A DNA stretch of 64,000 nt from Cystobasidium ongulense. Its lineage: Eukaryota > Basidiomycota > Cystobasidiomycetes > Cystobasidiales > Cystobasidiaceae. Both the position numbers and the translations under genes were made by a program. Below the pieces are notes generated by a model. It was not told the origin of the DNA. It saw only the letters and a list, made by a program, of their open reading frames with translations, and did no database searches. The stretch lies in contig BQUP01000003.1 in the NCBI GenBank assembly GCA_022835595.1, positions 1,536,975 to 1,600,974 on the forward strand, given 5' to 3'. This document shows, piece by piece, positions 1 to 64,000 of this stretch; position 1 is the first letter of the stretch; every line of letters begins with the position of its first letter.

Positions 1-357
1 CACGTGCAAAGAGGTCGCAGCAGCGGTCATGCGGCTATTTACGTCAGCGGTGTCTTGGTGGTCACGTGACTACAATGTTACAGGCAGACTCCCTTGCGTC
101 AGCGCTGACTAAGCTATACAGGATACAAAAGGGCTTTTTACTTTTTATTCGAATAAATGTCCGTCCTTTTACTTTCATAGCCCAGCAACGAGCGCGTATA
201 CAGTTCTCGTACTCAATGATATCATAGGGACGTAATGGACACGCTCAATAACGCCCGACCAAGTATTGCACAATTCACGGGGTATCGGCTACTGTCACAA
301 AGGTACAGGGCTAGATCAGATATTTTTGACCTGGGCCTGTACCTTTGAATAGTTGAT
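1..357. other. Unassigned left edge
   Basis: I see no gene here. The only clear structure is a 12-bp perfect inverted repeat (298-309 and 336-347, arm CAAAGGTACAGG) around a 26-nt spacer. It ends about 10 bp outside the duplicated RAD16/5S segment. CACGTG and GTCACGTGAC motifs occur at 1-6 and about 60-70. Confidence 0.5.
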
Positions 358-802
358 GCCGTCTTGATAGTGGATCCCTGGTGGTAGGTCGTCGGTCCAC
401 TTGACCATGCACCAGGATTTAGCTGAGAATACCTCTCCGGTCTATGGGAACCCCGCAGCAGAGCTTCTAGCCATGGACAGAATCCACAGACTTGTTCGTT
501 TAGGCCTTTAGACAGGGACAAACTCTGCGAAAAACTAACATCCAAATCTTTTTGATTCTCCTTTAGGGTCAACATCGGCCAGTCATCGTCAAGCGACTTA
601 TCATCGAGAACAGCATTGAAAGCAAGATCGTGGAGCTCCAGAAGAAGAAAGAGAATATGACTGGAGCGTATGTCATTTTCATCACCCACTCGCTTACCCC
701 AATGCTGACTCCATTCTTGACGCTCGCAGTGCACTAGGAGACGACGACCAGGCTTTGGGGCGCCTCACACCAGAAGATCTCTCTTTCCTTTTCGTAATGT
801 AA
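358..802 (+). pseudogene. Truncated copy of RAD16 3' end
   Basis: The segment holds only the last part of RAD16: DPWW at the end of one exon, the exon coding for [15 protein letters not shown], the exon from [11 protein letters not shown] to KKENMTGA, and the final exon ending in LSFLFVM and a stop at 800-802. No SNF2 ATPase core or RING precedes it. Compared with the intact gene on the minus strand, the acceptor before the NPAAEL exon has changed from CTATAG to CTATGG, and a Gln codon reads Leu. It is therefore a non-functional fragment of a host gene that arrived with the inverted duplication. The two last exons are still unchanged at protein level, so the copy is fairly young. Confidence 0.88.
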
Positions 803-1140
803 TCTTGGGTGGACCCTCCAGTTAATATTTAGGTACGAGGTGTGTGTCACGCCGAGGTAGATTCTTCGGTATTGGGTCTGCGTGTTTGGAAGGAAGGAAA
901 AAAGGTGCGGTATCAGCTGGTTTGACTGACCGTAGTGATTGGGAAATAGAGGAGGAACTTGAACGTACGCTTTGACTTGCAACATGTAGTGCACATTATG
1001 TAGATTTACTGAGCAATGGCCCTCTTTCATGCTTTTGCAATGCTATCTTCGGCAACGACCTGAAAATCTTAAGCTGGCTGCCAGGTATCGTTGACTGCCT
1101 CCAGCCGTTGGTTATATTCCGACTTTGCACCCAAATCTTC

Positions 1141-1258
1141 ATCTACGGCCATACCAAGCAAAAAGCACTGCATCCCGTCCGATCTGCAAAGTTAAGCTGC
1201 TTAGGGCCTCGTCAGTACTATGGTGGGGGACCACATGGGAATCCGAGTTGCCGTGGAT
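1141..1258 (+). rRNA. 5S ribosomal RNA (left copy)
   Basis: This 118-nt gene has the standard eukaryotic 5S layout. The 5' end ATCTACGGC pairs with the 3' end GCCGTGGAT to make helix I. The internal control region includes AAGCACTGCATCCCGTCCGA and GATCTGCAAAGTTAAGC, and GGTGGGGGACCACATGGGAA lies near the 3' end. A TTTT tract follows for Pol III termination. It differs from the copy at 14667-14784 by two bases near the 3' strand: GAGTTG against GAGGTG, and GTGGAT against GTAGAT. The first change departs from the usual GGTG of 5S genes, so this copy may be the poorer one. It is dispersed among protein genes, not in an rDNA array as far as the window shows. Confidence 0.93.
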
Positions 1259-1290
1259 CTTTTGTAACTTCTTTTTGCACATTTACAAAA

Positions 1291-1964
1291 GAATTGATTA
1301 GCATGCGACCTTGCGTTATGTGATTTGCGTACGTTTGCTACACTATCTGGTTTAAGCGTGGTTTGAGCGCTTGTCGGCTTTTTTTGTGTCTTTACCTTCA
1401 CCAAAAAGCTCTGTTCGTGCTCGCTATCCCGCATCAGTCTATACGAGCACAGCGCTCCAGAAGGGCAAGGAAAACTTACAGTATGCTGCAATAATCGTGA
1501 AGAGCATGATAGAAACATGCTTAGAAATGCCGCTATCACTCGTTGAGAATCCCATTTGTCTAGTGCACCAGACGCGACGGGGTGTACCGGAAAGAGAAGA
1601 TCAGTAGCTTAAGGACGCCTTGAGAATGCATCCCGCTGCAATTGACATTGCTGGCATGGAAACAATGCAGACCAGCAGTGGTTCGCTTGCACTTCTTATG
1701 CCGCTGTCCTTCACGTGTACCTGCGCGCGAGTTGCCTTCAAGCTTCTTGCATGCGTACCATTCCATTCTTGAACCGGGACATTCCAGACTACACTCCTTT
1801 ACAGCAGCAAGAACGTGGACACCATCTTCTTCTTGGATCTAGGAAGGATGCGAGTCCCCTCTTGACAGTCACATCTTGCTAAACGCGGTGTCGTCGGTGA
1901 ATGCTTCTGGATGAAAACATTGGTATAGACCCCCAGCCTAGAGGGCTTGATCCAGTTCGCAAGC
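1291..1964. other. Intergenic region upstream of YEN1
   Basis: About 670 bases between the repeat arm and the YEN1 start codon. Small open frames exist on both strands, but none has recognisable content or a convincing intron pattern. It presumably includes the YEN1 promoter and 5' UTR. Confidence 0.5.
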
Positions 1965-4868
1965 ATGGTGGGTTCATTCGATGCCAGTTCTACACATTCG
2001 TCACCTTATCGCTGTGTTATGTTCCACCGTCTAGGGCGTCGCCGGTTTGTGGGCAGAGATCAAGCCGGTCGCAGTCAGGCAATCCTTCGAGAAGACAGCA
2101 TTCGCGGTCTTTGACGAGGCCTACGAAGCTCTTCAAGATGGCCATCCTATCGAGAAAGGCACAACACTGGGGCTACGAGTGCGTCCAGACTGCTCCACCT
2201 GCTCTGCTCTGCTCGTCTCTTGCTCACCTTGTCGATCATCCTCGTACTTGTTTAGGTGGGTATCGATGCAAGTGCCTGGTTCATACACTCGGAAAAGTCA
2301 GAGGGTGGAGGTACGATTTATCGCTGTGCTTGCAAACACGCAGATGAGAAGACTAAACAGTCGTTTAACTCTCGCAGCCAACCCCGCCCTTCGCAACATG
2401 TTCCATCGCGTGATTAGACTTGCTCGAGCAGGCGTTAGAGCTCTTTTTGTCTTTGATGGTCCTCACCGTCCTTCTGTTAAGCGTGGCCATCGCATATACC
2501 GCGGGAGCCATTCCATCCAGAAAGATTTCGAGCGTATAGTGGAAGCTTTCGGCTTTGAGTGGCGCACTGTAAGCAAAGCTAATACATCCCCCATCAGGGC
2601 ACGAGCATGGCAGGCGCAATCTAACGTGTATGTACCTCTACTTAGGCGCCTGGAGAAGCAGAAGCAGAGCTAGCGTATCTAAATCGGCGAGGAATGCTGG
2701 ATCTAGTCATTACCGATGATGTAGACTGTCTCCTCTTCGGAGCTAGCACATTGAGTAGGCCTACGGATGCTAGAAACAATATGCTACAAAGCTGATGAAT
2801 CTGCCCTTTCAGTGAAACACGCTCTGATTAACCAGGTCACCGAAGGTATCTATCCTCAATTGTTCGAGCGGGGTACCATAGAATTAGAGCTTGACATGAC
2901 AGTGCCTGGACTTGTCCTTGTCGCTCTGATGTCCGGCGGCGAGTAAGTAATCATCCATAGGTCGAGAACGAGTTTGGGCAGCTAAACATTATTGGGCAGT
3001 TACGATACCTCTGGGCTGACCGGCATTGGACCCAAGATATCGCTGGCCTTGGCAAGAGCTGGATATGGTGAACGGCTCCAGACTATCATGACGGAGTTCA
3101 CAGGGCAAATTCTGCAAGATGAACTTCAAGCGCTCCGCGACGACATCCGCCATGAAATGCGGACTAACCAGTCTGGCTTCTTCGAACGCAAGGCTGGTGC
3201 TGTAGCAAACAAATTCCACGATCAATGGCCTGATGTCGCTGTTGCAAATAGCTATTACAACGCAGTTACTTCAGAAACAAAGAAGTACCGCCATTTCGAT
3301 AAGCCACATCTTTGGCACCGAAGAGTCGATGTCCCTGCACTCGTTACAATAATGGATGACTTGTTTGAATATGTGCATGCCGAAATTCTGCAAAAGTACG
3401 TCCGGAATAGTGTGGGTCGCCATGTGGAAACGACTGACTTGCCTTTCATAGATTGAGGAGCCAGATTTGGGAGTGCATGGTCGTACAAGACCTGATCTGG
3501 ACAATTCGCGACACTGGTATTGCGCTCTCAGTGTCCCCTGCTGGATCGCCGAGCAAGGTGCTAGCTGCAAGTTTAGGCAGTGTCAGCCTGAACAGGTCCA
3601 CTTCAGACAAGAGTGACAGCGCCGCAGCAGACATAGTACTCCACCGCATAGACAAGAAAAGAGCACCGCCTAAGAAGTCTGAGAACTATATCACAGACGA
3701 GCTTCAACTGATAGTGGATCCGAGTCCAGCAGCGTCGCTCGCACAGAAGCACCTTCAACATCCAGACCCAAACATTGGCAAGCTGCAGGCGAGAAAAGAA
3801 GAGGAGGCAGCAACAATACGCGCTCTATATGGCCCTGATCATCCTGGTGCTGTCCCTGCTCCGGCTAGAAACTCCCAGTATGACAATCCCCATGAAAGTC
3901 AAAAGATGTGGATTCAGGAGAGCCTGCTAAGAATGGCAGTTCCGGGAATGGTGTTGGCGTGGGAAGAACGGGAGCAGGCTAAGATTGAGGCTAAAGCTAA
4001 CAAGGGAAAGAAAGCTGCAAGCAAGCAGCCCCCTACTGGAAAGAAGAAGGTCGATGCGACAACCAGAAAGTCTAGCACGCCAACAAAGTCGTCGAGGAAG
4101 GCTGTAAAACCAAAAGCAACAGCCCAATCGGACTCCGAGTCAGAGCTGGAAGACCTCTTTCCACCGTCGGGTTCGCAGGATGTCTTTTCTTCCCCTGCTA
4201 TGACAAAAGATACCTCGGGCTCAAGTACGACCCAGAGCCAAGCCGGCGCGAGAGTGTCTGTCAGCGCAAGTGCCGCAATCTACAAGAGGCCTAAGGACCG
4301 AAAAGCACCTTCATCCTCAAGCAGTTCCGATTCCGACATCCAGCTGATAAATGCACCCCAGGCGGCTCCTCGTAAATCGCCAAAGAAGTCTCCACGGAAG
4401 TCTGCAAATCAGACGACCGCTCGAGGTCCTCAATCATCTGTAGATGATGGCACAAATGGACCTGCACCACCCATCATAGCTTTCAATGTGGTCAAGAACG
4501 GAGGGGCCCATACGCAAAACAAGTCTTACAAAATAGATGGGGCACCTAAGCCTACAAGCAGACCCGACCCCCCAAAAAAGAAGTACACCTATCGCGATCT
4601 TGTCGACAGCGACGCTGATTCCGATGGGGATGAGGAACTGCCTTCACTTAGTCATCTGCTGAAGCCGAGCGACAAGACTAGACGTCGAGGAAGCTGGGGT
4701 TCGGCAAACAGCCTGTCCACTTCAGGCTCGCGAAGCTCATCTTCTAATTCGACGCAAAAGCCTTCACGAGACGCAGACGCTTCTTCAGAAGGCAGGAAAG
4801 CGTTTGTTAAAAAGGCCATCCGTCCGGTGCCGAATAGCCAGATTATCGATCTCTGCTCCTCGGACTAG
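1965..4868 (+). CDS. Holliday-junction resolvase, XPG/Rad2 family (Yen1/GEN1)
   Basis: This is a structure-specific endonuclease that cuts Holliday junctions and 5' flaps in nuclear recombination repair. Eight exons give 814 residues: 1965-1967, 2035-2178, 2256-2310, 2378-2568, 2646-2754, 2813-2942, 3000-3395 and 3452-4868. All phases close. The first exon is the ATG alone, and splicing yields MGVAGLWAEIKP, the expected Rad2-family N-terminus. The XPG-N part has VGIDASAW and VFDGPHRP. The XPG-I part has APGEAEAELAYL and ITDDVDCLLFGA with the acidic metal ligands. GGDY plus GLTGIGPKISLALARAGYG is the helix-two-turn-helix seen in Yen1 and GEN1. The C-terminal ~450 residues are low-complexity, Lys/Ser/Pro-rich, and end in IIDLCSSD, a likely SUMO-interacting motif. 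FEN1, EXO1 and XPG fit less well because of this domain order and the long tail. Confidence 0.93.
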
Positions 4869-5102
4869 ACACGAGATGTAAGATGGCTATTGTGTAGGTT
4901 TGGGCACAAGTGCTACCAGTCGTTCAATTTTAGTTGCATAAGTCGTTGCAGTGTCGCATTGAATCTTTGTTGTTGTTGCATCAGTCAGAAGAAAGGTAGG
5001 CTCAGCTTGTGAATGCTTTGCAATGCATATACCGTGTTTGTTCACATCTAACAGTGTTGCGATATCAACTTGCATTTTACTTTAAATTGCAGATGAGATG
5101 GC
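4869..5102. other. Convergent 3' region YEN1/CTNNBL1
   Basis: The two stop codons face each other across 234 bases. AT-rich runs here could serve 3'-end formation on either strand. No gene is visible. Confidence 0.4.
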
Positions 5103-7391
5103 TTAACAACTTCTTAAATACGAGATAAGATGCCCGATAATTTGGCGTTTGTTTGCGGCATCTGCCTCTGCTGCGGCGTCCGACATGCTCAATTTCGCCT
5201 CTCCCTCCCCCTCTGATGTACCTCTTGGCGAATCACCAATGTTATCTTGATATTCCTGGAGAACCTTTATCACCTCCGCGAACGATGCGCCCTGGTTTGA
5301 TAGCGCTGTCTTTGTGTGATCTCGGGCCTGTTGTTGGCGATAGTTAGCCAACCTCGTCTGATAGACGTGAGGAGAACAGGTACTTACTCCATCATCTTCC
5401 ATACATACCCACGCTAACACATAGTCTGCTAGCTGTAAGCTCAGCAAGCCCGCTTCAAGCTTATTGAGGTATATTTCAACATCATCAAGCTCCAAGCCTT
5501 GATCTGCCAGATCTTGCCGCTCGGTATCTAACTCTTTCTCCCTTTTCCTGATACGGTTGAGCAGACTTACCCTCAAAGCCAGCAAACGATCAAGCTTAGC
5601 GTAGTCGTCCTCAATAAACTTCTTCAGCACTCGTATTCTAGGTATCGAGTCACTCTCGAGGTTAGATAGAAGAGCCGCAAGAATCGCTAGAATATGTTCT
5701 TCGTCTTCAGCTGTGAGGTTATGTGCCGCTCGTTTCTTCTTGTCCTTTTCGTTTTCCTGGTAAGTATGTTGCGATCAGCACATGGATTGGCAGTTTGAGG
5801 TTAGCATGTCGTACCTTGTTCATGAAAGCCGAAAACAGACTCTTCAAGCCAAGTACTTCCACGAACCGCTCGCAGGCTGCTGTACCAGCGTCACCAGTAA
5901 GAGCGTGATCAAGGACTTTGATAGCTCTGTTGCGTGCTAGCATCTTGTCCTTCATCATGATGACCATCAACTCAACACCTTCCTCCTTCAAGAATTGGGC
6001 CTTGTTCTCAGGTTCCGACAAAGCCGAGCAGACGCAATCAAATACGTTTTCCATGTACTCTGTCTCTTCAGCGCCGTACGGATCTCGCTTTCGATACGTT
6101 GACAGCACTTTGAGGCATGCCTCCATTCCCGCATTCTTCCCGAACGCTAGACGGGCTTCGCGACCCGTTTCCGCGCCTTGCAGGATTATGGACAAAAGCT
6201 CGGCTGCGTATTGCCTATTCTGTGCGAGAGAGTCATCTTCGCGCTTGTCTTTGTCTTTCTTCGAGGGGAGTTGCAAGCGCTTCAGAAGCCAAGGGATGAA
6301 CGAGGTCTGGGTAGCAAAGGTGCGGCTTAGATTTGGTGAAAGGGAGAGGAGATTTTCTATGAGAGACAAGGAGTGGTACACGCCCGTTCTTTCCTGTTCT
6401 TCATCTTCGTTGAGGCGCCCAAGGTTGTTTACGAGCAGTTCTGCCAGTTGTGCCGATAGGAGGGCATTCGCAAAAGCTACAACAGCTGCTCGCCGCGCAT
6501 CTTCATCTTCGTCCTCATCTTGACCGTCCTCTCCCTCTGCAACGTCTTCGTCTGTAAGCTCTTCGAGTACTTGTATGACTGTGAGTGAGATATCTACATT
6601 TTCGTGCGACAGTAAGTCCGCTAGGGAATTGACAATGCCTAGTTTGATGAGCTCTGGGTAGTATTCTTTTGGATTTTGGGTGAGTAAGAGCAGTTCTTGG
6701 ATGGCGCTGTCTAGTGCGACCTCAGAGTCAACGAATCTGAAGAATAGTACGTTAGCTTTAATACAGCTCGAGGCCAAGTAAATAAGCTATGCAGAGATGT
6801 CCTCTTACTTGTCAGCTTCGCCACTCCACTTTATGCGCATTTCGGAATTTTTGTTGATAGTTCGTTCAAGATTGAGCAGCTGTCTTCTCACGCTCTGTAT
6901 GCTGATCCTCTGAGCAGCGGAATCATCTTCGCCAGCCTGGTCACCTTCGTCGAAGATGTCCAGGATCTGTTTCTGCGTAGACGAGAGGCCACCACCGAAG
7001 AACCGCCCGTCCTCGTCGTCTTCCGCAAAGTAGTCGCCGTCTCCACCTGGAGGAGCAGCTTGATTGTAGCCATCTTGCTCGTCTTGCAGGTCAGTGGCCG
7101 CTTGCATGTCTTGGTCGGCATCATCCTCGTCTTCGACAGTCACGGCGGTAGCTCTCTGCTTGCCCTTTGAGGTTGGTAGATCTGCAGTGTATGTATATAT
7201 GAGTATAGTATGCACTGCACTGCGGTGTATGCATCTTCTGGCTCACCTTCAGCTGCTTTCCGCTTGTTCGAGACTGAAGAAGTGCCACCGCCTGGCAGTT
7301 TCGGTGCCTATGGTCGTGGGAACCAGCATTACGACTGAGTGACCGTTGCATTATTGAATGGATGACTCACCTTGAAGCCATCGCCGTCCAT
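5103..7391 (-). CDS. Beta-catenin-like protein 1 (CTNNBL1)
   Basis: CTNNBL1 is a nuclear armadillo-repeat protein associated with the Prp19/CDC5L complex of the spliceosome. Five exons give 676 residues: 7371-7391, 7247-7307, 6809-7181, 5815-6736 and 5103-5756. All phases close. The first exon is only 21 bases and codes for MDGDGFK. A Lys-rich, nuclear-localisation-like N-terminus (NKRKAAEDLPTSKGKQR) and an acidic stretch come first. The conserved CTNNBL1 block follows: KFVDSEVALDSAIQELLLL, NPKEYYPELIKLG, NSLADLLSHENVDISLTVI and LEELTDEDV. The armadillo helices and the C-terminal ENIGD-like segment (QDNIGD) are present. A 30-base in-frame GT...AG stretch at 5358-5387 is read here as coding. 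The start lies 148 bases from the RBM42 start on the opposite strand. Confidence 0.94.
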
Positions 7392-7539
7392 TGCTCAGAG
7401 TCTCAACTTGTCTGTTCAGCTGCAGTCGCCGACTTCCAAGCTGGAAACTCGCTTTCTGAATCAAGCTGCGTCTTTCGCTTTTACGCCAACTGCAGCAAAC
7501 CGACCACAACACCTACAGCTCTCACCCGGACACACAGTC
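7392..7539. promoter_or_regulatory. Shared divergent promoter CTNNBL1/RBM42
   Basis: Only 148 bases separate the two start codons, so both 5' UTRs and both core promoters must lie here. I see no TATA box. The two products both act in pre-mRNA splicing, which makes joint control plausible but is inference. Confidence 0.55.
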
Positions 7540-8744
7540 ATGTCCTTTAGACCAATTGGAAGCGCACCTGCTGCATCGCTGCCCAAGAAGCCGGCGTCTC
7601 CTTCAGCAGCGAGTCCTCCAGCAAACGGTGAGCCGGCAGCAGCTCCAACAACCGCTTCTGCAGTACAAGGACCTCAGATTCCAGCACAGCAGCAGCCTCA
7701 GCAGCAACAGTATCCCGCGTACTCGGCTGGAACTAGCTACAGCCCTACAACAGGCTACAGTGCCTCGGCCGCTGTGGCTGGACCGTCTTATGATCAAGCC
7801 GGACAGGCATACCCTGGGTACTCGGGCTATGGAGCAGCTGCATACCCTGGCTACGATGCTTACTCGGCATACGCTGGTGCTTCGTCTGGATATGACTATG
7901 CTGCGTCGGGATACGGGTATGGAGGTTCTAGCAGTGCTGGTCCTTCAAATGGCTATGGAATGACCGACGAGGAGCTAGCTGCTCAGCAGTCAGCGTGTGA
8001 GTTCTCCTTTTTGTTAGCGTCAGCTTATCTGGTCGTGTCTGATGTGTAATTGATGTAACGACAGACAATCCGGACAATGCACAGCAGCAGGACGGCAAGC
8101 CAAAGCACGTCAAAGGTCAAGCTCGCCGAACAGTCCTACGCAAGGGTGCTGGAGAGGTATGGGAAGATCAGACCCTCATGGAATGGGACCCTAAACATTT
8201 CAGGCTATTCATTGGAGATCTTGGTAACGATGTCAATGACGAGGACCTCGTCAAAGCTTTTGGACCAGACAAGGGATGGAAGAGCTTCGTGAAAGCCAAA
8301 GTCATTCGAGACAAGGTTACGGGCAAGACAAGAGGCTATGGGTTTGTCAGTTACTCGGATCCTGAAGACTTCATGGTAAGTTACATTGCGTCTGTGCTAT
8401 TCCAAGGCTTCGCTGACCATATAACTTGGCCAATTCAATGCTCCTCTGCTATTTAACGCGCATTGTGCGGCTCACAGAAAGCATGGAAGGGAATGGAAAA
8501 CAAATACATAGGTTCGAGACCCGTCAAGATCTCCAAGGCGACTACCAAAGTTGGCCAGATAGACATTGGAGAACGCAAAGCACGCGAATTGGACACAAAG
8601 AAAAAGGCACATACGGTCGGCAACAAGGTGAGCTGCAAATCGTCTTCCTGCTAGATGCGTGCATGTGCTAATATCGTCTCGATTTAACAGGTACGAGGTG
8701 CCGTGGCCCTGTCTGGTACTTGGAAACCGTATATCCGACGTTAG
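7540..8744 (+). CDS. RNA-binding protein 42 (RBM42)
   Basis: A single-RRM protein of the RBM42 family, which in other eukaryotes is found with the U4/U6.U5 tri-snRNP. Four exons give 323 residues: 7540-7996, 8065-8375, 8478-8627 and 8691-8744. All phases close. The first ~150 residues are Ala/Gln/Tyr-rich low complexity with Tyr-Gly-type repeats. Then comes the RBM42 signature: TVLRKGAGEVWEDQTL and MEWDPKHFRLFIGDLGNDV, followed by RNP2 (LFIGDL) and RNP1 (KTRGYGFVSY). The RRM ends in GSRPVKISKATTK, and the tail is short and basic. The start follows from the first in-frame ATG and the near-adjacent divergent gene. Confidence 0.93.
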
Positions 8745-9261
8745 CGGGTGCGTAGTATGAGGCTGTCTTCCGCGTGACATTGGAGAACTGGCCTTCAAGT
8801 ACCGCGGCAGGATAACGACCAACCTTTTGTCAAGTGTATTGCTACCGTCCATTACTGTTTTTTGCAAGTGGCGCCCATGTTGTCGGCAAGCTTGCTCGAC
8901 TAGCGTCTAGATGCGGGCAATAGATTAACGGCTTGTATGACTCTTCAGCTATCTATCATCTTCTTGCTTCTTGTGCAGCCATCCTTCGTGCACCTTGCGT
9001 TTGCTACGGTGCATTCTAGAATTTGCGGTGCTTTGTCAGCCGATATTCACACCTTCAATCTATCCGACTGACCTTGCTTTCATTCAAGCTGACTCGACTC
9101 GACTCGCTGGGACGATACACGTTGCGAGCATCGTCGAGACCATGTCAGGCAGCAACAGCAAGAGCAGCAGTCATCGAATACTGTAGGCGCAGCGTGCGAC
9201 TCGAAAGCGACGCCCTTTGCAGCAGCCATCCATCACGTGGGTCGGCACAGCAAGATCAATA
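8745..9261. other. RBM42-RAD5 intergenic region
   Basis: About 517 bases that hold the 3' end of RBM42 and the promoter and 5' leader of RAD5. No further gene is visible apart from the upstream ORF listed separately. Confidence 0.5.
9142..9186 (+). promoter_or_regulatory. Upstream ORF before RAD5
   Basis: ATG at 9142 opens a 14-codon frame (MSGSNSKSSSHRIL) ending in TAG 76 bases before the RAD5 start. It could dampen RAD5 translation if it lies in the mRNA leader. I tested splicing it into RAD5 from the GTAGGC at its end, but the phase does not fit. Confidence 0.4.
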
Positions 9262-12200
9262 ATGGAGTTCCTCGAAGGGTTCGAAGAGGACGACAATCCG
9301 CAGCTGCTGGATACGACAAAGCCCGTCTCCAATGGCGCACCATCGCTCTCGAGCTTTTCGCCTGGCCTGCAGAGCCTGCTCAATCCAGACGGGCTCGATG
9401 GGCCCTCGAAGAGCAACAAGCTAGAAACATCAACAGCAACGACGATGATGGCAGGCCAGCCAGTGCCGAGCAGCCTCAATGGGCATGCCATGCTCGGGAG
9501 TGACGATGATGAGATCACAATGACTGGCTTCAACGCGCCTAGCTCCTCGTCGCAGGAGCTCCAGTCAATGAACGGAGCAGGTCGCAATGGCAACCTGCAA
9601 CAGCAGCAAGGCACCCTTGCGTCAAGTGCATGCAGCGATACACTCTCTGAAGGTGTATCTCGCCCGTTTCTTGCTCAGCCAAGCCAGCCCGGTCCACCGT
9701 CAGGTAGCTTGTTCAGGCCGATTGCCTCGACGACCTCAAACACCATGCACCCTTCAAGTACGATGTCTCAGAGCAACGGCTCGTATGACTACCTTACGAA
9801 TCCCTCCAATACAGGCTATGGCAATTCAACTCTCGGTCGCATACCTATCGTAGGAGGTACAGGCGGGTCAGGCTCTCGAACGCCTGGAACGCCTTACGGC
9901 TCTACATCTGCCAGCAATTCTACACCCGCAGCTGGACCGTATGGCAGCAGTTTCCCTTCTACAAATACTCAGCCGTATGACCTATCGCAGCCTCCTACTG
10001 CAGGTCTGCAGCACTCCATTCAATCATATCCTGGTACGGTTTCTGGAAACCAATCCTACTCTCAACATCAGGTACAATCACCTAATGGGTTCACCCACCA
10101 TCACTCTCAACAAAGCCGCCCATCATCAAGCTTTGCTTCCTCGAGTACTGGCTTCGGCGTACCTGGACCTTATGCTAACGGGTCATACATCATCCCTCCA
10201 CCAACTCAGGTTCCATTCCCCTCTACATCTTCGTACGTACCCTCACAAAGCAGTCGTCAGCTGGGAAAGCAAAGTCGCAGCAACGCCAGTAGTGCTATCA
10301 TCGATCTCACCGAGTATGATGACAATGATACGGGCTCAACTTCTAACAATGACTTTGGAAACGGCACAAGCATAAATAGTGGAGGTTCAGACGATGAAGT
10401 GAAGATCTCATCGGAGAAACTGCACCTTAAAGTACCTGAAGAGGAAGATGATGATCTTGAATTGGTCGGGGAAAGACCCAATGAAGCTACAAATCCGGTT
10501 TGTATAGGACAACTTTCTGGAGTGGCTTTGATTTTATACCCTATTGCAGAATTGTGCCCACCCCGAGACAATCCTCAAGCTTCCTCTGCATCACTAATGC
10601 CACCCGCGTCATTATCCGTAGCTCTACTTCGAACTACCACTCAGATGCCGAGTCCGAACGGGAACGAGACCATCAAGCTGTATTCTGCGCAGACTTGGGA
10701 GAACTTTGGTGTTGTAGAACATCGTCTTGCAAATGTACTCGGACCGATCATGACGCGAGATAATAAGCGAGGTATGGGAGTATGGGTGGAAGCGAAAGTG
10801 ACACGCTCGAGGGAAAGAAGTGTGAGTGCTTTTAACCGTTATGAGGGGTCAAAAAGCTCGAGCTAATGCCTACTACACTACTTTCTCAGCCAATGATGCT
10901 CCCGCTCACAATGCTCCTTTTCTGTCATCCTCACCTCGTCAAAGCAGTGGCCCAAATTTTAGAGAAGAGCGCCATCTACCTCGAGCATCCACCCACCTAT
11001 GATCCCGCAATGCACGGCGGCTTCAAATACAGCAACCCACATGGGGGTGCTATTACAGCCTCGGCAGCGGCGCAACGAAAGCAACAAGTAGTGAATGGTA
11101 TCCAAGGCTCATATGGTACTTCTGGGTATTCATCTGCTTTATCTGGATCCAGGTATGGAGGGGGACAGGTAGGGGCAGCCAAATCGGTCGAGGTGCAACG
11201 CGAACAAGTAGAAGAGATGTTCAAATCTATTCAATCTGGTGCCGATCTAGGAGAAGCTGAACCTTCTGCATTGTTGCACACCAAGCTTTACCCACATCAA
11301 AAACAAGCTTTGGCTTTTTTGCTGGATAGAGAAAGGTTAAGGACTGTAGACGGAGTTTTGAATCGAAAGAATGGAAAAGATGAGAAAAGCGATTTGGTCG
11401 AAGACGAACTTATCTCGCTTTGGAGGCCCAGAAAAGATCTCTACGGACGCTTCATCGGATGGCAGCACGTGGTGACGGAAGTAGAAATTGGAAGCGATAG
11501 ACCACCTCCTCAGTGTAGAGGCGCTATACTAGCGGACGATATGGGCTTAGGCAAGACGCTCGTCATCATCGCCCTCATTGCGGGCACATTGAGCGAAGCC
11601 AAGGCTTTCGCCTCACAACCGCCGGTTAAAGAACGTGGAGATCGAGAGTCTTTCGATGCTTTAGCTGCTCATCCAATGGGCAAGCCAGTCTCCCTATCGG
11701 AGTTTAAGTCACCTCTGTACGGACAAAGTGGGGGATCCTTCAGCTCTTACCGCCTGAACGACACTACTGGAAAAGGCGGGAAGAAGAAAAAAGAGTCAAA
11801 AACACAGAAGAAGAGAGAAGATGCCGAGGTTGCTCGCTTGGACAAATTACAAGTTAGAAGCAAAGGTACCTTGATCGTATGCCCGCTTTCAACAGTCGTC
11901 AATTGGGAAAGTCAGATTGAAGAACACATAGGCCTAGCCGGGAAGGCTGCTGTTGCCAAAGGAAAGAAGAAAGAGGAGCAAAGTAGATCATCCACTCCTG
12001 CTGATGGCTTGTCGATCTACATTTATCATGGCAACAATCGTACCAATGACCTAGCAGAATTAGCCAGCTACGATGTTGTTCTCACCACTTTCAGTACTCT
12101 TGGATCGGAATATTCTCGTCAAAGTCGCAAAGAGCAGCAGGACGAGGAAGGTACGGACAGCTCAGAAAGCGGCATCGAAGAGCTCGATAAGGATGGTCAG

Positions 12201-14256
12201 CCTATGAAGCTGAAAGGCAAGAAACGCAAACGTAAAAGGATCGAAGGTGATGCTATGAGTCCGCTTCAGCAAATTGAATGGTTCCGTATCGTCCTTGATG
12301 AGGCTCAGTAAGTCTTTTGCGAAGAAGAACAACATGCGATGTCACTGATATCAATTTACTCTCAGTATGATCAAAGAGCATACGACTATTCAGGCGAGGG
12401 CTGCTTGCGAGCTGTTGGCGGAGAGAAGAATATGCTTGACCGGTACACCGCTACAGAACACCCTGAACGATCTCTTTTCCCTGATGCGCTTCCTTCGCTT
12501 GGAACCTTTCACTGATCGTGCAATGTGGACGAATTACATCGGAGCTCCTGCCAAGATCGGTGATCCACTCGGAGTATCTCGTCTCCAACTTCTCATGAGA
12601 CATCTTGCTTTGCGACGCACCAAACAAACGAAAGATAAAGCTGGGAAACCTATTCTTGAGATACCGGAAAAGAAAGATGAACTCAGATACGTTGAATTAG
12701 ACGAACAAGAGAAGGCATTCTACACATCCCACCATCGTCGATATAAGCACAACTTCGAAATGCTTCAGAAGAACGATACTTTACTCAAGAACTATTGCAG
12801 CATACTGCAAGAGGTCCTCCGACTTAGACAGATTTGCGCTCACATGGCTCTCGTACGGGATAGCGAGGATAGAGCAGATGCACTAAAGGGCGAAGACGCA
12901 GGGGACGTAGTTTCGGCTATCAAGGCACATGGAATCAGCAAAAGCCGCGCGCTGCGCTTACTAGCCCTCATGCGGGACACGGGCGCTGCACAATGTGATG
13001 AATGTGGGCAAGAACTAGCTCCGGGAGGCCTTGACAACGCTCAAGATACATTCGAGGAAGACTCGAACAAGAAGCCGAGGAAGATTAAGGGTGTAAAAAA
13101 GGAAAAGCAGAACGGCATTGTAAAGAGGGAGTCTGAAGAGACTTCCAACCCGTCGGCTCCCTCCCCCGTCTTGACTAGATGCCAACATCTTTTCTGTCTT
13201 GAATGCTTTCAGAAGAATGTTGCTATCAACTTTCCCGATGCTGTTACTGCAAGTGATCGTGCGACCTGCTCGGTTTGCAAGGAAGAAATCTCCCCGGTCA
13301 TCGATGCTATCCAAGTATCGTCGTCAGAAATTGATACTTTGGGTGCAGGTGATGGAGATGAAGACACTACCTCTGCTGGACGGTCAAAGCGTGTTGTTGA
13401 ACATAGCACCAAGATCAGGTGAGAGAATGTGGCTCCTGCGTTCGTGCCCTCAGCCACTTTACTGACTCTCCCGTCCGCAGAGCGCTCATACAAGACCTCT
13501 TTCCTCTATCTCAGAACAATCCGGCTTCCGCAAATTACGCAGGTGACTCGGTCGATCTATCAGTTTGCGACGAGGATCCGAAATTTAGACCTGAACATCG
13601 TGAAGCTACGAAGACTGTGGTATTCTCTCAGTGGACCAAGCTGCTAGATAGATGCGAAGACGGCTTGCAGGAGTGCAATATCAAGTTCGAAAGGCTCGAA
13701 GGTTCGATGAATAGAGCTGAACGATCACGCGCATTGGCGAAATTTAAGTCGGATTTATCTTGCGAGGTCCTGTTGGTCTCTTTGCGAGCAGGCGGTGTCG
13801 GGTGAGTAGCTGTCTTCAATTGAAGTATTCTGGCAATCTTTTCTGATACATCCTCCAGTCTGAATCTGACGCACGCATCTCGAGCATACCTAATGGAACC
13901 AAGCTGGAATCCGAGTGTCGAAGTATGTCGTGTTGTGCGTTAATTGAGTGTGTGATCTACCGCTGACCGACTTTTCTACAGAATCAAGCTGTTGATCGCG
14001 TGCACAGACTGGGAGCCACCAGGCCTGTGAAGTGCGTTCGTTTTATCGTGAAGGACAGCATTGAAGCAAACATGCTGGACATACAGAAACGAAAAGCACA
14101 ATTGTAAGTGATTGAATTCTTGAGCGAGAGGCGTGCTCCTTCACTCACATCCCGTTTTCTACACATTCCAGAGCAAATATGTCTTTGTCTCAAACCCTGT
14201 CGAAGGCGCAACTCGCGGACCGTCGCATGGAAGATCTTCGAACCTTGTTCAAGTAA
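9262..14256 (+). CDS. DNA-repair helicase and ubiquitin ligase, Rad5/HLTF type
   Basis: Rad5/HLTF proteins polyubiquitinate PCNA and remodel stalled replication forks. Seven exons give 1540 residues: 9262-10821, 10890-12307, 12366-13418, 13481-13801, 13859-13922, 13982-14103 and 14172-14256. All phases close. Residues 1-400 are low-complexity, with IIDLTEYDDND near residue 345, a good SUMO-interacting motif. A diverged HIRAN-like domain follows at about 410-580 (VCIGQLSGVALILYP to SAIYLEHPPTYDP). The SNF2 core has DDMGLGKT (~740), LDEAH (~990) and LTGTPLQNTLNDLFSLMRFL. A RING finger lies between the helicase lobes (~1200-1300; CDECGQ, RCQHLFCLECF, CSVCKEE). Lobe 2 has VFSQWTKLLD, LLVSLRAGGVGLNLT and VDRVHRLGATRPV. 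HIRAN plus embedded RING separates it from RAD16. It is convergent with RAD16. Confidence 0.9.
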
Positions 14257-14639
14257 TACACCAAGAGGACTTCCGCTCTATCGTAATGAATATGCTTGAT
14301 GTTGTTTTTGCTAGAAGCGCTATATAAGCGGCAATGTAGCTTTAAAGAATTACAAATATGGCGATGATGGCTGATGTTCGGACCCATTACAGCAAGGGAT
14401 GTCCAGAGAGTATACTTCAGGAAGATCCGCTGAATGAGCTACCTCCCGACTAGCGGCATTTGAGTAGCTAGCCTTCGCATTTCGTGCTACTCGGTTTCGG
14501 TGGTTTTTTTCCGCAATCTTAGATACGGCAGCGTATATCGAAAAAAGCTTACAGCCGCTGAAGTCTAACAGTGAGGCGAAGATAACGTCGACAGGAGTGG
14601 ACACATGCCACGTATGCATCACTTGTCAAAAGCTAATAC
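14257..14639. other. 3' region of RAD5
   Basis: About 380 bases between RAD5 and the right repeat arm. No gene or repeat is seen. The inner end of the inverted duplication abuts it. Confidence 0.45.
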
Positions 14640-15571
14640 ATGAAGAGTGCAAAAACATTGCAAAAGATCTACGGCACCTCGGATTCCCATGTGGTCCCCC
14701 ACCATAGTACTGACGAGGCCCTAAGCAGCTTAACTTTGCAGATCGGACGGGATGCAGTGCTTTTTGCTTGGTATGGCCGTAGATGAAGATTGGGGTGCAA
14801 AGTCCGAATATGACCAACAGCTGGAGGGCATTGAACAGTCAACGATACCTGGCAGCCAGCTTAAGATTTTCAGGTCGTTGCCGAAGATAGCATTGCAAAA
14901 GCATGAAAGAGGGTCATTGCCCAGTAAATCTACATAATGTGCACTACACGTTGCAAGTCAAAGCGTACGTTCAAGTTCCTCCTCTATTTCCCAATCACTG
15001 CAGTCAGTCAAACCAGCTGATACCGCACCTTCTTTCCTTCCTTCCAAACACGCAGACCCAAGACCGAAGAATCTACATCGGCGTGACACACACGTCGTAC
15101 CTAAATATTGACTGGAGGGTCCACCCAAGATTACATTACGAAAAGGAAAGAGAGATCTTCTGGTGTGAGGCGCCCCAAAGCCTGGTCGTCGTCTCCCAGT
15201 GCACTGCGAGCGACAAGAATGGAGTCAGCATTGGGGTAAGCGAGTGGTTGATGGAAATCACATACGCTCCAGTCATATTCTCTTTCTTCTTCTGGAGCTC
15301 CACGATCTTGCTTTCAATGCTGTTCTCGATGATAAGTCGCTTGACGATGACTGGCCGATGTTGACCCTAAAGGAGAATCAAAAAAAATGGATGTTAGTTT
15401 TTCGCAGAGTTTCTCCCTGTCTAAAGGCCTAAACGAACAAGTCTATGAATTCTGTCCATGGCTTGAAGCTCTGCTGCAGGGTTCCTATAGACCGCAGAGG
15501 TATTTTCAGCTAAGTCACGGTGTATGGTCAGGTTGACCGACGACCTACCACCAGGGATCCATGATAAAGAC
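14640..15571 (-). repeat. Inverted repeat, right arm (RAD16 3' end + 5S)
   Basis: Reverse-orientation partner of 358-1290. It carries the last three exons of the intact RAD16 gene, its 3' flank and a 5S gene. Relative to the left arm, the spacer just upstream of 5S holds a short extra stretch of about 7-8 bases. Because RAD16 is complete here, this arm is the parental arrangement of the RAD16 3' end. Confidence 0.9.
14667..14784 (-). rRNA. 5S ribosomal RNA (right copy)
   Basis: A 118-nt 5S gene on the minus strand, co-directional with and about 350 bases downstream of RAD16. Helix I is perfect (ATCTACGGC with GCCGTAGAT), the box C region and GGTGGGGGACCAC are intact, and the 3' part has the usual GAGGTGCC. 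A CTTTT tract follows. It differs from the left copy by two bases and looks the more canonical of the pair. Confidence 0.94.
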
Positions 15572-18500
15572 GCGAGAGGCTTCTGTGAGATTCAGTGCGA
15601 CACCACCTGCCTTGAGCGACAGAAGAAAGACTGTACAGTCTGTAGTGTTCATGAAGTATTTGATCCTACGTGAGCGACCAAGAAAGACATCAGTTTAGGG
15701 TTCGATCGAGCAACGCCAACCGTGCAGGATGAAAGCAGACTAAAGAGAGACTCACGTTCTGTCACGAGCTTCAGGCGTCATATTACCCTGTAATCTAGCA
15801 ATCTTGAAGCCAGCCAACTGTAATCTCCTAGCAATCAAATCCAAAAAACTAGTAAACTGGGAAAAGACTAAAGATTTGATAGAGTGATCTTCCGTCTTGA
15901 GCTGAGATAGCTCTTCAACCAGAGCTTCAATTTTAGTCGAAGTTCTCCATTTACCAGGATCTATTTTAGCTAACATTCCTTGTTTAGCATCTAACAATGC
16001 TTGCTCTGTCTCTTGATTTAAATCAATCGTCATAGGTAAATGACAGACTGGACATTCAGGTTCGATTTCGATTGCTGTTTCTAGATATTGTCGAATGCAT
16101 TCTCGACAGAAAACATGCCTGCATTTACTCATTATTGGATCATCGCCTTCGTCCAGACAAAGTCGGCATGTCGAGATTGATAAGGTCGCTTTACTGGCAT
16201 TGTCGCCTAGGAGTGCTTTTGCTGCTGCACCTTTCAAGACCATATCTGGATGGCATGCTGTCTGTCTCATTCGAGTGAGAAGTTGGAAAACGTTTGCATA
16301 GTTGTTTAAGAGCGAGTCTGCCGCGACGTAGGTGGAGAAGGTTCTCTTGACATCAGAGTACAGGGATGTGTAAAATTCTTCCTCTTCTTCAGTAAAGTAA
16401 TCGCGTCTAACCATGATGGCTCGAGGTCTGGAAGGGTAGACATCAATTTAGCCAACATTCCTGAAACCCCAAATACTGCAAGACTTACGGTAAACCCATA
16501 TCATCAGCTCTCTCAACCTTTGTTCTCCTCAACATCATCCTCGCCAACAAAAGAGACAATTTCTCAAATGCACCAGCTCCGTGAGTTCCTGCCATAGCAC
16601 CATATTTCTGAATAGGTTTCAAAATCTCATTGTTCCAGTAACAGATATGGTGCATAGGAGTATGACCACATTCATCACATGTTCTCTTATTGCTAAACCG
16701 CCAATGCAATGCTTTGCAAGGGCATTTCTTGCAATAATAATAAGCGAAGGGATCGACTCCAATGAACCGGATGAGAGAGTATAGCTCTCCGACTCTGTTT
16801 TGAAGAGGCGTTCCAGATAAACACCATCTATAATTTGCTTTGAGAGCAAAAGCACCTCTTGCAGTATTGCAAGAGCGATCTTTGATGTTATGAGCTTCAT
16901 CCAAAATGACGCGATGCCATTGTATAGAATGTAGCACCGAATCTTCTTTAATTAATTCTCCTTTCCTCTTGAAACCTTGATTTTGTCTCCTAAAACTCGA
17001 TTCCAAAACCGCATATGAAGTTAAGATAACATCATATTTAAGTAGTTCTTTCTTATCATTCGTACGATTTCCACCATGCCAAACGCAAACTTTCATTCCT
17101 GATGTGAATTTATTGAATTCATTTCTCCACTGCATAATTGCAACAGTAGGAGCTAGAACGAGTGTGTGTTTTCTATCCTTCTCGGTTGGATCGAAATCTG
17201 ACAATACGAGGGAAATCATTTGAATAGTCTTGCCCATTCCCATCTCATCGGCAAGGAGACCGCCTTGCCAAGGTCCTTTCTCTTGCTGAAGCAACCAGTA
17301 TAGTCCTTCTAATTGAAAGGGCAATAATTGCATAGTTAAACCAACAGGCTGATCCGCTTTAACAGGTTTAACGACTTCGACTGTCTTTAGGTTATCCCAA
17401 ACATCTCGAAGTTCAGAATGATGTTCCTGTAGAGCTATCTCGTTCTTCTGCCACCAAGTCAATTTGATCCCTGCTTTACGAGCATCTCTTGCTGCTTTCG
17501 CTAATGCTCTCTTGGTAGCTTTGGCGCTTGATGTGGACTTGATCTTGGTAGATCGGGAGGCACCACTTTCATCGATATCGGAGAGATCACTACTGCCATC
17601 TGTATCTTCGCTGACTGCTAGATCTTGATCTTCTTCTTCGTCCGCGGAATCGACAACAAAATCATCATCTCCTTCTTCGTCTGATAATGCCATTATCTTT
17701 CCTTTGCCTTTCTTACTACTGCCTGACACGACTTCCTTCTTGAGCTTATCAAGATCCCGTCGCGAGATGGTGGTCTTTTTGATGATAGTGACAGTCTTCT
17801 TCTTGCTAGCTGTAACCAGTTCTTTCTTGTTCTTGCCTTTCACGTTCTTCACTAGAGGAGAAGAAGCTAACTTTTCACCAATACTCTTTGCGACTTGCTG
17901 AGCTATCAAGCGAGAAGCAGTAATATAATCCTCGTCGATAGTTTCCTCCTTTGCATCGTCTGCAAGCTCATCTTCATCGGAAGGCACGAACACATCTTTT
18001 TCCTCTTCACTATCGGCAATAACTTTTGGTATTTTACCCTTTCGTAGACTAGAAGCGTCTTTTCTGAATACAAGATCGTCCTCGGTTTCATCGCCATCAG
18101 ACTCTTCCTTTTTCAATTCTACATTTTGGGTGGTCATGGGTGATGAAGTCGCAAAGGACGACCTCGCTCTCTTGTTTGCAGTGGCTTGTTTGTTCGCAGC
18201 TGATGATCCACCGCTCTTGACATACACGACAACTTCAGGAGAATTGCCACGCTTGGTTCTTCGGCGAGCGCTGGACGAGTTGGTGGCGTCGGCCGAGGCA
18301 TTTCGATTTGCAGAGACTGCAGGGGTGCCGTTGGAAGTGCTGGTGGTCTTGCTTGACGTACTGCAGAGTTCACATGTGTGTAGCACGCGTTGCGACAGCC
18401 ATTTGCGTCGCCATTTGTGAATTGCAGATCAATTTCGACAGGCGAGCGAGATTTACGCGATTGTGGCGAAATTAAAGGCGGGAGCGAGATGGCGATGAGG

Positions 18501-18870
18501 GAGGAGGGATATGCAAGTGGAAGGTGTGTCAGTGATGGATACGTCGAGGCAGTAGTGATGCAGCTCACGCTGAGTCGGTCGATGCCGCCAATCGCGCCTT
18601 CTTCCTGCTCGCTCCAAGCTCCTCGAGCTCACTCAGCTCGCTCTCCGAGTCAAGCGAGTCTCTCTTTGCAGGAGCTTCTCGATGCGATGGTGGTCTGCGT
18701 ACTGATTGACCTCGTTTGTCGTCGCCTAGCACGCTCGTCGCAGGCGTGGATGTCTTTGTGCTCTGCACGCGGATGGAAGTGTCGTCGCTGCTCGAGTCGC
18801 CGGCGGTGGTGTTGGTGGTGGTTGCGAGCGAGTCCGAGTCGTCGACTCTGTCTATCCTTGACGGTGCCAT
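15131..18870 (-). CDS. Nucleotide-excision repair helicase RAD16
   Basis: Rad16 is a SNF2-family ATPase of global-genome nucleotide-excision repair that works with Rad7. Seven exons give 1060 residues: 18569-18870, 16489-18360, 15756-16427, 15549-15665, 15439-15484, 15266-15366 and 15131-15203. All phases close. Residues 1-330 are acidic and Lys-rich low complexity. The SNF2 core has [15 protein letters not shown] (~470), [11 protein letters not shown] (~590) and [19 protein letters not shown]. The Rad16-specific zinc-like segment [11 protein letters not shown] and [16 protein letters not shown] comes next. The RING finger lies at ~810-850 ([33 protein letters not shown]), followed by lobe 2 with [18 protein letters not shown] and MDRIHRL. 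The C-terminus [10 protein letters not shown] is typical of Rad16. Its 3' end is duplicated at 358-802. Confidence 0.95.
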
Positions 18871-19079
18871 GTTGTGTGTGTGTATTATGTCCAATCTGCC
18901 TGCTTCCTTCTCCTTCACCCGGGCTCTGCAGCTGGAGAGAGTGAGAAAGCTGAAAGTTGGAAAGTAGTTGCGGCAACTAAGTCGCTCTTTGGAAGAAGCC
19001 ATCATGAAATAGTAACGATACTAGTATTGTTACGTTGTGGACAGCATGACACCCCATCAATAGCATACATCCAGCAACC
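18871..19079. promoter_or_regulatory. Divergent promoter RAD16 / 19080 gene
   Basis: The two start codons lie 209 bases apart on opposite strands, so this is a shared promoter. It is pyrimidine- or purine-rich in parts (about 18900-18960), with no clear TATA box. Confidence 0.4.
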
Positions 19080-22000
19080 ATGCACATCCAAACGCCCTTT
19101 GGCGCCTTCGCATTCGCGATGCCTACAAGCAGGCTGCGAGTGAGCAGGATGGGCCGCACAAGAGCTTCAAGGATGGCAAGGACGCGCTACACGACACTGG
19201 CGACCCAGTCAGTCCTGCGTGCCCAGGCATACTCGCGTGGGAAAGCTGGCTCGTCGAGTGGGATGTTTCTCCTCCACCTGTCGATGCTCTCGTTGCTGCC
19301 GCTGCTCTTCGACTCGGCTCACGGGCAGAGCGCGTACGGATATGCACGAGATAGCGGCATGCCAGACGTCAAAGGAAAGTCGAGAGAGATGCACACTTCG
19401 ACTGCTGCTGCTGCTTCAGATGCTGCTGGTCCTGCAGATGAACAAAATCGCCAATCTCCGATCAGCGACTTGAAGAAGCTGGATGCATTGCAAGCTTCCT
19501 CCAGCATCATGAGCAGCAGCAGTGAAGGCATGCTCCACATGTCCACATACCATCCACATCGCCCTGTCTTCTCCCTTTCCCGCCTCCAAAACCCTCCTCC
19601 AACACCTCCATTACCGCCAGAAGAAGCTCGTTCAATCTCCGAATCTGATATACCGGTACATTCGCATTCGAATTCGCATTCTGCTGCACCAGGTGAAGAG
19701 CTGCGAATAAATGTAAGGAATATGATTCAAAATCTACTACACAATCTCGTCCCATCAAATACATCCACCCTCTCGCCAGAAACCATCCACGAGCTACCCA
19801 TTCTCCAAGTCTGCAAGCTGGTCCATGACATGATGGCTCTCGATATGAGCGAAGGGCATTCGCCTTTGCACACTATCGACCAAGAAACAATCACTCTCCT
19901 CTTCTGCTTGGCCGACGCATCGCTTTCATCAACTGCAAGGTACACACTGAAAGCGTCAGGTCTCTTGGACCCGCATTGGAAGCTGCTAGACTTGCTTGAG
20001 GAAGTCAATATTGTCGACGCAGACGGACAAACCTCAATGCATCGACTGACAGATATCTACTTCCAGACCCTCACAGAAGAGGTCTTTGACATCCTTGAGA
20101 CAGTCAGGCAATGCAGCCTTGAAAGAGCTGCAAACCCAAGCGCGTCTACGGCATCGCAAGGGCCCCGAACGTACCTCTCTACAACAATACTAGACCTCGC
20201 ATTGTATATCTCGATACAGATTGGAGATCCATACAAAGCAATGACTACTTGGCTTCTTCATAATACACTGCAAACTCCAGCTCTGAGCCGAAATCAGATT
20301 GACCATTTACTCCACGCTCATTTGCCGACGTTCAACAGATCCGTTTGGCCAAAGCTATACGAATCACTCTGTGTCACATACCTACGAGATGAACATCAAG
20401 TTCAAGAGTATGCGAAAGCTGTAAAGGCATATGGACTCCTCGTTGAATTCGCTACCTTTCATACACCCTCAAAGAGGTACATATACGATGTGCTCATGCA
20501 AAGTATGATGCACGTTCCTGTACCTCCTGTACTTTCTCAAGTAAGCTCAGAACTGGTGGAAACGGCAAAGGCTTCAATTTATCGACACGAAGAACTCTTC
20601 AAAGCTTCTCATACGTTCTTACTTGAGACACTGCAAGGTGTGTTGGGGACTTCACCTGTGGGGAACGAAATAGTGCAAGGTGGATATACCATCAGCTTCG
20701 TGGACGGTGCCTGGAACCTCCAGCGAGCGGAATCGCATGTCCCGTATGGTCAGCCTTCAGCCATCAAAACTATTTCCAGAGACATTCAATCTCTCTCTGT
20801 TTTGCTTAAATATGCGTATCGACATTTACGATCCCTTGAGATCGGAAATTTACTCTATTCAACGTGGATAGTGCGCGGTCTGAAAAAGAGGCGTGCCCGA
20901 TTGCCTGAAGAATATGTTGATCTTCCTGCGCTGTATGATGAGGAAAGAGTAGCCTACGTGAGCAAGGGAGTCGAAAAATATGTCAAAACACATCAGATAA
21001 TCGACTCTATTCGAATTCGAGAGGCTACCCTGCTGAGAGACAATGACCTTGTCGAGAGCGTGATAGAACAAAGTATAGAACGGATAGCTTCAGATGCTGG
21101 AATGCCAGAATATACAATTCCTGAAAGACCGAAAAGACTCAACAAAGCAGATACTGAAGAGTTCGAAGCATACCTACAAAAGAACAAGAAACATTGGCAG
21201 ATTGATATTTTGCTGAGGTGTACGGATGTTGAAAATCCACTCCTCACATCCGTCATATCCTATTGGACATCAACAAGCCAAACTCATCTATTGAGGTATA
21301 TGATGCACTACTTTTTCCAATTGGTCAGACAAGCTCAATTAGCTGGAGTAGAAAGTTCTGGAATCGAGAAGATCAGATTCACGTACGTCGATTTCAATGA
21401 TATTCCACCGTTAGGAATAGAAATGGATATAGGACCTGCTAGAGAACGTCTGAAGCAAATCCTAGCTACGCCAGAAAGCTTAGTGACTCTACTTAATGCA
21501 GCTTCTAAAATGGGCAATATGTCATTAGTCGAGAAGTGTTGGCTTATACTATGCGAACAGGAAGATGGACGCTCTTCAACAATTTGGAGAATACCAACTT
21601 CCGCTTATACTATTATGTTGGACGCTTATGCCTCTGAATCTGCTATGGAACGTCAAAGAAGAGAGGCAGAACGGTATTTATTGGCTAAGTCGATGCCAAC
21701 CACCAATGTCGGTAAGCGCGTCCTCCGCACGTTGCTCATTTACACAATGTCATGAAGCTGACGATACAAGCATCGTACACCAATCCTGCCCTTCCTCCTG
21801 TAGAAGCAGCCTACCCCAAGCGCGTACGCAGAAATAGAGCCTCACATATGCGGTCACGCATCACGCACACTCAAAGAAGCAAACATGAAGTTGTCCATCA
21901 GAAAGCATGTTTGGAATTTGCTTTCGCCATCTATCATCGTTTTGCAGACAATATGACAATAAAAGATACAGACGCTAGGTTCTTTAATGCGGCTTTAGAC

Positions 22001-22498
22001 GTGTTCGGCGGTCATACTCCTCAAGCTATACAGGCCAAACTTGATGCTACCACATCGAAGGAGGATCTACTCCTCAAATACCACGAACGTCATGCCAATG
22101 AAACTATCGCTGAGCATAACGACCTAGAATCGAATGGTTCAAGTACTGGAGATAGCGACGTAGAATCAACTGGCTCAAGACACGACAGCGGATTCGGGAG
22201 TGATCAACAGAACAAGGATATACGTATCAAAAGGTCTCCGATCTATCAATTTATCGAAGTGGTCCTGCAGGATATAAAGGCTGCTGGGTATAGATTACCA
22301 GCTTGGACGAAGACCTACGTCAACAATAATACGATAGGCTTGATAGGAACATCGCCGAAACCTCAAGGCTTTCCAATTCTCCCATCACACATGGCCTCTC
22401 CTTTAGTGCAATGGACTGAAACTAGTAAACCAGATCGTTCGGCAGCCACAAGGCCTCGTCTCATAGAACGCAACGATAGAAGTCGCCAATCAGTTTGA
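19080..22498 (+). CDS. Large protein of unknown function, possibly mitochondrial
   Basis: Two exons give 1119 residues: 19080-21711 and 21771-22498. The 59-base intron has a CTGAC branch site 13 bases before an AAG acceptor. The first ~45 residues are rich in Arg, Ser and Thr with no acidic residue (for example SRLRVSRMGRTRASRMARTR), which fits a mitochondrial presequence. A hydrophobic stretch (FLLHLSMLSLLPLLF) follows. Most of the rest is helical and without low complexity. SAYTIMLDAYASES and its surroundings resemble a pentatricopeptide helix pair, and the overall all-helical pattern would suit a fungal mitochondrial RNA-processing protein. I do not recognise the family. The C-terminal ~240 residues contain an acidic, Ser/Asp-rich linker (NGSSTGDSDVESTGS). 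Confidence 0.72.
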
Positions 22499-22847
22499 TT
22501 TGGAGGATGCTTCACTAGCCACCTTCTCTTATGCCCTCACTTGTCGTCGCAGGCTCTATTGAGAATATCCAGGACGTGGTTTCTGTTGTCGCTTTAAAGT
22601 ATCATATTGTCCATGTTACATAGCAGTAGTATTACCTAAGCCGCAAATCTGTCAATTTTACATAGCAATACAATCGTTTACCACTTATCATGGACCCAAT
22701 CACCATTCACTCTTCTTTCAAGAGAGCATTCAAGCCGTTCAACTGCGGCAGGACTGGCGGATTTGGGACTGGTTTCGCATTATTCGTGACGTCTGACTTG
22801 TCATTGGTCTCCGCTATCCATCGCAGCTGGATTACGGAAGGAAGGAT
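22499..22847. other. Convergent 3' region
   Basis: About 350 bases between two convergent stop codons. The small plus-strand open frame at 22690-22917 overlaps the last exon of the dehydrogenase and has no recognisable content. Nothing else is seen. Confidence 0.4.
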
Positions 22848-24689
22848 TCAGTGCTTCGTCCAATACTCGATTTTCAATTTGCTTACTGTCTGTGCATTCG
22901 AAAAGCGATTCCTATGAGCGAGCACTTTCCGAGCTCGGGTGTCGTCAATTTCTACGTCTGACAAAAGCGTATTCCACTGTGTCGAAATGAAATAGTTACA
23001 TGAGTCGAGTTGCCTTTTAGCTCTTACGTACTCTGGAGAAATTGCGCACCATGGCAGGCTGTATATGATGCAGCCTTAGAGGCTCCATCCATTTCGGGTG
23101 TGGCGCCGGAACTCCCTTGCCAAGGACAGCATACAGCGGGACTAGCAGATAGTATCGAACGAAGCAGAACCATTCTTGAAAGTGATCTGCATGCTTAGCG
23201 CCCATACTAAGATAGATGGATACTCTTGAACTTACCGACTAAATGGGCTATCACATAAAGGGGAAATGGGTGTATTGGACCTATTCGGAGATTACGCTTC
23301 GAGAACAGCTAGAATGATAGTAGGGTCTCAGATACGATCTATAATTATGCCATAATGCTGCCAAGCCTACTTGTAGCGCCTCAATTTGCTCTCTCCAGGT
23401 CCACAATTCTGGATCACCTGTGACAAGGCTGGAATCGGTGTCTCAGTGGTGTGGAGGACCACGTGCAAAGTCATCTATGTGCCTTACAATGCATCTCCAG
23501 CTACCTCCTCTGGTCTTTGTCTCAGAGCGGCTTCGTATTTCAGGAACGTTGCCGCAAGGTCTTGAGAATTGATGCAGTTCTCTGTATACAAGCTTTATTT
23601 TCAGCGTTGGCGTTCTTTTATCGTTCGTCATTTTTCAATGGCGCTTACGTGTATAGTTATCGCTGAAGTACGGATTTGAGGGTTGTCGCATCACTATAGA
23701 ATAGTTAGGCAGATCTAGTATGAAGGTTAAGCAAGGTAACAGCATCAACTCACTGGCGCCAAAGACTTGATCCGATGGCGAGCAAATTGTCATGCCAGGC
23801 CGAAGCTGGATCAAATATATCAGCTAAAGAATTTGACTCGAGATCAGAAGTGACCACCTACCACACCAGTCCGAACACCGTTGAGCCCATTTGCCTCTCG
23901 TACAAGTCTATCTGCTTCAGTCTTCGAGATTGCATAATCATGTTCGGCCCGAAGGTGATCGGGCATGGGTTTGCTATCTGAAAGAGTGAATGTGGATGCA
24001 TAACCGACAAAGCTGAGGCCCAGACGCATGATTAAAGGTGAAGGAAGCTGTACTGCCGCAGATGAGCAATAGACAAGAATCTTCTCGGATGTACTAGGCA
24101 TTTCCTGCGTAGCTTCGATGATATTGCGTGTTCCGCCGACATTGACAGCTTCACTATATCGATATGTGTACCTGGCTCTTTCCCAAAATCTGATATTTGC
24201 AGCAACATGGAATACTCTGGAATATACGTGGCTCAAAGGGAAGCAAATGTGTGAACAGGACTGTCTGGCTTACACGTCAGGCAGAGAAGTTTCGAATGCG
24301 CGGCTGACATCGTTTTTTGACGTGATATTGCCCTTGAAATAGTGCACACCTTCGAGGCTGCTTATATCTGAAGGCAAGGGAGCCAAATCTAGACAATAGA
24401 TGTGTCTTTCACCTCGTCTTTGAAGGATCTGGACAAGCCAAACTCCAAAGCTACCGGCTGCCCCGGTTACGAGGTATCGCTTGCCAGTGGGCTTATCTAC
24501 GCCGGAATCTTGAAGGACATCTATTTGACTCCAGTTTGAGCTTTCCTCGATAAGTTTCTCTGTGTTTGGGAATGGCCTTGAGCGATGCTTTTGTGGATTG
24601 AAACGTGATCGTCGTAGCCGACTTGAAAGTGCGATAGTGTATGCAGCGAGGGTAACAAGTACAAATGCCCCGACGAGCTTGAGGGACAT
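22848..24689 (-). CDS. 3-beta-HSD/sterol dehydrogenase-like protein (ERG26 family)
   Basis: A short-chain NAD(P)-dependent dehydrogenase of the 3-beta-hydroxysteroid or sterol-4-carboxylate group. Nine exons give 458 residues: 24274-24689, 23862-24216, 23754-23805, 23649-23693, 23488-23581, 23371-23428, 23236-23308, 23032-23186 and 22848-22976. All phases close. An N-terminal membrane helix (LVGAFVLVTLAAYTIAL) precedes the Rossmann fold TGAAGSFG. Then come DVVFHVAANIRF, VNVGGTRNIIEAT, the catalytic YAISK (YxxxK) and LRPGMTICSPSDQVFGA. VAGDAFLVTGDPELWTW matches the VxGxxFxITxxxPxxFW block of this family. The C-terminal WNTLLSDVEIDDTRARKVL is the usual end motif. An upstream in-frame ATG (24764) is possible. 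The substrate is not decided by the sequence, and this may be a paralogue rather than the essential ERG26. Confidence 0.85.
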
Positions 24690-25093
24690 CAAGGAAAGTG
24701 TACAGAAGTGTCTGTAGCACTCAAAGTAAGAGGTGATGGGAAATTGGAGTTGGTGCACAAGCAAGTTGCGAAAAGATCAAAGCCAGAGAGGCATCCGTTG
24801 TCCTGCTAGAAAGAAAAGTGAAAACAAAGGTGCTCGTGCAATCCGAGCGAAATTCGTAAAGCAAGGTAAAGTAAGGTTTACTGGGCAAAAAACTAATAAA
24901 TATGGCTATGCTACACGTGTACCAAGTAAATAAAGCATTGCAAACTTCTACACTCCGGCACGCAAACAAGCTAAAGCATCGTCACAGGGCAATGTATAGC
25001 ACTGTAACCAATTTCAAATACGAAATAGTGGCATCTCACAGTGTAGCGATCCTTGAAGTTGCCTCTCTAGTAGAAAACAGCAAGTTTCGGCAC
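24690..25093. other. Intergenic region upstream of the dehydrogenase
   Basis: About 400 bases between two same-strand genes. They hold the 3' UTR of the LIM-binding gene and the dehydrogenase promoter. No gene is visible. Confidence 0.4.
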
Positions 25094-28000
25094 TTACTGT
25101 GCTTCCGCTCCCTCATTCAACCTCGGATCTGGCACAAATCCAGCCTTCACGCTCAGTGTTGCATAATGTTCGAGTGCTTCTATATAACCATAATTGACAT
25201 GTTAGTCATGATTATCGCTGACCTTAAACGAAGAGACACACCAAGCGGGCTGAGATTGTTGATAAGAGAGAAGCAGATCAGTTCGCCAAGATGGTCGACA
25301 GCTTCTCCTATCTAGAGAATGAAAAAGGGTATGTCAGCAAACACATCTTTGCCTGCAATGAATGATTGTAAAGCAATTGTCGCGCACCTCCAGTACCCTC
25401 ATAGTCTCATCCGACAATCCCGTATCTCGTACTGGAGGTCCAGGAATCAAGCATTCTTGCCAATTTGAGCTGGTTTCTTGTTTACACGATGTCCCATAGG
25501 TTGTTCTGGCATTCTGCGGGATTGTCCTGCCATCTTGAGATACGTTGCACGCTTCTGTCTTGGGTCGTTTGGCAGGCCGGGACGCATCTGCATTGTCGAA
25601 ATCAGGTTGACGACGCAGTGTCGATGGAGATTCGTGTACAGCGTCATTATGCTTCGGACCGGCTTCATCTGCCGGCGTTGGTGGCGTGGTCTTGGTCTTG
25701 ATGGCAGATCTATTCACCATTTCGGTATGTTGTACGAAATCGTACTCGAGCTGAGACAGAAGTAAGCTCATTTGAGGATAGTTCGATAGTAGTAGTCCGT
25801 GTTTATCGAATAGAGGTTCAGCTTGTTGATAATGATAGGTTGCTCTGCAGGTGCCTCTCGAGAATATCGTGCTTCCGCTAGCGTATGTCACTATAAGGGT
25901 AGCATTACGGGATTCAACCATGTACCCTGACGTTCCATCGTCTGTTATGACTGTCCCGGAGTCGGATCCTAATAGCCATTCCTGTGGGTCATTGAGGACG
26001 AGTTGTATGCTTTGTGCACCGCAGCGACGCATGGATTCGTAAAATCGGGGTATGGCGCACATAGGGATTACTGCAGATTGCAAAAGGAGAGTCAGATTAG
26101 CAGAGCGCTCACATCGTCAGAGTACACTGGGTAAGTCAGATGTACAATACTCATTGCTCGGCTCATCCTTTCCTTCCTCGCTTAAACTGAATTTGAAAGT
26201 ACTATCTCTATGGAAGAATTCGGAAATGCACTGATCGACTGCACCTGTTTCTTCCTTCTACATTGAGTACGCACATAATGATGTAAACAGTCAGTATGCT
26301 CCTGGGGACCCGCGAAGAAGCTCCACCAACCTTGAAAGCAGTTGTCAAAGCGTGATTCAGCTGCAAGGTGCGCAATGTCGCGTAACCCGGCGGAGAAACT
26401 TGCCTGTGTGAGAAACAAGAGCGAAAGGTTACGTCAGACTCCTGATCGCGTGATGCTTCGCAAACAACTTCTATCTATCAGGCTCACGTATACATGGCCG
26501 GAACCATCTGAACTGGCTGCATTGCTATACCGTAAGGCACATTTTGTTGTACGGAAGCCATTTCAAAGCCTTGTGATTGTTGCGGTGGTGGTAGTATGAT
26601 CTGGTCCTGCGATTGTGCAGGGATTGGAGCCGCAGCTCGAGACGGTTGCACAGCGGTATCGACGGTCAGAGCAGGTCTACTAGATTTATTTTGCTTCTTA
26701 GGCGCCTTTGTACCAGTCGTTGCTTTCTGTGCAGGCTTCTTTTGAGATGCTTTTGGCATGTTTGAAGGCGCCGGCGGCGAAGATAAGGATTTTGCAGTGC
26801 TAGCAGATGTAGCAGATGTAGGTGATGAAGATGTTGGAAGACCTGACTGTGGCGAAGGTTTGGAAGCACGAGCACTTGTGACGGCGGCTGTTGGACAATG
26901 TGTCGCGGGCTGAGGAGTTGCGGACGAACTGTTTAAAGCGACAGACGACGGCACAGAAGGCACAGAAGAAGGTGCATGAGGGGCATCAGACTTGACTGCG
27001 TCGGAAGCGTCGACCACATTGGGCGCTGGATTGCCATTCTCCCGTTTGTTCGACAATATTGCGCTAGCACCGTTACTTGCTTGCAATGGATATGCGGGAC
27101 GGAGGGGAGACGCATTAGATATGTCGCGTGAATCGGACATCCAGGAGAATGATTGTTGCTGTGACACAGGAGAGGAAGAAGTGTTCGGATCTTGGCCAAG
27201 TGCGGGAAAGGCGGCATTCTCCTGCCGTGTCGTAGACATCTGACGGGAATCAGAAATATCCATTGCAGATGATAGATTCGGACTTGTGGTCGTAGGCATA
27301 ACGGGACTAGTACTATTGCTTGTGCGCTCTTCCGGCTGTTTTTCATCCATGTGAGTCTTCATCGGTGTCGATAGATCATGCTGTGTTTCTGCCCAACTCG
27401 GAGCATGCAAGTTGTTCCCTTGCACCTGCGCCTGTGGAAAGCTACTCAATGCGGGCAGTGCAGGCGTGGCTATGGATGCAGGAATGGGAGTCGTCTGGAG
27501 CTGAGCCAGCTGAGACTGCGTGACGAGCCGATAACGCGTGTTTGCCGGACTGCCTATAAAGTGCAGCTGCCGGGCAGACAGGGAAGAGCTGTTGGGCGGC
27601 GGGGAAGAGGCAGCAGGAGTAGGAGTATGGCCAGGATAATGATACAGTACGTTGTTATCCGGATGCTGCTGCTGCTGCTGGGGCTGATACTGATGTTGAA
27701 AAGCTCCTCCTCCATCAAAGAAGGTGATCGGGGCAAGCCCAGGATGGGCCAGAGGCAAACCAGGCGGCACACCGGCGGTATGAGAGTGCAGCTGCATCTG
27801 AGGAGTCATCATGCCACCTGGGTAGAACCTAGGAGGTGGGTAGGGTTGCAGTTGTGGATGTCCAGCTTGTGGCGGCGTCCGTGGACGGCCTTGAAGATGG
27901 CCCTGTGGAAGGAGTTGCAAGGCAGCCTGGCGCTGCTGAGCCGCTGCTGCGTGAGCCTGCATCTGGAGCGTCATGGCGTATTGATGCTGGTATTGCTGGT

Positions 28001-28178
28001 ATTGCTGCTGCTGGTGGTAATTCTGCTGCGACAAGGCCCCACCAGCCAGCCTCATGAGAGCCTGCTGCTGCTGAGGCGTAAAGGGTGTTGTCGCATTCGC
28101 AGTCGCTGGCGCTGCCGCATTGGCAGCGGTAGACGAGGCCATAGACATGCGTCTGGCTGCGACGCCGTCTGGGGCCAT
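25094..28178 (-). CDS. LIM-domain-binding co-regulator (Ldb/SEUSS/Adn type)
   Basis: Members of this family are nuclear adaptor proteins that bridge transcription factors. Six exons give 901 residues: 26488-28178, 26327-26403, 26146-26244, 25388-26070, 25242-25311 and 25094-25179. All phases close. Exon 1 codes for a ~560-residue Gln/Ala/Pro/Ser-rich region with polyGln tracts. The LIM-binding domain begins at the first splice (QVSPPGYATLRTLQL) and runs through AVDQCISEFFHRDSTFKFSL, IPMCAIPRFYESMRRCGAQS, IQLVLNDPQEWLL and YHYQQAEPLFD. A basic, nuclear-localisation-like PAKRPKTE follows. The last exons code for RVLEIGEAVDHLGELICF and SPLEALEHYATLSVKAG, matching the C-terminal helix of SEUSS and Adn proteins. 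Exon 1 read straight through hits a stop (MYT, TGA) immediately after its donor site, so an unspliced reading would wrongly split this gene in two. Confidence 0.87.
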
Positions 28179-29066
28179 TCGAAGATCTGCTCAATATGCC
28201 ACTACCTGCGGCTTGCTGCTATTGCTGCTGTATGGTATGGTCGCCCACCACGCTTCACACAGAGGACGATAAGCAGACGCGTCGCATGAGCTGAGCACAC
28301 GACAGACAGAGACACGCTACCCACCTGCCGAGGTCCACTGAGGTGGCTGTCTATATACCGGCCTTCGTCTGCAGCTGCGCCTGCTGCTGCATATTCTGCG
28401 TCTCTGTATGTCTCCCCCTCCCTTGTCTCTCTCTGCGTGTATGGCCGCGAGTCCCTGCAGCTACTACTGACAAGCCCTACGATGGACGGAGTCTGCAAGA
28501 GATGGTAGCTATGGTACATACACCACTCCATCAACAGCCCTCCAAGTCGCACTCCTCGCTCAAACCCTCCATCCATCCTTTGGACCATCCAAACCGTCGC
28601 CACACATACTCTTGTATCGGCCCCGTCGGTTCAGATGCACGTGCCTAATTAATCAACCAGGAACCCCCTCGCCCGCATTGCTACCACGGAATGATCCTTA
28701 TCAGAGGGAAAGCAGCATCAAGTATTTGCGTTACTGATACTACGTACAATGGTCAACCTGTAACAACTATCGCGGCGGTTCACCAAGAATTACAGAGTCA
28801 TCCCAAAGAAACGGAAGGACCGACAATCCAATCTGACATTTCTCATCAGCTTCCATCTTCTTTCCTTTGCTCTTCTCTTGTTCTGATAATCCAGCTGATG
28901 CTCTGCGCTTTGCTAGAAGGTGGACGGTGTACCCACATCACATATGAAGGACGGCTGGGCTATGTCTACGAGATGCGTTCCATTGCCTGTCCACCGTACG
29001 GCGCTTGCCGATGGATAAAGGGGCCCGTTCGAGGGTGGCTGCATGGTCTGAGGTCAAATGCTGCCC
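28179..29066. other. Intergenic region upstream of the LIM-binding gene
   Basis: About 890 bases: the 5' region of the LIM-binding gene and the 3' flank of the membrane-protein gene at 29067. A TATA-like TCTATATACC lies near 28346. CT-rich and GCTGCTGC stretches occur. I find no coding exon or RNA gene. Confidence 0.45.
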
Positions 29067-29900
29067 TTACTCTCCTCCAGATTGGGGGGCGTAGTGCCCT
29101 TCGTCTGGGCGAAAATGGGTGTTTGCGGTCCTTCGTTGGCTAGCGTGATCCCGCCGGCGTGAGTCATCTTCGTCGTCGTTCACCTCAAGGACAAGGGATT
29201 CTGCTGGGGAAGATTCCTCCCGCCGACTTTCCTCTCTTCCACTTTCAACGTCAGGTGGTTCACGCCTTGCGCTCCGGTCCAGGGGTGTTCTGTCAGGGTC
29301 TCTCCTTCCTCCACCAGCTGGCCTTTCAGCTGGCCTTTCAGCTGGCCTTACAGCTGGCCTGGCTGGCCTTACAGCTGACCTGGCTGGCCTTACTTCACGA
29401 ATGTTCACAGCAGCTGGCAACCGGTTCTCTTGCCCTGCATGCCCCCCAAGTTGCTGGTCAGGGGGCCTGTACACGTTTCCTGGCACCCGGTGCGAGGGCA
29501 AATTAGAATGGAAAGGTCTCTCATGGGTCACGTTTCCAGGATTTGGCGGTACTCCATAGGAGGCAGCGGGGCCCTGGCCAGTGTTATGATATGGCTTGCT
29601 ATTGCCTGTTTCAGAGTCTTCATGCTTCTTGTGATGCATGCAATAGATATAAAAAGCCCCAATGGCCAGAGCGAGCAAGATTGACACAGCGATTAAAGCA
29701 ATGACTATCGTGCTGCCTTTCTTCGGTGAATCTGTTATTTCCAGGTAATCATCATCATCATCGTTCTTGGGCTTGCTTGATCTCCCACCTCCCTTTTTCT
29801 TCTTAGCCGCACCTTCACACACCCGCAGAAAGGTCAGTAGGACTAGCATTGGTATCGTCGGGGCCCTCAGCTTTTGTAGGGCAAAGATGCCTGTAGCCAT
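29067..29900 (-). CDS. Single-pass membrane protein with Arg/Pro-rich tail (paralogue A)
   Basis: 277 residues, intronless as read. A signal peptide (IPMLVLLTFLRVCEGA) precedes a short charged linker of Lys and Asp (AAKKKKGGGR, NDDDDDYLEITD). One transmembrane helix follows (STIVIALIAVSILLALAIGAF), then a His/Lys segment and a ~190-residue Arg/Pro/Glu-rich tail containing RPAERPAERPA-type repeats. The topology would be extracellular linker, membrane, basic cytosolic tail. The N-terminal ~100 residues match the layout of the neighbouring gene at 30820-31188, including the (Q/R)KL(R/K) - hydrophobic - C - AAK order, so the two look like tandem paralogues. I do not recognise the family. An earlier in-frame ATG at 29924 exists, but the one used here gives the better signal peptide. 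Confidence 0.72.
   Translation of the reverse strand: MATGIFALQKLRAPTIPMLVLLTFLRVCEGAAKKKKGGGRSSKPKNDDDDDYLEITDSPKKGSTIVIALIAVSILLALAIGAFYIYCMHHKKHEDSETGNSKPYHNTGQGPAASYGVPPNPGNVTHERPFHSNLPSHRVPGNVYRPPDQQLGGHAGQENRLPAAVNIREVRPARSAVRPARPAVRPAERPAERPAGGGRRDPDRTPLDRSARREPPDVESGREESRREESSPAESLVLEVNDDEDDSRRRDHASQRRTANTHFRPDEGHYAPQSGGE
29315..29391 (-). repeat. Minisatellite inside membrane-protein tail
   Basis: Three direct 12-base units (CAGCTGGCCTTT) pass into about two 21-base units (core CAGCTGGCCTGGCTGGCC). Read on the minus strand they code for ERPA and AVRPARP repeats. Unit lengths are multiples of three, so copy-number change keeps the frame. Confidence 0.8.
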
Positions 29901-30819
29901 TTGTATCTGGAGGCGTAGCCGCACAGCGTAGAATGCGACAGTACGTCAAGCGAATTGATTCTAGATGCTGAGGAGTTTGAAGCAGACCTAAGAGATCGCC
30001 AAGCGTGAGATCTAATGTTAGTACCTCCTTGAAGAGTATGACCGAGGCGCTGCTCCCAAATGGTTCCCGCCCGTCTGCCGAGTCATTGCGAGTCTTCATC
30101 ATGCATTGGGGACTGGCAAAGGTACGATTTTGGCGTGCTACGCTGCCTGCTTGGGCTATCGGGATCTCGAGATCATATCGGCAAAGAAACAAAGCGAAAT
30201 CAATAACGGAATCGCCTATGATAGGTAAGCGGCAATGATCTGTCGGAGGATCGAGGTTTCACACGTGACCCTTCTTTCAAAAGGATGCTATGTGGTTATA
30301 ATACTGCTAAGGCACGCTATGATTGCTGGACCAATTATTATTAAATAGAAGTATAGCTGAAACTGTTCGTATCCCTATTTTGTCGAGAGCTCACAGCGTA
30401 TGCGAAGCAAACGGAAGAATCAACAAAATATTTCTGCACTCCTCATCAACTTCTAATGCCACGGCTTTCTCTCGCTCTCTCTCTTTCTTTCTTTCTTTCA
30501 CACGCGCCGCCTGCCTGTCGTTTTGACACACTGGTACCGTTGGCATTTTGGGGGTTAGCGAAGAGCTCGTGCCGGAAGAGATTGGCTGGGCACGCATTGG
30601 TATCTAATATTGCTTTTCTCTGAATCTTTGTTCCTGTGCAAAATCGCGCGCCTTGGGAGTACTGCCCCAACACTGCTTTGACTGAGTCGTCGTCTCCCTG
30701 ATTCAGTTCGGGACTTAGAACCTCCGTGACCATACGTTTATCTTGTCTGTGCTCACGTGCATAGGTATATTGGTAGCCATGATATGATCTCAAGTCGCCG
30801 CGATCTACTGCCAATGAGG
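29901..30819. other. Region between the two membrane-protein genes
   Basis: About 920 bases. It contains a conserved 5' block at about 30020-30075 that is shared with the region upstream of paralogue B, and a CT/CTTT microsatellite at 30465-30499. A minus-strand open frame (30446-30814) is Lys/Glu/Arg-rich because it reads across the microsatellite, and I do not accept it as a gene. Confidence 0.5.
30465..30499. repeat. CT/CTTT microsatellite
   Basis: A pyrimidine run that changes from (CT)n to about four CTTT units. It lies between the two membrane-protein genes. Confidence 0.8.
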
Positions 30820-31188
30820 CTATCGATAGCTGCCTGCCCGGTCAAACGGGTCCCGTTCTCGCTCTGGGACCCACCGCTGCGTCTCCTTTTCAGCCCATTT
30901 GCTTTTCTTTTTTTTTTCGCGCATGCACCACCAAAGAAATCCAATCCAGGAAAGAAGCAATAAGAGTGTCGAGACAATCGCCACAATGAGTACAGCTGGA
31001 GTCTCCTTTTTCGGCGGATCCTCGTCCCACGGGATCTCGTCTTCATCGTCTTTCTTCTTTGCCTTTTTCGTACCCGAGGGCTTTTGCTGCCTTGTTGTAG
31101 TCTTCGCGGCAACGGCACATAGATACAGCAAGTTTAGCAGGATTAGTGTAAGTATCGATTGTATCTTCAGCTTTCGAAATGCAAGCAT
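30820..31188 (-). CDS. Small single-pass membrane protein (paralogue B)
   Basis: 122 residues, intronless as read. A strong signal peptide (SILTLILLNLLYLCAVAA) leads to a linker of basic then acidic residues (KKAKKKDDEDEIPWDEDPPKK). One transmembrane helix (AVLIVAIVSTLLLLLSWIGF) and a short basic tail (MREKKKKSKWAEKE) follow. It has the same order of parts as the gene at 29067-29900 but lacks the long Arg/Pro tail. A TATA box (TATGTATATAGA, minus strand) lies near 31405-31420. No known family comes to mind. The tail may be longer if a 3' intron exists, which I could not show. Confidence 0.68.
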   Translation of the reverse strand: MLAFRKLKIQSILTLILLNLLYLCAVAAKTTTRQQKPSGTKKAKKKDDEDEIPWDEDPPKKETPAVLIVAIVSTLLLLLSWIGFLWWCMREKKKKSKWAEKETQRWVPERERDPFDRAGSYR

Positions 31189-31663
31189 GACTGTTCTTGA
31201 CTATCTTGGGAGCTATAACAGAGCAGCGTGGATGTCTGAGGCAGTAGAACGATAGAGCGAATGGGTCTTTCTACAAGGCAAGCCATTCGGTGCAGATATA
31301 AGAGGGTTTCGAGCCGTAATACACGAGATAAGGGACTGCTTGGAGAGTATGTGGGTGGCGCTGCTCTCGGACGGATTACATCCGTCTGCGTGGCCGAGCT
31401 ATCAGTCTATATACATAACGCAAGTTAGTCATTAGAGGCGGGTGCGATATGCACTTGTCCCTCGATGAGGAAAAGGCAACATAATACATCGCGCTATGGA
31501 GGAATTCAAGCAAAAATCCGATTAATCTGGGTTTGACGCAATCCGGCCGATCTCCAAATTATTTCAACTAGTAAAGGGTAAAGACTGCGCCAATTACAAT
31601 ATACATATTCGTGTAGAAGAAGTTCTCCACGTAGCAGAAATAGCCAGCTGTTGTGAATAACAT
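31189..31663. other. Promoter of paralogue B and 3' flank of PNUTS-like gene
   Basis: About 475 bases. It holds the TATA box noted for paralogue B and, at about 31340-31395, the block similar to the one upstream of paralogue A. No other gene is seen. Confidence 0.5.
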
Positions 31664-34600
31664 TCAGTATCGTTGCTGATAAGGCCTAAATTGCGAAAAA
31701 AGGAGAGCGCACCAACAGAAATCAGATCATTGAGCATACAAAGCATGGAAGGGTAGAATACGACTTACTGCGAATACTGTTGTACATGCGCGTACTGATG
31801 TGAAGGAGGTTGCTGATGCTGCATATGCGGCGGCACAGGAGGAGCCGCATTCAAATTCGCAGCTAGTCCACTTCCAGAAAGCTGAGCAAGTAGGCTGCTT
31901 AAGTCCGCTCCTGCAACAGCAGGGGAAACCTCATGTTGCGATGCGGGAGCAGCATATATAGAACTATGTGATGGGGCTGAATACGGATTGGCTTGCTGAC
32001 CAGCCTGCATGCCGGCTGTGGGTGGACCTGAGCTTTGAGGTGGGAGGGAGCGAGCCATTTGCGCTTGGTAGATGGATAGTTGAACAGCTGCATCGTTGAC
32101 GAGATCATGACTCAAGCGCATAATGACTGGCTCGGTAACAGGAGGTATAGAAGGAGCGGAGGTCTCCGGAGTAGGTTCTGCCGGGGAAGGGGGTATTTCC
32201 TCCTCCGACAAGAATGTCGCCGCCAGGGTCGTCTTCTCTCTCTCAGCTTGAATGTCACGCTCGCATTTACCGTTCTCGATGAGTTCTGGATGAGGATATT
32301 CAACCATAAGATCAAGGTCCTCTTGCGAAAGCTTGCGGTCGACCACTGAGGACGGATCGGGCAATCAGTATGGGTAGTGCATGGAACGTAACCACGAAAG
32401 CTTACATTGTGGTTCCTCCCAATCAATCTGTTCGACGAGACCTTTCATCGCGACACCCTCGTGCTCACCGACGGTCTCACCGGTAGTATTGAAGTAATCC
32501 TAAAAGAACGCGAGAAACAAGGGTTAGCAACTAAATTCAACAACGTAGTACAGGTAGCTCCGGAAGACTTACGCTAGTCGTGATTTCATTGCCGAATTCG
32601 TCACCGTAAACCAATTTCTCAACCACCTTGATCATGTTCAATTTATCCTCTTCCGCCCATCTGACAGATTTCTTCTTGCTCTGACCTGATCTAGGTACGT
32701 TGCTAGCTGGGCCCTTTCCAGAAGTGGCGTCCATTGCTTTATTCAACATGCTGAGTGTGTCACCGACTGACATACCCGAACCTGCGGCCGACTCTTTTGA
32801 AGCAGCCATATGTTGCAACGACAAAGCAAAAGGATCAAAAGCAGCAGCGGCAGCAGGAGCAGCTGCGGGCTTAGGCGTAGCGGCAGCAGCAGCAGCAGGT
32901 CTCGATGTAGCCGCTGTTGGCTTCCGTTTCGCAAAAGACGGTAGAACTTTGCCTGTCGTTGGCTTGATCGTAGTGGGCAACCTGCCCAAAGGTTGTGTAC
33001 CGGGGCCTTTGGCCGCAGAGGAACTCGAGGAGGCATCTGCCCTTTCCGTGGTTGCAGTGGGCTTGGATGCAGAAGTAGACGCTGCAGCCGGTTTGTTTAC
33101 TGAGGGAGTGGTCGGCGAGACGCGTCTCTTCTTCCGATTTTCTGCAGCAAGTGACATGGACATATCAGATTAAAGGCCAACAGAGCGAGAAGACTTTAAT
33201 ATTGAGAACACGGACCTTCATCAGCAGCGCTTGCTGGTCCAGCTGACTCTGATCGTTTCTTGCTGGCGGTACCAGCTGCGGGTGCAGATGGTGTACTTGC
33301 ACGGCGGAGAGCACCAGCACCAGCAGCAGCTTTCCCTATAAGAGCCTTCCATTTCAAGACGAGAACTTTGGCACTTTCTTTGGTCTCTGTTAGGCATGGA
33401 ACAAATGCAATCACGGAGAAAGCAGACACAAATCAGCCGTTGCCCTAAGCAAAGGTGGAAGGAAAGTGAAATGGTGGCGAACAGCCCTGCACTTTTTGCC
33501 ACCATCTTCCGGTCTTCAAGGGGGGATCAAAGAAAAGTACTCACCTTCATCAAAAGCGTCACTCTTGGACAGAGTAACAACATCGCTTCCGACACCTTTG
33601 AGGGTCTGAAGTACTTCTAGTGAGATGGGAAGCTTTTTGAAGACCTGCATAGTATAGGAAAACAATGCCGATCGAAGGACAACCCCGACAAAAGAGAGTC
33701 AGTAAAGCTGGCCGAACAATTCGTTCTTGATCTTACGAAGGGGAGATTGTGATGAGAGGGTTTCTAGAGGTCATGTAAGGGGATCTAGGACTGTGCTTGA
33801 AAGTCTACTGGATGTACTATAGCTACATTGACTGTCCTAAAAGCTAAAGCTTCACGTGCCGAACCGAAGACAGCGAGGCCACTGCCTGACCGCCCGACGG
33901 CATCCAAAGAAACAAGACATGCCTCCGCCATATGATGGCAGACACTGCTTTTTCCTCAGTCTGCCGAGGTCCGATCCTAGGAGTTCGTGTGACACGCCAG
34001 ACCACGCCAGCAGCCAGCCAGCCGTTGCATTGTCGGTTGTTCGGTCGTGTGTGCCACAGCTGGTTATTAAACAGGTTGCGCAAATACCTTGGAGCGAGCT
34101 TTGCGCCAGCAACTGGGTAGCGTACTCGCAATCATACGGTCTCTCTTGCCTTTGCCTTTTCTCCCAGTGCCATACTATATTTCGCCGCACGTGTTTACTG
34201 TAATGCACATAAGCGCGAGAGAGCACGAACACATACACGGGAAAGGCAAAACAAGAAGAAGAGGCGCGTGCTTGTCGCTTTGGATAGCTTCGAGCACGGT
34301 TCCTCGCAAGACTTTGGGTTTGGGCGGCACAGCAGGACGGATAGAGGAGAAAGGAGTTGTGGGAGGAGAAACAAGAATAAAGCCCACTCACCGCCATTAG
34401 AGATCTAGAAGTCTTCTTGATTTCTTCCGCAGGTTCCGGTCCACTATATTTACCTTTAGCGATCATTGCCAAATCCTTAGTCCATTCATGAAGTAGAGTA
34501 GTGGCTCTAGGATCAACGACGAAAATGATATCAAAGTCATTATTCGTCTCGTCTCTAATGACGTCCAGAATAGCCAATCTAGCTTCAGCAGGCACTCTGA

Positions 34601-36200
34601 GTTCAGTAATGTATGCCTCTCTAGCTCCCTGTCTTGCTGTCGCGTCAGGTGGTTCTGAAACAAACGGTGAGAGTAGTTTGAACATTTTCATGACTGTCTT
34701 GTGAGGCGATCGACACGCTTGATGTAGGCATTTTTCCATTTCTTTACGGATTTCGTTCCAGTGTTGCTGGGCTCGAGAGGGAGGTTGCGGTGTGTTTGGT
34801 GTTATTTGAAGTATAGATTGGAGTTGTGGAGTAGTAGTCGATAACGAAGACGATGCTGGTCGTTGTGCTTGCTCTTTCTGCTGAGTAGCAGCGGTAGCCG
34901 ATAGAGGCTGCTTTGACGAGTCAGTTGTCGCGTCAGAAGCAGTCTTCTTCCGTTTAGCAGAGCCAGAGGAACTGTTTTGACCTCCTTGACTGCGCTGCAT
35001 GACTACCACTTCAACTTCGGACCGGCGTTTGACCTTGCTGGTGCTGCTGGTTGAAGCAACAGGAGCAGGAGAAGCAGAAGCCGAAGCAGTGGATGCCAGC
35101 GATATGCCGTTTACTTGAAAAGCATTCTGTTGGGTGAGCTGATGCGGAGAAATAACTTGCGGCTGCTGCATCTGACGGGTTTGATTGTTGAGTAAAAGTG
35201 CAGGGTTTAAGCCCATGGGCTGTGATACGGGCAGAGATTCATGATGATAGAAAGTACGTTGTGGGGCGGAAGTAATCTGAGAAAAAGGTTGCGATATTGG
35301 CAATGGCTGTGGGGGATGTCCCGCAGAATATGGAAACATGGTAGCTGGTGAAGCTGAGGATTGTTGGGAAGGTGGGCGTTGGATGGTTTGCTGTTGCTGT
35401 TGCGGAAGGGCAGAGGTCGACGAAGTTGGGATGTTGGAGGCGGTCGTTTCCGTCCTACTAGGCTCTGCAAAATCGCTGAGATCAAACTGATATTGCTGAT
35501 CTTCTTCTGATTGATGACCTGAACTTTCGTCATCGCTAAGGACTGTATACTGGGCACCATTATTCGTCGGCTGCGAAGTTGTGGTATACGAAGAGGATGG
35601 AGGTTGGGAGGAAGTGTGATTGAATTGAGAAGCAGGGTGTTGCTGTTGGTACGTAGAAGGCGTTTGGAATGATTGCGAGAATGGCTGTGCAGACTGATTT
35701 GGTGCATCTCGTTGCTGCTGAAAGTGTTGCTGCTGTTGCGCTTGGTACTGCTGTTGCTGCTGTTGGTGGTGCTGGAGTTGCTGCTGCTGAGATGCCTGAG
35801 GTTGTGCTTGAGGTTGCTGGACCTGCTGCTGCTTTTGCTGCTGCTCGGCAGCTGCCATGCGAGACTTGACATAGTCCAGCAGCGTGACGCTCCTCGGGTC
35901 GAATGGCACTCTCTGCACTTGCTCAAGCAGCCATCCTTTGATCTTGTCGTTGCTTGTGAAGTCGCGGTCCCAGTCGGTTTGAACAGCTGCAGATACTCTG
36001 TGTATAGCGACACGTGTCGGTGTGGCGATGGGGCAAAGAGAGAAGAGGTCGTCAGTCGTCGGATTCGAATAAAAGCAAGCCCACGCAGAGGAGAAGAACA
36101 GCGATGTTGCATTGCACCATCACAGTTGCTGCAAAGATGCTCGAACTCACATCCTCACAGCCGTTTGGGCGTCGACCATTGCCTCTTCAGCCAGCGCCAT
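31664..36200 (-). CDS. PNUTS-like nuclear regulator of protein phosphatase 1
   Basis: PNUTS (PPP1R10; fission-yeast Ppn1) anchors PP1 to the transcription-termination machinery. Exons 36151-36200, 34392-35997, 33545-33644, 33216-33386, 32573-33141, 32406-32499 and 31769-32345 join in phase. The frame reaches a stop at 31765. A strong GTAAGT donor at that point can instead join a 22-base exon (31664-31685) ending QPYQQRY, giving about 1062 residues. The N-terminus MALAEEAMVDAQTAVR is followed by a long Gln-rich region. A TFIIS-N/LW domain spans the third intron (WTKDLAMIAKGKY ... AVFKKLPISLEVLQTLKGVG ... AKVLVLKWKALIGK). KKSVRWAEED is an RVxF-type PP1-docking motif, as in PNUTS. The C-terminus is Pro/Gln/Ala-rich. 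Confidence 0.85.
33645..34391 (-). other. Unusually long intron in PNUTS-like gene
   Basis: This GT-AG intron (GTGAGTGG to ATGCAG) is 747 bases, about twelve times the local norm, and it splits the TFIIS-N domain. Several short open frames occur on both strands, and a CACGTG box lies near 33853. I found no snRNA, tRNA or coding exon in it. Confidence 0.7.
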
Positions 36201-37594
36201 CCTTGCGTGATCGAGAGTATCCACAAGCGACGGACGGCACAGACAGCGTGCGCGCGAGCTCTAGCACCGGCGATTGGAAATCTTGGATACGTGTGCAGAC
36301 GTAATCTTGAGTGAGTTGACAGTCGTCGCGGCGCACTGCAGCAGACCGCGAGCCTCAACACGGCTTTGCGGCGGCGCCTTGCGATTGGTCAGAACGTGTC
36401 TGCTCGGGGCCGAGCACGTCGGTAAACGGGGGGCAACAACTTGTAGGAAGTGAAGGCTAAGAGTATATAGATAACGTAGTCTGTCTCGTCTCGTCTCCTC
36501 CTTCGATATTCACACAGTCTTCAGGCAACGTTTGGCCGTACAGGCTGTCCACAAGTGGACGCTATCCGCTCTGGTCTGAGGAGTCAGCTAACACGGTGGG
36601 CTGTCGTAAGGGAAGACAGAGGGCACTGCAGGTAGTGAAATGATATCGTCAGTCTTGCAGTACCCTTCGCTGTGGAATATGCAAGTGCTTACCTGAATCG
36701 AATGTGCGGTTGGGCAGAGCAAGAGCAAGCAAGCGAGTTCAGCAGCGAGCTTGGCCTGGGCTTGAATGCCCGCCACTGTCAGCCAGAATCGAGGGGAAAG
36801 AAGCAGGGAAGACGATGCAGGCGAGAGATATGCAAACACGAGATACTTACTCTTGTGCTTTTAGCTTGGCTGTAAATCTAGTCCGGCCGTCCGTACAACG
36901 ATATCAGCCAGGTCGCTTTATACGGCTTCAGCCCACCCTCAAGCGGCTACTCCTAGGACGATAAGCGAATTCTGGTATCACTACTAGTAATGGCAGTGCT
37001 GCAATTGTAATGACTTATGAATAGGAGTAGAGTTCGGCTAACCTAGTCCACCGCAATCCGGAAAAGGCTAGCTACTGATCGTAACGATAACGCCATTTAA
37101 TCAGAATATCCTCGCTACTATTTTCCCAAGCTAAACGACCATAATAATGGTCAGTTGTAGACCCATTAATCGGCAAGTTAAAAGGCACATTGACGGGGGG
37201 TAAGCGAGCCAAAAATAGGAGTTACCGTGCAACTCAGGCAAATAATGGGACATTTATTCAACTTCGATTACCGGAAGGTATTAACCCCTTCGTAGCCAAA
37301 GTCTAGCCCAGCCAGTAACCGGAGCTTACAATCTCCAAAAAGGCAATAAATTCGAGTTAATCCCGACCTAAAAAAGATTGAAAAGCGAGCCTTCCCCCGG
37401 CAGTAATCTAACAAGAAATAAAAGCGACAGGTTTCCAGGACTACGAATATTTTGTAATCGAACTTTTTCACCTTTCCTTCGCTTTCAACACTTTGCTTGT
37501 CGCGCTCAACCCCTCGACTACGAATCGGGTTAACCATCGACTCGAAGCGACTACAAACGGCCAACACCCTACTACAGACCTCACTAACAATAAC
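36201..37594. other. Long intergenic region with a possible spliced non-coding transcript
   Basis: About 1.4 kb between divergent genes. A minus-strand TATA box (CGTATAAAGCG, 36914-36923) is followed by an apparent exon, an intron with GTAAGTATC donor and CTGACAG acceptor, an 80-odd-base exon, and a second intron of ~67 bases (GTAAGCAC to CCTGCAG). None of these exons contains an ATG. A plus-strand TATA-like AGTATATAGATAA occurs near 36465. The right third presumably serves the HMG-box gene. Confidence 0.4.
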
Positions 37595-38712
37595 ATGGTC
37601 AAGACTTCTGCTGAAAAGGCCGAACGCGTCCAGCGGGCTGCTGTTGCCAAGAACGAGGTCAGTCACTGCTCACTCGCGCTTGTCGTCGTCGTCGCAAAGC
37701 ACTGACCGTGCCTATTCACTGTTATTCCTCGCCACCGACTATTCCAATCTAACTCACGTGCTTTATTTCGAACACTACATCCACACCCTGCTATCTACAT
37801 CAACGTCCTCTCTCCTCCCTCCCTTCCCAACCACAGCTCGTATCCCAGTACCTCCACCTCGGCGCCAACTTGAAGCGATGCAGTGCCGCTGTCGAAGCAT
37901 ACGCCCACGCACTCAACGAAGCCGGTGATACCAAAGAGATCATTGACCTTCTACGAGCACCTCTCTCCACTCCCATGCCCACCGGCATGCCCGAGTATCT
38001 CCCATTCCTCCACTCTGGCGTTGACAACAATAAGCGTTCTAAATCCGAAGATGAATCCGAAGTAGAATTAGATGCAAATGGAAAGAAAAAGCGAGTCAAG
38101 AAGGCCAAAAAGATCAAAGATCCAGACGCTCCTAGACGACCTCCTTCCGCTTATATCTTCTTCCAGAACGAAGTCAGAGAGCACGTCAAAGCCAATAACC
38201 CTGGAGTACCTTATAACGAGATCTTGCAACAGATTAGTGAACAGTGGAAGGCACTAGGAGAAGAAAAGCAAAAAGCGTTCAAAGATCGAGCAGATGCCGC
38301 TATGGCCACTTTCAGAGATAAAAACGCCGACTATGTAGCAAAGGGAAAAGAAGCACTGGCTGATGAATCCATGGCCGTCGACCCTACCGAAGCAGATGAC
38401 GTCGCAGCTACTCTCACAGCCAAACCCAAGAAGGAGAAGAAAGCAGCCGCCCCTCCAACTGCCGCTGCTACCGCCAAGAAAGAAGCAAAGGCCGCAATCG
38501 CCGCTGCAAAGAAAGAGACGAAGAAGGACGCTGCTGCCAAACTCAAGGCTGGCGCTGCTACAGCTGCTACCTCCACTCCTGTAGCTAAGAATGCACCACT
38601 ACCCAAACCAAGCTCAGTTCCCGCAAAGAAGAACGCTCCCCAGACCACTCAGGAAACTTCCTCTGAAGACAGTTCATCTTCCGATGATGACGACTCAAGC
38701 GACGACGAGTAA
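37595..38712 (+). CDS. HMG-box chromatin protein (Hmo1-like)
   Basis: Two exons (37595-37657 and 37837-38712) give 312 residues. The intron is 179 bases with a GTCAGT donor. An N-terminal helical region (QYLHLGANLKRCSAAVEAY) takes the place of box A. The canonical HMG box lies at ~112-180 (KDPDAPRRPPSAYIFFQNEV ... ISEQWKALGEEKQKAFKDRA). A Lys/Ala-rich tail follows, with repeated KKE and AAAKK, ending in an acidic Ser/Asp run (SSEDSSSSDDDDSSDDE). The order matches yeast Hmo1, which binds rDNA and ribosomal-protein promoters. Other HMG-box factors such as INO80-linked Nht1 are an alternative. Confidence 0.85.
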
Positions 38713-39085
38713 AGATTCACCCGTTTCGATGGGCTTTTGGATAGTATACCTAAGCCAACAAACAGTCTTTCCACTGGTAACCCTCCTAGTACACACGCTC
38801 AGTCAATCTCAGTATCTGTGCCCTTGTATGCTAGTCTCGTGATCATTAAGTTACATTTCCCGTCTAATTTTGACGATGCTTTTCAGTAGGTTTAGTGCAA
38901 TCCGGACTTTACATGCAACAAGACGTAATACAAACATATAGGCTAGTTGCCAATTCTCAATTTTCCTAGTTTTGCCTCGTCCATGCCGAGCTCCTCTGAG
39001 TGATGCTTCTTTGCGTACATACCACACACGCACACACAGAACTCACTAAACATACGTTGAGAACAACATCTAAAGCTCTCTCTTT
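38713..39085. other. Convergent 3' region
   Basis: About 370 AT-rich bases between two convergent stop codons. A short (CA)n-like run lies near 39030. No gene is seen. Confidence 0.4.
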
Positions 39086-41197
39086 CTAAGACAAAGCAAC
39101 CTGTGCTTCAAGATTATGGAACGCTACAAATAGATTTGAGACGGTATCATAGCTTGACACGACTAATAAACCTAAGGCAATGATAAATAAGAAATACTGG
39201 AGATAGCCAAGATAAATTGATTTGGAGCGTCGATGTCTCCCAACCAGTATATGTTCTCGCTTCTTTAACGTATCCTTGAAGCGATACGATATGGATTCCC
39301 TGAATGCTGTTCGTGTTGAGCGTCGAAGAAGCTTCTTTATAGGTGGTCGACCAAATAACAATCGTGCTGAAGTTTTGCCTGTTATTCCATCATCCGCATC
39401 TCTTTCTTCGACTAATTCAACAAATGGCGGTTCTTCTATTTTCACATTCAACAGGCTAGCCGTGCTGGATGTGCGTGAGAGGGTTGAAAATACTTTTTCC
39501 GCTCGTTTCTGACGAGTCATGGAGGCGGCTTCTCGATAACCTGCTTGGCAAAAGCCGTGTCAGCCGTCTATTGATGCGTGCGATATGTAAGTGTTATCGC
39601 ATTGCCTACCTTCAAGTAGGCAACCCATAGCTTTATCCCAAGTCCGCGTAGCCGCATAAGCTACAGCAGCCTCACTCATTTGTTTCCGAGTATTTGTTTG
39701 AAGAACTAGCGCTAGCAGTAAGTTTGCAAAGCCATTGGATGCTATACCGAATGATTCATTCTTGGTTTCGAAGAGCTCTTGCACATTTGAAGGGATTCCG
39801 CAGGCGTCCTTGGCTACTTGTGCTCCAGGCAGAGTTTCAAGCTCCAGAAGCAAGCCTAAAGATCGGGTGACTTAGCCTTAGCTCACTTATTTCCAGATAA
39901 CCGAAGATTCAAGTCACCTGTGGTTCCACTCTCCACTAGATCAGAGATACCTTCTGCGCGGAGACCTACAACGGGCAACCCGCTAGCCATAGCTTCCAGA
40001 ACGACGTTACCAAAGGTCTCGGAATGGCTTGGGAAAGCAAATATGTCGGAGCTTGCATAACACTTAGCCAACTCTACACCTTTCTGATATCCCATGAATG
40101 TTACGTTGAGGCCTTTCGTCTGCTCTTCTAGTCGAATACGAGCGGGACCCTCGCCAACGAGAACTAATCGGCAATTAGGTACATTCTCTACCACTTCTCC
40201 GAGCATCTTGTTGAGCTTGATGAACGAATTGATGAGAAGATCGATGTTCTTCTCCGTAGATAGCCGGCCAACGTACGTAATGATTATATCGTTGTTAGGT
40301 GTCGAACTCGAGGGTGGCGGCACGGAAGCCAACCATTGTGTTCTGAGCTCTAGGTTCCGCTGATTGGGCCTGAACAAAGCCATATCGATACCTCTTGGCC
40401 ATAGACGCACATTATCGAATGATTGGGATTGCAGCATAGCTTTGGTAGAGTTGCTTGGACAAAAAGTGGCTATGCAGTGACCATGAAGTCTTCTCTGCAA
40501 AACCCACATTAGTCCGGCAAGCCAGCCGAATCCATAATCGCGAGCGTATCTAGCAAGGTTCGTATGGTACTGTATAATGCAACTCAACACTGGAACAAAT
40601 CGAACAGAGGAAAGGCCGACCTCACTGAAGCTACCGAGGAACAGTCAGAGAGAGCATATTCGAGAATAGGCTGTGCTTGGGCAGAGAGCCAAATAGGATC
40701 AACCTGATAATAGCGAACTGAGCTGAAGTGAGCTGCTCCCGAAAGTAAAACGTTCAGACATACGTAGTGGATGACGTCTGGATCAAAAGCCAGGGCTTTC
40801 CGCAAAAAATCGGGTCGAAAGAAATTCAAGCTGAGCTAGAGATATGAGACCGTCCATTAATCATCTCAAACCACTGTCTTGTTTCTTCTTGTTTTGCGAG
40901 ATCTTACACCTGGGTAGAACCATAGCGGAACACTGAAGTGCGCTCCAAGTACTTCATGGCCAGCATATGTCGAACTGGAAATAGAATTGGTCGGTGATCA
41001 GCCAGTAAATGACGTTGTTTACGGCCAGCGTACATGTTGCTATCTGGACCCAAGAGCAGAGCTTCGTGCCCATCTCTCTGCAAATGTTCTAGCAGACGCG
41101 ACAGGGTACGAGTAACCCCATCAACCTTAGGCAGGAAATTCTCGGTCACGATAAGAATGCGCAATTTGGGATCCGAGCCGTAGTCCATAATAGCCAT
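39086..41197 (-). CDS. GT4-family glycosyltransferase with C-terminal membrane anchor
   Basis: A GT-B fold, retaining glycosyltransferase. Five exons give 615 residues: 40908-41197, 40626-40830, 39918-40569, 39610-39855 and 39086-39540. All phases close. The N-terminal domain starts [37 protein letters not shown] and [13 protein letters not shown] follow. The nucleotide-sugar half has [31 protein letters not shown] and the EX7E block ([17 protein letters not shown]). A tail of ~140 residues ends in one transmembrane helix ([18 protein letters not shown]), suggesting a tail-anchored enzyme. The motif set resembles the SQD2-like and GDP-mannose-dependent groups. The acceptor is not predictable from sequence. 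Confidence 0.88.
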
Positions 41198-41868
41198 CTG
41201 CCTCTAGAGGAGTAAATGGATGACGACGTGGTGAATGGGCTGCTCGGCTTCGCGTCGCGACAGACGCACGGATGGCTGTAGCCGAATCGCCAAAGAGAAA
41301 GATTCTGAGGTTCGGATGGTAGATTGTAGGCTTTCCTGTGATTTACATGCATTAGCGTAGAGTTAGTAGACTACAAACATGCGATGAGAGGGCTTCGCTG
41401 GGTATCGACTTTGTTTTGAGCTGTACGGTCGAAGTGCACGTGTTTGGCGTAAAAGATGTGGCGTCGGCGAACGTGCGTGCCGTTTGTTGGGAAAGTGTCG
41501 ATGTGAGCTCAATGGCGCGTCTCATCTTCACATTCTTCAGCACCTGTACCGTTTTAGACGAGCTTCGCTCCAGGATCGTGCCTGATCCGTCCCTCCCTCC
41601 GTGCACGGCTCCAGAAGAGCGTGATCGATAATTATGCTGCACTGCTCAATAATTTACTGTAAGCAATATACTTCTTCAATGTATGTACTAACACTGCCAC
41701 TCCAAGTGCTGATCAACCACCTGACGAAAGCTTCAAGATATCCTTCGCTACTATTGGTACAAGTTCCGAGAAGAATGCTTCTTGCTCGGATTCGCTATAC
41801 CGCCTGTTGGGCAATTAAGAGTCAGCTACTTCTTTTTCGTGAGCACCTGTGGCATTAGAGGTGGGTCA
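41198..41868. other. Intergenic region upstream of GT4 gene
   Basis: About 670 bases: the promoter of the GT4 gene and the 3' flank of ARMH3. Open frames on both strands near 41350-41640 overlap each other and have no recognisable content. Confidence 0.45.
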
Positions 41869-44392
41869 TTATTGCACGCACCGCATCCCTATTTCTTCAA
41901 GGGCCATACTCTCCCGCAGATCTAGGCCATCCATGGAAGATTTGATGATGTTCAAGATTTGCTGACTGTCCACAGCTCTATTTCCATTCTTCTCCCTGAC
42001 ATCTTCTATCTTGCCTCCGAAATGAGATCTCACCACCGATAAATTGCGTATACTGTCTGCCGCAGGACCTGTCGGTTCGAGAGGAGACATACTTGAAAGA
42101 AAGGAAGGGCTACTGGATAACGAAGGACTCTTTGGGGTGTTGACACCGCTGGTACTAGTTCTCCGTATTGAAGGTGAGGAGGTTCCTAGCCTAGGCGATG
42201 GAGGCACAATCGGAGGAGTAACTACAGCTTTAGATGTCAAAGACCCTAACTTGGCTAAAGTCACATCCGCACGCAGAACCTCATAAAGGAGCTGCGAAAT
42301 CGCTTCCATGTCGGGCAGTATGACGTCCGCCCAGACTATAGCGAAGTCCAGCGTCAAGAGAAGCTGGTTGATCAGATCGTCTATCTGTGGCAGATCGCTC
42401 AGCTCGACTTGCCGAGCGACTAGAAATGTTGCAAGTGAGATAAGGGATTGTACGAGCGGTTGCCAATCATAGTCTAAACGGGTACGACCAGTCTTGAGCT
42501 GATGCATTGACTTGTGTGTCAATCTAAGAACAAGGCTGTACGTTATGCATCGGGGTCTCAGCATCAGATCAATACGCACGATGACCGTCTCCTTACAGGT
42601 ATGTCTCAGCATCAAAGTTCTTGCGAAGCATATTGAAGCGCAAGTACTGAACGATCGAGTCAAGAATGCTACAGATTAGAGGACGCTTATCGTTCTTTGG
42701 ATTTGGAAGTGCTGGTTGTCGCTGCAGTATGATGTTAAGTTAAGTATCTCCCTACGTATGCGCAACATTCGAGCCTTTCCAAACTTACTTGCCGACATAT
42801 CCGCACGGAGCAAGCTTGGTCCGCCGACGTCAACTGTTGAGATCCCTCTTCGACTAATATATTGATGATGATGAAGGCCAGTCGCGAGTAGGCTTTAGAC
42901 CTCGATGATACTGCTGCATGCGTGGCGAGATACGAAATAAAAGTGATGAGTGTGGGGATGAAAACCGGTTCTGAAAAAAATGTCATTAGGAAGTTTGTTG
43001 GTAGGGGGCGTTCAACATAAAGCTTACCCGGCGAGTCATCTGAAGGTCTGTCGTGTAGCAAAAACGATGAAAACGCCTTGTTGCTGTTGACAAGATCGTA
43101 TATTGGTAACAAGATGGCGACTAGCTCAAGCGGCCTGGAGGTTCTATGTTAGTCAATGTGCATGCTCGAATACCAGATGCGGAAGGCCTACAAGTCGCTA
43201 TATGCATTCTCGTCTTTGGCTGGTGAGGGTGCTACTCCGTTAGGAACGCTTGCTTTGCTCGAGGTCGCTAGAAAACGGAACGACGAAACAAGAGATGCTA
43301 CGTTCGAAACGAAAGAGACGGGCGAATCGTCTGCCTTGGCGATGTACGCACTGTCAACGAGGCACAATTAGCACAACATTCCGATTGAATTCGAGGAAAC
43401 ACGCACTCTCTTGCCTGCAAGAGTGATATAGATGCCGCTTCTCGGACACGTTTCATGGTGCCTTCGTCGACTAGATCTTCGAAGCGGACTAGCATTGCGT
43501 TGCGTGCTTCGTACTTGTGATAGTTGGCTAATACTCCCAGCATTAGGAAGCTATCGGCTGCCATGTGCGCTGTTTTAGGGTCCGACACAAGCTTCGTTTT
43601 CCCATTGTGCATCAGCTTTCGAATTGGGAGAAAATATATGCTGTGCGCATGCTTACCTTAACAACATTGCTGAATAGGTCTCTCCGCAAGAAATACGAAT
43701 TGACCGAGCCTTGATTGATAGATGTGACGAAAAGAAGTGTCAAAGCCAGTGTCCGTTCTTTGAGTTCAGGCAGCGCCTCCGTATTCTGCAGGATGCCATC
43801 CAAGCCAGTTACAAAGTCTGGAAAGACCACGTCGGCTTGTTCCAAGGACCCGGCTAAGAGGTTCATGATATCATAGCTATAATTCGGGAGCTCTCGACCT
43901 AGGAACGACTGTAGACTCGTATGAAGGATCTAGATAAAGCAGACATGTCAACTTGCCTGCTGTAGGGGCATTTGCAAGGCTGTTCCTGCTCACCTCGATC
44001 ACGTTAGGCAGTCTTGGATCATCTATATCGCTTGACTTGATGCATTTGACAGCGTAAAAGAACAGCTCGCGGATGTTGTTCTGTGTGGGTGTTATGGTCT
44101 CAGTCTCAACGTGCCTCCCATGACAAGTGCGTTTAGATACCTTTATCGCACCGCTGTCCACCAGCAGATTATCGGGTATTTCGCTTGCCAGTCCAAGCAG
44201 GTACGGCTTATGAACACCCAAGCAGAACAGGTCATAGTAGAACCGTTCTGGATCTTCTATATCGTATGGTGCTGGCTTCTCTGTGCCTTTGAGGATCGCC
44301 TGAAAGCAGGATGCGAACTTGGAGACAGGAACTTGACCTGTGCTGGTCGTCGTCCGGCTCATAGTTGGCATCTTGGATGAGCCAGGCGCCAT
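41869..44392 (-). CDS. ARMH3/DUF1741 armadillo-like helical protein
   Basis: The product belongs to the UPF0588/C10orf76 family, which in animals is a Golgi-associated partner of PI4KB. About eight short introns break the gene. I followed the first five: GAIK/NNIREL, NVIE/ILHTSL, NVVK/LMHNGK, QARD/AYIAK and YSDL/PLELV. Recognisable parts are YDIEDPERFYYDLFCLGV, NNIRELFFYAVKCI, SYDIMNLLAGSLEQADVVFP, SSFLLHDRPSDDSP and TFISYLATHAAVSSRSKAYS. Near the C-terminus a Ser/Pro-rich insert (RRTSTSGVNTPKSPSLSSS) interrupts the helices. The end is uncertain by a few residues because a GTGCGTGC donor overlaps the stop. Confidence 0.85.
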
Positions 44393-44699
44393 GCTGTGGC
44401 CTTGTGGCCTACTGCCCTCGAATAAACTGCACTCCTTACTTTTGCGCGTAGGCCGGGTATTGTGAACGGTAGTAGTATAGAGCCAAGCGGGTTAGCGAGA
44501 AAGACACGTGCACAAAGGTCGGCAAGGCATGAAGCGATCTTCAGCACAACAATGCAGAAAGTGTGTAGTAGCATGCTGCGTAGATCCAGTTCATTGCTTG
44601 GCTTTTTGAAATACAAGAGGAGATGCGGGTATAGTGCTACTACCAGACGTCATTCAAACTGACTTTTCATATTCGTTTGACCCGCTGTTTTGCAGAACA

Positions 44700-46701
44700 T
44701 CACTGTCTTTCGCGCTTTCTCGGTGCAGACCGTAGGATATCGTCGACTAGCGAAATAATCCATGTTAGCCCAGCACAAGTATCGAGTATGTTGTGACAAC
44801 ATTAGGCCACATACCTCGTAAGATCATCTCGGAAGCTTCGGAAGCAGAAAGCACAACCTGTCTCTTGAGCTTGTATGATTCTGTCACACCCAGCTCTTTC
44901 ATTGAACCAATCGTGCCTTTGAACATGTCTGTGATGCACAGGAACATCAGGATTTACCTAGTGTGTACAGTATTGATCCAAACACTCACCTAGCCCAGCG
45001 TCCGTCCTGCCTTCGTAGTGAGCAGCTCGTAACCGCGAAACCAAGTCGGCACTATCGTAACCGGCGTTGTCTGAGAGGATAGTAGGCAGCTGGCGTAGTG
45101 CTCGAGCAAATGCCTCGATAGCAATAGCTTGTTTTCCTTCTGTCGTCTTGGCGATGTCATCAACTCGGTTTGCCATGAGCATCTCCGAGCAGCCACCTCC
45201 GTATACGATTCTCGTCTCTTTTACCGTTTGCGATAGAACGGAAAGAGCATCGTGGAGTGAACGGTCGGCTTCGTCAATCATTTGTGAGGTCGCACCGCGG
45301 AGGACGACTGTGCATGCTTGTCCGTCGGCAACACCGGAAAATTTAAGAAGCTGCTCGCAAGAGTCAGTACGATGTTCGAACGTAGCTGGTGATGCTTTTG
45401 AAGAAGCAGCTTACACGGTCCTCTCCAATCATAATCTCCTCGATAACATCGCACTTGCCTAGCTTGACGTGCTCTGGCGAGTCGAAAGTGCTTGCGATTT
45501 CTCCTCCTGTCACTAGCGCCAAGCGCTCAACACCTTCAAAGTCTGCGTGCTCAATGCACATGATGCCTTCGGCGGCGAAAAGGGATTCTGGATAGTTGTA
45601 GACAAGCTGTCTGTTGACAAAGCAGTTGATGCCGTGCGCTTTAATCTTCTGGACTTTAGCTTTCATCTTCTCCCTCTCTGCACGCTCAAGTTCCGCTAGC
45701 TTGCCGGTACTATCGACTTTCATTCTTGCTCCAAAGATCTTGATCTTATCCGTATCCATTGATGTATTCGCAATCATAATCTTAGCGTTTTCCATACGTC
45801 TTGGGCAATTTACGCTGATCTTCTTGTCTAGTATAAAACCTTCGTCGAGGTACGAGTCGCGTAGCTTGCCACCTGGCTTCTTGATGATTTGGATATGGTC
45901 GAGATCTGTCGAACCCTTCAGACGCATGACAGCGTTGACAGCGAGCTCGGCGAAATAGTCCTTGTCTGTGGAAAGCACTTTTGAAGATAATGTCGTTCGC
46001 GCTATGTTCATGAGGTCCTCTCTGAAAGCTTCCTTGTCGGCGCTGTAGGCAGATGTACATGATACATCGCGTCAGTCAGGGCTTTCTTTCACATGGCAAG
46101 AGAGTAGATTATGCGCACCCATGATCTTGAGCAGCCTCTTCTAGAGCCTTTAGAGCTTCTTTGCTTGCAATTCTGTAGCCCTCAATGATAGTCTGGGGGT
46201 GTAGTCTCTGCGACACGAGCTTCTCTGCCTCTCTAAGAAGTTCCGCTCCGAGAACACAGACACTCGTGGTACCATCACCGACTTCATCATCTTGAACTTT
46301 CGAGATGTTGACTAGGATCTTTGCAGCAGGATTGTCGAGTGCTATGCTCTTGAGGATAGTAGCGCCATCGTTTGTGACGGTCACGTCGCCTGTGCTGACA
46401 GAGTGCAAGATCTTGTTCATGCCTTTTGGGCCCAATGTCGATTTTACGAGGTCTCCGAGGGCGATAGCTCCGACGAAGGAGCTGAGACGAGCCTGTATAC
46501 ATCGTAACGGGCAGTCAGTGTGATGCTCGTGGCTCTCGTGGCTGCTGCTCGTCGACATTTGCAGCTGCCCTGCTGCAGCGCGTCAATGCTCACATTTTCA
46601 GCTCGCTCTTGCGTGGCCTGGCGAGGAGGAATGAGCACAGGTCAGCGACGCCTTCACCATGCAACGATAAGCCCGCTCACGTCGTCGTTGAAGATGTTCA
46701 T
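44700..46701 (-). CDS. T-complex chaperonin subunit beta (CCT2)
   Basis: CCT2 is one of eight paralogous subunits of the cytosolic TRiC/CCT ring that folds actin, tubulin and WD proteins. The first exon is 21 bases (MNIFNDD), the second 24 bases (ATQERAEN), and several more introns follow. Group II chaperonin motifs are intact: [33 protein letters not shown] and the ATP-site [18 protein letters not shown] and the C-terminus [15 protein letters not shown] identify the beta subunit. It is divergent from cyclin C, with 226 bases between starts. Confidence 0.94.
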
Positions 46702-46927
46702 GCTGGCTTGTGGATGGTCAGGCTGAAGGTGAGGATACTCTGCATTTCTCCATGGGCATCAAGCAGGTGATCGAAGTCGGTTATGGAGGATGAAGCAGCT
46801 CTGGATGCACACCTCAGCTTTGCACCCTACACTCCGCCTCGAATGGCTTCTGCAGTCCTACAAGTCACACTCACCGCTCACTAGGCTCAGTCGCGCGTCT
46901 CGGCCATATGGCTCGCTCGTTCGGCAG
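46702..46927. promoter_or_regulatory. Divergent promoter CCT2/cyclin C
   Basis: 226 bases between opposite start codons. They must contain both promoters. No TATA box is obvious. Confidence 0.4.
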
Positions 46928-48703
46928 ATGGCAGCTGACTTCTATCGCTCTACGCACGCGTGAGTAGCTCTTCGTGGAAGAATGCACCTTTAATGCAGCT
47001 GACGATGAGCTACAATTTTTTTACGGTTGGTAAGCAACAACTGGCTTGTCGATAGACGGGTCTTGTCCTGCGCCAGAGCCCTAGACCTCAAGTATGCTAC
47101 TGCCCAAGAGATCGCTTGGATAGCTATATTCAGCGCAAATGGTAGGACATTTCGCAAAGACCTTGTAATCACTTGTTCAATAATTCAACGAGGAATCCTA
47201 CCTGCAGCTATTCAGAAAATCGGCAAAAGACTCTCGCTCCGACAGCAAGTCGTAGCGACCGCTGTGGTATACCTGAGGCGCTTCTACCTCAAGAACTCTT
47301 ACTGTGGTAGGCAACGACAATACTCTCTTTTACATGCTACAGTACTGAGGTGTGTTTTGATAGAAACCGACCTACCGCTCGTAGCGGCAGCGTGTGTTTA
47401 CGTCGCTGCCAAGGCTGAAGAGACCGCAATCCATATAAAGGTAGTCGTCACCGAAGCGCGAGCTACTTTCAGCGGTAAGGCTATACTGGTAAAGCGCATG
47501 TGATGAGCAGCCTCTCATGTTTTCTGCTTTATACAGAATATGGCATCGTCAACTTTCCAACCGACTCGACCAAGTTGGCCGAAATGGAGTTCTGTAAGTC
47601 TGCAATAAGCCATAATTATCGTTCCAAACGCAGGACAACTTATGATCCTCTTGTGCTTTAGATCTAATCGAAGATTTGGAATTTCACCTCATCGTGTACC
47701 ATCCGTACAGAACGCTTATACATATGACAGGAAGGGACAGCGGCCCTATTGCCGCTCGAAAAACTACGTTGGACATGGACGATAACTCTATGCAAATGGC
47801 ATGGTGAGCCTTTCTCTCTCGTTCTGTCCTTGTATTTGAAATGTCAGCTGACAAATCATCCCCGCTAGGTTCGTACTGAATGACACTTACCGGTCGGAAC
47901 TTTGCCTACTGTATCCGCCACACCTGATTGCAACAGCTTCAATCTACCTAGCCTTTTCCCTACACTTTCCTCCAAATCTGCTTAATACGGCAAAGGGTGG
48001 ATCTGCTGCTGCTCCAAAAACAGCAGCAGGGGGGAGTGTAACCACCCGTAACGCAGACACGGGGGAACCAGATGCCAAACGCCTGAGAGGATCTTCGTCC
48101 ACTTCGACATTACAGGGCAATCCTGCTGTGGGAGGATATTTCAGTAACAATGGGGGAGTAACTGGTCTCACGCCTGGCAACATATCCGCATCCATGCCCA
48201 ATAGCCCTCTCACAGGCGATCCCCCCGCTATATCTCCCAAACCACCTCTCTCAACAGCTCCGAGGGGAACTACGGATCCCATTACTTTCTTGGCTTCTTT
48301 GAACGTACAGCTTCCTTTGGTGTTGGAGATTGTACAAGAGGTATTGTCTCTCTACGCATGCTGGAAGGCGTACGAGGATCCACCTCAGTCTACGCAATCA
48401 GCTGGACAGAATGGATCGCAAGGGGCGAGTAATTCAGAAAAGTTGGATATACCGAGTGGACAGAGTACTCCTCTATCAGGAAGTGGAGCACCATTGCCTT
48501 CACCTACTAGAGCGATGCAAGCTCTCGCGCCAGGTATAGGTGGTGGATTTCCAGGATTAGGAGGTAGAGGAATTGGAAATACACAACCTGGAGCAGGTGA
48601 TGATAGAGCAATACAGATTTTAAACCGTATGAGAATGAATAGAGATATGGATTTAGCTCATCCTGCCAATGCGGGTGCTGCTAGTTCTGCGAAAGCGAAA
48701 TGA
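46928..48703 (+). CDS. Cyclin C of the Mediator kinase module (SSN8)
   Basis: Cyclin C activates CDK8 in the Mediator kinase module. A 32-base first exon (46928-46959, MAADFYRSTHA) matches the MAANFWTSSH start of cyclin C and splices at 47034/47035 to NNWLVDRRVL. Five more short introns follow (for example after SAN, KNSYC, ARATFS, MEF and MAW). All phases close in the junctions I checked. The cyclin box has KRLSLRQQVVATAVVYLRRF and PLVAAACVYVAAKAEE, then EYGIVNF and LEFHLIVYHPYRTL. A low-complexity insert of about 75 residues sits between IYLAFSLHFPP and ITFLASLNV in the second cyclin fold. The C-terminus is Gly/Ser/Pro-rich. Starting from the ORF at 47027 would lose the first exon. Confidence 0.92.
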
Positions 48704-49110
48704 GCAAGGCAGGCCAAAGCGATACTGTAAGGAATATATGATGATATAATATGATAGGTCTCACCAATAAATTAAATGTATCAAAGAATGCTGTTATTCC
48801 GGTTAGGGCTACTACTTGGTCGTAGTGCAGCTCTATGTATATCCGTAAGAGTCGACATTGTTGAGGCGAAACTTGTATATAACCCTCATGTTGCCACTCG
48901 ATAACGCACTCTAGAAGAGAAACCCGAGACACGGTGTCGCATGCACGTAATATTCATTGTGGACTTTGCGTTAAGCAGTCAAGTGACTGTGTGCCGACAG
49001 GTAGACTTCCGTGGCATTTGTTACAATTTCCAGAGATTGCCCATTTCGCCCAGCGGTAGCTGAAGCGGCTTTCCTTCTCACTCCATCATTCTGGTAGAAC
49101 TCACGTATGC
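48704..49110. other. Intergenic region upstream of PUS3
   Basis: About 400 bases between two same-strand genes: terminator region, then promoter. No gene is visible. Confidence 0.4.
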
Positions 49111-51198
49111 ATGTATTTACTGCCACGTCTACATCATCAAGTTCTGTTTAGCACGCGCACTTTTCGACATCTTCAAATGGCTTCTTACAGCTCTTCAATA
49201 CAAGCTGGTTCCTACGTTACCCATCCATCACTTTATGCAAAGAGTTCGAGGGAGGAATTACTTGCTCGAATAGCTGAATTGGAAAGAGCTCAAGCCAGGA
49301 CTATACTTTGTGATTCGAATGATCAGAAGGGAGTACCGCAAGATGTTGCTACTGCTGCTGCGTTGCCTGTAGCTTCCACCTCTACTTCTACACTCGATCA
49401 CCCTCTTGTGAATACAAGTACAGCTGCAGGAACTACATCACCACCACAGCATCCCACCAGAGCAGAGCGGAAGCAATTACTAAGGAAGAATTCAAGACCA
49501 GATATTGCATCAGCAATTGCAAATCATCCAGACGCTGGAGATACATTTTTTGACAGATATCCAAGTCGGAAGATAGCATTGCGATTTTGTTATGAAGGAT
49601 GGCTGTATGGTGGATTAGCATTACAAAATGATGAGCCTCCTTCTGGTATTCATCTCCCTCCATCAACTCGATCTAATCCTACTCAATCTCTCACATCTGG
49701 CTTCTCGAATGCGAAGGATACTTGGATTAAAGCCACTCCTTCGAATAATGCGAGTGCGAATAAAGCATTACCTACAGTTGAAGGTGTCTTGTTAGATGCT
49801 CTAGTAGCTTCGAGATTGATCAAAGAATCGGATAAGCGAGATTTTGAGAAATTAGATTTTAGTAGATGCGGTAGAACCGATAGAGGTGTTTCAGCTGCCG
49901 GTCAAGTTATTTCATTGTATGTCAGAAGTCAAGTTGATGAGAAAGATGAAAATGGATTTAGTAGACTTGGTTGGAGAAATGCTGTTAGTACATCGCAATC
50001 TGATGAGATGGATTTAGATACGATTGAAGATCCAGAAGAGAGGAGGAAAATCGAAGCAAAAATAGGCAAGAAAAGGAATGAATTGCCTTACATGTCGTTA
50101 TTAAATAGGGTACTACCTAATTCTATTAGAATATTAGGGTGGTCCCCAGTAGATGAGTCGTTTGATTCACGTTTCTCATGCACTCATCGTCATTACAAGT
50201 ATTTCTTTACTGCTCCTCGGTCTTTATCATCGTCATCATCAAGCTCATTGACAGACTCTACAGAAAGCAAGTCAAAATCGAGAAGGAACCCAGGTCTGGA
50301 TGTGAAAAGAATGCAAGATGCAGCTAATCGACTTGTTGGGGAACATGATTTCAGAAATCTATGCAAAGTTGATGCTACCAAGCAGATTACGAATTTCTAT
50401 AGAAGGGTGACAAGTGCGACTATTTCACCTGTTGATTCCCATTCCGCTCATATACCTGTCGCTACACCACAAACGCTGGATGGGTTGGTGGATGGAGGGA
50501 TGGCATCTGGACAGCACGAAGAGGACATGTATGTGTTTGATCTGAAAGGGAGCGCTTTTTTATACCATCAAGTCAGACATATAATGGCTATTCTTTTCTT
50601 GGTTGGAAGTGGGCATGAAGAACCTTCTGTTGTCGATGCGCTCTTGAATACAGGGTATGCAAGCGAACGACCTCTGCTCGATCCTACAACTTCAATCAAG
50701 AACAGTGATGCAAAGCTGCCTTTGGTGTCGAGTAAACCAGCATATGAAATGGCCTCTGATCTCCCCCTTGTTTTGTGGGATTGTCAGTTCAAAGAAGAGA
50801 GCAATTTGAAATGGCAGCAAGACGAGCTTGTCGAAGGACAAGATTTACGAGATTCCAAAGGGTACCTAGAGATGAAATTTGAGAATACACAATTGAGGAT
50901 CAAGGAAGCTATTTCGACCCACTTCATGCGTGCATACCTGGAGACTGGTCTGTCTTCAGCCGCATCATTGCCAATTGAGGGATTGCCGTCAAGAAAGCAA
51001 GACAAGAAAAGGGAGATGTTTGAGATCCAGCTTGGAGGGGGCAAGACTGCGAGAGCGGGCAAGTATACGCGTCTGTTGATGAGAGGGCGGAGTGATCCTG
51101 TCGAGGTGGTCAATGAGAGATGGGCCTCCGGGCAGGGCAAGCGGAGGGCGGAGAGGAAGGCGAGGCAGGAGGAGGGCGGGAGTAGGAGCACGGTGTAG
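49111..51198 (+). CDS. tRNA pseudouridine-38/39 synthase (Deg1/Pus3)
   Basis: This TruA-family enzyme makes pseudouridine at positions 38 and 39 of the tRNA anticodon arm. The gene is intronless, with 695 residues. RKIALRFCYEGWLYGGLALQ starts the catalytic domain. CGRTDRGVSAAGQVISL carries the catalytic Asp. LPNSIRILGWSPV, FDSRFSCTHRHYKYFF, GEHDFRNLCKVDA and GSAFLYHQVRHIMAILFLVG complete the family motifs. An Asp/Glu-rich insert and a Ser run break the domain. Two in-frame start codons lie 66 bases apart (49111 and 49177). The longer form adds 22 residues with His, Arg and Phe but no acidic residue. Confidence 0.93.
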   Translation: MYLLPRLHHQVLFSTRTFRHLQMASYSSSIQAGSYVTHPSLYAKSSREELLARIAELERAQARTILCDSNDQKGVPQDVATAAALPVASTSTSTLDHPLVNTSTAAGTTSPPQHPTRAERKQLLRKNSRPDIASAIANHPDAGDTFFDRYPSRKIALRFCYEGWLYGGLALQNDEPPSGIHLPPSTRSNPTQSLTSGFSNAKDTWIKATPSNNASANKALPTVEGVLLDALVASRLIKESDKRDFEKLDFSRCGRTDRGVSAAGQVISLYVRSQVDEKDENGFSRLGWRNAVSTSQSDEMDLDTIEDPEERRKIEAKIGKKRNELPYMSLLNRVLPNSIRILGWSPVDESFDSRFSCTHRHYKYFFTAPRSLSSSSSSSLTDSTESKSKSRRNPGLDVKRMQDAANRLVGEHDFRNLCKVDATKQITNFYRRVTSATISPVDSHSAHIPVATPQTLDGLVDGGMASGQHEEDMYVFDLKGSAFLYHQVRHIMAILFLVGSGHEEPSVVDALLNTGYASERPLLDPTTSIKNSDAKLPLVSSKPAYEMASDLPLVLWDCQFKEESNLKWQQDELVEGQDLRDSKGYLEMKFENTQLRIKEAISTHFMRAYLETGLSSAASLPIEGLPSRKQDKKREMFEIQLGGGKTARAGKYTRLLMRGRSDPVEVVNERWASGQGKRRAERKARQEEGGSRSTV

Positions 51199-51653
51199 GA
51201 GAGGAGAGGAGAGTAAGCAGTAGTGTATGCATGGATGAAGAGCGGATGTGTGATGTACTAGTATCTTCCATAGTTGACAGTGGCGTGGGTCTAGACCTTT
51301 TCATCGACTCGCCCAAACACGGCCACGAGTATCCTATCATATCCTACGATGGGTCGACATGCATCCACCTCCAACTGCAAACAAGCACGAGGGACATCAC
51401 AGGCGGATGCAAGGGAGGCCTGGGCGAAGGGGATCTCCTTTGAAGCAGGCTGAAGGGGCAGTTGATCGGCGACTCGACGAGCTTGTTGAAAGAGTCGACT
51501 TGAATGCAAAGTGACTCCTTCTCTCTCTCCTCTTGATGCGCATGCAGTGAAGCTCCAGGGCGCCCTTCCTCGTCGCTTGCTGGCCTCTCGCTTGATTCTC
51601 GACACCGTTAGACTGCACACAGATAACACCTCAAGCTATTCAACGCGCGCACA
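51199..51653. other. Intergenic region PUS3-KHA1
   Basis: About 455 bases holding the PUS3 terminator and the KHA1 promoter. Small minus-strand frames overlap here without recognisable content. Confidence 0.4.
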
Positions 51654-54600
51654 ATGGCCTCGCCCACCATGACCGCCCTCGCCTCGTCCTCGTCCTCCAT
51701 CGTCGCACGCCTCACCACCTACACGCCCACCCTCACCGCGACTGCCGGCCAGCTCCTCACCCTGTCGGTCGCAGCCACCGCCGCACCCAAGAAGGCGGCC
51801 TCCCAGTCCATCCTCGACAAGGGAGCACCCTCGCCCAACACATACAGCACATCAGACCCGATCCGCCTGTTCATCATCCAGGCTTTCATCATTGTCGCAC
51901 TCGCAAAGCTCCTCTCATGGCCACTTGCCAGACTCCGACAGCCAAAGGTGGGTGCATTGACAGAAGGGGGTCTCTCTCTTCCTCTCCCAGTCTACATTCC
52001 ACTCTCACCCTCCATTTTACATCACCTCGTCCCCTTGGCCCTCACTCGTCCCTCCCTCATATCACCCACCTCTGTCCATGCAATTAACACGCGATCACCC
52101 ATGTCGCCACACGCTCGATACACCTTTCCACACAGACTGCAGTCGACGATGACTTCGGTATGCTGACTCTATCTCCCTTTGGAACTCCCAGGTCATCAGC
52201 GAGGTCATTGGAGGCATCATCCTCGGTCCATCAATCATGGGCCGCATCCCTGGATTCACACAGGCCGTCTTTCCCTCTGCATCCATCCCAAATCTAACTC
52301 TGGTCGCAAATATCGGCCTCGTCCTCTTCCTATTCCTAGTAGGACTAGAAGCAGACTTTAGCATTTTTAAAAAGAATGCTAAATCTGCTATTGGCGTGGC
52401 GCTCTGCGGTCTCGTTATACCATTTGGAATGGGAGCTGCGGTCTCGGTTGGCATTTATAATAAATTCGTCAATACTGAACAGGTAGACTTTGGTATCTTC
52501 TTGCTCTTTATTGGTACCGCTATGGCGTGAGTCGTCGTAAATCTTCCCTGTCCCTTGTCGAGCAGCTTCCTTGACATCCAATTACACCCGCAGTATCACC
52601 GCCTTCCCTGTCCTCGCGAGAATCTTGACCGAACTTAAACTGCTTCAAAACCCTGTTGGCCTGACTACCTTGGCTGCAGGTGTAGCGAACGATGTTGTTG
52701 GATGGATTGTAAGCGCGAGACCGAGCGGGTGAATTAAAACCTAACATACTAAACCCCCTTCCTTCTTTACCTCCAGCTCCTCGCGCTATCAGTCGCACTC
52801 GCCAACGCAGGAAGCGGAGTAACAACAGTCTACATTCTCCTATGCGCAGTCGGCCTCGTGCTCCTTCTCTGGTTTATTGTCCGACCTCTTTTCCTCCTAG
52901 CCTGCCGCAAAACAGGCTCATTTGAAAATGGCCCAACTGCAACAATCATGATGCTCATCTTTTTTATCGTTTTCGCAACAGCATTTGTTACAGATATTAT
53001 TGGTATTCATGCCATTTTTGGATCTTTTTTAGCTGGTTTAATAGTTATCCCACATCATGGTGGATTTGGAGCTAAAATAACTGAAAAAATGGAAGATTTG
53101 ATTACTATATTATTCATTCCTATTTATTTTGCTCTTTCTGGTTTAAAAACAGATTTAGGTTTATTGAATAATGGTTCTATTTGGGGTTGGGTAGTTTGTG
53201 TTTGTGTAGTTGCTTTCTTTTCTAAATTTATTAGTTGTGCTGCTGTCGCCAAGTTGACGGGATTCGACCTAAGAGAGAGCGCTGCTATTGGTAGTTTGAT
53301 GGCTTGTAAAGGGTGAGTTTCTGTACCTCTCTTTCCATATCTCTAAATGATTGCTGACCTCTCATATACGTATATTTCCTTCAGACTCGTCGAACTTATT
53401 GTCCTCAATATCGGTCTTCAAGCTGGTATACTCAACAATGAAGTCTTTGCGATGTTCGTAGTGATGGCTCTAGTCACCACATTTGTTACCACACCTCTCA
53501 CAACTGCTTTCTACCCTGAGAAATACTGGCGGAATAAGCTAGCTCTCGCCGCTGGAACTGGTGATGCATCATCTGGAGGAGCAGCTGGAGGAGATAGTGG
53601 AAAAGGTCCAGAAGGCGTTCTATCAACAGGAGAAAAATCATACGGCAACGCAACGCGTCAAGATGGTAAAGGAGAAGAACATTTCAGGAAACGATTCGTT
53701 ATTGTCTTGGAGAGATTGGAAAGTTTACCTTCTATGATGACTTTTGTTAAGATGCTTCAATCGACGCATCAGTCTTCTCCTCAAGCTTCTATCCCCTCGG
53801 CTTCATCCTCTGAACACGGCGAGAAGTCTATCGGTCAGTCATCTACGGATGCTGTTGATTCGCTTCCGAAAGAACACGATGGACAAACTAGGCAAGCCGT
53901 TGTACATGCTCAACAAGAACGTACCTCGACTGGATTCCTATCAAAGATTTCAGTCGACGCCTTCAGACTACTAGCGCTTTCAGATCGTACTTCTGCTCTC
54001 CTTCGAGCTTCCGAATCAGAAGTTACAAAGAGGGGCGATGCGATATTAAATATCTTTTCAGCCTTTGCAAACCTAGCTTTTATTCCTCATACGACATCGA
54101 TTAGCATAGTACCTACGGAAGAATATGCAGATACTGTGACTGCACATGCTGCTGAGAGGAATGCTGATTTATTAGTAGTACCTTGGGTAGCTGGAACAAG
54201 TCTGGATCCTGAAGTTGATGGACCTTCTGGAAATCCTTTTGAATCTATCTTTGGTCAACAATCTATCGAAAGATCACCTCAATATGCTAGTTTTGTTAGA
54301 AAAGTATTCTTGGAATCTAATTCTGATGTAGCTTTGTTCTTGGATAGAGGTGCTACTTCTTCTTCTTCTTCCTCATCATCGAATTCTACCAATACCGACG
54401 GCATATCAACAGCTCTCACTGGAAAGAACCTCGAACATATCTTTTTACCTTTCCATGGTGGTCCCGATGATCGTGCTGCTTTGGACTTTGTAGTCCAGCT
54501 AGTATCGAACAATTCGCATGTCTCGGCTACAGTCGTTCGCGTCGTTCAAGTAGCTCCCGATGCCGACTTGAGTAAGATGGAGTCATCAGAGACGGGAGCA

Positions 54601-55182
54601 GCAAGTGAAGCAGCTGGAAGTACTAGTCCACTCACGCCATCTCATAATCAATTCACCATTGGTGCTGGACTGGGTGGTCAAGATACTGTATATGGCGGAG
54701 CTGCTCAAGGTACTCAACATAGATTGGCTTCGGATACTGCGGACAACTTGGCTTTGGCTCGATACTTCCCTTCTGCTATGCTTGAAGAGAACGAAGAAAA
54801 CACAACTACACCTATACTCGCTGCTGCCGTCGCGCGTATTCGCTTTGAGACAATAAGCACTTCTACACCTCTAAAGACTACCATGCTCAAGCTTGCTTCT
54901 CTCGCTTCTTCTAGTAGAGATTCGGTACTCGTGGTAGCTGGAAGATCAAGACACTCTGCTCCTACTCATCGAGTTGAGCTCGAACAATATCTCAAAGATA
55001 AAGTTGTGAATGGTAATAATGGTGTTCATACTCTGGGTATTGCTGCTTCTTCAGAAGTCAGGAAAACTTTGGGAGATGTAGGATCGGCTGTTGTCGTTAG
55101 TGGAGAAGCGGGAAGTGTACTTATTATTCAGAGCGTCATCAAAGGACAAGCTTACCTCAAGAGAAAGGGCAAGAATGTTTGA
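51654..55182 (+). CDS. K+/H+ antiporter, CPA2 family (Kha1-like)
   Basis: A cation/proton exchanger of endomembranes. Five exons give 1025 residues: 51654-51947, 52192-52526, 52594-52708, 52777-53312 and 53385-55182. All phases close. About 12 transmembrane helices fill residues 75-490. [52 protein letters not shown] (paired acidic site), [13 protein letters not shown] and [13 protein letters not shown] are family motifs. The cytosolic C-terminal half has a UspA-like pattern and the Kha1 motif [13 protein letters not shown]. The first intron is 244 bases, longer than its neighbours, and contains an AG...GT window (52137-52158) that could be a cassette exon. Codon use drifts from C-ending in exon 1 to T/A-ending in exon 4. 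Confidence 0.92.
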
Positions 55183-55457
55183 GATTATTTTTCAGAGAAG
55201 TTTATCTACCATCAGTATTTGTGTTGCCCTCCCGTGGTTTTTTAGCATCAGTCAGTTCTCTTAGAAGGTAGCTGCCGCACTGTTTACTTTGTTCGATTGT
55301 GTTTCAGCGTAGCTATACTTATTGTCATTTTTCGTCTCGCTTCTCATGGGCAATATACCGCTTTATGCAGCATCACAGGACCAGCAACGTCGCGGCCTAA
55401 TGATGATATGTTTCTGCATTATTTTTCTGTTGCATTAAAGAGTGTGCGGTTGGTCAA
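55183..55457. other. Convergent 3' region KHA1/HIS6
   Basis: 275 bases between convergent stop codons. No gene is seen. Confidence 0.4.
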
Positions 55458-56609
55458 TCATGACTCGTGCGCCTTGTTCCACTCAATCAATTCTTCTAAT
55501 TTGACACCTTTTCCACCGAAGATGTCTAAAGCGCTGCCGAAGGTAAGATGCACATTGCCATTTGACAACTCCGCAACTTTTTCTAGGTCTCTTATATCTA
55601 ATAGTGAGACGAGTGCGTTAGCTGATGTTATTTTATTGGGCAATTTGACAATTTCTGAAAATACGCACCCCTGGCCCCTCCGGCGTATGTTGTGGGAATA
55701 TGTACCCATTGACCTAGACCTAGAGAAGAGTCATCCCTTTAGTCGACCATTCGATGACATAATACAGATAGAAAAGCCTACTTCGGACTAGGTCTTCATC
55801 TATCCCTTGGCAGAGACCCTCAACATCTGCCGCGTGTATCAAGAATTCGCTGCAGTATTCCGCTAGCAGATTTAACGATTCTGTGAAGGGATGCGAATAA
55901 TTATGACTAAATAGTACAGTCATCGATGGAGAGAACTATTCCTACCTTGGTTTACCTCCATATCTGTGAGATCTTGCCATCTGTTCATAGCGACTATCCA
56001 TTTGTCCCCTCTCCGCCGGCAGCTGCAAGGGTAAAGGCTTTAGTTGCTCGATTTCTGGCACAGACCGCTCGAAACACAAGCATACCTGACATCAATGACA
56101 AGTCTGTCTTTCCCTATCCGCTTCGAAAGCTCTTGTAAGCGCTCCGAATTGAATTTTGCGCTTGGGAACAGGTATGAAGTGACTATTACTTTCTCAGCTC
56201 CGGCGTCAAGCCACGACTGAGCGTTCTCGACTGTTATTCCACCTCCAAGGTGCATTCCATCTGTGAGTCATCAGCAAAGGTTCAGTATAAGTGGAGACGT
56301 TACTGTATAGCTTGTCGGTCCGCACCTGGCCATGCCTGGAGAGCTTCTTTGGCAGCGTCATCGTTCCCTGGACCAAGCTTGATTATATGGCCACCACGCA
56401 GGTTATTTTGTCGATAGAGATCAGCATAGTATGCGGGCGGTTGTCTGGAATGAGGATATTTCCGGCGTCAATAAGGCATGCTCAACCTGGCATACATGTT
56501 CTTACGTTGCTACGAAATTTGTCCGTAGATCTTGCTGGTCATCTCGCAGCGTGCCGCCCACTATCTGCTTGACCTGACCATTGTGCAAATCTATGCACGG
56601 TCTAAACAT
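55458..56609 (-). CDS. ProFAR isomerase of histidine synthesis (HIS6)
   Basis: 1-(5-phosphoribosyl)-5-[(5-phosphoribosylamino)methylideneamino]imidazole-4-carboxamide isomerase, fourth step of histidine biosynthesis, cytosolic. A TIM barrel is broken by about five short introns. The start [20 protein letters not shown] is the standard fungal His6 N-terminus with the catalytic Asp. Then follow [80 protein letters not shown] and the C-terminal [13 protein letters not shown]. No part of the barrel appears missing. Confidence 0.92.
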
Positions 56610-57127
56610 GTTTTGAATAACTTGATGGAAATGTTCAAGTTGCAAGGTGGACAAGCGACACAAGTCTCGGTTCGCCACCTTTTTCGGCCAAGCGATCGGG
56701 TTCGGCAAGCAGGAGGTATCAAAGATGAGGAAAGGAAGAAGCAACAAGGCTGGAAGGTAGCATTGCTGTTCGTTTAAGCATATAGTCGTTCCGCTGTTCA
56801 TGAATCAAAGAAAGTCTACTACGGTGAAAAAAAGAATAATATATACAGCGCCTACTGCTCCGTTTGAAAAGAAGAAATACGCTAAACCTTTGATGAATGC
56901 TGAAATGGAATAAAGAAACTGTCGTTATGCAGTAGGATGTTTGTGAGGATATATAAATCGTAAGTTCTACGAATATAGCTTACGGGTCGAAATCTCCAGG
57001 CCCTGTCTATAGATACATTAAATCGTTTCATTGGGACTAAAATTGCGGCGTGAAAAGATACTTCTGGATTGTGTTTTGGTTTGATGCCTGATGGTCATTT
57101 GCTCTACGTTGCCCTCAAATATTCCAG
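56610..57127. other. Intergenic region HIS6-kinase
   Basis: About 520 AT-rich bases: the HIS6 promoter and the 3' flank of the FHA kinase. I looked for a Gcn4-type TGACTC site and saw none. No gene is seen. Confidence 0.4.
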
Positions 57128-60100
57128 CTAAGAAGGCTGAGCACTAAGTCTCCTTTGCTTACGAGCTCTGCCTGCCTTTCGTGCGGATGAAGGTGGTTTT
57201 CCATCTTCACTCTCACTTTCGGCGTAATTTGCAGCGGTAGTATGAGCAACGCTCAATCTAGTGGACCGTCTTGCCGGGCCTTGAGAAGCAGCCTTAGCTG
57301 TTCTAGGTGTTCCAGACGCGCTGCGGCGACCACCGCTATTAATGGATTTGGCTTTTAAGGCTCCATTTTGAGGGGTGCTTTTAGGTGGACTCTCTTCGAC
57401 TGGAGAAAGCGAGCTGTCTGACGAGGCAGAAGAAATGCCGCGGTCTCTTAACGCATAATCTGCTGCTATGACAGCGTTGGATAATTCGATTCGAGTCGGC
57501 TCAAATGCTTGCAGAACTTGCGCTTTCACTGTAGAGCCAACCTGACCGGCGAGAGCGTTGATATGACCAATCTGATGACCGTTGGACACCGTAGACTGTT
57601 GTGATTCTTCCTTAGGTATAGCCTGCATAGATTCATCCGATGAAAAAGCAGATGTAGGCAATTTACGTTTGATACCAGCTTGCGAATAGATATTAGAGTC
57701 AACGTCGGCTTTACCAGCTGCAGGGGGTGTAAAGTCTGATAGTTCTTCCGCGAGTAAGCTGACTTTGCTAGCTCCGCTGCCGGTGTCTTGACTGTCTTGA
57801 ATAACAACAGGATCGAGAGGCTGTTGACTAGTCTCAAAGTCGCTTTCGATACGTAGTCGTTGCAATCGTTGACTATAGGACGGCGCTTCGGAGACAACAT
57901 CGCTATTCTCGTCATCGGTGAGCGTATGCGAGCGAGAGAGAGTGCCCATTGAAGACCAATTCGAAGCGGGTGCTTGCGTCGAATCCGGTGCAATGTAGTC
58001 GACAGGAGGATGGTCGGGCGGTGGTGGGGTTGCTCTTGAGCTAGGTACAGTTGACAGGTGTCTACCGGCCGGTGCTGCCTTGCGTCGCTGTTGCGATCCC
58101 CCAGCTGACTGTGATGAAGGCAGGCGGGTAAGGGATGACTGCCGCTTCGTAAGTACTCGTTCGCGGCGATGTACGGCAAGCCAAGGATGGTTGGTTGCTT
58201 CATCTGTGCATGGTCACATGTCAATCAGCATGGACTTTATAGCTGTCAACGCAGTAGTCACTCACAAACAGTCATTCGCATCGCAGGATCCCGAACCATA
58301 AATCGACACACAAAGTCAATAGCTTCCGCAGAACATCCCATCTCATAGAGCAGTGCTATGTCTGGGGTTCGAGTACGCATACGTTCCGCCAAAGGAAGAC
58401 TTTCGTCTTCTTGGAATGGACTGGCGTTCGCTATGCAAGAATAAATGATAACTCCGACCGACCAGGCATCGACCGCGAAGCTGTAGCCTGGTCTGTCGGC
58501 ACCTTGCAGGATAACTTCGGGTGCTAAATATGTTGGCGTTCCACACATTGTCTTCAGGAAGGTCTGTATGCATGACCAGCAGAACACGACGCATCAGCGC
58601 ACTGTCAAGCACGTGTCAAGGACACCACTTGTAATTTGCATTTGAGCGACTCACATCCGTTCCAGGAAGCTTAGCCAGACCAAAGTCTGCGATCTTACAA
58701 CGAGGCTGAGGTCCTTTTGTCATCAATATGTTCTAATAGTGCAACGGTTCAGCCTGAGTGGTTTTGGTGAATCGGTGATGCGACGTTGTGATGCTCACTT
58801 CTGGTTTCAGATCGCGATGTGCTACGCCTTGTTGATGCAAATACGACATCGCTTCGCATACTTGCAACGCCACGTCCGAGGCTTCGTACTCGCCTATGTG
58901 AGAACGGGTGAGAAGTCTTTTATCATTCGGGTTCGATCAATGTACAGCCAGACTTACTGAGACCACCCTTATCAATCACAAAATCGAGTAGATCACCTCC
59001 CGACACATACTCTATCACCAGCCAGAGAGTATCTTCATCTTCAAAGCCTTCGTAAAATTTAACGATGTACGGCTATTTGGAAGGATTTAAGCCAATGTCA
59101 GCGTAGCTTTCAAGTTGGAATAAATGCAATCAAGGACTCACATTGTCAAGCGCTTTCATAATTGTAATCTCCCTCTCCAATAACTGAAACATAGTTTTCT
59201 GATTAAGTTTAGATCTTTTCTTGTCGATAATCTTAACTGCGTTCCATTCCCCTGTTTTCTTATTTATAGCTCGATGAACTTTTGCGAACGATCCACTGCC
59301 TATTTGACCGCGTATATCGTATTTCAAGAAAAGACCACCTGCGTCATGTGGGTTATTTCGTTGACTTCTTTCACTCTTAGCGCATTCGAGCTGGAAGCGA
59401 AACCCTAAGCATTCGAGGGAGCAGGAAGTTGTATAGGTTAGGGTCAAAAAGCAGGGCACGACCTCCAAGTCTGGAGAATTCGAGAAAGCTTACGAAACTC
59501 GCTTGCCAGTTCTCTACCGGTAACGATTTGACCCAAGCTAATATCATCACCATCTCCAATAGCAATTCTCTCTTGTTTAATTTTCTCTCCATTCACAAAA
59601 GTACCATTCGTAGAATGATCTTCGAGGTACGCAATAGCAAGAGATGCATCGCCAGGTGCGTCTGGATCCCATTCTCGCCATATCATACAGTGTAAACCTG
59701 ACACTACAGTATGCGGGAGTACTGTATCTGTTTTTACTGCTTCTCGTCTTGCATTGGGATATTTTGGCCGTCTCCCTATGACATGTTTTACTTTCTCTCT
59801 TGTTCCCTGGAGAACGATAGAGAGCGTGAATTAGCGTGTCTGTCTACCACTCCGACTCCATAGCCAGTCCTGTAGATCGCAGCTCGCAAATCCGTAACCT
59901 CGCAAGGTGCCAAACAGACGCTTGTGGCGAAAGGATAGGAACTCACCTTGAGCTCTATACGAGGGCAGGCAGGGTTTGCGGTATCGGGAATGAGAGTTGC
60001 CCAGTGTTCTTCGGGAGCTAGGGAATGAGAAGCAAGCTTTCAGTGTCTAGCTGGACAATTTGCGAAGGATTGACTGATCGGAGAGAGAAGAGAGTCAGAA

Positions 60101-60414
60101 CTGGAAAAAAGCTTACGGGGAACGATAGGCAGAGGGATTGGGAGGGGGAGAGGAGGCTGTTTCAGCTCTAGCTGGGACAGATGCTGGGTTGCGTCAAACT
60201 CGGATTCTGCTGTGCCATTGGGCATCATTTCTGCCGTGGTGGTGAAAGTGGCAGCCGTCGCAGCATGCTGCTGGTGCGCGTGGGCAACATGGGCCAGTGA
60301 AGGAGACTGGGTCCGGTCATCGACACTGTCTTGAATGCATTCATTGTCTTTATCAATCAGTTCTCCATAGCTGAAGGCAGTGCTGTTGGCGTTGTGGTCC
60401 ATCGTGCCATGCAT
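57128..60414 (-). CDS. FHA-domain checkpoint kinase (Chk2/Cds1 type)
   Basis: A DNA-damage checkpoint Ser/Thr kinase acting in the nucleus. The start MHGTMDHNANS is chosen as the most upstream in-frame ATG. The N-terminus has TQ/SQ sites and a Pro-rich stretch. One FHA domain follows (HVIGRRPK, VVSGLHCMIW, DHSTNGTFVNGEKI). The kinase domain has GQIGSGSFAKVH, WNAVKIIDK, VAHRDLKPENIL, IADFGLAK and CGTPTYLAPEVI. The C-terminal ~330 residues are Ser-rich with several SQ motifs and an Arg/Lys-rich end (KAGRARKQRRLSAQ). One FHA domain suits Cds1/Chk2, while Rad53 has two and Dun1 is shorter. About seven short introns split the gene. It is divergent from HEM12. Confidence 0.88.
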
Positions 60415-60737
60415 GCACCGAGATCTACTATATGGTGGTGTGTAGATAGATGTAGCTTGACGCGCTCGGTGCAGACGAGTTCGGACCAGCGAAGAGATGC
60501 GACAGAGGGCAGCTAGTTCATAATCTCGATGATACGGCAAGTAGACCTGTGGAAGCGAGTGTGAATATAGTATGCTGTAGGTGTGGAAGCAGCCAACATT
60601 GAAAGCAGCCTCAAGAGAGAAGCCCGAAACATCAGTCATGCTGCATGGCTTGACTTTGCAGCGACACATCGAACAACGTAGACAGCCAGCATCGCACATC
60701 GCATCGCACATTGGGATAACCGGACGCCGTCGCTTTC
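60415..60737. promoter_or_regulatory. Divergent promoter kinase/HEM12
   Basis: 323 bases between opposite start codons, holding both promoters. No TATA box is clear, and a short tandem CATCGCA run lies near 60690-60710. Confidence 0.4.
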
Positions 60738-62284
60738 ATGTCGTCCGCTACCGCCGCTCCAGGCGATGTTGCAGCAGCATCATCATCATCATCATCCGAC
60801 AACCACCACCATGCCGGGCCATCAACTGCCTCGAGCAAGCCCGAGAGGCAGACCATTGGCGGAGGCGGAGGCAAGAAGTGGATATCCGCAACACCAGATC
60901 TCGACGACTACCCAGACCCGCCGTCCTCCTACCCGCCCCACCTCTACGAGCCTGTCAATTTCCCAAAGCTACAGAACACACTTCTGTTAGATGCAGCGAT
61001 TTCAGACCCACAACTACCCAGATCACCAGTCTGGGTAATGAGACAGGCAAGCTTCCTTCAATCTTGTCATTGCTCGTGGCTATCTAATATTAACATACTC
61101 CTCCTCCCGATCACGTTAATTACATACAGGCAGGAAGATACCTTCCAGAGTTCCGCGCATTGAGGAAGAAGCATGGATTCTTTGAGATCTGTAGAACACC
61201 TGAACTGGCTGCGGAAATCACACTCCAGCCGACCAGACGGTACAAAGGCTTGTTGGATGCTGCGATCATCTTTAGCGATATACTTGTCGTGCCTCAAGCT
61301 ATGGGCATGGAGGTATGTAATCTCTCCCTTTATCGCATCGAGCGCGCACTGACATATGCTTGTGCTCTGTTGTAGGTCCAGATGCTACCCGAGTTAGGAC
61401 CACACTTCCCGCACCCCATCAAATCAGTCGCAGAAGCTATCGCACTCGCCGAAAAGACGTACGACGTCAAATCATCCCTAGACTACATGTACAAAGCCAT
61501 CACTCTCACCCGCCATCTACTAGAAGGTCAAGTTCCACTCATTGGATTCTGTGGCGCACCATGGACTTTATTCGCATATATGGTAGAAGGAGGCGGAAGT
61601 AAAACATTCTCCAAAGCCAAAGAATTCCTCTTCGCGCACCCTAAAGAATCGAGAGCGCTACTGAACAAGATAGGACAAGTAGGAGCTGAATTCTTAGTTG
61701 AACAAGTAAGAGCAGGAGCTCAAACAGTACAGATTTTCGATTCTTGGGCGGGCGAGCTAGGTAAACAAGACTTTGTAGACTATGAATTACCAGTCTTGAA
61801 GAACATGTTAGCTATAATACGCAAATCAGAACCTAATGTTCCAGTTACTGTTTTCGCTAAAGGTGCAAACTACGCTATTCCAGATTTAGTTGAAGCTGGG
61901 TTTAATACCATTGGATTAGATTGGAATATCTCGCCGGTAGAAGCTAGACGTTTAGCCGGTAACAGACCTGTTTGTTTACAGGGTAATTTGAATCCTGGTA
62001 CTTTGTTGGAAAACAACGAGACGATAGATCAAGCGGTAAAGGAAATGTTCTTGGGTGAATGGGGATTCTTGTCATGTGAAGCGGGAAGGAAGTACGGACA
62101 TATCTGCAACTTAGGACATGGTATCACGCCGAATGTCCATCCGGATTCGATGAAGTGTAAGCTTTCCGCATGTCTCCCTTGCAACATTGTACCAAGTGGA
62201 AACTAATAAACCGCTTCTTTGCATGCAGGCTTCCTGCAAGCAGTACACAAGTACTCTGTTCGCTCTCCTGCTCCACCGCAATAG
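60738..62284 (+). CDS. Uroporphyrinogen decarboxylase (HEM12)
   Basis: This heme-pathway enzyme converts uroporphyrinogen III to coproporphyrinogen III in the cytosol. Four exons give 442 residues: 60738-61046, 61130-61312, 61376-62156 and 62229-62284. All phases close. The first intron starts with GC (CAG/GCAAGC) and ends in ACATACAG, a GC-AG intron. It lies between RQ and AGRYLPEFR, the hallmark arginine loop. Other motifs are [37 protein letters not shown] and [11 protein letters not shown]. The last two exons join through [13 protein letters not shown]. The ~80-residue N-terminal extension is Ser/Ala/Gly/His-rich and unusual for the enzyme. Confidence 0.94.
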
Positions 62285-62804
62285 CATGACTTCGGTAGGC
62301 CTAGACCGTACGAACTCGTCGTATGATTAGTCGGCAAGTGCGGCGTTAGAGCGGCAGGAAATGCATTTTATACAAATGCTAGGCAGCGAGCTGTGCATAC
62401 TCCAACACTATATTCTGCCTGCGCTGAAGCTGACGTATGAGATCGACTTCTGACAACATGAACCATTTCGACTCATCAAATTTGTACTTAGGATGCTATC
62501 CAGCAAGGTTCTCGTTCTTCCACGCATGCACCGTGCCGCGCTCAGGGCACCGCCACGAAGGCACATTTGGGAACGGTCTAAGATACAGCTCCGGTACCGG
62601 GACTGGATTCTGAGCTTACATAGTGGTTGTGTGAGTGTATGCAATCACTGTAAGTAACGCATATCAGCATATGATCAACACTTGACGAAATTGGGTTGCG
62701 GGCAGGAATCGTCAAAATGGCGGCAAAGCAAGCTCACCTCCAGGCTTGCAACTTAGACATGGCAATATCGTACTATATTCATCAAACTTGAGCGAATTTC
62801 TCGA
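62285..62804. other. Intergenic region after HEM12
   Basis: About 520 bases with no recognisable gene. A TATA-like ACTATATTC (about 62772) precedes the candidate ncRNA by about 35 bases. Confidence 0.4.
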
Positions 62805-63205
62805 GGGCCGGTAGCTTAGTGGGCCCATGCCGGGAAGGTTAGTGAGAGAGGGCTTGTTGGAGTCTAATCTCATTAACAATCAGGGGTCGGCCGAAGTCAA
62901 TCAGCATTTGCAAGATCACCTTGCAGTGTTGGTTCGCTTCAATAAAGCATTACATTGGCAACTTTGTAGTGTGAGTTGGGATGAATTAGCATTGCATTGC
63001 GACTTTGTAGTGTTGGTTGGCTTTGGATGCAACCGCCTCTCCAGGGTCGAGTCGCTAGTGGTCTGCTCACGGCATTACAAAGTCAGCGTAAGCTGGGTGC
63101 AGTGTGTCTGCGGCAGCCATGCACAGGTGCTGGGTTCGGACGCAGGAAGACACCTTTCTGGGTAACTTCCTACGTACGGCCTTCGGTGCCCCACGGTCTT
63201 TTTTT
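62805..63205 (+). ncRNA. Candidate Pol III structured RNA, family unknown
   Basis: TAGCTTAGTGG (62812-62822) fits a Pol III A-box. GGTTCGCTTC (about 62931) is a possible B-box. A seven-T run at 63199-63205 would terminate Pol III. The 5' end GGCCG (62806-62810) can pair with CGGCC at 63177-63181, and GACTTTGTAGTG (63001-63012) pairs with CATTACAAAGTC (63073-63084). I could not match the conserved cores of SRP RNA, RNase P, RNase MRP, U3 or telomerase RNA. The open frame at 62827-63165 in the same stretch has no protein-like content. Confidence 0.35.
62920..63033 (+). repeat. 41-base degenerate tandem repeat
   Basis: Three copies start at 62920, 62961 and 63002, a period of exactly 41 bases. 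The shared core is ACTTTGTAGTGTTGGTT, followed in the first two copies by a GCATTxCATTG segment. They lie inside the candidate ncRNA. Confidence 0.65.
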
Positions 63206-63557
63206 GAGACCCCTTTCTCGTTTCGCCGCCACCCAACGACTTGACCCTTAACAAAGCGGAGAATAATATGCAAATCAGGGCGAGTTTCTCACTTCAAGAC
63301 ATGGGTGACTTTTGGGGGCATGTAATGTTCGTAAGCTGACGGTGCAGCCGTGACCTTTGTGTGAGGCTGCACAGGAAGCAGGCCGTATTAGATCTGCATG
63401 CTACCCGATCTCAGCCCTTGTTTGTTTATAAACGGGGTATTCACTGCTCCAAGCTTGGTGATACCGTCCAAGAGGTCTACATAAAGCCGCTGCCCTGACA
63501 TCTCTTCCAACAAGTATCGACGCCACCGCAACTAGGAGTACACTCAAGGAAGTGAAC
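63206..63557. other. Leader of the right-edge gene
   Basis: About 350 bases that presumably hold the promoter and 5' UTR of the gene starting at 63558. Nothing else is visible. Confidence 0.4.
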
Positions 63558-64000
63558 ATGGCTGAAGAACAAGAAAGCCACTGCTTGGATGGTCCAGAAC
63601 AAGACTCACACGGGCGCAAAGACGCGAATGATCCGACTACCTTTATCGATGGGGGAGATGAGTTGCGACACCAGCTTACAATATACCTTAGCAACGCTGC
63701 CATAGGTACTGAAACTCCAATATCAAGTTGTCAGACAGCACAACCAAACGATATGCCAGCGACAACAACGGCACAGATTTCTTCACAATTCCATGGAAGA
63801 CCTTCGATATTACGATCAGTCAGTAGTCGATTCGTAGAGGATCTACCTGAATTCCAGCCCTTTTCACCTATAGCCACATCCCCGCACAGAAGGAGGTTTA
63901 GATCCTCTCCTGCTATATTGGGAACCGGAAGTAGAGCTAACAATGAATCAAATCCTGGGACGAATTCTAGATCTACTATTGTAGGAAACTTACATCAGAC
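63558..64000 (+). CDS. 5' end of an unrecognised gene (partial)
   Basis: ATG at 63558 opens a frame that stays open to the window edge (147 codons and more). It begins MAEEQESHCLDGPEQDSH and is rich in Ser, Pro, Thr and Gln, with basic patches such as SPHRRRFRSSP. The composition is that of a disordered regulatory N-terminus, with possible phosphorylation sites (SP). There is no domain to name. Sense codons over 443 bases in a region of otherwise short frames support it as coding. Confidence 0.6.
   Translation, partial: MAEEQESHCLDGPEQDSHGRKDANDPTTFIDGGDELRHQLTIYLSNAAIGTETPISSCQTAQPNDMPATTTAQISSQFHGRPSILRSVSSRFVEDLPEFQPFSPIATSPHRRRFRSSPAILGTGSRANNESNPGTNSRSTIVGNLHQ

Follow-up and report, generated by a model that had tools for sequence, protein, structure and literature searches.

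The DNA analysed here is a stretch of 64,000 nucleotides from Cystobasidium ongulense (contig BQUP01000003.1, positions 1,536,975-1,600,974), referred to throughout as the window, which holds a block of four genes enclosed between two inverted copies of the same segment. On the basis of Pfam and PDB matches, the block (1281-14646) encodes an XPG/GEN1-like protein (YEN1), CTNNBL1, an RRM protein (RBM42) and a SNF2-RING protein (RAD5). The Pfam matches are CTNNBL (6.5e-109) for CTNNBL1, RRM_1 (4.8e-10) for RBM42 and SNF2, RING and Helicase_C for RAD5, while the XPG_N match of YEN1 (5.9e-4) lies under Pfam's cut-off; YEN1 also matched the nuclease-like protein of PDB entry 5cnq (E 4.2e-9), which we take to be a GEN1. 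To the right of the block, on the reverse strand, lies the larger part of RAD16 (15573-18137), comprising SNF2 (1.3e-55), a RING domain (zf-C3HC4, 8.5e-10) and the start of Helicase_C, and a gene with a RhoGEF domain is found left of the window. These domains agree with the names YEN1, RBM42, RAD5 and RAD16 that the initial annotation had assigned. Three likely DNA-repair genes, the XPG/GEN1-like gene and the RAD5-like and RAD16-like SNF2-RING genes, occur together within 1960-18137, the latter two in convergent orientation.

Both arms consist of the RAD16 3' exons, the downstream spacer and a 5S rRNA gene, and they are copies in inverted orientation. The right arm (14647-15572, reverse strand) is contiguous with the remaining RAD16, and the left arm (360-1280, forward strand) is an inverted copy of that 3' end together with its spacer and 5S gene. 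Of the 929 columns of a gapped alignment, 876 are identical (94.3%), 42 hold substitutions and 11 are gaps. The ungapped blocks measure 549 nt (97% identity), 193 nt (90%) and 177 nt (94%); the longest identical run is 125 nt and the next 114 nt. The E-value of the pair in BLAST is 0, which excludes chance. A segment of ~0.93 kb in opposite orientation at both ends of a 13.3-kb block had been proposed in the initial annotation; both its presence and its orientation are borne out, the inner ends of the arms lie 13,366 bp apart, and the proposed identity of ~96% where aligned is close to the 95.4% (876/918) obtained once gap columns are dropped. Self-BLAST of the window and the 9,975 bases to its left returned no second repeat pair at E 1e-3, a search of the 19.77-Mb genome (19 contigs) with the arms gave, among the matches listed, the two arms and six matches confined to 5S genes and a few bases around them, and the inner flanks (1260-2000 and 14200-14665) matched themselves only.

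An inverted pair of this kind could in principle stem from the assembly, through a false join or a misplaced duplicate, and this assembly does contain gaps, including 10 N within a 5S gene at 381 kb of contig C1. Misassembly is nevertheless barely credible here, because 42 substitutions separate the arms, no identical run exceeds 125 nt and the window contains no N. We regard the inverted duplication as confirmed; rearrangements of its kind are already known. The scar is real and fairly ordinary, and a true flip of the intervening block is only one possible origin for it.

The two arms differ in what they preserve of RAD16. When joined, the 3' exons of the right arm match Helicase_C (6.7e-11), and the introns of the gene, with limits read from the sequence, are short (60-72 nt), a feature that, like the set of genes, points to a fungus. 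The left RAD16 fragment (360-801, forward strand), which we read as exon pieces A-D separated by introns 1-3, carries disabling changes: the acceptor of intron 1 has changed from AG to GG at 446, and an in-frame stop lies nine codons upstream of the DPWW motif with no ATG between them. Leu furthermore replaces the Gln of the 'QA.DR' motif, a residue that is Gln in all four of the PDB alignments shown (79 sequences matched). To judge from these changes, the left fragment looks dead. Similarity to RAD16 ends with the arm, none being detected in the 199 nt beyond 360, where 472 of 500 shuffles score as well. Since the right arm is contiguous with RAD16 and forms its real end, and the left arm has disabling changes, looks dead and has no similarity outside 360, the left arm is the derived copy, and the direction of copying was from RAD16 toward the side of YEN1. 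A duplicated full-length RAD16 with a decayed 5' part was considered as well and is rejected by the shuffle test on these 199 nt and by a tblastn search in which pieces of RAD16 were compared with the left flank (stretch L009 and positions 1-3600 of the window). Strong matches there covered the two final exons of the fragment and nothing else; over 334-384, which includes the DPWW end, a match reached E 0.61, and the best E among the N-terminal and middle pieces was 0.077. A single scan of viral contigs, for which part of RAD16 served as the query, turned up no relative.

A block bounded on either side by inverted duplicates, one of which is contiguous with an intact gene, shows the footprint described for Drosophila, where, according to the excerpts of two reports, inversions through staggered breaks leave inverted duplications at their breakpoints (PMC5080602, PMC7584159). 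Applied to this locus, as the initial annotation suggested, the block would have been turned over after breaks left of it and, in offset positions, at the RAD16 3' end, filling of the overhangs would have duplicated the segment at both ends, and YEN1 would ancestrally have lain directly downstream of RAD16 and its 5S gene. Such an inversion explains two close, inverted 5S genes without coincidence. In the excerpt of PMC7584159 inverted copies of 59 and 534-540 bp are given for the block ends, compared with ~0.93 kb here, and the same excerpt argues that the duplications of its own inversion could be footprints of repair. The present case also departs from the Drosophila inversions, as these excerpts portray them, in that a multicopy 5S gene marks one edge and a hairpin lies by the other, and in that the inverted state itself is hypothetical here. 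We consider an inversion possible but doubtful, as it makes no prediction of three features at the edges of the duplication: an inner edge that coincides with the edge of 5S-family similarity, a difference at 5S position 108, and the hairpin.

The inner edge lies at the 5S genes. Rfam identifies a full-length 5S gene (RF00001) in each arm, the left at 1141-1259 on the forward strand (104.3 bits) and the right at 14666-14784 on the reverse strand (112.2 bits), with two differences between them, at 1248 and 1255. The genome contains at least eight 5S genes, a lower bound drawn from the best-scoring candidates, which are spread over contigs C1, C2, C3, C4 and C6 with none in tandem; seven are complete and one has an N gap. 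The latter (G000:C1:381227-381314) is interrupted after 88 bases by the 10-N assembly gap. Homology between the arms continues 21 nt beyond the 5S gene, and the left arm resembles the five other complete 5S genes for 5-25 nt beyond, so that the homology at the inner end falls within the similarity of the 5S family. The duplication proper may accordingly end somewhere in the 5S gene or slightly past it. When 30 nt of 3' flank are compared, the score of the left arm is 10.5 against the right arm, 13.0 against the copy at 1377 kb of C1 and 6.0-9.0 against the other four. The 60-nt 5' flanks, by comparison, are alike between the two arms only (38.5 versus at most 9.0 for all remaining pairs among the seven complete copies).

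Within the gene, all 119 nt of the right copy agree with the copies on C6, C2 and at 1377 kb of C1. Position 108 is T in the left copy and in two of the five other complete copies, and G in the right arm and the remaining three; a base unique to the left copy stands at position 115, and at position 116 the left copy is of the right-arm type. A separate ancestry of the left 5S end is hinted at by the single site at position 108. Two further copies, at G000:C4:339330 and G000:C1:2385690, share a variant 3' end, GTTGCCGTATATC, which on our reading weakens helix I, and score 102 bits in Rfam compared with 112.2; GGTGCCGTAGATC is found in four of the seven complete copies, and the copy in the left arm is unlike both.

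Dispersed 5S genes of filamentous fungi are said to follow birth-and-death evolution, reportedly the finding of a 2005 PNAS study (PNAS 2005;102:5084, cited in PMC12633873). Like those genes, the copies found here have dissimilar flanks, but the arm pair differs in its ~780 bp of common 5' flank, of which no equivalent was found at the other six loci. When 1.5 kb on each side of these six genes was searched for second copies (best eight candidates for each), none of the six had one, so that duplication primed by a 5S gene is no visible habit of the genome, and the idea of a recurrent 5S-linked process finds no support.

At the outer edge, 12 bp beyond the left arm, ends an imperfect palindrome (298-347) with a perfect 12-bp stem and a 26-nt loop. 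No other hairpin in the 64-kb window has a stem of at least 12 and a loop of at most 40; sequences of 64 kb simulated under a first-order Markov model held 0.12 such hairpins on average, with none in 53 of 60 runs, and three earlier simulations had given 1, 0 and 0. Folding 285-360 as DNA yielded -16.8 kcal/mol, where shuffles averaged -5.98 (z -6.0), and none of 200 shuffles was as good. A further 46,740 bases, from L009 and six 5S loci, contained one such hairpin as well. This second hairpin with a 12-bp stem (L031:3361-3394) lies 239 nt after a 5S gene, a placement that may be due to chance as six of the seven stretches sampled were 5S loci. The exact 12-mer of the stem has three occurrences genome-wide, two of which are the hairpin's own arms, and an interpretation of the hairpin as a dispersed element was rejected, with counts at one mismatch or fewer (59 and 72) near those of the reversed control (55 and 58).

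A hairpin could have stalled a replication fork, and template switching of the MMBIR type has to be weighed at this point. The fork would have copied ~0.93 kb in reverse and then returned, carrying the 5S gene along as a passenger. This mechanism predicts the same arms and the same direction of copying, and requires neither an inversion nor a 5S gene already present on the left. It would, however, place the inner edge at the 5S end by chance and would leave the match at position 108 to coincidence or later conversion, and we consider it unlikely. In yeast, according to an excerpt of PMC10622511, inverted duplications are promoted when inverted repeats lie close to a break, and template switching at the repeats is one path proposed for them. 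The foldback and inverted duplications treated in that excerpt resemble the present case in having a short inverted repeat at the junction and inverted copying, but their short repeats sit at the centre of the duplication, whereas the segment copied here came from 13 kb away.

Divergence between the arms is uneven along their length. With limits between outer part and core that were set after looking at the data, substitutions number 19/193 at the outer end, 19/695 in the core and 4/33 at the 5S end (Fisher tests against the core, p 7.8e-5 for the outer end and p 0.017 for the 5S end), and of 5000 shuffles of positions, 15, 72 and 40 matched the observed cluster at lengths of 130, 100 and 190 nt, respectively. 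By feature, running inward, the counts are 3/26 in exon A, 9/64 in intron 1, 4/46 in exon B, 3/72 in intron 2, 0/102 in exon C, 4/60 in intron 3, 1/73 in exon D, 14/339 in the spacer, 2/119 in the 5S gene and 2/21 in the stretch past it. Exons C and D are themselves less variable than introns 2 and 3 and the spacer (1/175 versus 21/471, p 0.013). Conservation of exons and of the 5S gene is nevertheless rejected as the sole cause of the unevenness, since the contrast persists among noncoding sites (intron 1, 9/64, versus intron 3 and spacer, 18/399, p 0.006) and among exon sites (A and B, 7/72, versus C and D, 1/175, p 0.0009). Divergence is lower in the middle of the arms than near their ends, as gene conversion predicts, and this pattern suggests, as its likeliest reading, later conversion between the arms that fades toward their ends. 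Conversion implies that the arms have paired, and pairing with a crossover would flip the block; the identical runs of 125 and 114 nt could provide the substrate for such flipping.

The 5S edge, the variant at position 108 and the hairpin together favour repair from a 5S gene, and we favour one-sided repair primed by 5S homology, with no inversion of the block, over an inversion through staggered breaks, assigning it a probability of roughly 0.4. The direction of copying, the uneven divergence and the yeast findings on breaks near inverted repeats cited above also speak for it. Under this proposal, a break would have occurred near the hairpin at 298-347, beside a left 5S gene that was already present, and the broken end would have invaded the 5S gene that lies 13 kb away behind RAD16, in opposite orientation. 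Copying would then have proceeded from the 5S gene across the spacer into the RAD16 3' exons, until the new strand came off its template within an exon and was connected, in a joining that used no homology, with the opposite side of the break next to the hairpin. The outcome would be an inverted copy for which no inversion of the block is required. Afterwards, the left RAD16 fragment would have decayed, and gene conversion from arm to arm would have kept the middles of the arms alike.

Several observations weigh against repair from a 5S gene. It needs two 5S genes that were already inverted ~13 kb apart, for which our own arithmetic gives a chance of roughly 2% (any pair, eight genes in 19.77 Mb). 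Position 108 is one site, and its state could be due to mutation or to later conversion between 5S genes. The 3' flank of the left 5S gene scores lower with four of the five other complete copies than with the right arm. The association of the hairpin with the arm was spotted post hoc, and the simulations understate how common such hairpins are here, given the additional one in the 46,740 other bases.

Among the titles and abstract openings that we searched, an inverted duplication primed by a 5S gene was not found for fungi. For annotation, the left fragment should not be entered as a second RAD16 gene. A broader scenario, in which the dispersed 5S genes of this fungus act as homology anchors in break repair and arms lying around DNA-repair genes (YEN1 and RAD5, by RAD16) still exchange, making the orientation of the block polymorphic, is in our estimation quite improbable. 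If the block was inverted, the locus would add a fungal case to a footprint described, in the excerpts cited above, from Drosophila. If the duplication was instead primed by a 5S gene, it would provide a concrete route from dispersed 5S genes to duplications and dead gene fragments, and by either mechanism the arms may serve as a substrate for further flips.
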